DNA of 64,000 nt from Marisa cornuarietis (taxonomy: Eukaryota > Mollusca > Gastropoda > Architaenioglossa > Ampullariidae). The stretch spans positions 3,206,501 to 3,270,500 of the forward strand of contig SMMW01000025.1 in assembly GCA_004794655.1 (NCBI GenBank), read 5' to 3'. How positions within the stretch are numbered: position 1 is the first letter of the stretch; the number at the start of each line of letters is the position of its first letter. The notes beneath the pieces were generated by a model. The model saw only the letters and a list, made by a program, of their open reading frames with translations, searched no databases and was not told the DNA's origin. Positions 1 to 64,000 of the stretch are shown in pieces. Both the position numbers and the translations under genes were made by a program.

Positions 1-219
1 GGGGCCTGCCTGATGTCAACAGATCTTAGTTGATTGGCTTGCCACCGGTAGTGGAACGGCCGGCCAGCCGATTGTTTCAGCAGATATCTGCACATACTTG
101 CTGACACCAGAAAATCATTTCTATCGTCTAACAGTTCGTTGATATCCATCGGCAACAAAAACAAAAACACTACACAATGGTCTTCGAATGTGTCGCCAGA
201 CATGTGAAGAGCATCTAGC
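1..219 (+). promoter_or_regulatory. upstream/5' UTR region of TMEM26-like gene
   Basis: This stretch precedes the chosen start codon of the TMEM26-like gene. I see no clear TATA box or other core promoter motif, and the transcription start cannot be placed. It is listed only as the likely proximal promoter plus 5' UTR. Confidence 0.3.
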
Positions 220-679
220 ATGATGACTGGGGAGGTTCAGACGCGGAGGAACGTTAATTCATCATCAATGGGAAAGCAAACAGAAGGAGAGTACGTCCCG
301 AGAGAGAGGCGAAGAAACCCAACCAGAAGCGCCAAGTGGTGGTGGCGCAAGCTCCATGGTCACTACACCAGCTTGGTGGCGCTAGCCGTGCGAGGAGTCC
401 TGGCCATCCACTCCATCATCGCCTTGTGGGTGGTCGTCTCTTTGCGTGGCAACCCGACCTACTGGACTCTGCTGGCCTGCAACCTGCCTCTCGTCATCGA
501 GTCCCTCTACAGCATCTTCTGGCGGTCTGGGCGAGAAAGCAAGTGGTGAGTCGGTCGATGTTGATGCACCTTTTCATTTACGAAATGTTTGCAAAGGTCT
601 GTGTAATCGCAAGCCTGGTTTCAGAAATGTATGAAAGATAGCTACGACAGTAGTCGGCGTGGTGTGTCGTGCGTGTAAG

Positions 680-720
<41 letters not shown>

Positions 721-3635
721 CGCGCACGTGCGTGTGCCTGTGAACATTGTGCTTATTCTTGTGTTCTCATTCAGCTGATCGTCTTAATGTTTGATCCAAT
801 CGTACAAAACACAAGACACCGCATGTGGCCTGATAATCAGCTTCAGCATATGTGCAATAATCTATCGTGCTTTAGACTGCCCCTCTCTGTCAGACCACAT
901 GGAAAACAACATTTCTGAATCTTCGTTCTTTATCGTCATTGGTTTCGTTTTGGACGCATACGTGCCATGCTGTTCCAGTTAAGTCATCAATCGCCCGTCG
1001 TTTTTCCTACTCTTCCGGGGTATTTTTTAGACTTAAAAAAAAACACTTTTCGAAGGCTCTCTGCCTGACGCAACCCCTAACGTCCCAAAGTATCCCTGCC
1101 TGCTTATTTTGTCACTACCGATGTAAAGAATCACTACCCTACTGACTGAAAGGTGAATGCGTCGGAGGGCATGAAACTAGACAATTTGTTGCGCCCTTTT
1201 TCGGCAGGTGTCAGAAGTAAACGTGCTAAGATTGGACGTTTGTGCCGTACCTGGAGGCCATGCGTGCGCCTCTTTAATTGTGTGCTCGTTTGTGCTTGTA
1301 AGTGATGTGTGCGCCTGCATCTTGTTTGCTCACGTATCACGTATGCGTGCGTGTACGCAGAGGAGATGGGTAGAGCCGTAAACGTGGCTTACATATACAT
1401 CCGTGGCTGTAAATGCTATGACAAGATGCATAAATAGACAAAAAAGTGAAATACTGAGTAACAGTCTCTTCGGGATTCTCAGTTTCTATTTATATTATTG
1501 ATACCTAATGCCTTTTTGCTTTCTATCACATATACAACAGTGTTTAATCCCTAACGTAATAGTTAGCGGTCTTTGTATGTTGTGGGAGGCGGTGGTGGTA
1601 CTTGTATTTGTTCTATTCCGTCCCTCCTTCCCCATTGCACAGTCAGTGTCACTACGCGCATCTTGTGTCACTACCGATGTAAAGTTAATTGTAATTAAGG
1701 TTTTTGCTTAAGAAGTAGGAATCAAGAGCGACGAAGGTTAAAAAGAAAAAAAAACGAAATGTTTGTCGAGGGGTTGTGACAGCACACAGCGCTTACAGCC
1801 TGTGGCAGCATCCAGCGCTTACAAAATTGGACTCGCAGTGCACTGCCCTTCTGTGGCGGCTACTAGTGGGGGTGGAGAGAGGGGCTATGGTGATGATAAG
1901 AAATGTCAAAATTGTGCTTACGCTGGAGCCTCATCGGCGCGACTATTACCGGCACAAATTTCCTGTTTGACAATCCTCTTGTGGCTGACAGACTTGACTC
2001 ATGATTTTAATCCATGTCATGCATAGCTCTCGTCTATAGTCTTTGTGCGCACGCTCGTCCACGCACACAAGCACAGTCGTTTACATTTACAGACACGCGA
2101 TTATCATGCAAGAGTCGGAGACTATACCTTATCCAACTGTGGCGAAAGACAGAAAACCAATCCTAGAAAAAAAGTGTACGTTTTGAGTGGACAGCTATTC
2201 GTCAAGCTATTTAGAGTCCTTTCTAGCTGATTTACCATCTGTGTGTGTGTGTGTGTGTGGTTGTGGGGAGGGAGATTGTTGTCTTTAACTGTAACAATAG
2301 AAGTCTTTGCCAAAACACTGTGTGCACATCTCTTGTGCAGGTTCTGTCCCTGCTTTGTGGCGTTTCTCGTGGCCGAGCTGCCCTCCATATGGCTGATGGA
2401 ACTTCACAGACTTCATAGCTTTGCTGATGCCTACGAATCTGGCAACGTCACAGGCCTTGTGGACATTCCTGGGATGAGTGGGGTAAAGTGCGAATAGCTC
2501 TACATTTCAATGTTTTCCGAGATTTAGCAAACGAAAAGAACTACGCTTTCTGTGAGCACTAGAATCGACAGTAGTGGTGGTAATAGTACTTAAAATATCA
2601 TATTGAACATTACTCTTAAAATTTCTAAGCATTATTTGTCATTACAAAGAAGCTACCAAAGAAATTTAAAACGCCGTTTAACTGACCCTTGATTCTAAAA
2701 GTAGTCTTCATTGGCGTCATTATTCTCTTTTATTAATTGATTAACCTATATCATAATACTCGCCTTAAGGTTATTTAATCTCTGTATCATTTACTTGCAA
2801 GTGTTGTAGCCATGTACGTCACCATTTTCTACGCATGCTTCGCTCGTGAGTCAGACGGATTCAGTGGACGATACCTTTCCTGTTGTACTTTCAGCTGACG
2901 GTGCCCATCAAGTTGGAACCGAACATGTGGGTATCCATGATGGAGCAGACCCTGCTGTTCTTGCTGGTGCTGTGTCGCTGGCTGCTGCCACGGGGCCAGC
3001 TGAGCCGCAACGAGCTGTCACAACTGCTCTTCGTTTTCATGGGCATCGCTTCCGACAACATGGAGCTCTTCCAGCTCTTCGACGAGACAGAGGTGCGCAA
3101 GGACGAGGTACTGACTTACGTCATCCTGGCCGTGTGGTCACTGAGCATGCTACAGTTCACCTTTGTCCTCACCTCCACTCGCAACCCGCGCAAGATTCGC
3201 GCGGTGCACGCGGACCCGTCGCCCCCCGAAGCCACACTTGATCGCGAGAGGAAGAGGAGGCAGAGCTGCGCAGAGCTGTTCTTCACCACGGAGATCTGGA
3301 GCCTTCTCTTCAGCGTCATTGTGCAGGATGGGCCCTACGTCGTCGTGCGCATTTTCACTCTCGTCAAGTTCAATCTCGTGACCTACTCGGTCATCTTCTT
3401 CGTATGCAAGAACATGCTGGTCATCTGCCTCGTCCTATACCGGCTGATCGTCGTCTGCGCGAGCTGGGTCAATGCTGCTGGAGAAAAGGACGACAACTTC
3501 ACTTCCACCGACGTCGACTTGAAGGAAGAAGAGAAGAGAGAGGCTCTTCTGGAGCCGCAGCCAGTCAAGGTTCTCCCCGTCTTACAGCTGGAGAGTAGCA
3601 CTTCTCCTAGCATGTGCGATAGGTCTTTCTCCTAG
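220..3635 (+). CDS. TMEM26: transmembrane protein 26-like (TMEM26), three exons
   Basis: Multi-pass membrane protein of the TMEM26 family, whose molecular role is not established (in mammals it is known as a surface marker of beige fat cells). Coding exons are 220-545, 2341-2482 and 2895-3635; phases agree (2 then 0) and the introns are GT-AG, giving 402 residues (vertebrate proteins are about 370). Family resemblance is seen in the first hydrophobic segment (RGVLAIHSIIALWVVVSL), the KWFCPCF junction created by splicing exon 1 to 2, PSIWLMELHRL in exon 2, and EQTLLFLLVLCRWLLPRG in exon 3. Exon 3 adds several more hydrophobic segments and a charged cytoplasmic-type tail. The start is the first of two adjacent ATGs; the second is equally possible. 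Intron 1 contains (GT)n/(GC)n repeats. Identity is from family recognition, not a search. Confidence 0.85.
680..732. repeat. (GT)n-(GC)n microsatellite in TMEM26 intron 1
   Basis: A run of GT dinucleotides passes directly into alternating GC. This is alternating purine-pyrimidine sequence of the kind that can adopt Z-DNA. A second, shorter GT run lies in the same intron at about 2241-2260. Confidence 0.9.
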
Positions 3636-4612
3636 CGTGTGCGACAAACAAGAAAAACGTGATCGATCCTTCTATTCAGACGAAAGTCAGTTTCGCGTAC
3701 TTGTCAAACAATTCAGTGCAGACGTTTGAAAGCAGACTGCGAGTCAACGCATAGGGCAGTCAAAGCCTTGAACAAGCTATCAGGTTTCTGATCGTCGAAT
3801 CTGTTTCCCTCCTCATCGTCATTTTCATGAACGTCTCCATCGATAATATGAAGCACTGCCATCGTCATCGTCACTGTTATTATCATCATCTCAAGTTGTG
3901 ACTGTAACAGTTAAACAGCTGTTACAATGTTTGTTCGGTCCATCGTGGGCATTTCACGAAAGATCTTTGAGTGTGAGCCCGAGATGATGTTCACAGTCTT
4001 TAAAACAATTACAGTCCAAGCGAGCCTGTAAGTTGCTTATGGGTTATTCGGCACTTCAGGCTAGTTTTATTTATTTATCCTTTCACCTTAAAAAGAGTAG
4101 GGAAAAAACAGAGCTGCCCTTGCATGATGCCTCTCCTGTGGATTTAATACTGAACGTGTTTAGCTACTTGTCATTTTTTTCTTAAACCTGCCACTCAAAA
4201 CTCTTTAGAATAGAAGGTAATATGCTACTGAATTAAAACGTGCTTTTTACAGTTAAGTAAATCTTGTATTTGAAACATCAAGTTTGTGATATCTGACAAG
4301 TTAAGAGAGTTCGACTAAGGAAATTATGAGGATGTTAAAGTTATTTTGCACTGTTTCGCAGTTAACCAGCCCACGAGATACGCGACTGAACTTGGGGTAA
4401 CATACAGCTGTTATTATACAGAACTGCACATTGTAAACTTTCCTAATGTTGAAAATTTCCAATAGATAAGCTAGGCCGAGCAAGGCTGTGCTACGCCTTA
4501 GGTGAAAGACAAATGCTGCAAAAGCTGAGCCATTTATCAACACAAATCTTGGAATAGTTATACGTTTAATCTTAACTCTATCTTCTTAACTGACAAACAA
4601 TAAACCTAGGCT
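3636..4612 (+). other. TMEM26 3' flank with possible poly(A) signal
   Basis: No coding sequence is recognisable. The first good AATAAA on the plus strand is at 4599-4604, immediately before the LINE target site, so this stretch may be a 1-kb 3' UTR followed by intergenic DNA. Transcript evidence would be needed to place the end. Confidence 0.35.
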
Positions 4613-4624
4613 AGCATATTACCA
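4613..4624. repeat. target-site duplication, left copy (12 bp)
   Basis: AGCATATTACCA occurs here and again at 7769-7780, exactly bracketing the LINE at 4625-7768. Twelve matching bases at both edges define the element ends without needing a database. Confidence 0.9.
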
Positions 4625-4828
4625 ACTCCGCCTGGAAACCCCCGGGTAACCTGCCGGTCCCAAGCCCGGATGAAGGAGGAGGGTTGGGCGTGGGGTTAGC
4701 AACCCCACCCTGTAGAACAACCCTTGCTACAGAAACCGCAACTAGAACATTACCACAACGAGAGCCTGGACGGGAAGATCCCTCTTTGGAGGGGCCTATG
4801 ACGCGTGCTTGCGAAAGCATTCGGGAAG

Positions 4829-5842
4829 TCAGCTCGCCGACCTATCTTCTCACGGCCAAGGCAAAAACCCAGGATAGGGACCTGGAACATCAGAACCCAA
4901 TACGAGAGAGGGAAATCAGCTCAGGTAGCACAGGAGATGAACAACTATGGCATCAAGCTCCTTGGCCTGTGCGAGACCAGATGGAATGATAGCGGTCAGA
5001 CCAGACTCGTCAGGGGAGACTATCATCTACTCTGGACAAGAAGATCCTGACCATGACCACTCGCAAGAAGTAGCAGTACTGATGACACAGGAGGCTGCAA
5101 GGGCACTAATAACATGGGAACCAGTTTCTCCACGACTCATGTCAGCTCGGTTCAACTCCAAAGGAAGAAAGATCACCATCATCCAGTGCTATGCACCTAC
5201 CAACGAAGCAAATGAAGAGGAGAAGGAGGACTTTTACAACTCCCTACAAGCGCTGGTCGATCGTACTCTAAGACGAGACCTGAAGATCATCATGGGCGAC
5301 ATGAATGCCAAAGTTGGAGATGACAACACGGACAAAGAACACAAATGGGAAAGCACTGTGTGGGCAACTGCAATGAGAATAGTGAGATGTTTACAGACTT
5401 CTGCTTGTTCAATGACCTTGTAATCGGAGGCACAGTCTTTCCTCACAAAACCATTCACAAGACCACCTGGACTTCACCAGATGGACATACAGAAAACCAG
5501 ATCGATCACATCACCATCGATAGACAGTTTAGAAGGAGTCTGCTGGATGTCAGAGTAAAGCGAGGTGCAGATACAGCCACAGACCACCATCTACTTGTGG
5601 CAACCATGAAGATAAAGCTGAGGTCCTTTCATGACTCATCGGACAGACCGCACCACAAATTCAACGTGCAGTTCCTCAGAGATCGGAAAAAACAAGAAGA
5701 GTTCAAATGCGAAGTAAAAAAACAGGTTTGCGGCACTGGAAGGACTCTTGGAAGAAACAGTGACCAACCACTGGACAAAAATACAAGAGACCTGGAAAAC
5801 TTCCTGCACACACGTTCTGGGGAAGAAAGCAAAACAGCATAA
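4829..5842 (+). pseudogene. LINE endonuclease domain, frameshifted
   Basis: Endonuclease/exonuclease/phosphatase-type domain of the LINE. Visible motifs in order are IGTWNIRT, GLCETRW (catalytic Glu), QCYAPTNEA, IMGDMNAKVG, TWTSPDGHTENQIDHI and TATDHHLL (catalytic Asp-His). They lie in different frames: the first two in one, the next two in another, and the last two in a third segment from about 5345. A further frame change near 5800 and another near 5868 separate it from the RT frame. These are nicking-enzyme motifs of target-primed reverse transcription; this copy is dead. Confidence 0.88.
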
Positions 5843-5845
5843 GGA

Positions 5846-7153
5846 ATGGCTGAATATAAAGACCTGGCAAAAATAGAGGAAAGGAAAGAGCTGAAGCAGA
5901 AGATCAACCAATGTCAAGACCAGCAGGAAAAAGAAGAACTCAGAGCAAAATACTTGGAGATAAACAGAGAAGTAAAAAAGAGCGCAAGAGATGACAAGAG
6001 GCAGTTCACACACAAGATGGCAGAAGAGGCAGAACAAGCAGCTGGGCAAAATAACACAAAGAGACTATACGAAATTACAAAAACTCTGGCAGGAAGAAAA
6101 CACACCAATGCGTGCAGATCAATAAAGGATAAGAATGGCAGCGCCATCACCGGAGATGCAGAACAAAGATCACGCTGGGTGGAACATTTTGATGAAATAC
6201 TTAACCGACCATCACCAACACCCACCTTGGACATTCCCCCAGCCGCCGAACAGCTTCAAGTAAACACCAGCCCACCAACCAAGGCAGAAATCATCAAAGC
6301 CGTCAAGTCCTTAAAGTCTGGCAAGGCGGCAGCCCCAGATGGCATTCCTGCAGAAGCACTAAAGGCAGATCCAACAGCCGCAGCAGAGATGTTGCACCCA
6401 CTGCTGAAGAAAATTTGGGAACAGGAACAAGTTCCAGCAGACTGGAAGCTTGGCTACCTAGTAAAGCTACCCAAAAAAGGCGACCTTACACAATGCAGCA
6501 ATTGGCGTGGGATTATGCTGTTGTCCACTCCTAGCAAGGTGCTGACCAGAATCATCCTGGAGAAACTAAAAAATGCCCTGGACAAGAGACTGCGGCAAGA
6601 ACAGGCAGGCTTTCGGCAGGGAAAATCATGCATAGACCAAATTGCTACACTACGAAATATTATTGAACAGTCCATTGAATGGCAGGCACCACTATACATA
6701 ACCTTTGTGGATTTTGAGAAAGCCTTTGACTCCGTAGACAGGGAAACCATCTGGAAACTGATGCAGCACTACGGATTTCCACCAAAGTTTATTGCCATCA
6801 TCCAACAGCTATATGAGGACTCGAAATGCCAGGTGATTCACAACGGAAAGCTGACTGACCCCTTCGCAGTGAGGACTGGAGTGAGGCAAGGTTGTATGCT
6901 CTCACCGACAATCTTCCTGATCCTCATAGACTGGATCTTGAGAAGAACAACCTCTAACAGTAACACGGGCATTCAGTGGACCTTCGCCAGGCAACTTGAA
7001 GACCTCGACTTTGCAGACGACATCAGCCTGCTGTCCCACAAACAACAACACGCACAAACAAAGCTCACTCGGCTCGCAGAAGAAGCAGCGATGACGGGCC
7101 TGACCATCAACATCAAGAAGACGGAAGTAATGCGGGTCAACAACAAGCAATAA
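5846..7153 (+). pseudogene. LINE reverse transcriptase domain
   Basis: An open segment of 435 codons holds all core RT blocks: GKAAAPDGIPAEALK, SNWRGIMLLSTPSKVL, EQAGFRQGKSCIDQI, FVDFEKAFDSVDRE (first catalytic Asp), GVRQGCMLSP and LDFADDISLL (catalytic DD pair). The catalytic residues are intact, but the segment ends in a stop at 7151-7153 and the conserved C-terminal region resumes in other frames. The first ten or so residues are in a frame unlike the upstream coding context, so the true element ORF reads through from the endonuclease region. Confidence 0.92.
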
Positions 7154-7700
7154 GCCCCACTACAACTGCATGGGGAATGCATTTAAGAGTCTTACCGTTT
7201 CACCTACCTTGGCAGCATAGTCAGCAAAGATGGAGGTTCAGATGAGGATGTAAGAAGCCGAACAAACAAAGCCAGGCTGGCATTCCACACCCTACGACCT
7301 ATCTGGAACTCCAAAGCTCTATCTTTACACACAAAGATCCGCATCTTTAACACAAATGTAAAGGCAATACTTCTATATGGATCCGAGACATGGCGGGTGA
7401 CAAATGCCATTACTAACAAGATACAGACATTCGTCAACAGATGTCTGCGCCACATCCTCAACATCAGATGGCCTGATAAGATCTCCAATACAGACCTGTG
7501 GGAGAGACCCAATCAAAAACCTGCCAGCCACGACATCAGGAAGCGGAAGTGGGGCTGGATTGGTCACACCTTACGAAAGCCAGCCGACAACTTAACAAGA
7601 CAAGCTCTGGGCTGGAACCCATAGGGGAGATCAGTCCACAGAGAGGCAGAGACAGCTGGCATGATATGGTCCCAACTAGAAAGGAGTGCCCAGAACCGGG
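7154..7700 (+). pseudogene. LINE C-terminal region, frameshifted
   Basis: Continuation of the LINE polyprotein after the RT. From about 7397 the frame reads [20 protein letters not shown] and then [14 protein letters not shown], typical of the C-terminus of this LINE group. The same C-terminal type is seen in the antisense fragment at 8065-8362. Confidence 0.8.
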
Positions 7701-7768
7701 TCCGTTGGCCGGGTGTGGTTGCGGCCCTATGCTCCACTTGGAGCGTACAGGAATAAGAAGTAAGAAGA

Positions 7769-7780
7769 AGCATATTACCA
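7769..7780. repeat. target-site duplication, right copy (12 bp)
   Basis: Second copy of AGCATATTACCA, following the AAG-type 3' tail of the LINE; see the left copy at 4613-4624. Confidence 0.9.
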
Positions 7781-8050
7781 TTAATTATTGTCGTGGTGTG
7801 TCTCGGGACTCATCAGATTTGCATTCTCGAGCACACATGCAGCTAAAACATTTAGCAGTTATTCGACAAGACAAGCGACACCAATCAGTCCGTAAAGAAC
7901 GATTTCTGGTGAAAACACATATAACCCAGCTGAATGGGCATTACGTGTAACATTCCTTCCTTCCACACAATAGTAATTGCAAGCTTATCCACTCATGTTT
8001 TTTTTCAGTTGCCCTCCCACCTAAAGACCACACCAAGCGAGGATGTGACG
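7781..8050. other. spacer without recognised features
   Basis: Short AT-rich stretch between two LINE insertions. I see no gene, repeat family or regulatory motif in it. Confidence 0.6.
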
Positions 8051-8376
8051 TGATAAAGACTATATCAATCAATCAATCAGTCCTCTTCGTGCTAGTTGCA
8101 AATAAGGCCTCAACCATAGCCCGCCACTGATGTCGATCGGCTGAAACCCGCTCCAGGCGACCCCATGACCAGCCCTTTCCTTTCATCTCCCTTTCCACTG
8201 TTCTTCTCCAAGTTTCTTTTGGGCGGCCTCGTTTTTTTCGGCCGTCTGGAGTCCATTGGTGATGGTGTTTGACCAAACGATGTTAAGTATGCGCCTGATG
8301 CATCTGTTTTCGAAGACGTCAAGCCTGTTACCGATGTTTTTGGTCATCTTCCATGATTCTGATGATAAAGACTATA
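8051..8376 (-). mobile_element. 5'-truncated antisense LINE fragment with 14-bp target duplications
   Basis: TGATAAAGACTATA occurs at 8051-8064 and 8363-8376 and brackets a 298-bp insert. On the minus strand the insert encodes a LINE C-terminus (KKRGRPKETWRRTVEREM) and ends in a 3' tail of four-base TTGA repeats at about 8064-8079 (seen as TCAA on the plus strand). This is a textbook short, 5'-truncated target-primed insertion, related to but separate from the larger LINE upstream. Confidence 0.88.
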
Positions 8377-9480
8377 GACAAGACTGTAATGGATCCGTTC
8401 GCGCAATGGAATGTTTTGTTAAGTTTTACAACACCACTAACTCAGCTACTTCTATCCATACAAGCAAGAAAGGTACTATAAGAAATAAGGAAATATCATT
8501 AAGGTAAAGAGACAAATCGTGTTAATAAAATATATACAGCTATATGACATTGTATACATGCAAAACTTATCTTTACAAACTCTCTTGACGTCTGGATTGT
8601 AGGAATCTCTCAATAGAACATAACAACAATCTCTCCGTTCAAACTGTATACAAATTGATGCACTTTCAGATAATGAAAAAAATCCAAATAAATAAACAGT
8701 ACAATTTGACAACTAAACTAAGCGTAATGCACCCACTGAGCCAAGAATAATAATTTAAATAAGAAAGTTAAATAATCACGACCATGAGTCACATAACAGT
8801 AAGTACAAAACTATTAGGCGTCAAATCTCCATCCCCAGTAGTGTCGCCGCTATAAACAGCCCTAAGGAGAGACCAGGTTTGTGACAGTGAATTAAACGAC
8901 TTATTTGAAATTTGACAAGAAAAATAGATATATTATTCAACTGATTCTACTTTGATGTTTGTTTCTTAAACGCTTTAATACTCTTACTAACTGAGACTGT
9001 GATTGTGACATTAAATCCCTTCTGATTCAAAGTTCGTAAGTGAAAAAAATACTGAGCATAAATCATTTCATATATCATAACATAATATATCATAACCAAA
9101 ATGAAACATGCATAGCAAAATGAAGTCAGTGGTGTTCCTGAACTCAGTTGCACTTCTTCCTATGTGTAAGTGCGGAACTTCTTTCGATTTAGGAAAGAAG
9201 AGGGAAATGTGAGGCTGGCATGTGGTCCCATCCATCCTCTGGGTTCGCCCCTTCTCCATCCACCAACGCCCCGTCGCACTTCCCTCCTGGTTACTTCAAA
9301 TGCCCCTCGGATGCTGGGGTTTTCCTGTAATACATGTACAGTACTGAGAAACTCGCGTGGTGAAGTCAACCTACAAGCAGAGGAAAGGTGCCCTGCAAAT
9401 GTCTTCTATGAGAATGACATTTTTCCCTAAAATCATTCATCACTTTAAAACAAGGAGATTGTTGCTCCCCACCTCCATCC
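8377..9480. other. intergenic spacer
   Basis: About 1.1 kb, mostly AT-rich apart from a GC-richer patch at about 9170-9370. The open frames here are short and show no recognisable family motifs. I see nothing that supports a gene. Confidence 0.5.
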
Positions 9481-10031
9481 GTGACTGCGCCCTAGGTGAC
9501 TGCCTAGCTCGAATCCCAGACACTTAATCCCCGACACTTAATCCTCTAGACTTTTAATCCCCAGACACTTAATCCTCAAAATTAAATTTCAACTCAAAAA
9601 ATTATGAAGTGAATGAAAAATTTAATTCAAACTCAAATAATTATTTTCATGTAAACATCAAAATAAGTTTGACAATTAAAATAATACTTAACTTCAACAT
9701 CTATAACATTAGTTAAAGTTCATGTGAGCTATTAAAGTCAACGTTCTTCAACAATATGATATGAAAAGTGTTGTTAATCAATATGACAGGTAAGCTGATT
9801 GGAGGTACCCTAATTGGGACGATTGTTACGTCTTATTAGAGTTACCACGCGACACATTTCTCTTACGGTTATAATATTTCAAGTTCACAAAATAGCAGTT
9901 TTGAGTGTTGTGTCGCGATTTGGTGGCATTTTTGATGATTTAGTGTCTGGGGATTAAGTGTCGGGGATTAAATGTCTGGGGATTAAGTGTCCGGTCACCG
10001 CCTAGCTCACCTAATTGTAGAACCGGCCCTG
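9481..10031. mobile_element. hAT-like element remnant hosting a nested insertion
   Basis: The right edge, read on the minus strand, begins CAGGGCCGGTTCTACAATTA, which resembles hAT-type termini (CAGRGCCGG). Sequence on both sides of the 489-bp nested element (CCTAGGTGACTGCCTAGCTC on the left, CGCCTAGCTCACC on the right) reads as one interrupted unit. The left end is not resolved. Assignment rests on terminal motifs only. Confidence 0.45.
9511..9999. mobile_element. non-autonomous DNA element with inverted arrays of a GACACTTAATCCCC motif
   Basis: A 489-bp insert flanked by the 9-bp direct repeat GCCTAGCTC (9502-9510 and 10000-10008). Each end carries four head-to-tail copies of a 14-16-bp unit close to CAGACACTTAATCCCC: plus orientation at 9516-9576, inverted at about 9937-9993. 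The interior is AT-rich and non-coding. Arrays of a subterminal motif in inverted orientation are what transposase-binding ends look like, and a 9-bp duplication fits Mutator-like elements, but the superfamily is not proven. Confidence 0.7.
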
Positions 10032-10856
10032 TAGATAAGATATTGTTCTAAGAAAGAGGATGGTACCTTCACGTAGCAGTTGGTGTCGTTCACTGGATCA
10101 AGGATTCAGAGCCTTTTGTCTTCAACTGAAGAATATGTATAATTATGTGCACCTGGATAATACTTCGGTAGTATTTTGTGTGATTCTTGTGGAAATTATT
10201 TCTTTAAAAAAATGTTACAAATAAGTAACATTGAGATTATAAATTTACTACGCTCGATCAGATTACTGTTAAAAAAAAAATCCCGGTGAAGACCAAACAT
10301 GCACACAGGCGATTATCGAGAAAACAATTCCTGTTCCTATGACTTCGAACTCAAGACAGCTAAAAAAACTGGCTCTCAGCCCGGGCATCCTTCGCTACAG
10401 AAATACTATTTTTGATCTGGCTTGAGCTGTTTCAGGGGCGACTGGGGTCTCCTCCAGGTGCTTTAGAGATATTATAAAGGCTTTGAAAAGTGTCGGCCGC
10501 ATGCTACAGAAGACTGCGGTCATTGTCTTCGTTATCTGCTGCCTGCACGTACATTGCCACAGTCAGAACACAAATGGCGACACATAGAAACGGGATGTTT
10601 GGATGCAGTTGTGTGCACTCATGGGCATACTAGTTAGTGCCTAGATCAACATCTTTTAATGACGTCTTGCTCTGGGCATACAGTACAAATCTGCACTGGG
10701 GTTGAATGTGCCACGTTGCTAGGGACAGGTACAGTCAGTGATGTTTAGGGAGTGGGTTTGCTTGCCTACTGATCATTCGCTTTTTCTAAAAGGACTGCGG
10801 GGCAGCAAAATTTGCTTCAAATGATTAGGTAAAGTTCAGTGCAACATATTATTTTC

Positions 10857-11118
10857 ACAAATGTGGGCGAATACACCCCTTCAGTTATAGAGATACACGC
10901 CTACAAACATCAACATGCACAGAAAGAAGTCGAATTCGTGACGTGACGTTTGCACACAGACATACCTTATATAGTCCCACCTTTCACTGGCTGAGGCCTT
11001 TACAATGTACTTATCCATGTACAATCCTGGCATCTTTGTTGTTGATTTCTTGCTGTCAATAGAGATGTTTGTAGGCGTGTATCTTTATAACTGAAGGATA
11101 CTATTCACCCAAATTGTA
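10857..11118. mobile_element. MITE-like element with about 50-bp terminal inverted repeats (left arm)
   Basis: The ends read ACAAATGTGGGCGAATA... and, reversed, ACAATTTGGGTGAATAG..., both continuing into CCTTCAGTTATARAGATACA and then CGCCTACAAACATC. The interior is non-coding. A mirrored copy lies near the far end of the right arm, so insertion predates the duplication. I could not define a target duplication. Confidence 0.7.
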
Positions 11119-11123
11119 GGAAT

Positions 11124-11129
11124 TTTATT
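11124..11129 (-). terminator. candidate poly(A) signal, left fucosidase gene
   Basis: AATAAA on the minus strand about 340 bases beyond the fucosidase stop codon, mirrored at 24869-24874 in the right arm. Nearer signals were not seen, but usage is unproven. Confidence 0.4.
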
Positions 11130-11470
11130 TTTTTACCCAATCATTAGAAACCAATCTCCCTCCCCCCCCCCCACTGTAGTCATTTACGCTCTTCAGTCCT
11201 AAGTTGGTTAAATAAATGGCATGAGGCAACAGGCAAGTCAGTCTGTGGTGCGTGCATGCAACAGCGAACCATTAAATTAAAAAAAAAGTATAGTTGGTAT
11301 GCAATCATTGTATTAAAGCCTGACAACAATATTTCAAGTGTCCAAATGAATACATCATAATACATGAGAAAATTATGAGAACATGAATAATCAGGAAGAA
11401 AGAAACAAAACAATGAATTAGGGAATGCACAGGAACCTAAACAACTGATAGTTGAAGTACAAAAGTAAGT

Positions 11471-14400
11471 TCAACTGGTAGCTTCTGCAGCATTCTGTAG
11501 ATTGTCCAGTCGGAAGACCCAGGCCCACTGGCAAGGCATCTGCCCAATATTAAGCACTGGAAGCTGTATTTCTAAGCCTTGTCCCTCTCTTGAGCTCCAT
11601 GCGATTTCCCCCACATATCCAAGCAGCCTGACAGTGGTATCAGATGCTGGCTGTGGGGCTCCCAATAGTACTATGTCCTTGTCTGGCCACTCAAGCAATA
11701 TAGCATAGACACTGGTCACTCCACTGTTTTGCTTTTTAGAGGTGTACCTAGACAAAAGTAAAACAAAACATTTCTTCATAATTCTAATCAATGTGTTTTT
11801 TTAATTCATTGATTAGTCATGCCAGTAACCAACAAATTCATGTCATCAGGCATGAAGCTAGGTTTTCATGAAAAGAAAGCCTTAGGAATCATGAAAAGTA
11901 AAAACAAAGTCTTCAAAACATGAAGCTTTTTGCATCTCTCCCTGTTTGATGTAGACCTGTGGGCTGAGGAAGAAGAAAAAGTGTTCAAAATGTTTGTGTG
12001 TGTGGCATACACATTAAAAAGGACTGGAAGCAAGTAACTGATCTGGGGTTAACATGCTCAATCAAATGCCCCATACATTTTTTTTCTTTGGCAAGTCGCC
12101 ATTTACCTTAATTTATGCCTTTACAATGATATTTTGTGGAATTTCTGCTAGATGCATGATTAAATTCGCCCTGAAAATGTTTTCATAAATATTAGTCACT
12201 TAAAAGACAAAATATTTGTTGACAGGTAAAGGTTAACACTGCAAGTATTAAGATACATCTGTGGATCTCTGGATGTTTTGAGTTATCCTTTTAAAAACAT
12301 TATGTTGTTTCAAAAATATGTACCAGGCTTCCACCACACATTTTGCAACTAAGGCATCAGCTTTTTACTCACCATACACTTTCTGCTGTGGTATCATTCT
12401 GATAAAGCCATGGAATTGTTTCATAGATGGCATCACCATTCACAGTGAGCCACTGACCAACCTGCAGGAGTCTCTCTTCAAATATTGGAACAATAGTTCC
12501 ATATGCTGTAGGTCCGACATTAAGCAGCAAGTTTCCTCCACAACTATGGGTGCCACAAAGAACATGCAGTTTTAGGACTTCATTAATAACACACTAATAT
12601 TCCTGAAGACATTTTGACTATAATAGTCTAATAATGCTGAAAATCGCCATCTTGGGGTGTACTGTCTGAAAATTTACCTGGAGTCTGCTAAAAGTTCAAT
12701 GTCTATAACATGTTGGAGATAATATCCCATTCTGCTCTACAGATAGTCTGTTTTTGATTTGCAAGCTGTCCCACCACACCCCCACTAATCAGAAAAAATA
12801 GTACTTTCATCACAAGCTTAGTCAACATGAAAAATAGCTGCTAGCAAATCACTGGAAAATAAAATTCTGAGTATAATTACTAATAATTCTGTCAACACAT
12901 TGTAGTGCTGCATGTACTGAATATGCATAGTCTTTCAAAGCCCTATTCACTAAAAAAAAAAAAGATAAAATCACTCAGACCTGAATGCAAAATAACAGTA
13001 AAACATTTTATACACACCTTATGATGATTGCATTGCAATTTCCTGTGATTTTACTCAATTACACTGTTTTTATGTCACTGGTATGATATTGCTTTTATAA
13101 GAAAAGTACACGCACCTTACTGTCTGCACTAGAGTGGTGATTAGCTCTTCAATGGAATGCACATCAGCCAGATGTAGATCATATCTAAACTCCCATGCTA
13201 AGCGGTCAACTGTTGTTGCATCTTCCCATTTCCGCTTCTGCAAAGTTTCTGACAGTAAAGATCCATGTGGGTTATTTACTGAATGTACCCCAGTGCTCAT
13301 AAGATTATTTTAATTATTTCATATATTTAAATTGTATTTTTTACTATTTTGATAAAGGTACGTTTTTCCTTTTGTGGATAGTGCCTGCATTCCAAGAACA
13401 AACAGGAACACAGATTTTTTCATCACACCTATCAAATCTTCTTTCAGTGGTAATCAGGATATCCACATCATGTATTTGATGCATTAGAATTTAAAATCTG
13501 AAATGCCGCTCACTTGGGTTATAGTGATCAGAGCAGGTAAAAAAGCCACCATGCCTGCAAATAGTGTCACTTCCCCAACGGTCGTTAGTAACAACTGTAT
13601 CCCTCACAGGACTGGGTTGAAAACAAATATAACACAAGAATTTGTTATTCAGGTACAAAACCAGCTAATCTCATACACATTTGCAAGGCAGCGTCTCAAA
13701 CATGCTGCCTTCTTTCTAAAATAAATAACTCATAACAGGCCAGTAATACAATAACTTCATGATCATAAGTCACAAACAGCACTATTTTGGCAGGTAATCT
13801 GTTGTGGTTCTCATCTGAACTTCATTAACCTTTATTTTGCACCTAAATTACAATCATTGCAGCATAATCTAGGATGTGTACACAGGACAAACAGTTGTGC
13901 AAATATGGTTCTCAAAGGAGAAAATTTTCCCCGCTTTGACATGTAAGTAGGGAAGTCTCTCAATTCACCTGTCATTGTATAGCCAGGCCAGGAAATTGGT
14001 GGAATTCCAATAGCTTGAACTGGCTTCCCAATCACCATCTGACCAGATTACATCTGGCTTGTAGCTGTTCACTAATTCAAACAATTCTGGCATAGTTTTT
14101 CGCTAAAAAGAAATATCACAAATATTATATATAATTTACTAAATTACCAAATTGGCAACTTACTACAAAGCAAATTATCTTAAAATTTCATGTAATAGTA
14201 AATAATATTTCTTTTAACAAATAAAATTATTACACACAACAATATCCCAGTTTTTAATATATCAGTTATGAAAAGCATTCTTTATAATTTGTAGGTACAA
14301 AGAAAAGGTGGTCCTGTAACGTTTGGATACCTGGGAAGTAAGATATTAGAGACTACACTTTTCTCAGATGCCCAGCTTCCTTCCTTCCCTGTCTTACCTT

Positions 14401-17208
14401 CCCCAACCCTCTACTGTCAGGTACCCAATCCAAACAGATGGGTCAACTGGGGGAAGTTTGCTGTGGGTTTCAACTGAACTGAAGGAATATGTAAGAATTT
14501 ATTTATGTAGATACATATTTGTTATAAAGATAATGTGAGCAATTACATGTGACCAGTATCTGCTGCTATTTCTGCTGAGAAACAAAACTTGGTTTAACAA
14601 TAACTGAAATCTAAGCGTACCTAGAAAAACAGAGAAGTCTGTCCCATTATCAGTATCTGACCAAATGAAAAGGATATGTATTTTCATCTGAAATATGTTT
14701 CATAAAGTGGTAACATGCTAATTAAGTTTCATGCAAGAAGGGTGGGATGCTTGATTAATTCCAGAATTCCTTATTGTAGGTATAAGGTTTTTCTTTAATG
14801 AAATCATATGACTTTTTGCTAGTTCAAACACAGCACATTTACTGCAACAAAATCATTGGTGGTGAAGCCATTCGCTTTGTCCCTCAAGTACAGTGGATTA
14901 AAGAACTCAAACAGTGAGTGATATGTTCCAAATCTGAGGTCAGTCCTGGAGCGAATGGCATTTGCTAGTTCCCCTGTCAAAAAGAAAAAAAAATTAAACA
15001 TGCTATGAGGTAGAGGCAGCGTATGCTGTTCTTACATGTTTATGAATATGAATATTTAATATTAAGAATGTTAATTCCTGCATTCAGTCTTCCATATCAT
15101 ACAATTATGCAGAGCTATTTGAATGCATATTGTAGCGGAAGCGCTAGGCAGCTTGTACCGCTGACGGTGCTTTCCCCCTTCTATCCTGCACCCCCTTCCA
15201 CCCTACGCTTGGTCGCGCGAGCGGAGCATCGCGAGGCAGACAGCACAATGGGTGACGTAGCACCCAGCTACTTCGGTATAAATACCAGAGAAAAGTCAGT
15301 CTCTGGACCTGATTGTCGAAAGACGACTGGTCAGTACAAGAGAGGTACCTGTTTGCCGAAAGGCGACTGGACCAGGCTGAAAAGCACTCTTGTCACCCAG
15401 CCCCCTCTTTCCCCCCACCCAAGGGAGTTAGGTGTTTATAGGATTTAGCTAGGTAGGTTAGTTAGAATAGGAATAATAGCAGCTGTAGGTGTAAATTATG
15501 TAAATCAATCTATGTCTTTGAACTTACTTTTTTGTGTAAGTGTCTTAGTCCGTATGCTAGCGTGAGGTATGTGTCCTCGTCGTGTGAACGAGATGAATGA
15601 GTATCAATAGAGAAAAAGAAATCGTGTCGTCCATTGTAATTGTGTCGAGCAGCAGAACACACACGAAAATCAACGAGCTGAGAGATTCACCGCAGAGAAC
15701 ACACTTTTGGTTTAGAGAAAAGCAGGGTCTTTTGTGGACTCCAAGGTCGGCTGAGTGCGGGTGCAGTAGATGGGAAAAAAAAAGAACACAACGCGAGGCA
15801 GTATATGAAATACGCACCCGACTAACGAGAGCCAGAACTTAAGAAAGAAAGTTCTCCTTGGTAACTAACGTCTTCTCCCCTGGGACAAGAAAGAGGAACG
15901 GACTGACTTATGGCGCTAGGGCCGTGTAGGTGTAGCGACCGTCAGCCCGGTTACAATATTTTAAAAAAATGTTTGATTATCTTACCAACAAGATCTCTCT
16001 TTGGCCCGACATCCATAGAGTTCCAGTTCCATGAGTATTTTGATGGCCAGTTACAAAAACCTTCGTGGTGCTTTGTAGTCAGCACCACATACCTTAAAAA
16101 ACAGAAGGGAAAAAAAGCTAATTAAATGTGGCATAACAAATTATGCATTTAATATAAATAGGTTTGATCATATATCAATATTCATAAGAATTGATTTGAC
16201 ACTGAAAATTGTTTATTATAAAATAATTCATAAAACAATATTTTAACAAGTAGAATAGGTCTATATCCATGCATATACATATATACATACAGTATGCATT
16301 TATACATATAATTAAACTCGGCTGTTAGGGTGCCTATAAATATTTCATTGCCTGATATTCACTGTAGTCTGTAGTGGCATAATAAGTAAAGAAGATGTTC
16401 AGCTTTGGGAGAGGGGAATAAAGTCCATGCTGACAGTGAACAATGTTGCCATCTTAGCATCTTTTTGAGGGGGCGTCTGCCCCTCAGCTGCTTCCTATGC
16501 CATTGTTGTGAGTTTGACCACAGGAAGTTTAAGTGTGGACCAGTTTCATCTTCAGTTCAGGTGCCTATTATTTCACTTTCAAGCTGCATACAGGAATCTA
16601 AATATCTATATGAAGACATCACACATTCCATTATTTATCAATACTCTTGAACCAGTTTCATAAGCAATTGCATCTGGAAAAACTCTGTGTGTGTGTGTGT
16701 GTGCAGGCGCGCGAGTGTGTGTTGTGTTTTAAGAGAGACAAATGGCAAACCTTTATATATTTTCGAGGGTAACACAGAGGGAGAGAGAGAAATTAAATAG
16801 ATCTAGAAAAAGAGAAAAAGACGAGAATGGGAGGGAAAGCGTAAATTACTTGGCTCCCGATGCTTGGAATATGTCTGCCCATCTATTTGCATCAAAAAAC
16901 TCCGTTGTAAACTGAGGTGCAAAGTCAGCATAGGTGAAGCCTGGCGGATAGTTCTGTTCCATGAATGTCACAATACTGGGCATCGGTTTGGGCCCTTTCC
17001 ACCAGTACCAAAACCACGCGCCGACGTAGCCGGGAACCGAAAAGACGCCCCAGTGAAGGAATATTCCAAACTTTGATTTGTCGTACCATTGTGGCAACGG
17101 TCTTGCATCTAGTGATTCCCATGTGGGATCATAGCGTGCCTCTCCTTGTCCGCACAGAACAATCAGCAAAATGCAAGAAGCACTGATCAGTGGCAGAAGA
17201 GCACTCAT
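11471..17208 (-). CDS. FUCA: alpha-L-fucosidase (GH29), eight exons, intact copy
   Basis: Lysosomal or secreted glycoside hydrolase that removes alpha-L-fucose from glycans. Coding exons on the minus strand, from the start: 17208-16850, 16092-15986, 14973-14843, 14102-13969, 13611-13514, 13248-13116, 12543-12373, 11747-11471. All introns are GT-AG and phases agree, giving 469 residues, the normal family length. Residues 1-24 form a signal peptide ([20 protein letters not shown]). Family motifs follow: [35 protein letters not shown] (built across the exon 1/2 junction), [10 protein letters not shown] with the Asp that is the nucleophile in GH29, [20 protein letters not shown] and LLLNVGPT. The C-terminal beta domain is exon 8. 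The gene is one half of a palindrome; its partner at 17962-24535 is broken. The exact paralogue (FUCA1 or FUCA2 type) is not decided. Confidence 0.96.
15131..15955. mobile_element. TGTA...TACA element, solo-LTR-like, in fucosidase intron 2 (left arm)
   Basis: An 825-bp unit beginning TGTAGCGG and ending GGTTACA, flanked by ATAT on both sides (15127-15130 and 15956-15959). It has a TATA-like GGTATAAATA at about 15276 and no coding capacity, which fits a solo LTR. The two ends also share imperfect inverted similarity (TGTARC and a shared GCTGACGGT block), so a non-autonomous DNA transposon is an alternative. The mirrored right-arm copy occupies the same intron position, so this insertion predates the duplication. 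Confidence 0.7.
16684..16722. repeat. (GT)n microsatellite in fucosidase intron 1, left arm
   Basis: Short GT run followed by GCGCGCGAGTGTGTG. It is mirrored by a longer AC run at about 18056-18098 in the right arm; the length difference is one of the small arm-to-arm changes. Confidence 0.85.
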
Positions 17209-17256
17209 TTTCGTGTTGTAATCCCTAACACTTTTTTTTTTTTTTTATCGAGTCAG

Positions 17257-17264
17257 TATATATA
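17257..17264 (-). promoter_or_regulatory. TATA box of left fucosidase gene
   Basis: TATATATA lies about 50 bases upstream of the minus-strand ATG at 17208. A poly-A/T tract separates the two. The same element appears mirrored at 17878-17885. Position and sequence suit a core promoter; the start site is not observed. Confidence 0.55.
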
Positions 17265-17329
17265 GATTGTGAAGGTCAAGGTGTTGTCGAAATTGATAGT
17301 CGAGCAGACAGTCTTACTGGCCTGGGAGC

Positions 17330-17812
17330 CTGGTCAGAAATAGGAACAATTTATGCAGCCCGCCTGATCGTACCAGCTGAAATTTGAAAGCAGACTGGTG
17401 GAAAAAAGTCACACGATTGTTCTTTTTTCGCACGCCCAGTTAGATCACCGTTGAAATTTGCAGGAGATTACGACCAGACATTAGAATGATCAACGTGTAT
17501 TCCTACAAAATTAAAAGACATGTATGGTTCACGTGAAGATATATAACTATAGTGATACCTGCGTCCTAATGCGATGGAATGTACTTGAGAAGCAAGTGTT
17601 TTAACCACTACACGACCGGGTGCCCCATCGGCTGGGAGGAATTGATTTTCGCTGTGGGGCGCAAAGGATGGTGACCATTTGCCCTATCCCTCTAGAGCCG
17701 AATAAAAATACCCTTTGAAAAATGACGTTAATCGTTGTCTGATAGGTGCAACACCAAAGAGAGTCTGGCGTTAATTGCATGAAAACTCATAAAAAAACAA
17801 GTACATTCCATC
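17330..17812. other. spacer between palindrome arms, with tRNA-like SINE remnant
   Basis: Sequence of 483 bp that is not shared between arms, except that 17571-17587 is the exact reverse complement of 17798-17814. On the minus strand 17640-17560 reads GGGGCACCCGGTCGTGTAGT then GGTTAAAACACTTGCTTC, which looks like the head of a tRNA-derived SINE, although box A fits poorly. The spacer holds no ORF of note. Confidence 0.6.
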
Positions 17813-17877
17813 GCTCCCAGGCCAGTAAGAGTGTCTGCTCGACTATTAAATTCGACAACACCTTGACCTACACAATC

Positions 17878-17885
17878 TATATATA
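17878..17885 (+). promoter_or_regulatory. TATA box, right fucosidase copy
   Basis: TATATATA mirrored from 17257-17264. The distance to the ATG at 17962 is about 30 bases longer than in the left copy because of a short arm-specific insertion. Whether it still drives transcription of the broken copy is unknown. Confidence 0.45.
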
Positions 17886-18827
17886 CTGACTCTATTAAAA
17901 AAAAAAAAGTGTTAGGGCGTACACGCATCAGGTGAACAGAGCAGTGAATTACAACACGAAAATGAGTGCTCTTCTGCCACTGATCAGTGCTTCTTGCATC
18001 TGTGTTACCCTCGTAAACATATAAAGGTTTACCATTTGTCTCTCTTAAAACACAACACACACTCGCGCGCCTGCACACACACACACACACACACACAGAG
18101 TTTTTCCAGATGCAATTGGTTATAAAACTGGTTCAAGAGTATTGATAAATAATGGAATGTGTGATGTCTTCATATAGATATTTAGATTCCTGTATGCAGC
18201 TTGAAAGTGAAATAATAAGCAACTGAGCTAAAGATAAAACTGGTCTACACATAAACTTCCTGTGGTCAAACACAACAATGGCATAGGAAGCAGTGGAGGG
18301 GCAGACGCCCCCTCAAAAAGATGCCTAGATGGCAACATTGTTCACTGTCAGCATGGACTTTATTCCCCTCTCCCAAAGCTTAACATCTTCTTTACTTATT
18401 ATGCCACTACAGACTACAGTGAATATCAGGCAATGAAATATTTATAAGCACCCTAACAGCCGAGTTTAATTATATGTATAAATGCATACTGTATGTATAT
18501 ATGTATATGCATGGATATAGACCTATATTCTACTTGTTAAAATATTGTTTTATGAATTATTTTATAATAAACAATTTTCAGTGTCAAATCAATTCTGATG
18601 AATATTGATATATGATCAAACCTATTTATATTAAATGCATAATTTGTTATGCCACATTTAATTAGCTTTTTTTCCCTTCTGTTTTTTAAGGTATGTGGTG
18701 CTGACTACAAAGCACCACGAAGGTTTTTGTAACTGGCCATCAAAATACTCATGGAACTGGAACTCTATGGATGTCGGGCCAAAGAGAGATCTTGTTGGTA
18801 AGATAATCAAACATTTTTTAAAAATAT

Positions 18828-20875
18828 TGTAACCGGACTGACGGTCGCTACTCCTACACTGCCCTAGCGATATAAATAAGTCCGTTCCTCTTTCTTGTCC
18901 CAGGGGAGAGGACGTTATAGTTACATAGGAGAACTTTCTAAAGTTCTGGCTCTCGTTAGTCGGGTGCGTATCTCATATACTGCCTCGCGTTGTGTTCTTT
19001 TTTTTCCCATCTACTGCACCCGCACTCAGCCGACCTTGGAGTCCACAAAAGACCCTGCTTTTCTCTAAACCAAAAGTGTGTTCTCTGCGGTGTATCTCTC
19101 AGCTCGTTGATCTTCGTGTGTATTCTGCTGCTCGACACAATTACAATGGACGACAAGATTTCTTTCTCTCTATACTGATTCTCATTCATCTCGTTCACAC
19201 GACGAGGACACATACCTCACGCTAGCATACGGACTAAGACACTTACACAAAAAAGTAAGTTCAAAGACATAGATTTATTTACATAATTTACACCTACAGC
19301 TGCTATTATTCCTATTCTAATTAACCTACTTAGCTAAATCCTAACTCCCTTGGGTGGGGGGAAAGAGGGGGCTGGGTGACAAGAGTGCTTTTCAGCCTGG
19401 TCCAGTCGCCTTTCGGCAAACAGGTACATCTCTTGTACTGACCAGACGTCTTTCGACAATCAGGTCCAGAGACGTTGTTTGTTGTTGTTGGCTTTGAAAG
19501 GGAAAGTGCTTCCACCTCTCGGTGATTTCGCACTGTGGGGGATGGGGTCTTTGGGGAGTGTGGGGAAAGGGTTGCTGTTTTGTGGTGCCTGATGCGTGGT
19601 TTCACTTCTGTGCGTGCCCTCTATTTTTGTGGGTGTTTAGGTTTTCCAAGTCTGCATGGGTGGTGTATTGTATTTGTGCCCTCTTCATCCATTATTGGTC
19701 TGCCAAGTTTGCATGAGTCGTTACAGTGCTGCTGCCCTCTTTCCTCCTGCTGCTGCTGGTGCCGTTTGTTGCCAGTGTTTAGGGGTCCTGCCACGTGTAC
19801 CGTGGTGGTGTATTGTGTTTCTTTGTTTGGTTCCATGTATTGCTCTTCCTCAATTTTTTTTTTTTAATTTTTTTTTCCAGTGTGGATGGCTATGTTGTCC
19901 TGTTTACCCCTATTCTTATTTTATATTAGACTAGAGTTTGGGTGGCTTGTTGCTATAACTACTACTAGTGACAGTATACTGTTCCATAGTTCTTTAGGTG
20001 GGTTGAGGCAGTTTCTGAGGTTTAGTCCCAGCCTATACTTATCTAGGAAATGTTTTAGTTCTTCTCTCTCTGGTTTATTTTCATTGCATTCCAACAGTAC
20101 ATGCGGGGTGCTAAGTCTGTCCCCACAGGCACATGAAGGTGGGTCTTTATACATTTTATAATATTCTCCACTAAGCCTCATTCTGGTTATTTTAGTTTGG
20201 TCCGACCTGATTGATGTTAGGTACATCAAGGTGAGACTAGGCTGGTCGTCTATCAGTCTTCTAGTACCTATACCTTCATTTTTGTATTTTTCTTGCCACC
20301 TTATTTTTATTGCTGGTTTTATAGCTATTTTTCTCTCTGCTGGTGAAATAGAGATGTTTAGGGTGGTGACTTTAGGGTTATTTTCTTGTTTTACTGCCAG
20401 TTTAGCTAGTTTATCTGCCTCTTCATTTCCTTTTATTCCTATGTGGGAAGGAACCCAAAAGAACTTAATGTCTCCCTGTTTCTGGTTGATTTTCTTTATG
20501 ATGGACAGTACCTTGTATACTATATCTATTCTGTTTGAGGATTTGTTTTTTAAAGCCTGAAGTGCTGACAGTGAATCTGAAATTACTACATATTGTTGTT
20601 GCGTTGTGTCCTTCATTCCGAGATGAAGTGTATGGAGAGCTGTCAGTATGGCCGTCAACTCAGCTGTAAAAATTGAAGTGTGTTTTGGGAGTCTGCTGGA
20701 GACTGACTTTTCTCTGGTATTTATACCGAAGTAGCTGGGTGCTACGTCACCCATTGTGCTGTCTGCCTCGCGATGCTCCGCTCGCGCGACCAAGCGTAGG
20801 GTGGAAGGGGGTGCAGGATAGAAGGGGGAAAGCACCGTCAGCGGTACAATTAAGCTGCCTAGCGCTCCCGCTACA
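18828..20875. mobile_element. TGTA...TACA solo-LTR-like element with nested LINE (right arm)
   Basis: Mirror of the element at 15131-15955, with ATAT flanks at 18824-18827 and 20876-20879. It measures 2048 bp instead of 825 because a LINE of 1225 bp is inserted at 19474-20698. The outer portions match the left-arm copy closely. Confidence 0.75.
19474..20698 (-). mobile_element. 5'-truncated LINE with RNase H domain, nested in right-arm element
   Basis: Minus-strand insert flanked by GAGAC (19469-19473 and 20699-20703), with a CAA-repeat tail at its 3' end near 19474-19495. It is absent from the mirrored site in the left arm. The coding part runs from about 20697 down to 19921 in one open frame that is fused in the computed translation to upstream LTR-like sequence. 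It holds the C-terminal half of an RNase H domain (FTAELTAILTAL, VVISDSLSAL, WVPSHIGIKGNEEADKLAKL) and then a CACGDRLSTPHVLLEC motif typical of LINE C-termini. The clade is one of those with RNase H after RT, such as I or Jockey groups. Confidence 0.88.
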
Positions 20876-23800
20876 ATATGCATTCAAATAGCTCTGCATA
20901 ATTGTCTGATATGGAAGGCTGAATGCAGGAATTAACATTCTTAATATTAAATATTCATATTCATAAACCTGTAAGAACAGCATACGCTGCCTCTACCTCA
21001 TATCAGCATGTTTAATTTTTTTTTTCTTTTTGACAGGGGAACTAGCAAATGCCATTCGCTCCAGGACTGACCTCAGATTTGGAACATATCACTCACTGTT
21101 TGAGTTCTTTAATCCACTGTACTTGAGGGACAAAGCGAATGGCTTCACCACCAATGATTTTGTTGCAGTAAATGTGCTTGTGTTTGAACTAGCAAAAAGT
21201 CATATGATTTCATTAAAGAAAAACCTTATACCTACAATAAGGAATTCTGGAATTAATCAAGCATCCCACCCTTCTTGTATGAAACTTAATTAGCATGTTA
21301 CCACTTTATGAAACATATTTCAGATGAAAATACATATCCTTTTCATTTGGTCAGATACTGATAATGGGACAGACTTCTCTGTTTTTCTAGGTACGCTTAG
21401 ATTTCAGTTATTGTTAAACCAAGTTTTGTTTCTCAGCAGAAATAGCAGCAGATACTGGTCACATGTAATTGCTCACATTATCTTTATAACAAATATGTAT
21501 GTACATAAATAAATTCTTACATATTCCTTCAGCTCAGTTGAAACCCACAGCAAACTTCCCCCAGTTGACCCATCTGTTTGGATTGGGTACCTGACAGTAG
21601 AGGGTTGGGGAAGGTAAGACAGGGAAGGAAGGAAGCTGGGCATCTGAGAAAAGTGTAGTCTCTAATATCTTACTTCCCAGGTATCCAAACGTTACAGAAC
21701 CACCTTTTCTTTGTACCTACAAATTAAAAAGAATGCTTTTCATAACTGATATGTTAAAAACTGGGATATTGTTGTGTGTAATAATTTTATTTGTTAAAAG
21801 AAATATTATTTACTATTACATGAAATTTTAAGATAATTTGCTTTGTAGTAAGTTGCCAATTTGGTAATTTAGTAAATTATATATAATATTTGTGATATTT
21901 CTTTTTAGCGAAAAACTATGCCAGAATTGTTTGAATTAGTGAACAGCTACAAGCCAGATGTAATCTGGTCAGATGGTGATTGGGAAGCCAGTTCAAGCTA
22001 TTGGAATTCCACCAATTTCCTGGCCTGGCTGTACAATGACAGGTGAATTGAGAGACTTCCCTACTTACATGTTCCATAAGTGGGGAAAATTTTCTTCTTT
22101 GAGAACCATATTTGCACAACTTTTTGTCCTGTGTACACATCCTAGATTATGCTGCCATGTTTGTAATTTAGGTGCAAAATAAAGGTTAATGAAGTTCAGA
22201 TGAGAACCACAACAGATTACCTGCCAAAATAGTGCTGTTTGTGACTTATGATCATGAAGTTATTGTATTACTGGCCTGTTATGAGTTATTTATTTTAGAA
22301 AGAAGGCAGTATGTTTGAGATGCTTCCTTGCAAATGTGTAAGAAATTAGCTGGTTTTGTACCTGAATAACAAATTCTTGTGTTATATTTGTTTTCAACCC
22401 AGTCCTGTGAGGGAAACAGTTGTTACTAATGACCGTTGGGGAAGTGACACTATTTGCAGGCATGGTGGCTTTTTTACCTGCTCTGATCACTATAACCCAA
22501 GTGAGCGGCATTTCAGATTTTAAATTCTAATGCATCAAATACATGATGTGAATATCCTGATTACCACTGAAAGAAGATTTGATAGGTGTGATGAAAAAAT
22601 CTGTGTTCCTGTTTTTTCTTGGAATGCAGGCACTATCCACAAAAGGAAAAACATACCGTTATCAAAATAGTAAAAACTGCAATTTAAATATATGAAATAA
22701 TTAAAATAATCTTATGAGCACTGGGGCACATTCAGTAAATAACCCACATGGATCTTTACTGTCAGAAACTTTGCAGAAGCGGAAATGGGAAGATGCAACA
22801 ACAGTTAGCATGGGAGTTTAGATATGATCTACATCTGGCTGATGTGCATTCCATTGAAGAGCTAATCACCACTCTAGTGCAGACAGTAAGGTGTGTGTAC
22901 TTTTGTTATAAAAGCAATATCATACCAGTGACATAAAAACAGTGTTATTGAGTAAAATCACAGGAAATTGCAATGCAATCATCACAAGGTGTATACAAAA
23001 TGTTTTAGTGTTATTTTGCATTCAGGTCTGAGTGATTTTATCATTTTTTTTTAGTGAATAGGGCTTTGAAAGACTATGCATATTCAGCACATGCAGCACT
23101 GAAATGTGTTGATAGAATTATTAGTAATAATACTCAGAATTTTATTTTCCAGTGATTTGCTAGCAGCTATTTTTCATGTTGACTAGCGTGTGATGAAAGT
23201 ACTATCTTTTCTGACTAGTTGAGGATGTGGCGGGACAGCTTGCAAATCAAAGACAGACTATCTGTAGAGCAGAATGGGATATTATCTCCAACATGTTATA
23301 GACATTGAACTTTTAGCAGACTCCAGGTAAATTTTCAAACAGTACACCCCAAGATGGCGATTTTCAGCATTATTAGACTATTATAGTCAAAATGTCTTCA
23401 GGAATATTAGTGTTTTATTAATGAAGTCCTAAAACTGCATGTTCTTTGTGGCACCCACAGTTGTGGAGGAAACTTGCTGCTTAATGTCGGACCTACAGCA
23501 TATGGAACTATTGTTCCAATATTTGAAGAGAGACTCCTGCAGGTTGGTCAGTGGCTCACTGTGAATGGTGATGCCATCTATGGAACAATTCCATGGCTTT
23601 ATCAGAATGATACCACAGCAGAAAGTGTATGGTGAGTGAAAAGCTGATGCCTTAGTTGCAAAATGTGTGGTGGAAGCCTGGTACATATTTTTGAAACAAC
23701 ATAATGTTCTTAAAAGGATAACTCAAAACATCCATAGATCCACAGATGTATCTTAATACTTGCAGTGTTAACCTTTACCTGTCAACAAATATTTTGTCTT

Positions 23801-24882
23801 TTAAGTGACTAATATTTATGAAAACATTTTCAGGGCGCATTTAATCATGCATCTAGCAGAAATTCCACAAAATATCATTGTAAAGGCATAAATTAAGGTA
23901 AATGGGGACTTGCCAAAGAAAAAAAATGTATGGGGCATTTGATTGAGCATGTTAACCCCAGATCAGTTACTTGCTTCCAGTCCTTTTTAATGTGTATGCC
24001 ACACACACAAAAATTTTGAACACTTTTTCTTCTTCCTCAGCCCACAGGTCTACACCAAACAGGGAGATATGCAAAAAGCTTTATGTTTTGAAGACTTTTT
24101 TTTTTTACTTTTCATGATTCCTAAGGCTTTCTTTTCATGAAAACCTAGCTTCATGCCTGATGACATGAATTTGTTGGTTACTGGCATGACTAATCAATGA
24201 ATTAAAAAAACACATTGATTAGAATTATGAAGAAATGTTTTGTTTTACTTTTGTCTAGGTACACCTCTAAAAAGCAAAACAGTGGAGTGACCAGTGTCTA
24301 TGCTATATTGCTTGAGTGGCCAGACAAGGACATAGTACTATTGGGAGCCCCACAGCCAGCATCTGATACCACTGTCAGGCTGCTTGGATATGTGGGGGAA
24401 ATCGCATGGAGCTCAAGAGAGGGACAAGGCTTAGAAATACAGCTTCCAGTGCTTAATATTGGGCAGATGCCTTGCCAGTGGGCCTGGGTCTTCCGACTGG
24501 ACAATCTACAGAATGCTGCAGAAGCTACCAGTTGAACTTACTTTTGTACTTCAACTATCAGTTGTTTAGGTTCCTGTGCATTCCCTAATTCATTGTTTTG
24601 TTTCTTTCTTCCTGATTATTCATGTTCTCATAATTTTCTCATGTATTATGATGTATTCATTTGGACACTTGAAATATTGTTGTCAGGCTTTAATACATTG
24701 CATACCAACTATACTTTTTTTTTAATTTAATGGTTCGCTGTTGCATGCACGCACCACAGACTGACTTGCCTGTTGCCTCATGCCATTTATTTAACCAACT
24801 TAGGACTGAAGAGCGTAAATGACTACAGTGGGGGGGGGGGAGATTGGTTTCTAATGATTGGGTAAAAAAATAAAATTCCTAC

Positions 24883-25145
24883 AATTTGGGTGAATAGTAT
24901 CCTTCAGTTATAAAGATACACGCCTACAAACATCTCTATTGACAGCAAGAAATCAACAACAAAGATGCCAGGATTGTACATGGATAAGTACATTGTAAAG
25001 GCCTCAGCCAGTGAAAGGTGGGACTATATAAGGTATGTCTGTGTGCAAACGTCACGTCACGAATTCGACTTCTTTCTGTGCATGTTGATGTTTGTAGGCG
25101 TGTATCTCTATAACTGAAGGGGTGTATTCACCCACATTTGTGAAA
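24883..25145. mobile_element. MITE-like element with terminal inverted repeats (right arm)
   Basis: Mirror copy of the element at 10857-11118, with the same terminal sequences TTCAGTTATARAGATACACG. Edges are approximate. Confidence 0.65.
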
Positions 25146-25710
25146 ATAATATGTTGCACTGAACTTTACCTAATCATTTGAAGCAAATTTTGCTGCCCCG
25201 CAGTCCTTTTAGAAAAAGCGAATGATCAGTAGGCAAGCAAACCCACTCCCTAAACATCACTGACTGTACCTGTCCCTAGCAACGTGGCACATTCAACCCC
25301 AGTGCAGATTTGTACTGTATGCCCTGAGCAAGACGTCATTAAAAGATGTTGATCTACGCACTAACTAGTATGCCCATGAGTGCACACAACTGCATCCAAA
25401 CATCCCGTTTCTATGTGTCGCCATTTGTGTTCTGACTGTGGCAATGTACGTGCAGGCAGCAGATAACGAAGACAATGACCGCAGTCTTCTGTAGCATGCG
25501 GCCGACACTTTTCAAAGCCTTTATCTTTAAAGCACATGGAGGGGACCTCGGTCGCCTGTGAAACAGCTCAGCCAGATCAAAAATAGTATTTCTGTAGCGA
25601 AGGATGCACGGGTTGAGAGCCAGTTTTTTTTAGCTGTCTTGAGTTCGAAGTCAGGAGCAGGAATTGTTTTCTCGATAATCGCCTGTGTGCATGTTTGGTC
25701 TTCACCGGGA

Positions 25711-26590
25711 GTGTTCTAGTCAGTAATATTATAACTCCAACCTTAAATTATGAAAACAAAACATATCTACTGACATGCAGCCACTTACTTAACAGGGAAA
25801 CACTAAGAAAACAACATTCTGTCTCCCGTGGCGTAAAAACGAAACAAGCGCGAGAATAATGTAACTCCTGCTCTAAAGATCTCTTTTCGCTCAAGACAGG
25901 AAAGTTACTTCCGTCAAATTGTAAACAGAACGGATTTTTTTTTTTTTATAACCTATCCGTCTGGTATTAACATGTACGTATTTGAGACAGATGTTTGGAA
26001 CTGGTTGAAATGAATAAGATATTCAACAGCATGGGCTGTAAAAGCGCTTAGTGAACAGATATTGCTTAATTAAAAGTTATTTCTTTCGTTAGAATTTATT
26101 GTTGGTTTTGTTTTCACCTGACTCGGTTATGACTCATTTTGACTGAAAGCTTCTTGTTCTTAATAGTCAAAATATTTTTATACTTTCTGGGGAATAGGTA
26201 GTATTATCGTTTATGTTTATTTATTATACTGTTATGGATACTACATTCAAGACAAGTTGATGTAGCAAAAGGACATAGTCGAGAGCATACCAGGTTTATC
26301 ATGTAGGTTACTTAATTGTGCGTCTATAAAAACGCACAAATACAAAAATATTGCTCGTTTTATTTTAAGTATAATTGATGATGGATATATGTTTGTTGCA
26401 TAGCTATAACTTACAATTGGGACTGTGGTTTTACTGCCATATGGATGAAGAGATCATTCATTAATTGTTGCATGCGCTTGCCATTAATTACATCCACAAA
26501 ACAGACAAACATAATAATGACTTTGAATAGACAATAGCATTGTAGATCTAACAACAAATCACTTGAAAAGAGACAAAATTACTTATCTTT
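25711..26590. other. intergenic spacer right of palindrome
   Basis: AT-rich sequence with no recognisable gene or transposon. The palindrome similarity stops abruptly at 25710. Confidence 0.5.
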
Positions 26591-27320
26591 TATTTCTATT
26601 AATAATAGGATTTATATAGCACATTTCCCCACATGAAACTAAGCTCATGGTTCGTTACAAGAGACAAGAGGTAGTAGGTAATGATGTTGTATAACAGTGA
26701 GAAGTATCACAATCAGGCAAACATATACATGCTCAGTGGAGATTGCAAGGGACATGAAGGAAAGCAGAAGGTGGAGAAATGAAAATCTAGGGCCAGGGGT
26801 GACCTTAGTAGTCAGCAGGGCCCTGTGGGGCCCTGCGCACATCATATGCAGGGCCGAGAGCCGTGTAGGCGATATACTTGAGGCGGTTGCCCCAGTTACC
26901 ACCCCCAGAGGCCGCCTCTGTTCGGGATAGACTAATTATAGTAGGTATTTCTGAAAGAGACATATTTTGTCCAGACCAAAAAGCATGTTGCGTCCCCACT
27001 GTACAGAGGTAGGGCTTTCTAAATACTGGGGCCAGAGAAAGAATTAACCTCTCCAGTCTGATATGTGGGACAGTGAGAAAACTGCATGAGCAGAGTGAAC
27101 TGACCTGCCAGGCTGGTAGGATGGCACAAGCTCAGTCAGATTGGGACCAGACCATGAACAACACAATAGTAAAGTATGGAAATGTTTAATTTGATGCAAG
27201 TCGGACAGCAAGTTCAGATCAGATGTGATGTGGCATGATCAACCTTCTACTTATGGGAAACAGTGCAAGCAGCACTGGTATGAGCTCTCAGGAGCTTGTC
27301 AAACAGGTGGTCAGGGAGAT
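26590..27320. repeat. probable interspersed repeat upstream of CYBC1
   Basis: The start, ATAATAGGATTTATATAGCA, resembles the 3' ends of several invertebrate interspersed repeats, and 26800-26930 is a GC-rich block (CAGGGCCCTGTGGGGCCCTG) unlike its surroundings and reminiscent of hAT-type termini. No coding potential is visible. Both the edges and the family are uncertain. Confidence 0.35.
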
Positions 27321-27884
27321 TAATGAACAGAGACTGTACTTACTAGAGTGAATGATACTCAGCATGGTTGTCAGTACATTATCAGCTGTCCTGACAACAC
27401 TAAGTGTATTTTGCTCCCATCAAGCATATTCTCTTTATTGTGGCATTTCACACAACAAGAAGTGGAAGTTGTTTAGTGCTAAAAATCCAGTTAGAACACA
27501 GTGCACATTTTTAACAAAGTCAGGTAGAAAGGTTTGTAGAAATTGTCTAGAGAAATCACACCATAAATAACTGCAGCAACAGATGTAATTGAATCAGAAT
27601 GTATAAATTTTGATCTAACTACAAGTATTAAAGAGCAGTTTGATGAAAGATAACTGATATTAGATAAATGATGAGAAAGAAGACAAAATATATTAAGACA
27701 ATGCAGCAAAAGGTTAGAAGTGCACTATAGGAAGGAGGCATTTAGATGTTTGAAGGTGTTATGTAGTTTAGTTTTATTTAATCCTATTTAAAGCGATGAA
27801 AGAGCTTGTAGTGAACTATTGAGGATTGTATTGATTTAAAATATTTTTCAACTGTTTCAGCTTTCCAGAGAGTTGAATGCAACA

Positions 27885-30800
27885 ATGGGATATGTGAATA
27901 TCAAGGAACATAGCAATGAAAAGCTCTGCTTGAGCAGGGAACCAAACATCTGGTCATGGAGTGTGCTTATTGGTGGGCAATATGTTTATTAACTCCCTTC
28001 ATTCTTGGTGACAGCATATTTATAGACAAAGGCTGTCTTCTAGTAAACAAAACTATCGTATGAATAATTTCATGACAGGACAAAGGCAAAATAGATTGTG
28101 CATATTGCTTTGGTTTAACAATATTGTTAAGAAACATAATAACTTTACCATCTTCACCATTGAACTGCCTTGCTTGTTTAGACCACAGTTATTTAGAATC
28201 AGCTGTGGGGAATGAACAACAATGATAGCCATATATTTTTAAGAACTAGTATGTTCACAGATAAATCATGTAATGTTTTCTTTTGGGATATATAGCCTCA
28301 TGCTTGCTATGTCATTTGGTTAATCAGAGGGATAATATCAGGTAAAGGTGTTGGTCAGGGAAGAAACTTTTATTTTATATTTCTCCTTTCTTTTTTACCA
28401 GGTGCTATTGGGGTAGGGCTGGGTGCAGCTGTCTATGGAACAGGTCAGTTGCTTCAGTTGTCTGTGGCAGTCATAATGACTATATTTTTAATATTCCCCA
28501 AATATGAATTATCTGTATAAGGCCAAGGCATCTGCATGTGAGACTTGAAATTCAGTAAATTTAGGAACTTTTTTCGTAGAAACATACTGTATATTTATAA
28601 TATTAAGGGAATTATAATAATAACATAAACTGTGAGGAACAGGCAAGGAATATTTATTATGGGATAGACATGACTGAGAGAACAGGCAGGGGAGGGGGAG
28701 TGTACATGCTGCTAAAGCGTTGGCACACTGTTGCAAAACTAAGGCTGGACTAAATATACCAAGCTAATATTTAAGATGATAGTTTTGTATGATTTGTAAA
28801 TGATGTTATAAATATCAAAATGGCCCTTGTGGGAAAAATAGTTCCCCATCCCTGGCTTAAAGTTAAAGTTTAGCTTTTTTAGAGTTTACTTGAATGTCAA
28901 CGGGCAACTGCAATAATTTGACAGAGTTTCATATTTCATGTAATTCAATTTTTCAGTATATTATATGTTTGTGGATTAAATAAATACCCTTGAAGGAAAG
29001 GCAAGCCAGGCGTAAGTGATAGATGCTGACTAAATCCTTTTTTTTACTCAAAAGTTTGGGTTGCAAAATGGTTGTTAAAGGCTGTTCTTAACTGGGCAAA
29101 GTGTCCTAAAGTCCCATTGTGTTAGCAAATATATTGTCAATATCTTGGTAAACAAGTTTGAACTTGGCTCAGCATGTTGATGAAAGTTTTAACTGAACCT
29201 TGTCCCAAAACTGTTGGTTTCCTGTGACCTTCACATACAACTTTGCCAAACTTGCCAACTATTCAGTGATGTTTACTTCATTAATAAGGGTCTTTACTTA
29301 CCAGTTCAGCATTTGTAAGTATAGCTACCAGTTTCTTTGTCAGCTTTTTCTGTTATGATCATTTCTTAACAGATTCTCTTTTGTGGAAGATCGTTTACAT
29401 TGCTGGTGGTCTATATGCTGGAATTCTTTGGATGGAAGGCTGGGAAGTAAGTAACTGAGTTTGGTGTGCAATAACTACACCATTGTACTCTGTGATTCAG
29501 ACCCTTATGTAGAAAGCTGTGTCCATGATTCTACGCACCTTCTCAATTAAAAAAAAAAAAGGAGCTCAACTTTTTTCGAATAAGAATTGACTGAACGAAA
29601 ATTACTTCTAAAAAACTCTGTTATTGTCACCCTGCATAAATGGTAAAGGGCATGTGTATACAAGTGAGTAAACTTAAAAACCTCTAACCTTACCTTTTAG
29701 AATACTGTAGCTTTTTATTAAAACAGTAGCAGTACCATAAATTGTTTGTTCTATGACAGAGCCATACATTGTCCATAGCTGAAAAAATACTTATAGGTAA
29801 TATTGAGGTAAGATTTTACGTTAATGGATGAAGGTTTGAGTTTCTTTCTTTCTGCTAAGCATACCTGTAACTTAGATAAGAATCAAAATCATTAGACTTG
29901 TAGAATTCAGCAAGAACAGCATAAAACAATTTAGTTACTGTAAGAAAGTTATGTTTACCAAGTCCCACAAAACAAACCATTTAAGGGTAGAAGAACTATA
30001 AATGTGTTGAGGATGAAAATGTATTGTATACTTTGCAGGAGTGTGTACTGGATAAAAGAACTGGTGAGATGAAAGTGAGAAGAGAAAATTTATTTCAAAA
30101 GTTAGTGCCAGGATTTCCAGAACAAAAAATTAGTGAGTTATATTTATATTGATTGTTACAGATTGTATTTTTAATATGTTTATCATTTATATTTGAATTA
30201 AGTCTGTCAGTGTCTTGCTCAGACCAGTTTCTAGGTCTGTCTTTTTTCCCCATCCATTTTCCTTCTTTTTCTCATTCTCTCAGTCACTCATGCATGTGCA
30301 AACACACACACACATACACATGCATAGCATGAAAGTGCATGACCTGCAAGCTTTGATCCTTGACTAAGATTAAGAAATTGTAATTTACATAATGTAATTT
30401 GCTAATGACTTTGTTTCATAGCTTAAAGGGGACCTTTTAAGATCGTAGCATTAATACAACACTAAAAAAAGATTTATGTTCATGTTGATTTTGTTATCTG
30501 TTTCAGTTGTGGTGAATCTAGATGACATTGTTGGTGTTCGTGTAGATGAAGAAGAGGTGCGATATTTTGGAAAGAGTCACATTGTTGTCTTCATTCTCAG
30601 CAATGGCATCACTATAGGTGTAACCGAATCTTACACCTTTGGCAGCAGCAGGTTTGTGCCTTAATTAACACATGAGGTATACAACTGTGTCTTAAATACT
30701 TCATTCAAACAAAAGCACATAGACTTTTTCATTGAAATTCATAAAAGTTTGATTCTCAAAATAATCACCCCTGCAGTATATATGAAGCATTTATGAAGGT

Positions 30801-31129
30801 AACATTAAGTGTACTAGATTGAAAATCAGTATGCCTTATGTAATTACTTTCAGTTCTGCCATAAATATTTTAGAAAACAGATTGTGTTGACTAGAAGGGC
30901 AACTTCTAAACATGCATATCTGTTCCCATGTTGCTTTAGGGAACATTATCAAGTTGCTGATACTTTGCGCACATTTCTGGAACTGGACCAGCCAAGTCAC
31001 CAAGTACAAGATACAGATGACTACCTTGGTGATGGGTCATCTTCAGAAGACAGCTTCGAGCAAGTGGATCATGGCGATCTGGAATCCTGTCCAGAACAAG
31101 CCACACCCAGTGATTTAGCAACACAGTAA
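27885..31129 (+). CDS. CYBC1: cytochrome b-245 chaperone 1 (EROS) homologue, six coding exons
   Basis: In vertebrates this endoplasmic-reticulum protein (C17orf62/EROS) stabilises the NOX2-p22phox heterodimer so that phagocytes can make superoxide. Coding exons are 27885-27972, 28402-28443, 29373-29446, 30039-30132, 30507-30651 and 30940-31129; all are GT-AG with matching phases, giving 210 residues (human 187). Features match the family: a first hydrophobic segment (WSWSVLIGAIGVGLGAAVYG), a DSLLWKIVYIAGGLYAG segment, the dipeptide context EGWEECVLDKRTGE, and the conserved VDEEEVRYFGKSHIVV block, then a FLELDQPS region and an acidic Ser-rich tail. The start is the ATG giving the family-like N-terminus; a 5' UTR exon upstream is likely but unplaced. 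Identification is from family memory and is strong. Confidence 0.92.
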
Positions 31130-33085
31130 AGTAGCCCTTACCATTGTTCTTGTGCAGCTCCATACCTGATATCATTGTTCAATGCACAGCTATTCCTGCA
31201 AGATTTGCTGTAGAACCACCTTAGCAGAAGCCATTCCTTTTTTTCTCAATGTACAGCAGAGGCAGCTCAAACCTGATTTGTCTAAAGCAAGAATACCCGT
31301 CTCCTAATTCATTTTAAAAAACAAATGTGATAAACATTTGCAGCTGAGAAATTTTGTGTATTTCTTTTGCATATTTGACCATATGCTAGTCTGTACAGCA
31401 ATTTTACAGTTTTGTACTTGACTCAAGTTCTTTGCTTTAGACCTGTGCTAAATGTGTGGATATTTCACCTTATGACCAGCTCTGTACATTTGAAAGTTTT
31501 CACAACTTTTACAATATCAGTATAATGGGTGTTTCCTCAATTATGTGTGCATTTTCATGTGGTTTATCAGGCATTTGTTTTTACAAAAACTTAAGAGAAT
31601 GTGCAAAGCATTTGAAATATTGTTTGTTTTAACCTTTTTAATCTTCACAACTCTCAAGTGATAGCAGTTGTACATGGTAACTCATAAAGGGCTTCTTTCA
31701 AACAGTGATAAAAATAAGTTTTGTTGCAGAGACTGGTAACAATGATTGAGACACTGTTAAGATTTTTTTGTATTTCCTAGTACATTTGGCATGTGGAGAA
31801 CATTTTAAAGAACTTATTTAAATTCCTTGGTACACTTTATCGCAGGTTATATTTTCACTTACTTCACTTTGCTGTTTTCTGTTCTTGTTGAAGGAAATTG
31901 TCCTATTTCAGGATCCCTCGAAGTTTAAATTTTTCAAGTTTGTGTTGCAGAAAGATTTTTTAATCACAAAATAGCTGTTCATAATGGATTCATGTTTAAT
32001 ATGCATTTGTGTAGATTCATAAATTTCCCCTTTATTGAAGAATAAAAATAATGTAAGTCTACTTGCCCTTTTGCCTGCACTTGTTGTAACACCTAGTGGC
32101 CATTATACAAAAATATTTTGTAAAATTTGAGTTATCAAGTATGATATTTTTCATTCAACATAGACATTGCAAGGAATATAAGCTAGACGTTTTGGTACAA
32201 TGGTTTTCGTTTTTGTTTATTAATGGTGGTAGGTTGCATTTAATTCCTTTGAATAGATGAGGGATATAGATTGTTCCATTAGCTAAAACAGCTGTCAAGA
32301 TAAAGTGTCTTTCATAGTCGAAATCTTTTTAAAGTGGCATTTATGGAAATATGACATAAAATATGCATATTTTTTTGTTTTGAGATAGCATGTTTCATCA
32401 GTGTTTTTTCCCCAGTTACTGTTTACCTCATTTTACAAGAGAATCTCAAATTAACAGTCATGAACATCATATAATTATTGATATGTTACAGTTGTATCTA
32501 TTTTTCTGTTTGTTTATACAGTTCTTTTTCAAAATCTGATAAAAACTGTATGGGAGGGATAGATTACACACAATAAACATTGTCATCAATGTTGCACATG
32601 CATAATCTTAGCTAATACTTATGCAGCAGTTTCTATAGTGGTTCCCCATAACCTTTTTATTTTTAGTATATTCTGCCTGTATGCCATTTCTATTTTTAAA
32701 AGGTTGCCTTTTGACTAAGTTCACTTTTAGAGTTTAGATTTAGACATGAAATGAATTGGATTATATATATTGGTGGATAAAAAATACTTGAAATAAAGTG
32801 TACCCCCAGTAATGTCAGCAATTACATCTTTGTGCACATATTTTCACTATCTAATGCTGCATTGTCTGATATGTGAATATGTTAGTTCAGCATTTTTAGA
32901 AAGTTTCCTGTTTATTACAAAATTTTTTGTAATAATTCCAGAATATTATGGAAGGCTTGATTTGCTAAGTGATTACTGTAAAATATTTTTTTAAAAGAAA
33001 AATGGATTTTTATTGCAAAGAAAGCTTTTCATTGTTCAGTAGTTTTATCTTGTATCGTCAGTGATAATGATGAAATAAAAATATG
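31130..33085 (+). terminator. CYBC1 3' UTR with successive poly(A) signals
   Basis: About 1.9 kb of AT-rich non-coding sequence follows the stop codon. AATAAA occurs at 32041-32046, 32572-32577 and 33074-33079, suggesting alternative 3' ends. No other gene is visible. The antisense LINE starts just beyond. Confidence 0.55.
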
Positions 33086-33149
33086 AAAGTGACTAGGCAG
33101 TCTGTTTTGGTGTCTCAGCAAATTTTTTAATGTTAAAATCTTTTAGATA

Positions 33150-33846
33150 TCACCATCCATCCCTTCACTGGTATCAGCTGATCACCAGTGGCAGTCATCA
33201 GGATGGAGGGGGGGGGAACGAATTCGGGGGAACCTGACTAGAAGCAGCAGCTGACAAGGTGCACCATTTGGGGCGGTCTTAAGCAGGTTCTGCATGGAGT
33301 GATCAGTCTACTTCTTCACATTTTCCATCCAGTTTTCCCTCCATCTACCTTAGCTGCGACCTCCTTCCATAGTGCTCAGTTTTAGATAGTGTCGTGCTGG
33401 GTGACATGGCCACACCAGTGCGCCATTTCACTGTTTCCTGGTGTCCGAAGGTGGCGTCTGCCCTTCATACAAAATTGTTGGTCCTAAGTTCCTTGTAGAT
33501 GATTTTGAGCAGTTTTCTCGAGCACTTGATTCAAATGAGTCTTACAGTATTGGCAAGCAGAGTCCATATCTCACAACCGTGCAGGACTATGAGGGACTGC
33601 ACAGCCCATACCTGGTGGTGAACTTTATGTTGTTGCTTTGCCAGATCCTGTCCAGCTTGGCCATTGCTGCTGTTATCCTGATAAGGATATCTGCCACGCA
33701 GCTGCTATCTTTCGAAAGTGTAGCATGTCGCATATCAGACCACAACGTAGTGCCCAGGTATTTGAAGCTGTTTAATACTTCAAGTTGTATGCTGTTCGTG
33801 TAGATCAGTGCTTTGCCATCCCCTGTGGTGTTGACTGTCACGTAAT
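33150..33846 (-). pseudogene. antisense LINE fragment, C-terminal half
   Basis: Minus-strand translation gives VTVNTTGDGKALIY and LNSFKYLGTTLWSD, typical of the region after the RT palm in APE-type LINEs, and the far 3' end reads like the usual basic C-terminus. It is the downstream half of a LINE whose upstream half is at 35881-36480; the reading breaks where a 2-kb insertion intervenes. Confidence 0.8.
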
Positions 33847-35880
33847 GCAATCGGGCGCCACACGCACTACCCTCGCAAGTACGCTCACAACCACACAGTC
33901 ACAACAGCCACTTCGAACGCCCGATGCTAGCGACACATCCAATCGCTCCCCAGTGCACAAAATTGACACACGCGCAGGGAAACAGTACAAAATGCACGTT
34001 TATTAATGAAAAAATAAAAGAGAAAAGGGGGATCAAAGGCTCCCAAAGATAAAAGAAACTAGCTCAAACGACCAGGGAAATCCCCTCTCAACAGATTGGG
34101 CAGAACAATGTGCCTAATGGGCACACACACACACACAAACCTTTCCTTCCCTACTTCTACAACTAAAACTAACTAGAGGACTGACTGGGGCTAATCTCAA
34201 GCAGGTAAGTGCTGTGGGAGTAGTTCCAGAAGAAAAAAAAGGGGGGAGGGGGACGTCTGGGGGAGACACTCTGCCTGATCACTCAAGATGTCCACCACCC
34301 GCAGTTTCTCAGTTCACACGGACCAGTCTCTGCTACTTGGTTGACCGCAGCCCGTCAGCCAGCAGGTAATGACTCCATCTTACAGCTTTCAGTACCTATA
34401 TCCCTTCATACCTCCATCCATTGCTTTATGTTCTACTCTTGTACCTCATCTTTATGTTGATCAGTGTGCCTATAGGTATCTCACCGTCCACTGTTACCTT
34501 TATCATTATTGGCCTGCGCAGAGAGTGTAATCTATCTAGGTAGTGAAGTTCACATCATTATTATTAATTACTTTATGGCTATTTTGTCATATATGTCACT
34601 TGATAAAAATATTTTTTTAAGAATGTCTTATGAACTTCTAGAAGATGTGTCTGTGTTCATTATTGATGCCATCTATGAGAACTTAATCATTCCTCAAGTC
34701 AATATGTAAAAAATAATACTCAAGTGAACCTCACAATCTTTATTAAGAGAGCCGGAACCAACAATCGTTTAAAGAGTATTTTGCATCAGATTACAGGGCC
34801 CCTACTTTTTATCGGACAGATTTGCTGCTCCAGCTTTTAGAGTACAAATTGCTGGAAGTCTATATGCCATTCTTTGCCACACAGAATTTTTGTTTTTAAT
34901 GCTGGTTACATAGCTCCCCAGAAATTCAAAAAAACTCTCCCAAACTGACCTAAAAACAACAGAAAGTAAAATAAAAGAACTGAAGACATTCGAATGACAA
35001 AAGAGACATAGTAAGAATAACAAGGACAAAAAGGTGGCAAGAAAAAAAAACTGGAAAATTGGTGCATATATAAAACTATGTAACACGTGTTCCGCACCCC
35101 GCACCTATTATACTCGACACAAAACTCTGCTATAAGTATGCCTCTTAATTGGTTAAATAGACGTTACTAGGCGACAGGCCGATGCTGAATTTTTTTGTTT
35201 GTTTTTCTTTTTCACGGTAAGCTATGCATGAAATAGCAAGCTACCCCTCTGTTCTTTCCACGTAATGGGCTTTTTCCTCTTTCGTTCACAAATGGATGCC
35301 GCTAGAAGTAAATTCTGTTTGGAGCTGCCATGGATTGCTTCCATTACTTCGTCGTCGTCGTCAAACATGTCCATCAACAAAATTACATTCTCTACTTCGC
35401 TGGCAGCCGCCATTTTAAAATGCGCCAACCGCGTGCGAAGGGTATCGCAGAGTCTCACTAGGCTTTACGGTACGCAAGGCTGCTGTCCGACGTTGACCCG
35501 AGCAAAGCCCGATAATCACACAGTCCACTCACAGGCCTGGAGAACGACTATGACGGCGTAGACTGACGAAAATTTACGATGATTAAAGGCGAATGCTGAA
35601 GACGATTGACGATGTCTGGTGATTGATGATTCTTGATGACTTTTCGGAAGACGATTTTAAAAAGCCTAACGGCTCGTGACGTGTGTCCTTCTGTCACTCA
35701 CAGAAGACACAGGAAACTGTGGCAAACTAAACAAAACCCGTTCCATACACAGTGTCCGCAAACACTTTCGGATTTTCTCGCCAGTTGCCCAACTCTAACC
35801 CTCCGTCACCGCACGCGACAGTTACGTAAAAATTCCCCTTTCGGCTGCCTCCTCTCGCCCCCGCTCCTAGACCTGTGCTA
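33847..35880. mobile_element. 2-kb insertion splitting the antisense LINE, type unknown
   Basis: The two LINE halves would join at DKSKVIVN on one side and HYVTVNTT on the other, so about 2.03 kb between them is an insertion or rearrangement. On the minus strand its last bases read GGCGCCCGATTGCA, and an ATTAATAAACGTGC stretch near 34005 could be a poly(A) signal, which together resemble an LTR end. I find neither a matching second LTR nor terminal inverted repeats, and no clean target duplication. An (AC)n run lies at about 34124-34138. Confidence 0.55.
35245..35413 (-). other. possible coding exon inside the 2-kb insertion
   Basis: An ATG at 35413 in an ATGGCGGC context opens a frame reading MAAASEVENVILLMDMFDDDD and then KQNLLLAASICERKRKKPIT, an acidic then basic N-terminus that looks like real protein rather than random translation. 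A GT donor-like site lies at 35244-35243. The only downstream open segment (about 34949-34802, with QRMAYRLPAICTLKAG) does not join in frame. It could be the first exon of a host gene or a decayed transposon gene. I do not recognise the family. Confidence 0.3.
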
Positions 35881-36480
35881 AGGCAGCATGTGACATGCGA
35901 CATTGACTATGACTTTGCTCTTGTCAGCGCTGATCTCCATTCTGTATGCACTCATGCTGTCTAAAAGCCTGTTTGTGAGATCTTCCAACTTGCTGTTGCT
36001 GAATGCCATCAGGTCAATGCTGTCTGTGAAGTGCAAATTGCATAGGCGCCTCCCACTGATAGAAATGGAGATGTGGTTATCAAGAATCTTTTGCATGATA
36101 TTGTCCATTGGTGTACACCCACTGTTTGAAGTTTTGCACCTGGTTGTTGAGTACGACTGTACTCCTTAAGCTTTTGTAAAGCACTTCTGTGGTTTCAACG
36201 AGGCCCTCTTCGATGAATTTCTGCATCACATGCCAAAGCCCCTCATGCCAAATGTCTTTTCAAAACCAGTGAAGTTATGGTAAAGCTCTCTCCAGTGTTG
36301 TAGGTGTTTTTCTGTTAGGATGCGAATGTTGAAGATCTGTTCAACTGTGATCCTGCCTGCTCTAAAGCCAGCTTGGTCTTCCTACAGTGCAGCTGAGGTG
36401 GTTTTGCATTAGCTTCAGCCTGAATTTCTTTGGGTAGCTGATTAGGCTTATAGTTCTGCAGTTTGGGCTATTAGGTATAA
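35881..36480 (-). pseudogene. antisense LINE fragment, RT region
   Basis: Minus-strand translation contains ISISGRRLCNLHFTDSIDLM, where the RT catalytic DD motif has decayed, and LTNRLLDSMSAYRMEISADK, a standard block following the RT palm. More RT remnants are readable toward 36480 in other frames. It pairs with 33150-33846. Confidence 0.78.
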
Positions 36481-36814
36481 ATCATATAAAATTATGAGAA
36501 ATAGCTGTTTTGAGCAGTGATGAGGAATTCTTCACATGATCTATATAGCCTACCAATATAAATTTGTTTAACCAAGGTGGGATGGAGAAATAAAAAGTAT
36601 GTTTGTTAAATAAAACAGAACATGTTCACTGTTGTTTTGCTGCAGGCTTTCTTTACCTAAATGTTGATGTTCTCTGCAATTAATTTTGTGTATTACAATA
36701 TATTTACAAATGTCAAAATAAAAAGCCAATGGCAATCTGGCTGAGTAATGAGTAAAATTGGTCTTGTAAAAATGCAGATTATGACATTCAATTTTACATG
36801 TGCAACTACATGTA

Positions 36815-36895
36815 TTTATCCGTTAATACACAGCTTATGAAACAACAATTTATTTTTATCTGTTAATACACAGCTTATGAAACAACAATTTACAT
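36815..36895. repeat. 40-bp tandem duplication
   Basis: GTTAATACACAGCTTATGAA and the following AACAACAATTTA occur twice with a 40-bp period. The copies are nearly identical, so the duplication is recent. It lies downstream of the GEMIN6 stop codon. Confidence 0.85.
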
Positions 36896-37037
36896 TTTTA
36901 GGTATATAACTGTGTGAAGACCTAAACAAAACAAAAAAACTGGATGCAAAATAAATCCCTTTTGAAGTTAATATAAAATCACTGGAGGAGGATTTAGTAT
37001 AAAGAATGAAAGAAAGAACTAACATTCACCTCGAAAG

Positions 37038-37043
37038 TTTATT
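37038..37043 (-). terminator. GEMIN6 poly(A) signal
   Basis: AATAAA on the minus strand, about 90 bases beyond the GEMIN6 stop codon at 37133. Distance and strand fit a short 3' UTR. Confidence 0.6.
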
Positions 37044-37132
37044 TACTGTTCCTAGATGTCAAATTCTTCAAATCACCACCAAAATGTGTCAGGCTTAATT
37101 AGTGTTACAGTGCATAAACTGCAACACAATGT

Positions 37133-37663
37133 TCACCACTTCTCATGATCTTTAGGCATGTTTTTTATCAAACCCTGAATGCGTCCAAGAATAATTTCAT
37201 TCATACTGTGACAATTGTTTTCACCATATGGTGGCTGGATTATAAGAGCATCTGAAATTGATAGAATCTCATAATTTTCTCCTGTCAGTTGAACAGGTAA
37301 GCGATTTTTTTCTAGCCACATTTTCAATTTCTGCTTTCTGGCCTTCAGTTCCTCTTCTGAAATCTCTGCTTCTGCCTTTGGGTGAAACAAAGCATCCAGC
37401 TTTTCTTTGATCCCTACACCAGGATCACCTAAAACTGTCACCTTTGTGATAGATGCACCCAAAAGAATGGACAGCTGCACATTCTCATCCAGGAAATGGA
37501 CAAGCACAAATGATTCAGAAACAGGATCAACTGTGTAAAGCCATCCAACATGTTCCTCATCATCTTCTGTCACCACACTCACATGTTTATACACATACTG
37601 TAACCACTCATCAGGATCTCGAAGAAATATTGGATGTGTCTCTGAACTGTTTTCCACTTCCAT
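37133..37663 (-). CDS. GEMIN6: gem-associated protein 6
   Basis: Subunit of the SMN complex that loads Sm proteins onto spliceosomal snRNAs. Gemin6 has an Sm-like fold and pairs with Gemin7. The frame of 176 residues (human 167) shows the N-terminal Sm-like domain (DPDEWLQYVYKHVSVV, GWLYTVDPVSESFVLVHFLD), then ELKARKQKLKMWLEKNRLPV and the C-terminal IIQPPYGENNCHSMNEIILG block typical of the family. The ATG at 37663 was chosen because a good acceptor (TGTACACAG) lies 10 bases upstream at 37673-37681, so the frame upstream of it to 37717 is probably intronic. All coding sequence is in this one exon. The gene lies 203 bases downstream of the MED9 stop on the same strand. Confidence 0.93.
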   Translation of the reverse strand: MEVENSSETHPIFLRDPDEWLQYVYKHVSVVTEDDEEHVGWLYTVDPVSESFVLVHFLDENVQLSILLGASITKVTVLGDPGVGIKEKLDALFHPKAEAEISEEELKARKQKLKMWLEKNRLPVQLTGENYEILSISDALIIQPPYGENNCHSMNEIILGRIQGLIKNMPKDHEKW

Positions 37664-37866
37664 GATTACAGTCCTGTGTACAGCTGGAGTAAGAAACAAA
37701 GCTACAGAATCTTTCACACAGCCAAATCAAGCAGCTGACTGAAACATTTAAATTTCCTGGGTTTTATATTTTTGAGAAATAAAATTATGTTTAGGTTGTA
37801 ACAGCACAGCTGGCATGAAACAAGCATAAAAATAGAAAATGTTTCATCCTTTTTTCATCTTGAAAA

Positions 37867-38671
37867 TTATTTGCTGATATCAAAAGAACCTTTAGATTTG
37901 TATTTTTGGAGAAGTTTTGTCTTTAGTTCAAGCTGTTTATGGAGAACTGCAACACGTTTTAGCTGTTCTTCTTTGCTGTACTGGACACCTGGTAGTTTTT
38001 CTGCGCATTCCCTTGCTTTTTGAAACTGTGTTTTTAACTCATTCAGCTTCTGATTCACCTGATTTAAGTCTGGTGATTCTTTCTCAATGCTGCAAAATAT
38101 AAGGAGATATGTTACAGATGGCACTCTGAAGCAGACTGACGTGACAGTTCCATAATGTATGGTCAGATCTATAAACCATAATCAAAACAGCATAGTTAAT
38201 TTAATTTGGCAACGAGGCAAACTGATTGGAATTGGAAGGCAGTCGGTACACAATCGATCTGTCCTAGCTAGTGACCCTTATGACTTACAATGAAAACTCC
38301 ACATATCATAGTTACTAGTAAGATTTTTTGGCCTGTAGATAAAGTTCATTCAGTCACTGTCTCATAATGAACCATACTCCCAGAGTGACCACCACAAAAG
38401 TACAGTAATAATAATAATAGTGAAGATTTTTATAGCGCATATTCACACTCATAGAGAGCATGCTCTTAGCGCTTAAAACGAGGAAGAGACGTGGACGTTC
38501 TATTCAACTCATAGGCTTTAAGATAAAATGGTAAAAGATGAAACGGAATATCGCCGTCAGTTAACATAAAAATAGACTACCCAGTCTATCATTTTCGGTT
38601 TACCTTCGAATTACATCATAAACCGCTGGAAGGAGATTCAATTCGTTCTCGGCGGGAGAGCTCGACGCCAT
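37867..38671 (-). CDS. MED9: Mediator complex subunit 9, two exons
   Basis: Subunit of the Mediator middle module, linking transcription factors to RNA polymerase II. Exon 1 is 38671-38604 and exon 2 is 38089-37867, joined by a GT-AG intron in phase 2, giving 96 residues. The short N-terminus (MASSSPAENELNLLPAVYDV) leads into the conserved helix pair: SIEKESPDLNQVNQKLNELK, KLPGVQYSKEEQ, and LELKTKLLQKYKS near the C-terminus, where the family ends similarly. It lacks the long Pro-rich N-terminus of vertebrate MED9. A LINE 3' fragment lies in the intron. The ATGs of MED9 and VPS35L are 180 bases apart on opposite strands. Confidence 0.92.
38406..38490 (-). mobile_element. LINE 3'-end fragment in MED9 intron
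   Basis: Reverse complement of the 3' end of the LINE at 59785-60455: both contain AGCATGCTCTCTATGAGTGT and then GAATATGCGCTATAAAAATC, followed by ATT repeats. Only the extreme 3' end was copied here. Confidence 0.85.
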
Positions 38672-38851
38672 AATTTTTTGGATTACTTCCCTTTTAAGAC
38701 GAAGAGAGACATCAAATGGTTAATTATATTTCGAAATGCCTCTTTAAAATGATGAAAATATTTTACTTTAATTTACTGAAAATATGATATTTTATTTATC
38801 TCTTTTCGTATCTCTCATGTTTTTTGACCCAGTGAATTCCCGTGACCCAAT
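38672..38851. promoter_or_regulatory. shared MED9/VPS35L divergent promoter
   Basis: The 180 bases between the MED9 start codon (minus strand) and the VPS35L start codon (plus strand) must hold both 5' UTRs and promoters. No TATA box is obvious. Both coding starts sit in an ATGGCG context. Head-to-head spacing this short is typical of bidirectional housekeeping promoters. Confidence 0.7.
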
Positions 38852-41800
38852 ATGGCGGCCTACGAATGGTTGGTATATCAGTTGTAGTAATATTTATTTA
38901 ATAACCAGAAAAGTCGCCATAAACACACAAACACCAATTTTTACAAAATTTAAAATATATTGCACAAGTGTTTAATTTCTTTTAAAATCATTATTGATAG
39001 TAAGTGTCATTACCAAAGTCGAATGTTTGGGGGTGTGTTCGCCCGCAAACGTCGTCTGCACGCGTAGTCGAATTTATCACCCTAGTCAGTCAAAAAGAAT
39101 ACGCATTTCTTTTAAAGGTTTGCCCGGCCAAGAAATTACGAACTCGAGCTTAAGCAGAAGTCACTTCAAAGTCAACTTACTCTCTCACATCCTTTGAGAG
39201 GGATCACTGTAAGTTTTTAAGCAAGCTAGATCAATTAAGGTGTACGTTACGTGATAACATGATGATGAGGATGTCGTTTTGTAATGCGCCAGTTTCCACA
39301 TCTCAGAGATACGCTCAATGCGCAGTGATCCCAACAGTCACCAGACTGCAGGTCAAATGATCAAGTTTATTTACATGTAAACAAACAACAACAAAATGCA
39401 GATGATGAAACATGAGATAAAAAAACTATAGTCCATTTGAAACAATTAGTGGGTCTTCAGTGTTTTCTTGAAAGTTGCAAGACTCTCAAACTCCTTGGTC
39501 AAGAGGTGAAGCGAGTTCCACAGAAGCGGAGCTACATTTGAGAAAGATCTAAAGCCCATTGGTTTTTTGTTTGTGTTCCCTGTCTGAACATTCGGTAGTC
39601 TTAGTCTGGATTGGGCTGCTGAACGAAGGTTCCGCTGAGGTTGATGATGGTGAATAAGATCTGCAGGTGCAAGGTTGTGAAGGCAGCCATATGTTAGAAC
39701 TCCCAGGGGCGTTTCATCACGCAGCATGAGTTAAACATAAATTATTACGTTCTTATTCACAAATTGTGACAAAAGAGATTGAAGAGCCACTGTCATAATA
39801 GCGTAATATAGAGACTTACCAGTATTGTGTATGCTTTAACTGTTAGCTGAGCAGACTAAAGTTAAAGTCAGTAGAAGTAGAATTAAAATCTACAAATTTA
39901 TGTGGCCATTATTTATTTGTGGTATTCAGGTCACAGAAATACGATCAACAGATGCTAAAGGAACACCAGCAAGAGGGTCAAAGGCAGTTGCAAGAGATGA
40001 TTTTGTAGATCCTTTGAGTGGACTTGACCCACTGAGTGCTGATGGTGGGGTCAGTCTGGCCTTTGAAGGAGCTGATCCCCTATCTAGACTCGCAGCAGAA
40101 GCTGAGACTGTTGTCAAGCCAAGAAGCAACAGTAACAAGGTTGTTTTAACTGTCTATAAGCTTGCACACCTGCCTACTTGTTTGTTTTCCTGTCATGGTG
40201 TAAACATGTTTATTAGAAAACGCTAGTCATAGTATCTGGTTTCCTGGGTTCTTTTCTTCTGTTAACACAACCAGCTGTGATTTTATCATCTGATTTTGAT
40301 CTGTCGTTCAAGTCAAGCGTAATTAATGTGCAGTGCTAGTGTAGTGAAATGGTGGAACACTTGTAGTTTTGCAGATACCTCTTGTTTGGCTATGGGGGCT
40401 CAACATTTTGAATAAAGGGAGAACTAAAAATGATGCTGTTGCCAGTTTCTTTCTTGCTCCCCAATTCCTCTGTCTTTGTTTCTCTCTAATTTCTTTCTCT
40501 GTGGCTGCTTTTTTTCTCCCTTCCCTTTATCTCCCTACCACCTCTCTTTTGCTCAGCAACTGTGTACACTTGCTCATTTCCTCCCTGATTTCTCCTTTGC
40601 ACCTATCTCCCTACTAGCCCTCACCTCGTGTCTTTCACTGTCATAGGATACTTTCTCAAATAATATGTTGTTCAAGTTTTTTTTATATAAACAAATGTCT
40701 TGCATTCTTTTGCATAGCATTGTTTCATCTTGAGCCTGCAATATGATCTTAAAATGCAGAAAATAAACAAATACAGGTGTCATGTACAGTTACCAAACAT
40801 AGCCTATGACCTCCCATAACAAATATTCCTGCCAGTTTTGATAAGGATCAAATAAATACATGTAGTGTGGATGTGATCAGATCATTTCTGTATTTGTGGT
40901 GTTAAAAGAGTGTTTTGTGTGATAATATTCTCTTTCTCATTAATGAGGAGAATCCCTTTGATATGCCATATTCAAGGCCATTTAGGGCACACTGATGCAA
41001 CATATGTTTGCAAGCTCTTAAGAGCAACCTTTCATTGTTATGAATAACAACAGAAGGATGATGGAAACAATGACAGCATGGATGAATCCTTTGAACCATG
41101 GTCAGCTAAAAAAGCAGGAATTCTGGCAAAATATACAACATCAGAGAAACTTTCCATCACAACAAGCTTTCTTTCAGCAGGTGACAAAGAAAAAGGTAAC
41201 CACTGTTTTTCTAAATCCCAGGTCAGTTGCATTCATGTTTATTACTTTCTTCAGTATTGATATCATTAAATATTTTGTCAGCAAATTTTAAACAATCACT
41301 TCTGCACAATGAAGCTGATCTTATCTTAAATCATTAAGTTTGCTATACTATCAGCAAAAAAAGTATCCCAGCACATAACCATACTATAGTTCTAAGCATG
41401 CACATCATTGTAACTGAACACATCATCATCTACAGCATTGGTTTTGAGCTGATTATTGCTTTTAGGTAAAAAAATTAACAACTATTGTTTTCTCTTCTAG
41501 AATAGCTCCATTTTAGATCTTCTGAATGTGGAAATTTATCAGTTAAAACTACCTGTACTGTTACAGTTGTTATTAAGGCGCAGCAGCAAGTGACAGTCAC
41601 AGATAAGGTGCGCAACCGTTTGGAACAGCTTGATGATTTTGAAGAGGTGACTTTATTCAATAATTTTTATCATTATTGAACTGCAGGACTGTACTGAATC
41701 TCTGACAGAAGTGTTCACTCTGCTTCTTTATTACCGCACAGTATTTCACACATGACACTGCTTTGTAGAACACACTCAGACTAGATTCTGCTCTCTTTAT

Positions 41801-44800
41801 ATATGTCTGGACCTCCACTAACCTGACTGACTTACTGATGCTCAACAGACATCACAATGGAGAATTCTGTCAGCTGGTGCTTATCCCCAGTCCACTCCCC
41901 CTTCCTCCCATGACCAGACAGATCAACAGCCAGAGCTGAACTAAACATAATTTATACAAGTAGCACTAAGAATCAGCTTAGGAGATACTAAACACGTACT
42001 TTTTATAATATTTACTGACTTTCTACCATTTTGTTGTTTGCTTTCACATTTAAGTAAATAAAGCAATGTAATTAATAATTAGAGAACTTACATAATGCTG
42101 TTCCCAACTAAAGTCAGGCTTACAGTGCTTTACACACTACTTAAAGGTTTACTAACTGAAAATTTTACATGCTCCACCACCCACTTCCCAACAGCTACAC
42201 AGACACGACAGACATATATAGTCTTAGGAAAGGAGTCCTTGTAGTCAAGCTTACATAATAAGCACATGGTTTGATGAAGGGACAGTGAGTGAGAAACATT
42301 ATTAAGACTAACAGAGTCTGATTCAAATTAAGAGTAAAGGAGTGGTAATACAGGGAAATGGAATATATCGTAACTTGGACCGTGGGTGCATTTGTTTGTT
42401 TTTAGGGGTCTGTGAAGGAAATGATGAACCTGAGCCAACAAGAGTATGTGAAGCGAATAGAGGAGCTGAACCAAGCCCTCATTTCTGCATGGGACCAGGA
42501 TCAGCGTGTTAAGTCTTTGAAAATTGCTATTCAGGTGTTTTAAAACATTTATTTTGGTATATATTATTGCCTTTTCTGTTTCTCTGTCAGTTTGTCCATC
42601 TTTCTGGCTCTCATTGTGTTGGTGTATATAAATAAAAAATTTACTCTCATTACACACGCTATTAATATGCCAGAATATTTGTACAGTTGCAGATCTGAAG
42701 AAATTAAATTTATAAAAGAACATTTATTTTGTTTGGTCTGACAGTGTTCCAAACTGTTGGCAGATACTTCAGTCATTCCTTTTTACCCTAGCAAGTTTGT
42801 TCTCATCACTGATATTCTGGACACTTTCGGTGAGTTGACTCCATGTTAGTGTAAATCCTTATTAGAGATAGCACAGTGTAGTCTTTATAGCTGTTGATAG
42901 CTTTTGTCCTCTTTAAAGATAATATTTTTGTTTGTTTTTTTTTAACTTTTGAAATATGTGATATAAGTATTATTAAACTACAGCATCTACATTAATAATG
43001 TGTTCAGAGGTAATTCTAGGCTGTGGCCTTGCGGGATTCCCGCAAAATTTCGCTGAGGGGTGCATAGTCTGAAAGTCAGCGCGACCATGCACCCGCAAAA
43101 ATACCGTGGCTGGCGCACTTTTAAACACGCGATGCGGCACTTCAGAAATAATTGTTGTCATTCTTCGCGTTTGTTTGAAACCGACCCACTAGAATCGATG
43201 CCAATGACTGGACAGTTTTCAAACATTTGGGACGGTAGAGATCAAAGGGTATCGGAAGCAAGCGAGTTGAAAACGAAGTGAACGCGACTGTCAACTTTGA
43301 CTTTTCGTTCATGACCAGAACAGCAGAAGATGCCTCGGAAAGTAGTAATCGACAAGAACAGAAAAAAACAGAAACTCGTCAGAGTGTGCTGCACAAATTG
43401 TTGGAACTGAAAATGTAGACAACGAATGGAAAGATGGCGAAATAGACAAATTGAGACTGCTCGTAAAAAACCAAGCATCCAGTCAGTGTGAATGGCTGAA
43501 GAAATGGCCTTGCCTAATGAACAAGGACGAAGGCATGAGATATAAAGTTGCCTAAAACAATCAGAATAATGTGTTTACAAGCCCCGGATGTGTTTTAAGT
43601 GCCGAACAAGGATGCTGCAGAGACATTCAGACTTCCGACCACAGGCACTCTTTGGAGGTTGAAATTCTTCAATTCGAATTTATTTGACACTGATGATGAT
43701 GAAAGATAATTTATCGATATAAAAGAAAAAGATATCTATGTGATTAATCTTCAGTTTCTTGTGATATAATAAAATTTCTTGTGATTAATAAAGTATTTTG
43801 TTGTATACCAAATATTTATCGGAAAAAGCAGTGAAAATGTGTTTGTTTCGAGGGGCCCCTTGTTTTATTTGAAGGCCCCCTTTTTTTCCATTGAGAGGGC
43901 CCCAGGGCCCCTCTTTTTGAAATCCTAGAATTACCTCTGTGTGTTAAATATAATTATTTAGACGTAAAAGGACACTCTAACAATTAGCTATTTTGTGGTA
44001 GTCAGTGCAGTGTATTTACTCTCCAGTCAACTGGTGCTGATATTTGATAAACTGTTTTTGTGACCAGGACGGCTGGTGTATGACCGATTGCGAGAAAAAG
44101 CTCAGTACTTTCCTTCTGGCAGTATGAAGCCAGTGCGATTGCCAGGTTTGTAAAGAAATGTAACTAGAAATTTCCACCATTTCTTTGTGTTATTTTGTTA
44201 GTGAATTAAATTCCTCCTTGACCTAAAATAAATCTCTAATATGAAAGATGAAATGTGGCATAAATTTTAAAATGCTTGCATTTGTTATTATCTTATACAT
44301 TTATGCCCCTAACTTCAGTGTTGATTGATTTCTTTTACAGATAATTTTACTCCTGCTGATGTGCCAGAATCTGCAAAAGAGACTTGTAGAAACTGGTTTT
44401 TTAAAATTGCTTCTATTCGTGAACTCATTCCTCGGTTCTATGTGGAATGTGCTATCCTCAAATCCTACAACTTTTTGTCCACGGGGTAAGTGATGCATCA
44501 TGAATGATTTTGATCAGCAGCTGTTGGTACCATTTTTAAAAACTAGTTTTTGAAACTAAAAGCATAATTTCGTTTAAAGTGAGACTGCTTACTATTACAG
44601 CTGCTGTCTGGTTTATCAGATAGTAAAATTTTAATTTATACCATGTCTGAAATGTTGAAAATAACCAATCCAGTGTATAACTTTGCTTAGAATTTGCCTG
44701 TCTTATATAAATAATCAAGCACATGAGAAGTATTATACTTAAAAATAATGTACTTTAAATTTCATGTGTCCAGTAATGTTCTGTTTCGTCGCTGTACTAT

Positions 44801-47800
44801 TTGTATAGCTGCTATTGAAATATTCCAGGAAAGAATGAAAAGACATAACCTGTGATAAATCTTGCTGGCAAAAGTAAGCATGGAAACATATGATTACGAC
44901 ACATTCTTTAGGGCCATTTTTGCACACAAACTACAATTGGTAGAAGCAGTTGTAGACTTATAAGGATCGAAAAAGCACACAATTGAGAACTTGATCACAT
45001 AGGTCATGGTATCCAGCAGTCTGAACAGTTTAAAGTTAAATATATACTAACGTGAATTCAACAAAATGTTGAATAATGCTTTATAACATTGTTTCCTTTT
45101 GATGATGTATAACTAATAAACTATTTAAACGCCTATTTTATAAGATTTGTCACATTAAATAAAAAATCAGTCATGTGGAGAAATATTTTCTCTCTAGAGA
45201 GCATGCGGAAGCACTCAAGAGGTTAGCAGTGATGACACGTGGTATTGGTGATCCACTTGTTGCTGTTTATGCCCGTTGTTATCTCTTGCGGGTTAGTGTC
45301 TTTACTGGCAGTTTATTGTTTGGTCTGGTCACTCACATATTATTTGTTTGCACTTGCATGTTTGACAGAAAATACAGGTATGTTAGTCCACATTAAGACT
45401 AACATTTTGAGTGAAGATAGCACTTATGTATCTTTGCGAGTGTGAGTGTACATCTACATGTTGACTACGCTTGCGGCACTCTTGCGGCACTCTTCAACCT
45501 TTTTCACACAAAAGGGCTGGCCAACAATTCCACATTTAATGTTTTAAAAGAAAGAAATGAAATGAGGAAAATATAACTGTCTAATAGCCAATAGAAGTTA
45601 GTCTCCCCGGCAATATCACCTATCTGCTTTGTCGGTCCGACGGTCAGGTAATCCAGCACGAATGGTCAGGTGAGTCAGTATCCATCACACTAAAGTTCAC
45701 TTCGCCACCATAGATCGAAGTCCACCCAAACTGACGACCACAAAGTTACATCTAAGGCAGGTGAATCGTCTGCTCGAACTAGTGATCGGTGGGTTATATC
45801 CAAGGCAGATGGACCAACAGCATAGAAGTTCGCCCGATTTGATGATCGGCAAATTATATCCAAGGCAGGGGGACCAACACCATAAAAATTGTCCCGAACT
45901 GATGATCGGCAAATTATATCCAAAGAGGAACACAACCGTAGATCACAACTTTGCAGATCTACCCTGCTATAGTCAATCCCCAGTGTAGGTATCGATTCAG
46001 CACTGCCCTTCGGCAGGATCATTTTCAGTGTCCGTTAAAATGTACTGTTACTGCAGTGGAGGTCCGTAGTATCTCAGAGATCTCCGCTGAATTTGGAGTT
46101 CAGCTTAGCTATGCTTACTCCCCAGTGTAAGCACTGCTTCAGCTATTAGCCTTTGGTAGAGAAGATGTCAGCATCCGTTACAAATTTTACGCTGACCATA
46201 TGTTGGTGCTGTAAAAAAGTCTAATTGTTATTTGTATAGGAGCAGCTAGAGGCTGCTAATGGAAATCCCAGAAAGACTTTTGACATTGTAAACAGCTTGC
46301 TGGGTAAGAACGGATCGAACTAGTCCTGTTTTCCTGTTATTTGAAGAAACTTGTAGCGAAATCAACTAAAACTTCTTGTACTGTGGAACCTATACCAACT
46401 AAATTTATTCTTCAGTTTTTGGACATTTTATTTCCTGTGATTTTGGAGATTATTAATTCCAGTTTGAGAGCAGGTTGTGTACCACGGTGTTTTAAACAGG
46501 TTGTTGTGAAGTCCTTGTTGAAGAAGGCAAACCTGGATCCATCTGACTGTAAAAACTATTATTTAGTATCAAAGTTAGCATATATTTCCAAGTTACTTGA
46601 GAGGGTGGTTGCAGAGCAGCTTATGACGTATTTTAATACTTATGGCTGCCTAGATAAATTTCAGTCAGCATATCGTCCTGGCTTCAGCACGGAAACTGCT
46701 CTTCTTCATGTGACCAATGACATATTTTGTAGTGTCAACTCTGGCAACTTAGTGGTTTTAGTATTACTTGACCTGAGTAGTGCGCCTGCTGCTCCAGAGA
46801 CTGTCGTCGGAAGCTGGTATCGAAGGCGCTGCGCTGCAGTGGATTAACTCCTATCTTGCCGATAGATCTCAGAGAGTGATTGTCGGCTCTGCAAGCTCTG
46901 AGGCAGTTCCTCTGGTGTGTGGCGTGCCACAGAGATCCGTACTGGGTCCTTTATTATTTTCTGTATACACTTCACAGCTTGGCCATTGAATGTTTTCAGA
47001 TGGGACGTCAGTTCTTTGCTGACAACGCAGATTCTGAACAGTTTTCCCTCCCACCCAGCAGCGGCTAGCAGGATTGTGCTTCAACAACTTGAATCTAGTT
47101 GTGTTGTGGTGAAGGCCTAGATGACCAGGAATCGTCTTAAACTCAACAACGACAAGACAGAAGCGTTACTGTGTGGCCCCAGGCTGTGCAGGTCGGTGAC
47201 GCCTCCATAGCCTTTGCTGACTGTGTACGGGACCTAGGGCTCTTTATTGATGCAGAGCTCTCTATAACCATGTTAGTTCTGTTGTGTCAAAATATTACTA
47301 CTTTTTGAGGACTTTAGGTAGATTACGGCCCATGCCGACTCAGGCTGCTGCCAGCTCACTTGCTCTGGCGACCATCATATCGAGATTACATTACTGCAAT
47401 GGTGCATTGTGGGTTATATCTGCTATGCATTTAGATCGACTCCAAAGAGTTCAGAACACAGCCGCCCGGATTGTCACCCATCCAAACTCGTCCACTGAGC
47501 ACATCACCCCTATACTACAGAGCCTTCACTGGCTCCCAGTGAAAAAGTGTATCGATTACAAAGTGCTTTTGATTGCTCAGTCCTGCATGTTCAAAACTGC
47601 TCCTGACTATTTGCAAGAGGTAGTTCCTCCTTACCAGCCGTCACGTTGCCTGTACTCTGGCTCCCAGTCACGCTTCTGTCTCCCTGCAGTGGAAGACAAA
47701 AATAAGGAGCACACTGGACCTTCAAAAACGCTGCGCCTAAGCTGTGGAATGCCCTGCCATCGTCACTGTCCATTATCACCTCAGCAACCACGTTTCGGAA

Positions 47801-50800
47801 AAGACTGAAGACTCATTTATTTACCTAAGACGGACTTAAACATCCAAGCACCACTTCTGTCTTTATTATTTTTTACTCTCCTGTTGTTTTATTATTTTCT
47901 TCTCTTCTGTTTTTTCTGCGCAATGAGCATTTTTCTGAATGGATACCTGCGCATTATAAATGGACATCATCATCATGTAGGTCTGTCTTGTCTTTACACA
48001 GTCTATCTTAATTACCCGTCCACTGGTTTAGACCAATCAAGCCATTAGCAGCTGAGTAACTAAGGTGATCGCTAAGCGACACTACCGTTACATGGGATCC
48101 ACGCCGACCAAATACATGTACATTAATTTACTTTGTCATGTAGTTGGCGTGGATTCTCACCTGAATTAGTGTCGGGCAAAGTTACACAACATCATGTCGA
48201 CTTGCTCACGTATTATTCTTTTTATAAAAGCAGTCTCAAATTCTTTAATGCGTCATGGTGTGATGTAAAAATGTAGGTTAATTTGTGTCACACGGTCACG
48301 TGGCTTCCCAAGAACGTGCCGCTTTTCTACCTATTTGCTTTGAACAAAATTAATAATAAAATAACATAGAGTTTGAGCCATGAAACGTTACAAAGATATT
48401 AATAAAACTTTTTTCTTGATACATTTTGGTATCTTTGGTTGTGTTGATTTTTTCTCATTTTCTATACAATTTAAGGAAGTTTGCTATACTTATTATCAGG
48501 TAGGTGTTCAGATAGCACCTGGCATAAGAGACCACGTCCTGCCATGTTTTGATGACTTTCTGACATCATTTGTGCAGGTAGGATATTTTTATAATTTTAT
48601 ACAACATGCTGTTCCTAAATCACTAAATAGTTTAAGTCTTTTATACTTTATTTGCATACTGAATAATAGCATAGTCTTTCCATACATTTTCTTTCATTTT
48701 GGTAAGGTTAGCAGACTCTTTTGTTGTTGCTAGGGTGGCTCGGTGGCACAGCGGTTAGCGCTTGTCGCCAATACAGTGAAGTTTGGCTGTCCTGGATTCA
48801 GCTCTTGTCTCAGGCACACTGATCTTTCTCTGCATGTGGCATCTGTTTATAGGGCCGGCTGCCTTGCCATGATATAGCCTAGGTTGCTGGCTCGGTGTAA
48901 AACATCAATCCCCCCCACCCCAGACTCCTTTGTTTATGTCTGCCCCTTATGAAAGCTTTTTTTTTGACCCTTCTATCAGTTGTTCAGATTTTTACAAATT
49001 TGTTGATTACCGAGACAGGCAAAAGCTGTTAATTGAATTTAGAGTGGCTAGCTAACAAAGTTCTTATAGTTTTGTTTTTAAAGAAAAATTAAATCCATAC
49101 TTTTTTGTTTGAAAGTAAATGTTTTTTACAATGACCTCAAAGTCGCTGTTACTGTGATATTCTAAGAAGCTTCCCCTTTTACTGTCAATGGTTGAATAAC
49201 ATGTTTGATCAGGTGCAAGGGGACAGTGTTCAAAACATTCTTGCTACACAAAAGCTGGAAATGCCCCAGTATCTGACTCTCTTTTCACCAGCATTGGACT
49301 GGATTTTACAGTGCCTGGCCCATCATGCATCTGAAGTGACACTGACCACTACTTTAGATAAATGCAAGCTTCATTGTAACAAGTGAGATCATTATACTGA
49401 GAACATACTACAGGTGCTTAAAGTAGTTTATTGATTTCTAACACTCCTTTCTGTTACATGTTCATTTTTTCCATTTGCTGAAAGGATTGTTTTATTCCCA
49501 TTTTTCACCTAGTGTTTATGATAGTACAGTTATCCATGGAAAAATTAAGCTTCTGGTTTTTTTATTCTACTTTTGCAGTGCATTGCTGCTCAATTCTATC
49601 ATGTCAGCATTCCATCCACAGTTTATTGCTAACAGAGCTCTTCACTTCACTGAACTTATCAGGGACTGCGAAGATACAGGATTTCCAAAAGTAAGTGTAC
49701 AGTCATGCGCGTGCAGTTGTGGGCTTATGTAAGTGCATGCACCCTTATATGTAAGTATTAATACTCATGCAAATGCACAATTCTGCAAGGATAAACAAGT
49801 ATTGTTATTGTCATCATTATTATCATTATGCATGTATGCCAAGTTTTGAAGTATATGTAGTATTTTATATTTGTATTATAGCTTTGTGAATGCTCTTAGT
49901 GAAAAAGAAGTATACTAAGCTATGAATGAGGTTTGATATGGTGTGGACTGTAAATAACATTTTAGTTACCATTTAAAGAAAAGATTTTGTATTCCATTTA
50001 TCTGATATTAGCATCTTCTGCATCAAACCTTGGGGCATTGTCTGGCTATGGCTGACCCACCAGAGGAACAGAAACTGAGTGTACTTAATGAAGTTTGGAA
50101 GGCTGTTGTCAGACTAAAAAATCCAGGGGTAAGTACCATACTTTCCAGTTTCTTCTTCATACTGTACCAGATGACATAACTATGTGAAGATATCACCCTC
50201 TAACTACCCAAATCCAGCTGTCCAAACCTGTTCTGGTTTAGCAACCCCAGAATGGTAAGACTTGAATATACTTCGGCCCCCTCCCATCCCCACCTGTCAC
50301 TCCAGTGAGCACTCTACTGCAGTTTTTCGTCTGGCTAAAGACCGTGTCGGTCATGTTGGAATTGCTACCCTGTGTTTTCTGCTTGTGGAAAGATACGCTA
50401 TGGATAAACCGTGTACGACTTGTGGTGCAACAAAGTCCCTGTCCCGTTCACATGCCAAGTGTCTTAACTGCCTGCCATGTTCAACCAACCTGCCATGTGA
50501 TGTATGCTGTTCTCGGTCTGAGGACAGATGGATGCAGGTGGTTTGGGATGAGCTGAGACTTCAAAGAATGCAAGTTAAAGACGCGTTCTTTAGTCAAAGA
50601 AAGAAAAGGAGGTAAAGTTAGACAGCCAGAAATGCCTCGTTCTTCACAGGCTTGTGATGGCGAGCCACTACAGAGTGCAGATGGATGGGGCGAGTTTGTG
50701 CAACTACTCAAACCCTCTTGTGCTCCCTCCGCCCCTTTCCCAGGCTTCGAGCAGCGTTAGTTTCACAGGGCAGGCTGCCGAAGCTACCCTGGCATACACA

Positions 50801-53800
50801 TTGGCACCGCAAGTTAATTGGGCACCATTGGGTGCAAATGTTTGTGCAGGGGAGGGGGCTCCGTTAAATCTTGTTTCCTATGCTGTGGATGCCATTTCTA
50901 TTTTCACATTAGTATGGTTTTGCTCCCCCGCCTCTCCATGTCTCTGGTCTTATGAGTCAGTCAGTGCAGTGTGAGTCTGACACTACTTCGGACCTGTCGG
51001 GGGGAGGATGGGTGGGAAGGTTGGACTCGGGGGAGTTGGCAGATGCAGATGAAGAGGGAGGAGACACCTCCAGTTTCCAAGAGGCTATTGTTTTCAGAAC
51101 CTTGCCGACTGATGCCCCCGCAGGTTAACACAGGCGCAAGTAAGTGTTTTTGTGCGGCAGCAGATAAAGAGAACAACGGTCAAAAACAGAAGATGTTTTT
51201 ACCCCCAGCACCGGTTTTTGTATGAGAGTGCTGGAAAACAAGTTCTCGGGTTTAAGTATCTCAGCGTTTATGGGGGAATCTCAGCTACCTGGGTAGGATG
51301 TAAATGTTATTCATTCATGAGTCCTTTCCATTCGCGCGCACTCAGATACCGATATCCAGTCAGTGTTTCCCTGCCACCAGTCAACAGGCAAGAACTTTCC
51401 TAAGTGGTTTAAACCGGTAGAGTCTCTTATGCCCTGTCTTGGCCTCCTTTATGTCCTTGGTGAGTGAGGCCATTTTTGTTTTGTCAGAGAGGGACACTGA
51501 CCATCTCAGAGAGATTGCTACCTTAACTCGAGTTCGGTCTGAAACATGTCTGTACAGATGAATGTCAGATTGATTAATAGAGATGAGTATTTATGGGGAT
51601 CCTCTTTTCTCCACGATCATTACAAACAACAGCTTGTTGTGTCGCGGTGAAGGCATGGATGACCAGAAATCGTCTTAAACTCAACGACGACAAGACAGAA
51701 GCGTTACTGTGCGGCCCCAGGGCCAGAAGGGAGCAGATCGGCATTAGTGCCGTGCAGGTCGGTGACGCCTCCATAGCCTTTGCTGACTGTGTGCGGGACC
51801 TCGGGCTGTTTATTGATGCAGAGCTCTCCATGTGTAATCATGTTAGTTCTGTTGTGGCAAAATCCTACTACTTTTTGAGGACTTTAGGTAGACTAAGGCC
51901 CATGCTGACTCAAGCCGCTGCCAACTCACTTGCTGTGGCTACCATCATATCAAGATTAGACTACTGTAATAGTGCATTGTGGGGTATACCTGCTACGCAG
52001 TTGGATCGATTCCAAAGAGTTCAAAACACAGCCGCCAGGATTATCACCCGTGCAAAGTCGTCCACTGAGCACATCACGCCTATCCTACAGAGCCTTCACT
52101 GGCTCCCAGTCAAAAAGCGCATTGATCACAAAGTGCTTTCGATTGCTCAGTCCTGCATGTTTAAAACTGCTCCTGAATATTTACAAGAGGTAGTTCCTCC
52201 TTACCGGCCGTCACGTGGTCTGCGCTCTGGCTCCCAGTCACGCTTCTGTCTCCCTGCAGTGGAAGACACAAACAAGAAGCGCACTGGAGCCAGGGCCTTC
52301 AAAAACGCGGCACCTAAACTGTGGAATGCTCTGCCATCGTCATTGTCCACCATCACCTCACCAACCACGTTTCGAAAAAGACTGAAGACCCATCTGTTTA
52401 CTTAAGACGGACTTAAACTTAAACAACCAAGAAACACTTGTGTCTTTATTTTTTACTTTCCTGGTGTTTATCTATTTATTTACTTCTTTTTTTTCTTATT
52501 TTTTTATTTATTTTGTTTTTGCTGCGCAATGAGCATTCTTCCGAATGGATACCTGCGCATTACAAATGGACATCATCATCATCATCATCATCATCATCAA
52601 CAGCTTAGGGGAGCCAGCTGTGGGGGACTGTTTCTCTTCAGAGGTACTATTCAGAAAGTGAGACAGGCAGCCTTCTCAGAGCAACCTGTGATTGTCAACA
52701 TGCCAAGGGAAGAACAATCCTCACTCAGGCTGTTAGCAGGAAAGCCACGGGACCCTGCCAGCATTGAAATGCCACCCGGATGGGGGTGGGGGCTATGGCA
52801 GCAACAGGGCATAGGGGTAGAGCCAGTCGACGTTCCACCTGTGTGGCGCCAGTTCTGCTAGGATGAACAAGGAATCTATACCTAAACAGCACCCCTGACG
52901 CTGGGACTTAGGGGGCACAGGGGGAGGCCCTGAAAGTCATACTATCCCTCAGCAGACCCCCCCCCGAATCAGTGGGGTCACAATCCCCAAACCAGCTCAA
53001 CTCCATCCCCCATCTGGCCATACCAGCCCTCAAGGTAAGTTGTTTCTTCCTTTTTCCCAGAACAGACCATTGAGAAAACGCTTTCCGTTCTGCCAAGGGA
53101 TGGGGTGCGGCTGTCGCCTGCCATTCAGGTTCTGCAGGTGATTCAAGTAGACAGAAACAACATGGCCGGACACAGCATTCCAGAGGACGTCCACCATTGG
53201 GAGGGTGTACAGCCTGGAATCTTCGCTCCTTTTCAGCCCTCAGCGAGGTCAGGGAAATAACCAGGTGGGACGCTGTGCTCCTGGGGGAGCACCCCTGGCC
53301 CGGGATGCTCCGCGAAACCTGCTTCTCCCTGCATTGCCGCCACACGGCTGGGTAAGTATACACCAGATGAGACACTTTCCTGGCAGCGGCAGCACGGCTC
53401 TCTCCCCAGCCTCATGGAGCCTGGTACAACACCCAACCTCATCTGTGAGCACGGAGGGACACCTGATGATGCCAGCGGTCCGACCTGGACTGCAAACCCG
53501 GTCAGCAGTACAGCGTGTCTTTGAGACTGGTAATATCCCCAGTCTTTCCAGCAAGCCTTGAGGACTGCCCAGCCCCGCCCACAGGTCAGTGAGCGACCCA
53601 GCCTTGGCAGAGAGCCTGGTCTACAGCACAGCCTCGTCTTCGAGCCTGCTGAGAGTCCTGGTGACTGAGACTCCTCGTCAACAAACCTGGATGGACACCT
53701 ACACTCGTCAGTGAGACTGGCACATTGTCCAGCACTGCCTGCAAGCCCAGAGAACCACCAGGCCTTGTCTTCGGGACTGGTCCTAATTCTGGACTCACTG

Positions 53801-56800
53801 ATGAGACTAGGCTTACAGTCCCTCAGGGACAACAGGGAGAAGTCCAACCTAATTGGACTAGACGCCCTTCGATCAGTGTTGCCTCCTCAAGACACCCCAG
53901 CACTCCCACATGTAAATTTGGGGTGACACTGCAGAACCACAGGTCCCAGTGGGAGACTTTTCGGACCTCAGACCCCTGGATCTCTGCAGTGATAAGCAAA
54001 GGATTGAGAATGTCATTCATAGACAGACCTCCTTACATGTGGTCACTAGTTTGGGTGCCACGAGACAGAGAAAAAGCGATGTCTCTGTGAAGCGAAATTG
54101 ATTTACTGCTTCAGAAGAAAGCTATGCAGGAAGTGGAGAGGACGGATCTGCCAGCCTTCTACTTCATCCTGTTCCTGGTTCCAAAGCCAGGAGGACGTTG
54201 GAGCCGATCTCAGCAGGATCAACTCCTTTCTCCATCCTCCTTGCTTCGCTATGGAAACTGGCAAAGCAGTGAGAGCGACGATCGCAGTAGAAGAGTTTGC
54301 AGCCAGCATAGATTTGGCAGACGTCTATCTGCATGTGCCGATGCACCCGTCAGTGGCCCCTTTTCGGTGTTTTGTTTTCAAAGGTAGACTGTTACAATTT
54401 GTGGTGATGCCGTTTGGTTTGTGCCTGGCACCTTGGGTGCTTACCCAGTTCTTCATTGATTCCGGATGCAGGCACAGATGGCAGTGTCCGCCTATCTGGA
54501 CGATTTACTGCTCCATGGCCCAGACAGTCAGAGGGTGAATTTTCTGATGACTCTACTGACGGAGTTGGGGTGGATTATCCACCCAGACAAATCAGAGTTG
54601 GTGCCAAAACAAGATTTTGTCCACCTGGGCATAAGATTCCAAACACAGCTCAATCAGGTCTCCCTACTAGAGGCACAACGGAGACCTTTCCAGGCCATGG
54701 TCAGCCTGTTTCTGAATCAGACAACTGTTCAGCCCGAGAGTGGCTATGCCTTTTGGTCCTGCTGAATGCAGCAGCTGATCTGCTGCCCATGGGACAGATG
54801 AGCATGCGACCTCTTCAGATAGCCTTTCTGGCATGCTGGAAACCAGCTATGGGTTGGCTAGGGACGGAGGCCAAGATAACCTGTCCGCTTGGAACGACAA
54901 CACATGGTTAGCCACAGGTGTTCCCCTCAAAGAGCCGTCACCAGAGTATTTCCTTGTGCACAGATGCCAGCCGGTTCGGCTGGGTGGGGAGGCTCATCTG
55001 GTTCCTGGCTTCTGGATACAGCAGGGACAGTGGTCAGAGGAAGAGCAGTCTCAACACATCAATGTCCTGGAGCTATTGGCAGTGTGGAGGGCACTACAGG
55101 CTTAGAGGAACACACTGCAAGGGAAAGGGGTAATAGTGCTGACAATTCAGCAGCAGTGACCTTACGCCGACAGGGGGACACCTTCACTCCCCGGACCTGT
55201 GCCTCCTTGTGTGGAAGTTGCTTTGATGGTACCATGAGCTCACCATCTCATTGAAGGCTCGATCGATTCCAGGGCAACTCAATGTCATTGCAGATGCCTT
55301 AAGCAGGAAGGGACAGATTATTTACTCAGAGTGGTCCCTGCATTCAGACATCTTTCTACACATATGTCAAGTGTTCTTTCGCCCCAGTTCTTGATCCGCT
55401 GGCTTGGGCGATGGATGCCTTGTCCCTGAATTGGGAGAGACTGAGCACTTATGTCTTTCCTCCACCAGTCCTTCTGTCCAAAGTCTTGGTGAAGATCAAG
55501 GGAGCCAATGTCAGTATCCTCCTAGTGGCATCTCTAAACTGGAATCGGTCCTGGAGTTCTGTTGGTAGCTCTGTCAACAGTGGTACTGCAGAAGCTACCA
55601 TCTGAAGGCTACTGAAACAGCCACACAGTCAGATCTTTCATCCGGCGCCAGAAACCCACAACCTTCACGCTTGGGTGTTCTCACATGAAGCAGTGGCACG
55701 CATCGCTACTGCTAGAAGGCCCTCCCCTTTAAAGGTTTATGAAGGTAAGTGGAGAGTTTTTCAGGATCAGGCAGAGACTGAATCTTAAAGATGTCCCCGG
55801 CAAAGTGGGTGGATTTTTTCTGTGGCTCTTTATGCAAAATCCCTGGTGTCGATTACCATCAAAGGTTATAGAGCTATGCTTTCTGATACCTTCAGGCATT
55901 TAGGCTTTTGGGTGTGGGGTCCAATAGGAATATTTCTACTTTAGCGGTAAATTTGTCATTGGCTTGCATTGTAACTCATTCCCTTTTTCCCTCGTGGAAT
56001 TTGTGCTGGGTACTGACCTTCTTGAACTTTGCGGCATTTGAACCTTTATCTAGGGCCTCCTTTAAGCTCTTAACATGGAAAACCTGCTTTTCAGTTGTTG
56101 TGGCCTCTGCGTCGAGAGTTTCAGAGATTCATGCACTCTCCTCAGACCCCTCTTGTTTACAGTTTCGGGAGGGATGGTTCGGTATCGCTTCTGACCCATC
56201 CGGGGTTTGTAGCTAAGAATAGACTCCCAGCACAGGGACCACAGGAAGTTACCCCTCCTCCTCTACCGAGACTTCGGGACCCAGTTAGAGCCTTAAGGAT
56301 CTATCTCAAGAAATCAACACCTCACAGGAAGGGGCAGTTGTGGCTGTTCTTGCCTGTAAGAGAAGGTAAGGCAGATATTTCAGCACAATCAATAGTGGCT
56401 TGGAGCAAGGCAATGATTAAAGCTTCCTATGTAGCACTGTCCCTGACAGCAGCATCCCTTATCCCTACCAGAACACATGAAGTTCAAGCAGTTGCTACAA
56501 CCTTAGCCTTCCTGAGCACTAAAACATATAATTCAGGCAATAGGATTGTGTTCTAATTCAACATTCCCCAGGTTCTGTCTTTGGGACTTTGCACCCCATA
56601 CTGACTCCTTAAATGCAATTGGCATTGTCTCAGTAGCACAGCCTGTGGCAGGCACGAGCGCATGCTTGGCCACACCGAAGGCAGCCTTAATTTGGATTAG
56701 TGCAGTCAAGGCTGCCTCTCACTCTACAGCCCGGGTGGATTTTGGGGTATGTTATTTGTTTGTTTCACCTAGAGCATCACTAACTTTTGCATGGGGGAAG

Positions 56801-59800
56801 AGGGGATGCCACTCCCTCCACCTTTTAATTAGTCTCCATATTGTTATGTCATCTTGTATAGTATGAAGAAGAAATACAATTTTTGGTAGAAAAATTTCTT
56901 TCTTCGAGTACTTACCAGATGACAGCTACCTCCCTCCCGCATACCCTACAGGGGAGGGGATTCTAGACTCAGTCCAGGCGAAAAACTGGAGTAGAGGGCT
57001 TGCTGGCATAACAGGTGGAGATGGGAGGAGGCTGAGCTGTATTCAAGTCCTACCGTTCTAGGGTTGCTATGCCGGAATGGGTTTGGACAGCTGGATTTGG
57101 GTAGCTAGATGGCGATATCTCCATATAGTCATGTCATCTGGTAAGTACTCAAAGAAAGAAATTTTTCTACCAAAAATGATATTTCGATCTTACATCTGTA
57201 GTCTGATTTATAATCAGCCAGCCAGCTAACCAACCAACCTATCTACCTACCTACTTATTTTAAAAATAAATTTCTTGCCATATTTCCTTCATAAGGAAGA
57301 TTGCAAACATTTCTATCACATGTATGTCTTTGTTGTTCGAAGTGAGAAAACTGGTATGAGGTTTTTTTCCACTTTCAGGATTATATTGCATGTGCAGAAG
57401 TGTGGATAGAATTTGTTGTGAAACACTTCGGGGTAAGTTTTTCTTTAAATCACCATCTTCACTTTGAACGACCAAGGGGCACCTTATGATATTTAGATGA
57501 CATTAAGACATAAAATGTGTGTTGCCATGATGAAAATTTACTGAAATAGGAATTTTCATTATCAGCAATGAAGAACTTCTGAGAAGAGCAGTAAATTACT
57601 ATAAATGAAATACAAGGGATCACATATTGGTGTTGTTGGATTTTCTGTGAAAGGGAGGTGAATGTATCATGATGTCACCATGTTGTGTTACAGAGAAGGG
57701 AAGTCAACACAGTGTTGGCTGATATTATCAAGCATATGACACCTGACCGTGCTTTTGAAGACCATTACCCACGACTTCAGTCTGTGGTCATCAAAATTCT
57801 GACCCACATATACAACTTCTCACAACTGTTTGCCTTGGTTGGTGATCTCTGATATGTTTATCCTTTGTTAACAGTACTTTTGCCTTTGCAAAGAAAACCA
57901 CTCGTAAATGTACCTATGATATTGGTCTTGAATGTTGATAACATAATTGAGATACAGAGTCTCGCTCTCAGCTTTATTGTAATGTAGTCTTTTGTCAGTG
58001 CCCATTAACACAACAGGAGTTAGAATTGCAAAGTAAACACCCCAGATGGAGAGTGTTAAACTGATTTGAATTAAGAATAAGATAAGATAATACTTTATTC
58101 GTCCCAGAGGGCAATTGTGTGGCAGCTTGATACAATTTAGCATAAAAAACAATTAACACAAAAAAAAACACAGAGAACACACACACACATACAGACAACC
58201 TACCCACACCATACAACACACACTAGAATAGGTATGTAACTTATGTTAATTTGATAGCAGCATATTAAAGTACTCAGACTGATGTTAGAATCTGACTAAC
58301 CTTTTGATTACAGGAAAAGTTTCTTCCTTTCCTAGACATGTTTCAAAGGGAGTCCATCAAAGTGGAGGTTTGCAAGAACGTACTTGAAGCTTTTAGCAGG
58401 TAGGGACTGACATAAAAGCTTTAGCTTCATTGTTATTACTACTGTTGAAATAACAGTTTGTTTTTTAATCTGACTTAAAAATGTGTGTAATGTGACAGGC
58501 ACCAGCAAGAACCAGTCAACGATCCAGTCGTCATCAATGCTATGATGTTTTTGAGTAAAACAGTTCATGATTCTGTCAAGTGAGTCACCATATTAATCAG
58601 ATTAGAAATTATTGAGTTTCCTTTTGATAAAGATAGTATTTTTATCTCATGACAAAAGCTTGTCATGCATGACCACGTCCTGTAATTGTTTGTAAATGCA
58701 AGATGGCAAGCTAAATATTGCACAAGTTTTTACTAATCTTTTGGCTAACAGAACCTATTTTTAACATGGGTCTAATTTGCCATGATACATATATGCTGCT
58801 GTCCCAGTTGTTTAAAAATAGGCCCTAAATTTGTAATTCTTAAATCCAAGAAAATGGTCTAAGAAATTAATTTCTGGATGGTACATTGTAGACAGTTGCT
58901 AGATTTATTTCAAAGAGAAGGTGCATTTTTAGGAGAGCACTCAAGATCTTTGTTCCAAAGTAATACATCTAAAAGTTATAGAAGCAGCTTTTCCACGATT
59001 TCTTAATACTAATTGTTATGCTGATTTCCAGTGCCCTGACTCTGGATGATGAAAAGCGAATCCTTGGTGGTCTTCTGTGTGCTTTTATTAGACGTGTGTC
59101 CTTTGGGCGAGACTTTGAACAGCAGCTAAGTTTTTATGTAGAGGCCAGAGCATCCTTTAGCAATCTGGATACAGTTCTAATAACACTAATACAGGCAAGT
59201 CTTACTGCCAGATGGTGTTTTGTAACACAAGGGAGCAAACTAGATGTTGAGTATTACAAGCTGGATAAGCCATAGAGTGTTAATGTGAATAGCATCTATT
59301 AAAGATGCAAAATATTCAGTATTGAGATCTATGAACCTGTGCAGAAGCTAGGTGAGTAGGAGGATGGACAAATACATGTGTGGATGTGCATGACTATCCC
59401 CCAGTTTACACACACACACACATATGTACATGCATATACTTTTCCTTTTGCTGATTTATCCTGCAGCATCCTTACTTAAACAATGGACATATGTTTGTGT
59501 AGTGTAATTATAAATAACTCTTTCTCCTTTTGAAAGACTGCTCTTTCTGATGCTTCAGAGTGTAAACAGTCTCTCCATGGAAACAAGAAGCGTGGTCAAA
59601 GGTAGTCACTCTCGAAAAACAGCTGCCTTTGTTAGGGTTAGTATGCAAAAAATAATGTTTCAGATGAACTCATGCTATTATTTTTCACCCTTTTCCTATC
59701 AATAGTACTCCATATTCATGAGCTTAGCATGCTGGAATCATCATTTTTATCATCATCATCATCCATTAATCTTCATCAGTAATACTTTTATCATTCATAT

Positions 59801-62800
59801 TTCTGATTCTGCCGAGAACCGGTGCTTAGAGCAAGGAAACGGGACCATGCCACTCCTCTCCTTCGTTTTCTACACTGGCTACCCATCCGTTCTCGCATTC
59901 AGTACAAACTGTCTGTGCTGTGTTGTAATTTCTTTGCTGGCTCCTGTCCTGACTATTTCTCTGAACTTCTCATCCCTTACTCTCCGGCCAGACAACTACG
60001 CTCTTCGTCTGACGACCGTATCCTAACTGTTCCTGTCACCAGAACAACAACATATGGTCACAGGACTTTTGGCTACTGTGCTGCAAAACAATGGAACTCT
60101 CTTCCTTTTCATATCCGCCACCTTCCTACAATTGAATCTTTCAAATCTGCACTGAAAACGCACCTCTTCCTTGAGCATTACTCTTGACACAGTCCACAAT
60201 GGTAGTCCTTCTTACCCCCCCCCCTTCCCTCTTGCTACTTTACCCATCTTTCTCGGCAGAATCACTATATTTCTCTGTTCCTGTTACTTGATGTCTTTTG
60301 TTTTCTGTTTCGTCATCAGTACTGTCGTTTCTTTCGTCCCCTTTGTTCTGTATCTACTTAGTCCAAGTCTCTTCCCCGTTTTAAGCACTAAGAGCATGCT
60401 CTCTATGAGTGTGAATATGCGCTATAAAAATCTTTACTATTATTATTATTATATATATACTTATTTATGTGTGCATGAGTGGTATGTGTGTGCATAATTG
60501 TCCGTGCATGATTTTATACATGTGCCTTGAATCGTTGCTATGAGAATGGGCGCTTTACAAATACTGTAATTGTTATTATTACTACTATTAATTCTGCTGC
60601 TACAACAATGCAGTTTTGGTGATGGGGATCCATTCAACTTCCTGTCTGTGTTTGTTCAAAGGCTTGTGCTGCATACAGCTTCATCACCATCCCATCACTG
60701 CAATCTGTCTCTGCACAGTTGCAGCTGTATCTTGTGTCAGGCCAAGTAGCTCTGGTCAACCAATGCTTTTCCCAAGGTAAAAAAGGCCCCATTGCATCAG
60801 TTTTGAACCTAGAGACACACAGGTATAGCAATTTACTCTTTTTCAAGCAACATAAGGAGAGGATCTCATTGATTACCAGAACTTCAGTTTCTCATTGGGA
60901 AAGCATGCACAGCATCTTGTATATATTGTTTTAGAATCAAAAGTGATTGCATATTTAAAGCATGTTGTGTGTGATTTTGACATTATTGTATTAAATTTAT
61001 GTTGCAGCTGATGCCTTTTTTAAGGCAGCCATTTCTCGCATTCCTGAACTGCCTCGTACATTGGACATGGAGGGCAAAGTCCGTTCTAGTGAACCTTTGC
61101 TGGTTGAATACTTGAGTAACCTTGTATCGACACTGCTGATCACACCAGTAAGAGCTTCACGGGCACTGTGGCTACTGCTATGAGTTTACCAAGCTGTTTG
61201 TAGAGCTCAAGATTGTAATAAACAACTTAGATGTGTGAGCTGTCAGTCTTTTTTGAAGTGTTTAATATCTTTCACTTTTCCTACTAATGTTGTTCATAGC
61301 CCTAGCAGCAATGCTTCTTAAAGTCAGAGGGTTTGGACTAACTGAACCCCTCAAAAAATACATTTTGTTGGGTATGTTTTATAGAACATGTTCATTGCCA
61401 TGTGTCAGAGAGCAGCACTCTTTCAACAGGATAATCCTGACACTGGGGTTTTGTACCTTTTGCGTGGACTGCTTAACATCCTGCAAGATTATACTTGGGA
61501 CCAAAACTCAGACTCACGCATCCTCGTTTATGTGCGTGTTTTGGCAGTTTTGTCAGCTTACAGCCAGGAGCAGTATGTATATCATGCAGACAAAGGTGAT
61601 TTTACAACTTCCTTTTCCCATTGCTCCATTCTGATCTCAGATGTTATTATGGAAGATCCCTCTAGCTAAGTGCATTAGGTTTCTGTGAATTTGTTCAAAT
61701 GATGATATTAAACCCACAGTGCCTGATATCAAAGGTAGGCTATTATAACCACAACAAACACTGCTGAACCAAATAGTTTGGATCCTTAGACTACTGAAGT
61801 TAGTAAATTACTGTGCCTACTATTTTGTAAAAAAAAAAAAAAAATCGTCTCAAATCCAGTGCAGTTATCTGACTGTAAGATCTTGTAATCCGTTTTCCGT
61901 ACTCTATTTAAGCAGCCCAAATGCCTGTTATCTATGTATAGATGGTACTCTTGTGTCTATATTTGATATGAATTTCTACAGTGGATTCAAATGATGCAAT
62001 GTATGGTTCTGACCCCAAGTTTCTGGCTGAAGTTAAAAGTATTGGCGACACCTTGGTCAATCAAATTCTCTCACACCTCAAGACATTGTCTTCACCTGAG
62101 GCAAGTAATGTCATGTTTTGTAGCTGCCATTTTGAAGGGAATTTTTCTTCCTGGACATCAGTCACATTAGAGAACACAAATGTGTGTAAATTGTAAATGT
62201 CAGTCCGACTTACTACAGTTGCATTCTGTGTCAAATGTTCCATATTTGTCTGTGTCTAATTTTCAACACTACATGTAGATATTAAATATCTGATCATTTT
62301 AGGATTATTTTATGTGGATTTTATATTTATTAGGACATTCTGAATGAAATAAGAAACAGTTTATTTTCCATGAGGCCTTTTGGTCACTTTTGTTTTATGT
62401 GGATGTTATGGCTTTTGTACAGATTGATGAATCCTGTAAATGCCTATAAAATTTTAAGCATAGCTTAATGGTTTGTCAGATAATATCAATGCCATTTCAT
62501 CCACTCTAAATAATCTAGTTCAATAACAAATAGGGTCTTGTCAAGACAATTGCAATGTTGTTTTTTGAAGTCAAAATATTGATCAGTATACCTTTCACTA
62601 TATCAGAAGTTCTCTAAAATGGAGATGCATATAGTCCAGAGCTGTGATCATGTGTGTAGTGACAAGAGACAAGATTCTTTTTAGGGTTTTTATTCTTTAT
62701 TGATATAGTTATTACTTTGTACTTCATTATTTTGGTCTTTTTTCACTCATTTTTCTAAATGTCTGACCCTCTAGTAAAATATAAACTTAAATGTTACCTT

Positions 62801-63283
62801 TTGCATGCGCAGACTGAAAAGAGAAAAACTGCCCTTGCAATGGAACTCTTTGGCACCATTGTGGGTCATGGAGACCTCGACAATCCATCCATGACCACTT
62901 TAGCAGCCAACTTGTGGAATCTGATCCAACGATCAGGAACTGCTGACAGCAAAGCTATGGTAAAAATTTATTCCAATGCATCTGGTTTCCACAAGCATCT
63001 CATTTCACATGCGTCAGCTTCTGATATTGATATCTGATGCTTCCACTCAGAAACTGACATCTGGACCTCATGTGGAGTTCTGTTGTTGAATGCTTTGTAT
63101 GCATCAGTTGACATAATAAAACATAATTTTTTTCTTTCTTTTTTTTTAATGCTGCTGCATTTTCAAAGCTGAATCCCTAACATTTGTTTGCAGTCTCGGC
63201 TTGCACAGTATGTCAGAACCAAGGCTAGCTCTGGAGAGAATGGATTCTACTTGCTGCTATCTCATCTGAAGACTGAAGCTTGA
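38852..63283 (+). CDS. VPS35L: VPS35 endosomal protein-sorting factor-like, 26 coding exons
   Basis: Core scaffold of Retriever (with VPS26C and VPS29) in the Commander assembly, which recycles cargo such as integrins from endosomes. Exons: 38852-38868, 39118-39208, 39930-40139, 41054-41195, 41591-41646, 42406-42534, 42745-42829, 44068-44145, 44341-44485, 45198-45291, 48500-48577, 49213-49382, 49579-49690, 50012-50128, 57379-57432, 57694-57837, 58314-58399, 58499-58579, 59032-59194, 59559-59636, 60662-60776, 61008-61147, 61385-61595, 61982-62100, 62813-62959, 63194-63283. All phases agree, giving 983 residues (human 963). Landmarks: an N-terminal DPLS-rich linker, [86 protein letters not shown] and [17 protein letters not shown] in the alpha-solenoid. 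Introns after exons 19 and 24 use GC donors. The exon 1 donor and exon 5 acceptor are the least certain. Confidence 0.95.
39400..39740 (-). mobile_element. antisense LINE C-terminal fragment in VPS35L intron 2
   Basis: Minus-strand frame shows [31 protein letters not shown] and then [16 protein letters not shown] ... FKKTLKTH, the usual C-terminus of CR1/L2-group LINE reverse transcriptases. Only the 3' end is present. Confidence 0.82.
43005..43939. mobile_element. hAT-like DNA transposon remnant in VPS35L intron 7
   Basis: The ends are CAGAGGTAATTCTAGG and its exact reverse complement CCTAGAATTACCTCTG, flanked on both sides by TGTGTT (42999-43004 and 43940-43945). CAGRG-type termini suggest the hAT superfamily, although hAT normally duplicates 8 bp. 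The 935-bp interior has only short frames; one begins [17 protein letters not shown] and soon hits a stop. It is non-autonomous. Confidence 0.8.
45715..45935. repeat. tandem array of a roughly 60-bp unit in VPS35L intron 10
   Basis: About three and a half copies of a unit containing GATGATCGGCAAATTATATC followed by CAAGGCAGGNGGACCAACA. Both substitutions and length changes separate the copies. Because 60 is a multiple of three, the minus strand reads as a repeated peptide (ALDIICRSS), which I take to be incidental. Confidence 0.85.
46230..47978 (+). mobile_element. CR1/L2-like LINE, 5'-truncated and frameshifted, in VPS35L intron 10
   Basis: Begins near [20 protein letters not shown] just before the RT, then RT blocks [53 protein letters not shown] and [10 protein letters not shown] where the catalytic Asp block is interrupted, then [16 protein letters not shown] in the C-terminal part. 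Frames break several times between 46840 and 47300. The 3' end GCGCAATGAGCATT...GGATACCTGCGCATTA is followed by CAT repeats and matches that of the copy at 51636-52597, so they are the same family. Target duplications were not found. Confidence 0.85.
48104..48160. repeat. imperfect hairpin in VPS35L intron 10
   Basis: ATCCACGCCGACCAAATACATG and CATGTAGTTGGCGTGGAT form a roughly 20-bp stem with a few mismatches and an AT-rich loop of under 20 bases. It may be the end of an uncharacterised repeat into which the neighbouring LINE inserted. Confidence 0.5.
48733..48925 (+). mobile_element. tRNA-derived SINE in VPS35L intron 11
   Basis: The head reads GGTGGCTCGGTGGCACAGCG GTTAGCGC, with a good RNA polymerase III box A (TGGCACAGCGG) and a box B-like GGATTCAGCTC at about 48794-48804. 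A tRNA-unrelated body follows and ends near a C-rich stretch at about 48910. The order of boxes and their spacing of about 50 bases support a tRNA-derived SINE rather than a functional tRNA gene. Confidence 0.75.
50340..51560 (+). pseudogene. DIRS gag-like region, 5' part
   Basis: From about 50400 the frame reads [20 protein letters not shown] then [15 protein letters not shown] and [10 protein letters not shown], a Cys-rich N-terminal motif typical of the first ORF of DIRS elements. Downstream frames to 51560 are broken but include a Ser/Asp-rich stretch. The coding trace resumes after the nested LINE at about 52607 ([19 protein letters not shown]). Confidence 0.65.
51627..52606 (+). mobile_element. 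CR1/L2-like LINE nested in the DIRS element
   Basis: CAACAGCTT at 51627-51635 and 52598-52606 is the target duplication around a 962-bp 5'-truncated insert. One open frame to 52405 carries the end of the RT and the C-terminal domain: [62 protein letters not shown] and [12 protein letters not shown]. The 3' end is a run of CAT triplets (52569-52598). The open frame and clean duplication make it younger than the copy in intron 10. Confidence 0.93.
52607..53980 (+). pseudogene. DIRS region between gag and RT, decayed
   Basis: After the nested LINE the DIRS coding trace continues for about 120 residues and then decays. From 53350 to 53900 the sequence is GC-rich with loosely repeated phrases such as TTTGAGACTGGT and CACTGATGAGACTAGG, giving many overlapping open frames on both strands. 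No domain is recognisable, including the methyltransferase of some DIRS elements. Confidence 0.5.
54000..55105 (+). pseudogene. DIRS reverse transcriptase and RNase H, frameshifted
   Basis: RT blocks in order: [19 protein letters not shown] (first catalytic Asp), [20 protein letters not shown], then, in another frame, [14 protein letters not shown] with the YLDD catalytic motif, [20 protein letters not shown] and GIRF. RNase H follows with TDASRFGW in one frame and [16 protein letters not shown] in another. These motifs match the DIRS/retrovirus-like branch rather than LINE RTs. At least three frame changes occur. Confidence 0.88.
55600..56620 (+). pseudogene. DIRS tyrosine recombinase, frameshifted
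   Basis: The first segment has [20 protein letters not shown] then [18 protein letters not shown], where SRVSEIHAL holds the catalytic Arg typical of DIRS recombinases. The second segment, in another frame, has [14 protein letters not shown] and [17 protein letters not shown], where the usual HxxR is HEVQ, so the second Arg is lost. In a third frame [10 protein letters not shown] occupies the place of the family's FYL.D motif, with Cys in place of the nucleophile Tyr. This copy is catalytically dead. Confidence 0.85.
56835..56925. repeat. DIRS internal complementary region
   Basis: GTTATGTCATCTTGTATAGT then ATGAAGAAGAAAT is the reverse complement of the left terminal edge, and GGTAGAAAAATTTCTTTCTT then CGAGTACTTACCAGATGAC is the reverse complement of the right terminal edge at about 57130-57177. 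In DIRS elements such a region templates completion of the termini through a circular intermediate. Confidence 0.85.
58078..58150. repeat. interspersed repeat 3'-end-like sequence
   Basis: AAGATAAGATAATACTTTAT followed by TCGTCCCAGAGGGCAATTG resembles a short conserved 3' end seen in many animal LINE/SINE families. Nothing longer is recognisable around it; it lies in VPS35L intron 16. Confidence 0.4.
59785..60455 (+). mobile_element. CR1/L2-group LINE 3' fragment in VPS35L intron 20
   Basis: The frame from 59822 to 60187 reads [64 protein letters not shown] and [12 protein letters not shown], the C-terminal domain of CR1/L2-type LINEs. The 3' UTR ends GAATATGCGCTATAAAAATC and then ATT repeats. 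The extreme 3' end recurs antisense at 38406-38490. It differs in sequence from the CAT-tailed family in this window. Confidence 0.87.
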
Positions 63284-63964
63284 GAATGCTTTTTGGAACC
63301 ACTGATTTGACTCAAACATTGATACATGCTTCGTGAATTTCCTCCATCAGAACTATCTACCTATTTAGTTACATCCTGGTTTTTAAAATATCAACTTATT
63401 ATCTTGCAAGAGTCAGAGCTGCACTGATTCAAAGTCTAGAGGCAAATGTGTGTGCTGATGCAATATATTATGTACCAAGTTTGCAGTTTCACGTGAGCTT
63501 AATCGGAAGTGCTGACATTCTTTTTATATTAACTTAAAATCTGAGAGGCTTGGAAAGATTTTGTAATTAAGACCTATATTGAATGTAAATAATGATCACA
63601 TGCAAGTGGTTTGTTAAGTGTGCTCGGGTACATGTACGTAACATGTTAAAGTGAGAAAGATGAGACAGCGCATTACCAAAAAAAAAAAAAAACCCACACA
63701 AAATAAAAATAAAGATTTTAAAGCTGGATCCCAGGCATCAACATGGGGCGCATGATACATAGTACCCCTCACGAACAGTTGCATATAGTTGGTGTGGAAT
63801 AGTTATTTAACAGGTCACACTCTCAGCACTGTTCACTCTTCCTTTCACCACGGACCTTCATTCACTGGACGTCTCTCATTTGTTGCCTCTTTGCTCTATC
63901 ATAGGAGTGACCAATCGTTACAAACCCTAACAACGAAGGGCTTTCGCTTCCGTTTTCTGTCAAA
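63284..63964 (+). terminator. VPS35L 3' UTR and gap to next gene
   Basis: AATAAA occurs at 63702-63707 and 63708-63713, about 420 bases after the VPS35L stop. The remaining 250 bases before the next start codon presumably contain that gene's promoter; no TATA box is evident. Confidence 0.6.
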
Positions 63965-64000
63965 ATGGCGGATCTTCCTAACGTAGAAGAAATTTTAGAA
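63965..64000 (+). CDS. start of an unidentified gene, cut by the window edge
   Basis: ATG in a favourable AAAATGGCGG context opens a frame, MADLPNVEEILE, that continues to the last base. The ATGGCG start, the preceding CpG-containing sequence and the position just after the VPS35L poly(A) signals suggest a first coding exon. Twelve residues are too few to identify the product. Confidence 0.45.
   Translation, partial: MADLPNVEEILE

Follow-up and report, generated by a model that had tools for sequence, protein, structure and literature searches.

We analysed a window of 64,000 nucleotides from the snail Marisa cornuarietis (contig SMMW01000025.1), which contains a palindrome with an intact GH29 alpha-L-fucosidase gene in its left arm and a broken copy of this gene in its right arm. 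The features of the locus, in window positions, are as follows:

10281..17587, minus strand: left palindrome arm, 7307 bp as refined, carrying the intact fucosidase gene
10689..11773, no strand: near-identical stretch, 1077 aligned sites with a single mismatch, 8 gap columns
10799..11166, no strand: fold-back (MITE-like) repeat in both arms, with many dispersed relatives
11471..17208, minus strand: intact GH29 alpha-L-fucosidase gene, 8 exons, 469 aa, every intron GT-AG
16850-17208, 15986-16092, 14843-14973, 13969-14102, minus strand: exons 1-4 of the left gene
13514-13611, 13116-13248, 12373-12543, 11471-11747, minus strand: exons 5-8 of the left gene
15131..15955, plus strand: solo-LTR-like insertion in intron 2, 825 bp, TG...CA ends, ATAT on both flanks
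16779..17170, minus strand: exon 1/intron 1 stretch of about 392 bp absent from the right arm, 1 bp common at the junction
17330..17572, minus strand: left-arm stretch absent from the right arm, 243 bp, 2 bp (GC) common at the junction
17588..17797, no strand: loop, 210 bp as refined, formerly 483 bp
17798..25710, plus strand: right palindrome arm, 7913 bp as refined, carrying the pseudogene
17962..24535, plus strand: fucosidase pseudogene, exon 1 reduced to about 37 bp, donor site gone, stop after 20 codons
18828..20875, minus strand: LTR-like insertion of the right arm, same flanking bases as the left one, split by the LINE
19474..20698, minus strand: 5'-truncated tail of a non-LTR retrotransposon (LINE), right arm only, RNase H frame, CAA-rich end

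Comparing the window with itself by BLAST yields three inverted matches, 10281-15303 with 20699-25710 (97.6% identity), 15299-16778 with 17999-19473 (95.2%) and 17171-17329 with 17813-17999 (79.9%). Aligned as a whole, the arms 10281-17329 and 17813-25710 are 98.0% identical over 6612 sites, which bears out the palindrome of the original prediction: two long, highly similar inverted arms around a short spacer. The left outer edge recurs in a whole-genome search, where the right-arm match begins at query base 286, corresponding to window position 10281. Within 264 kb (the window and 100 kb on each side) no repeat pair of any kind is longer than the palindrome, and no second inverted pair of at least 1 kb with at least 90% identity was found.

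The predicted arms, outer edges and 483-bp spacer were all recovered by self-BLAST, but the spacer could then be refined. Positions 17572-17587 on the left are the reverse complement of 17798-17813, a 16-bp match flush with the right arm, while none of 5000 shuffles gave a flush match longer than 11 bp. Hence, the copied block extended to 17587, the right arm has lost 243 bp and the loop shrinks to 210 bp. A dispersed-repeat fragment with 26 further genome matches lies at the left end of the loop (17586-17627). By eye, it looks like the head of a tRNA-derived SINE. ARAGORN in bacterial mode reported no tRNA, and no Rfam family reached its gathering score within 9400-26500.

An intact gene and a duplicated pseudogene

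The model of the left gene was predicted from the sequence with exon borders placed by hand. Its protein is full-length, with both the catalytic domain (Pfam PF01120, 434 bits) and the C-terminal domain (PF16757, 96 bits), and aligns to the tissue alpha-L-fucosidase chain 7pls_A with 597 bits. The highest identities among named hits (70-71%) are to proteins of Nucella, Littorina, Batillaria and Babylonia; two further unnamed proteins are 73 and 75% identical. Four longer proteins from Pinctada, Oppiella and Holotrichia score more bits against the fucosidase, at 48-62% identity.

In the right copy, about 321 of the 359 bp of exon 1 are gone, and 8 bp are missing from exon 6, causing a frameshift beyond which the frame is full of stops. 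In a six-frame protein search of the genome, the left arm gave a match to exon 1 and the right arm none. Exons 2-8 have preserved splice sites. The right copy is thus a duplicated pseudogene with introns retained and the reading frame broken, and the lesions are confined to it. Two divergent fucosidase genes had been expected; the exon-1 loss and the exon-6 frameshift rule this out, and only the left gene is predicted to encode the enzyme, assigned to the GH29 fucosidases by homology. The accompanying claim that whole genes are mirrored holds for the introns and fails for exon 1, most of which is gone on the right, and for the shortened exon 6. Since the arms have their introns and the intronic LTR-like insertion in common, retrocopying is rejected and the proposed inverted segmental duplication is supported.

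A third copy of the locus was sought piecewise. With 9996-15130 as query, the genome search (best 40 of 1597 candidates scored) returned, besides the query itself and the right arm, only an 86-base piece and sequences related to the fold-back repeat. For 17171-17999 only the query, its mirror and short repeats matched in the genome, and for 15957-17170 none was found in a search at the protein level.

Transposable elements and divergence of the arms

The LTR-like insertion shows the features of a solo LTR: it has TG...CA ends and a target-site duplication, and it belongs to a dispersed family whose members share its ends. Among the best 40 of 674 candidates scored, 16 other genome places match the 826-base query unbroken from base 1 to base 825 or 826. 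A possible pair of LTRs lies on C4 among these listed relatives. Judged against six relatives, 13 of the 26 between-arm differences in the LTR arose on the left and 12 on the right, with one unassigned; for the LTR, this shows that the arms have drifted at equal rates since copying. The right-arm LINE is flanked by GTCTC on both sides and matches RNase_H (PF00075). Besides itself, the best 40 of 1557 candidates scored comprise 37 places at 99-100% identity, two at 97% and one 41-base match, and the element is very young. It may belong to the I group, a guess given that only the RNase H end is present.

Introns differ between the arms at 81 of 3426 sites (2.4%) and the coding sequence at 4 of 1080. 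In the 5' flank, an insertion of about 30 bases disturbs the alignment and inflates the count of 13 differences in 121 sites; this count was included in the non-coding total and given no weight alone. The non-coding differences are clumped (dispersion 3.0, shuffle mean 0.98) and the longest clean non-coding run is 751 sites (shuffle mean maximum 224), values reached in 0 of 2000 shuffles each, under a single mutation rate for all non-coding sites. Such identity beyond uniform divergence fits gene conversion. Arm-to-arm conversion had been anticipated, and the bounded near-identical stretch of about 1.1 kb at 10689..11773, which is likely a conversion tract, agrees with it, although its 8 gap columns speak against it and mixed alleles would leave the same pattern.

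The exon differences are suggestive, and only suggestive, of selection on the right copy for some time before it broke. Against neutral evolution of the right copy ever since it arose, P is 0.004, but 0.053 without exon 8 (4 differences in 766 sites of exons 2-7); the signal weakens because exon 8 lies inside the near-identical stretch. Synonymous differences are not significantly few (2 against 5.5 expected at the intron rate, P 0.09). Residue 248 is D on the left and E on the right, and among 120 homologues it is D in 117, E in 2 and N in 1. Residue 362 is E on the left and G on the right; the same number of homologues have S (30), A (30), G (30), K (18), E (10), R (1) and N (1), a mixture that leaves the direction of change without polarity.

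Origin of the palindrome

We consider it highly probable that the palindrome arose by an inverted segmental duplication of which one copy later died. The short homologies at the junctions and the 16-bp flush inverted match count in favour of this reading. The starting point would have been a single fucosidase gene that already had the LTR-like insertion in intron 2. This gene would have been copied in inverted orientation beside itself, so that two head-to-head copies flanked a short loop, a step compatible with fold-back template switching at the repeat fragment next to that loop. Both arms would then have drifted at equal rates, as seen for the LTR, and part of them would have been homogenised, most likely by arm-to-arm gene conversion. 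Small deletions in exons 1 and 6 would next have disabled the right copy, perhaps after a while under selection, and the LINE would have entered the right arm recently.

A variant of this explanation, whose odds overlap with it, takes the duplication as real but has a diverged allele as the source of the right arm, or as its partner in recombination. The 2.4% and its patchy distribution would then be in large part older allelic variation, and the duplication would be younger than its divergence suggests. The clumping of differences and their scarcity in exons are in line with this, as is the heterozygosity of 1-2% given for Pomacea canaliculata, a likely relative, in PMC6129957. Paralogue divergence with gene conversion gives the same pattern, however, nothing supports the allele directly, and two separate lesions followed by a LINE require time; we regard this variant as possible but doubtful.

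Alternatively, the arms might be both haplotypes of a single locus, one of which the assembler joined on the wrong way round. The intron divergence is near the same range of P. canaliculata heterozygosity (PMC6129957), exons differ far less than introns, as between alleles, and no separate second haplotype appeared in the parts searched. Yet two false joins would be needed, at either end of the inverted piece, with only 0-2 bp shared, and the outer flanks continue into different sequence on each side. Assemblers join via long overlaps, so the near absence of overlap at the junctions counts against such an artefact. The right "allele" would also have to be a null carrying two distinct lesions. 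Mis-assembly of haplotypes is thus an unlikely source of the palindrome.

That both copies function, the right one from an alternative first exon, is scarcely credible: the splice sites of exons 2-8 are retained along with the TATA-like stretch, but the frame after the 8-bp deletion is full of stops and the right arm has no second exon-1 match. The TATA-like promoter stretch of the right copy was noted by eye.

The outer flanks, with TMEM26 on the left and GEMIN6 on the right, may belong together. GEMIN6 is 93% identical to its P. canaliculata counterpart. In Batillaria the two genes carry the tags BaRGS_009649 (TMEM26) and BaRGS_009646 (GEMIN6). Both are listed on 104-Mb contigs in Littorina and on 75-Mb contigs in Babylonia, a weak sign that they probably share one chromosome in each, while in Nucella they are on contigs of differing size. 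The closest Littorina fucosidase is on a 104-Mb contig and the closest Babylonia fucosidase (P0009) on a contig other than that of TMEM26 and GEMIN6. This synteny has no bearing on the haplotype artefact. On a chimeric join of unrelated loci the synteny evidence is mixed, and it does not place the fucosidase between TMEM26 and GEMIN6 in other snails.

Antisense RNA, known systems and implications

Read-through antisense RNA from the promoters, as originally proposed, does not work with this arrangement: the two genes diverge from a head-to-head centre, so that RNA of the other strand begun upstream of either promoter reads the other arm in sense and pairs with neither message. Fold-back is possible only for RNA that starts within an arm or beyond it and is transcribed inward across the centre. 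The left LTR-like insertion has a TATA motif from 15277 directed toward the palindrome centre. RNA started there would contain antisense exons 2 and 1, the loop and the sense pseudogene, and might form a long hairpin giving small RNAs against the fucosidase; we hold this to be very improbable. If true, it would be a retroelement-driven natural RNAi locus made from an inverted pseudogene.

In duplicated (unprocessed) pseudogenes, introns are retained and the frame is lost by deletions in one copy. The Marisa locus is essentially the same, the mirror-image arrangement alone being less usual. It resembles C. elegans hsp16-48, where two gene modules are inverted around a short unique loop of 416 bp and which PMC3966223 names among cases with gene-conversion evidence; it differs in its one dead copy, its arms of 7.3 and 7.9 kb and its snail host. 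Mammalian sex-chromosome palindromes likewise have large inverted gene-bearing arms with signs of conversion, and are described as having >99% identity through frequent conversion and as carrying testis genes (PMC8981503, PMC6790999, PMC5997626, PMC9122934). The identity here is lower, 98.0%, with one clear tract. Our search of the mollusc literature for inverted duplications and palindromes together with gene conversion found no paper.

The palindrome is a clear, fairly ordinary case of duplication followed by gene loss. The order of its events can be read in relative terms only, from the LTR-like insertion through inverted duplication, likely conversion and gene death to the LINE, and a mirrored gene needs its frame checked before it is counted as a second one. 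If individuals prove to differ in the palindrome, one could trace conversion between the arms and the birth of a pseudogene within a population.

Extent and gene content of the palindrome

The window lies at 3206501-3270500 of contig C145 in the assembly under study (G000; 534 Mb, 572 contigs). Comparison of the window with itself bears out the palindrome as first described, including its edges, arm lengths and 483-bp spacer.

10281-17329: left arm, carrying a GH29 alpha-L-fucosidase gene on the minus strand
17813-25710: right arm, carrying the mirror copy on the plus strand
19474-20698: LINE tail within the right arm

The arms are 98.0% identical (135 differences at 6612 aligned sites), and no second inverted pair that is 1 kb or longer and at least 90% identical was found in the 264 kb formed by the window and 100 kb on either side. 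Queried against the genome, 9996-15130 matches the window itself, the right arm, one 86-base piece and dispersed relatives of a fold-back repeat located around 10.8-11.2 kb (the 40 top candidates of 1597 scored). The right-arm match starts at 10281, and within the same 40 the left flank (9996-10280) has no match elsewhere in the genome. Other features of the contig are a small element at 9512-9994, whose inverted ends are each a short tandem array of a ~15-bp unit; retroelement remains at 5843-7153 (reverse transcriptase RVT_1, 121.9 bits) and 54050-54538 (RVT_1, 23.7 bits, under the curated cut-off of 29.6); and a 1.65-kb segment duplicated directly in tandem, with 99.8% identity, at window coordinates -90467 to -87176.

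The left-arm gene, a predicted model with exon borders placed by hand, is intact on the minus strand, with eight exons, GT-AG introns and 469 codons plus stop. Both fucosidase domains are found in its protein, of which residues 20-460 align with tissue alpha-L-fucosidase chain 7pls_A. The right copy, taken for a second gene in the original prediction, retains its start codon, together with the splice sites for exons 2-8, and is broken twice. The right arm lacks ~392 bp (left 16779-17170), which removes most of exon 1 with its donor and ends the frame after 20 codons, and exon 6 is short by 8 bp, with many stops in frame downstream. Searching the six-frame translated genome at the protein level gave an exon-1 match for the left arm but none for the right, and matches to later exons for both arms. 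Taken together, these observations indicate one gene and one duplicated pseudogene. Directly 5' of its start codon, the right copy has ~30 additional bases (17917-17950), likely in the 5' untranslated region.

Insertions and divergence of the arms

An 825-bp LTR-like insertion with TG...CA ends occupies intron 2 in both arms, and 16 other genome places match it end to end in one piece (best 40 of 674 candidates). Since both arms carry the same insertion with the same flanking bases, it most likely predates the duplication. Two copies of the element lie in the same direction ~3.4 kb apart at G000:C4:1162664-1166759, perhaps as the termini of one longer element. Compared with six relatives and with gap columns excluded, the 26 sites at which the arms differ within the insertion comprise 13 left-changed, 12 right-changed and 1 unassigned, and 16 more depart from the relatives identically in both arms. 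The 13 to 12 split indicates that both arms have aged at an equal pace since parting. In the right arm the LTR-like insertion is interrupted by the 1225-bp LINE tail, which contains an RNase H frame and has GTCTC on both sides. Its relatives, besides itself, are 37 places at 99-100%, 2 at 97% and one 41-base match (best 40 of 1557 candidates), and this near-identity indicates a very recent insertion. At least 37 other copies of the last 1.2 kb at 99-100% point to very recent activity of the LINE family. Both gene-breaking deletions are confined to the right arm.

The arms differ at 81 of 3426 sites in introns, 24 of 811 in the LTR, 13 of 1174 in the 3' flank, 4 of 1080 in coding sequence and 13 of 121 in the 5' flank, the last inflated by a ~30-base insertion. 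For a right copy that had been neutral throughout, 12.8 coding differences would be expected at half the intron rate, against 4 observed (P 0.004). This low coding divergence might reflect selection on the right copy for some time after duplication. It is only suggestive, because omission of exon 8, which lies inside a near-identical stretch, leaves 4 of 766 (P 0.053), and synonymous differences are not significantly few (2 versus 5.5, P 0.09).

Non-coding differences are strongly clumped: the arms go up to 751 sites without a difference, against a shuffle average of 224, and none of 2000 shuffles reaches this length or the observed dispersion. The near-identical stretch (10689-11773) has 1 mismatch in 1077 sites, 774 of them non-coding (10689-11470), whereas 12 of 400 and 118 of 4332 non-coding sites differ on its outer and inner sides, respectively. 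This is the trace expected of arm-to-arm gene conversion, to which large palindromes in general had originally been linked, along with amplification or recent rearrangement; mixed alleles would look alike.

Proposed formation of the inverted copy

At the centre, the 16 bases at 17572-17587 are the reverse complement of 17798-17813, flush with the right arm (maximum 11 bases in 5000 shuffles). Most simply, the copied block would have extended to 17587, and the right arm would have lost 243 bp, either while being copied or afterwards; 2 bp are shared at the junction of this loss. Under these refined edges the loop is 210 bp. A 40-bp dispersed-repeat piece at its left end has 26 further genome matches and, judged by eye over five contexts, looks like a tRNA-derived SINE head. 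We infer that fold-back template switching at this site could plausibly have made the inverted copy.

Inversion of one haplotype by the assembler has to be considered because the arm divergence is close to the heterozygosity of 1-2% given for Pomacea canaliculata in a passage of PMC6129957. We regard such an artefact as improbable, as it requires two joins with almost no overlap, the sequences that follow the two outer edges differ, and a single allele, the right copy, would have to carry two separate lesions. That unrelated loci were joined into a chimera is made less likely by the tags of the left- and right-flank genes TMEM26 and GEMIN6, which are three apart in Batillaria; their location on equal-length contigs in Littorina and Babylonia adds little, and their proximity is not seen in Nucella.

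Antisense potential and related systems

Read-through antisense RNA from one promoter had been proposed to pair with the message of the other arm. The genes are divergent, and opposite-strand upstream RNA would enter the other arm in sense and thus pair with neither message. Hairpin RNA requires an inward-pointing start, inside or outside an arm. The TATA motif of the LTR-like insertion points inward from 15277, and in the right arm the LINE breaks the element ~20 bases past this motif. That the motif drives hairpin-forming RNA seems very unlikely.

Exon-1 matches place further fucosidase genes on contigs C211 (five, one on the opposite strand), C393 (two) and C530 (one). Among the named matches listed, the left protein is closest by identity to proteins of Nucella, Littorina, Batillaria and Babylonia (70-71%). 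The sole match named P. canaliculata among 120 proteins listed (P0085) has 60% identity, in contrast to 93% for GEMIN6, and exons of two C211 genes (L020 and L021) match P0085 at 75-92%. The palindrome fucosidase may be absent by loss, or unannotated, in P. canaliculata.

The nearest described case noted is C. elegans hsp16-48, likewise an inverted repeat, whose modules are separated by 416 bp of unique sequence and which the relevant part of PMC3966223 names among gene conversion cases. Mammalian sex-chromosome palindromes have the same form and are held at >99% identity, according to the abstract of PMC8981503, compared with 98.0% here. The snail palindrome is a further example of an already described kind.
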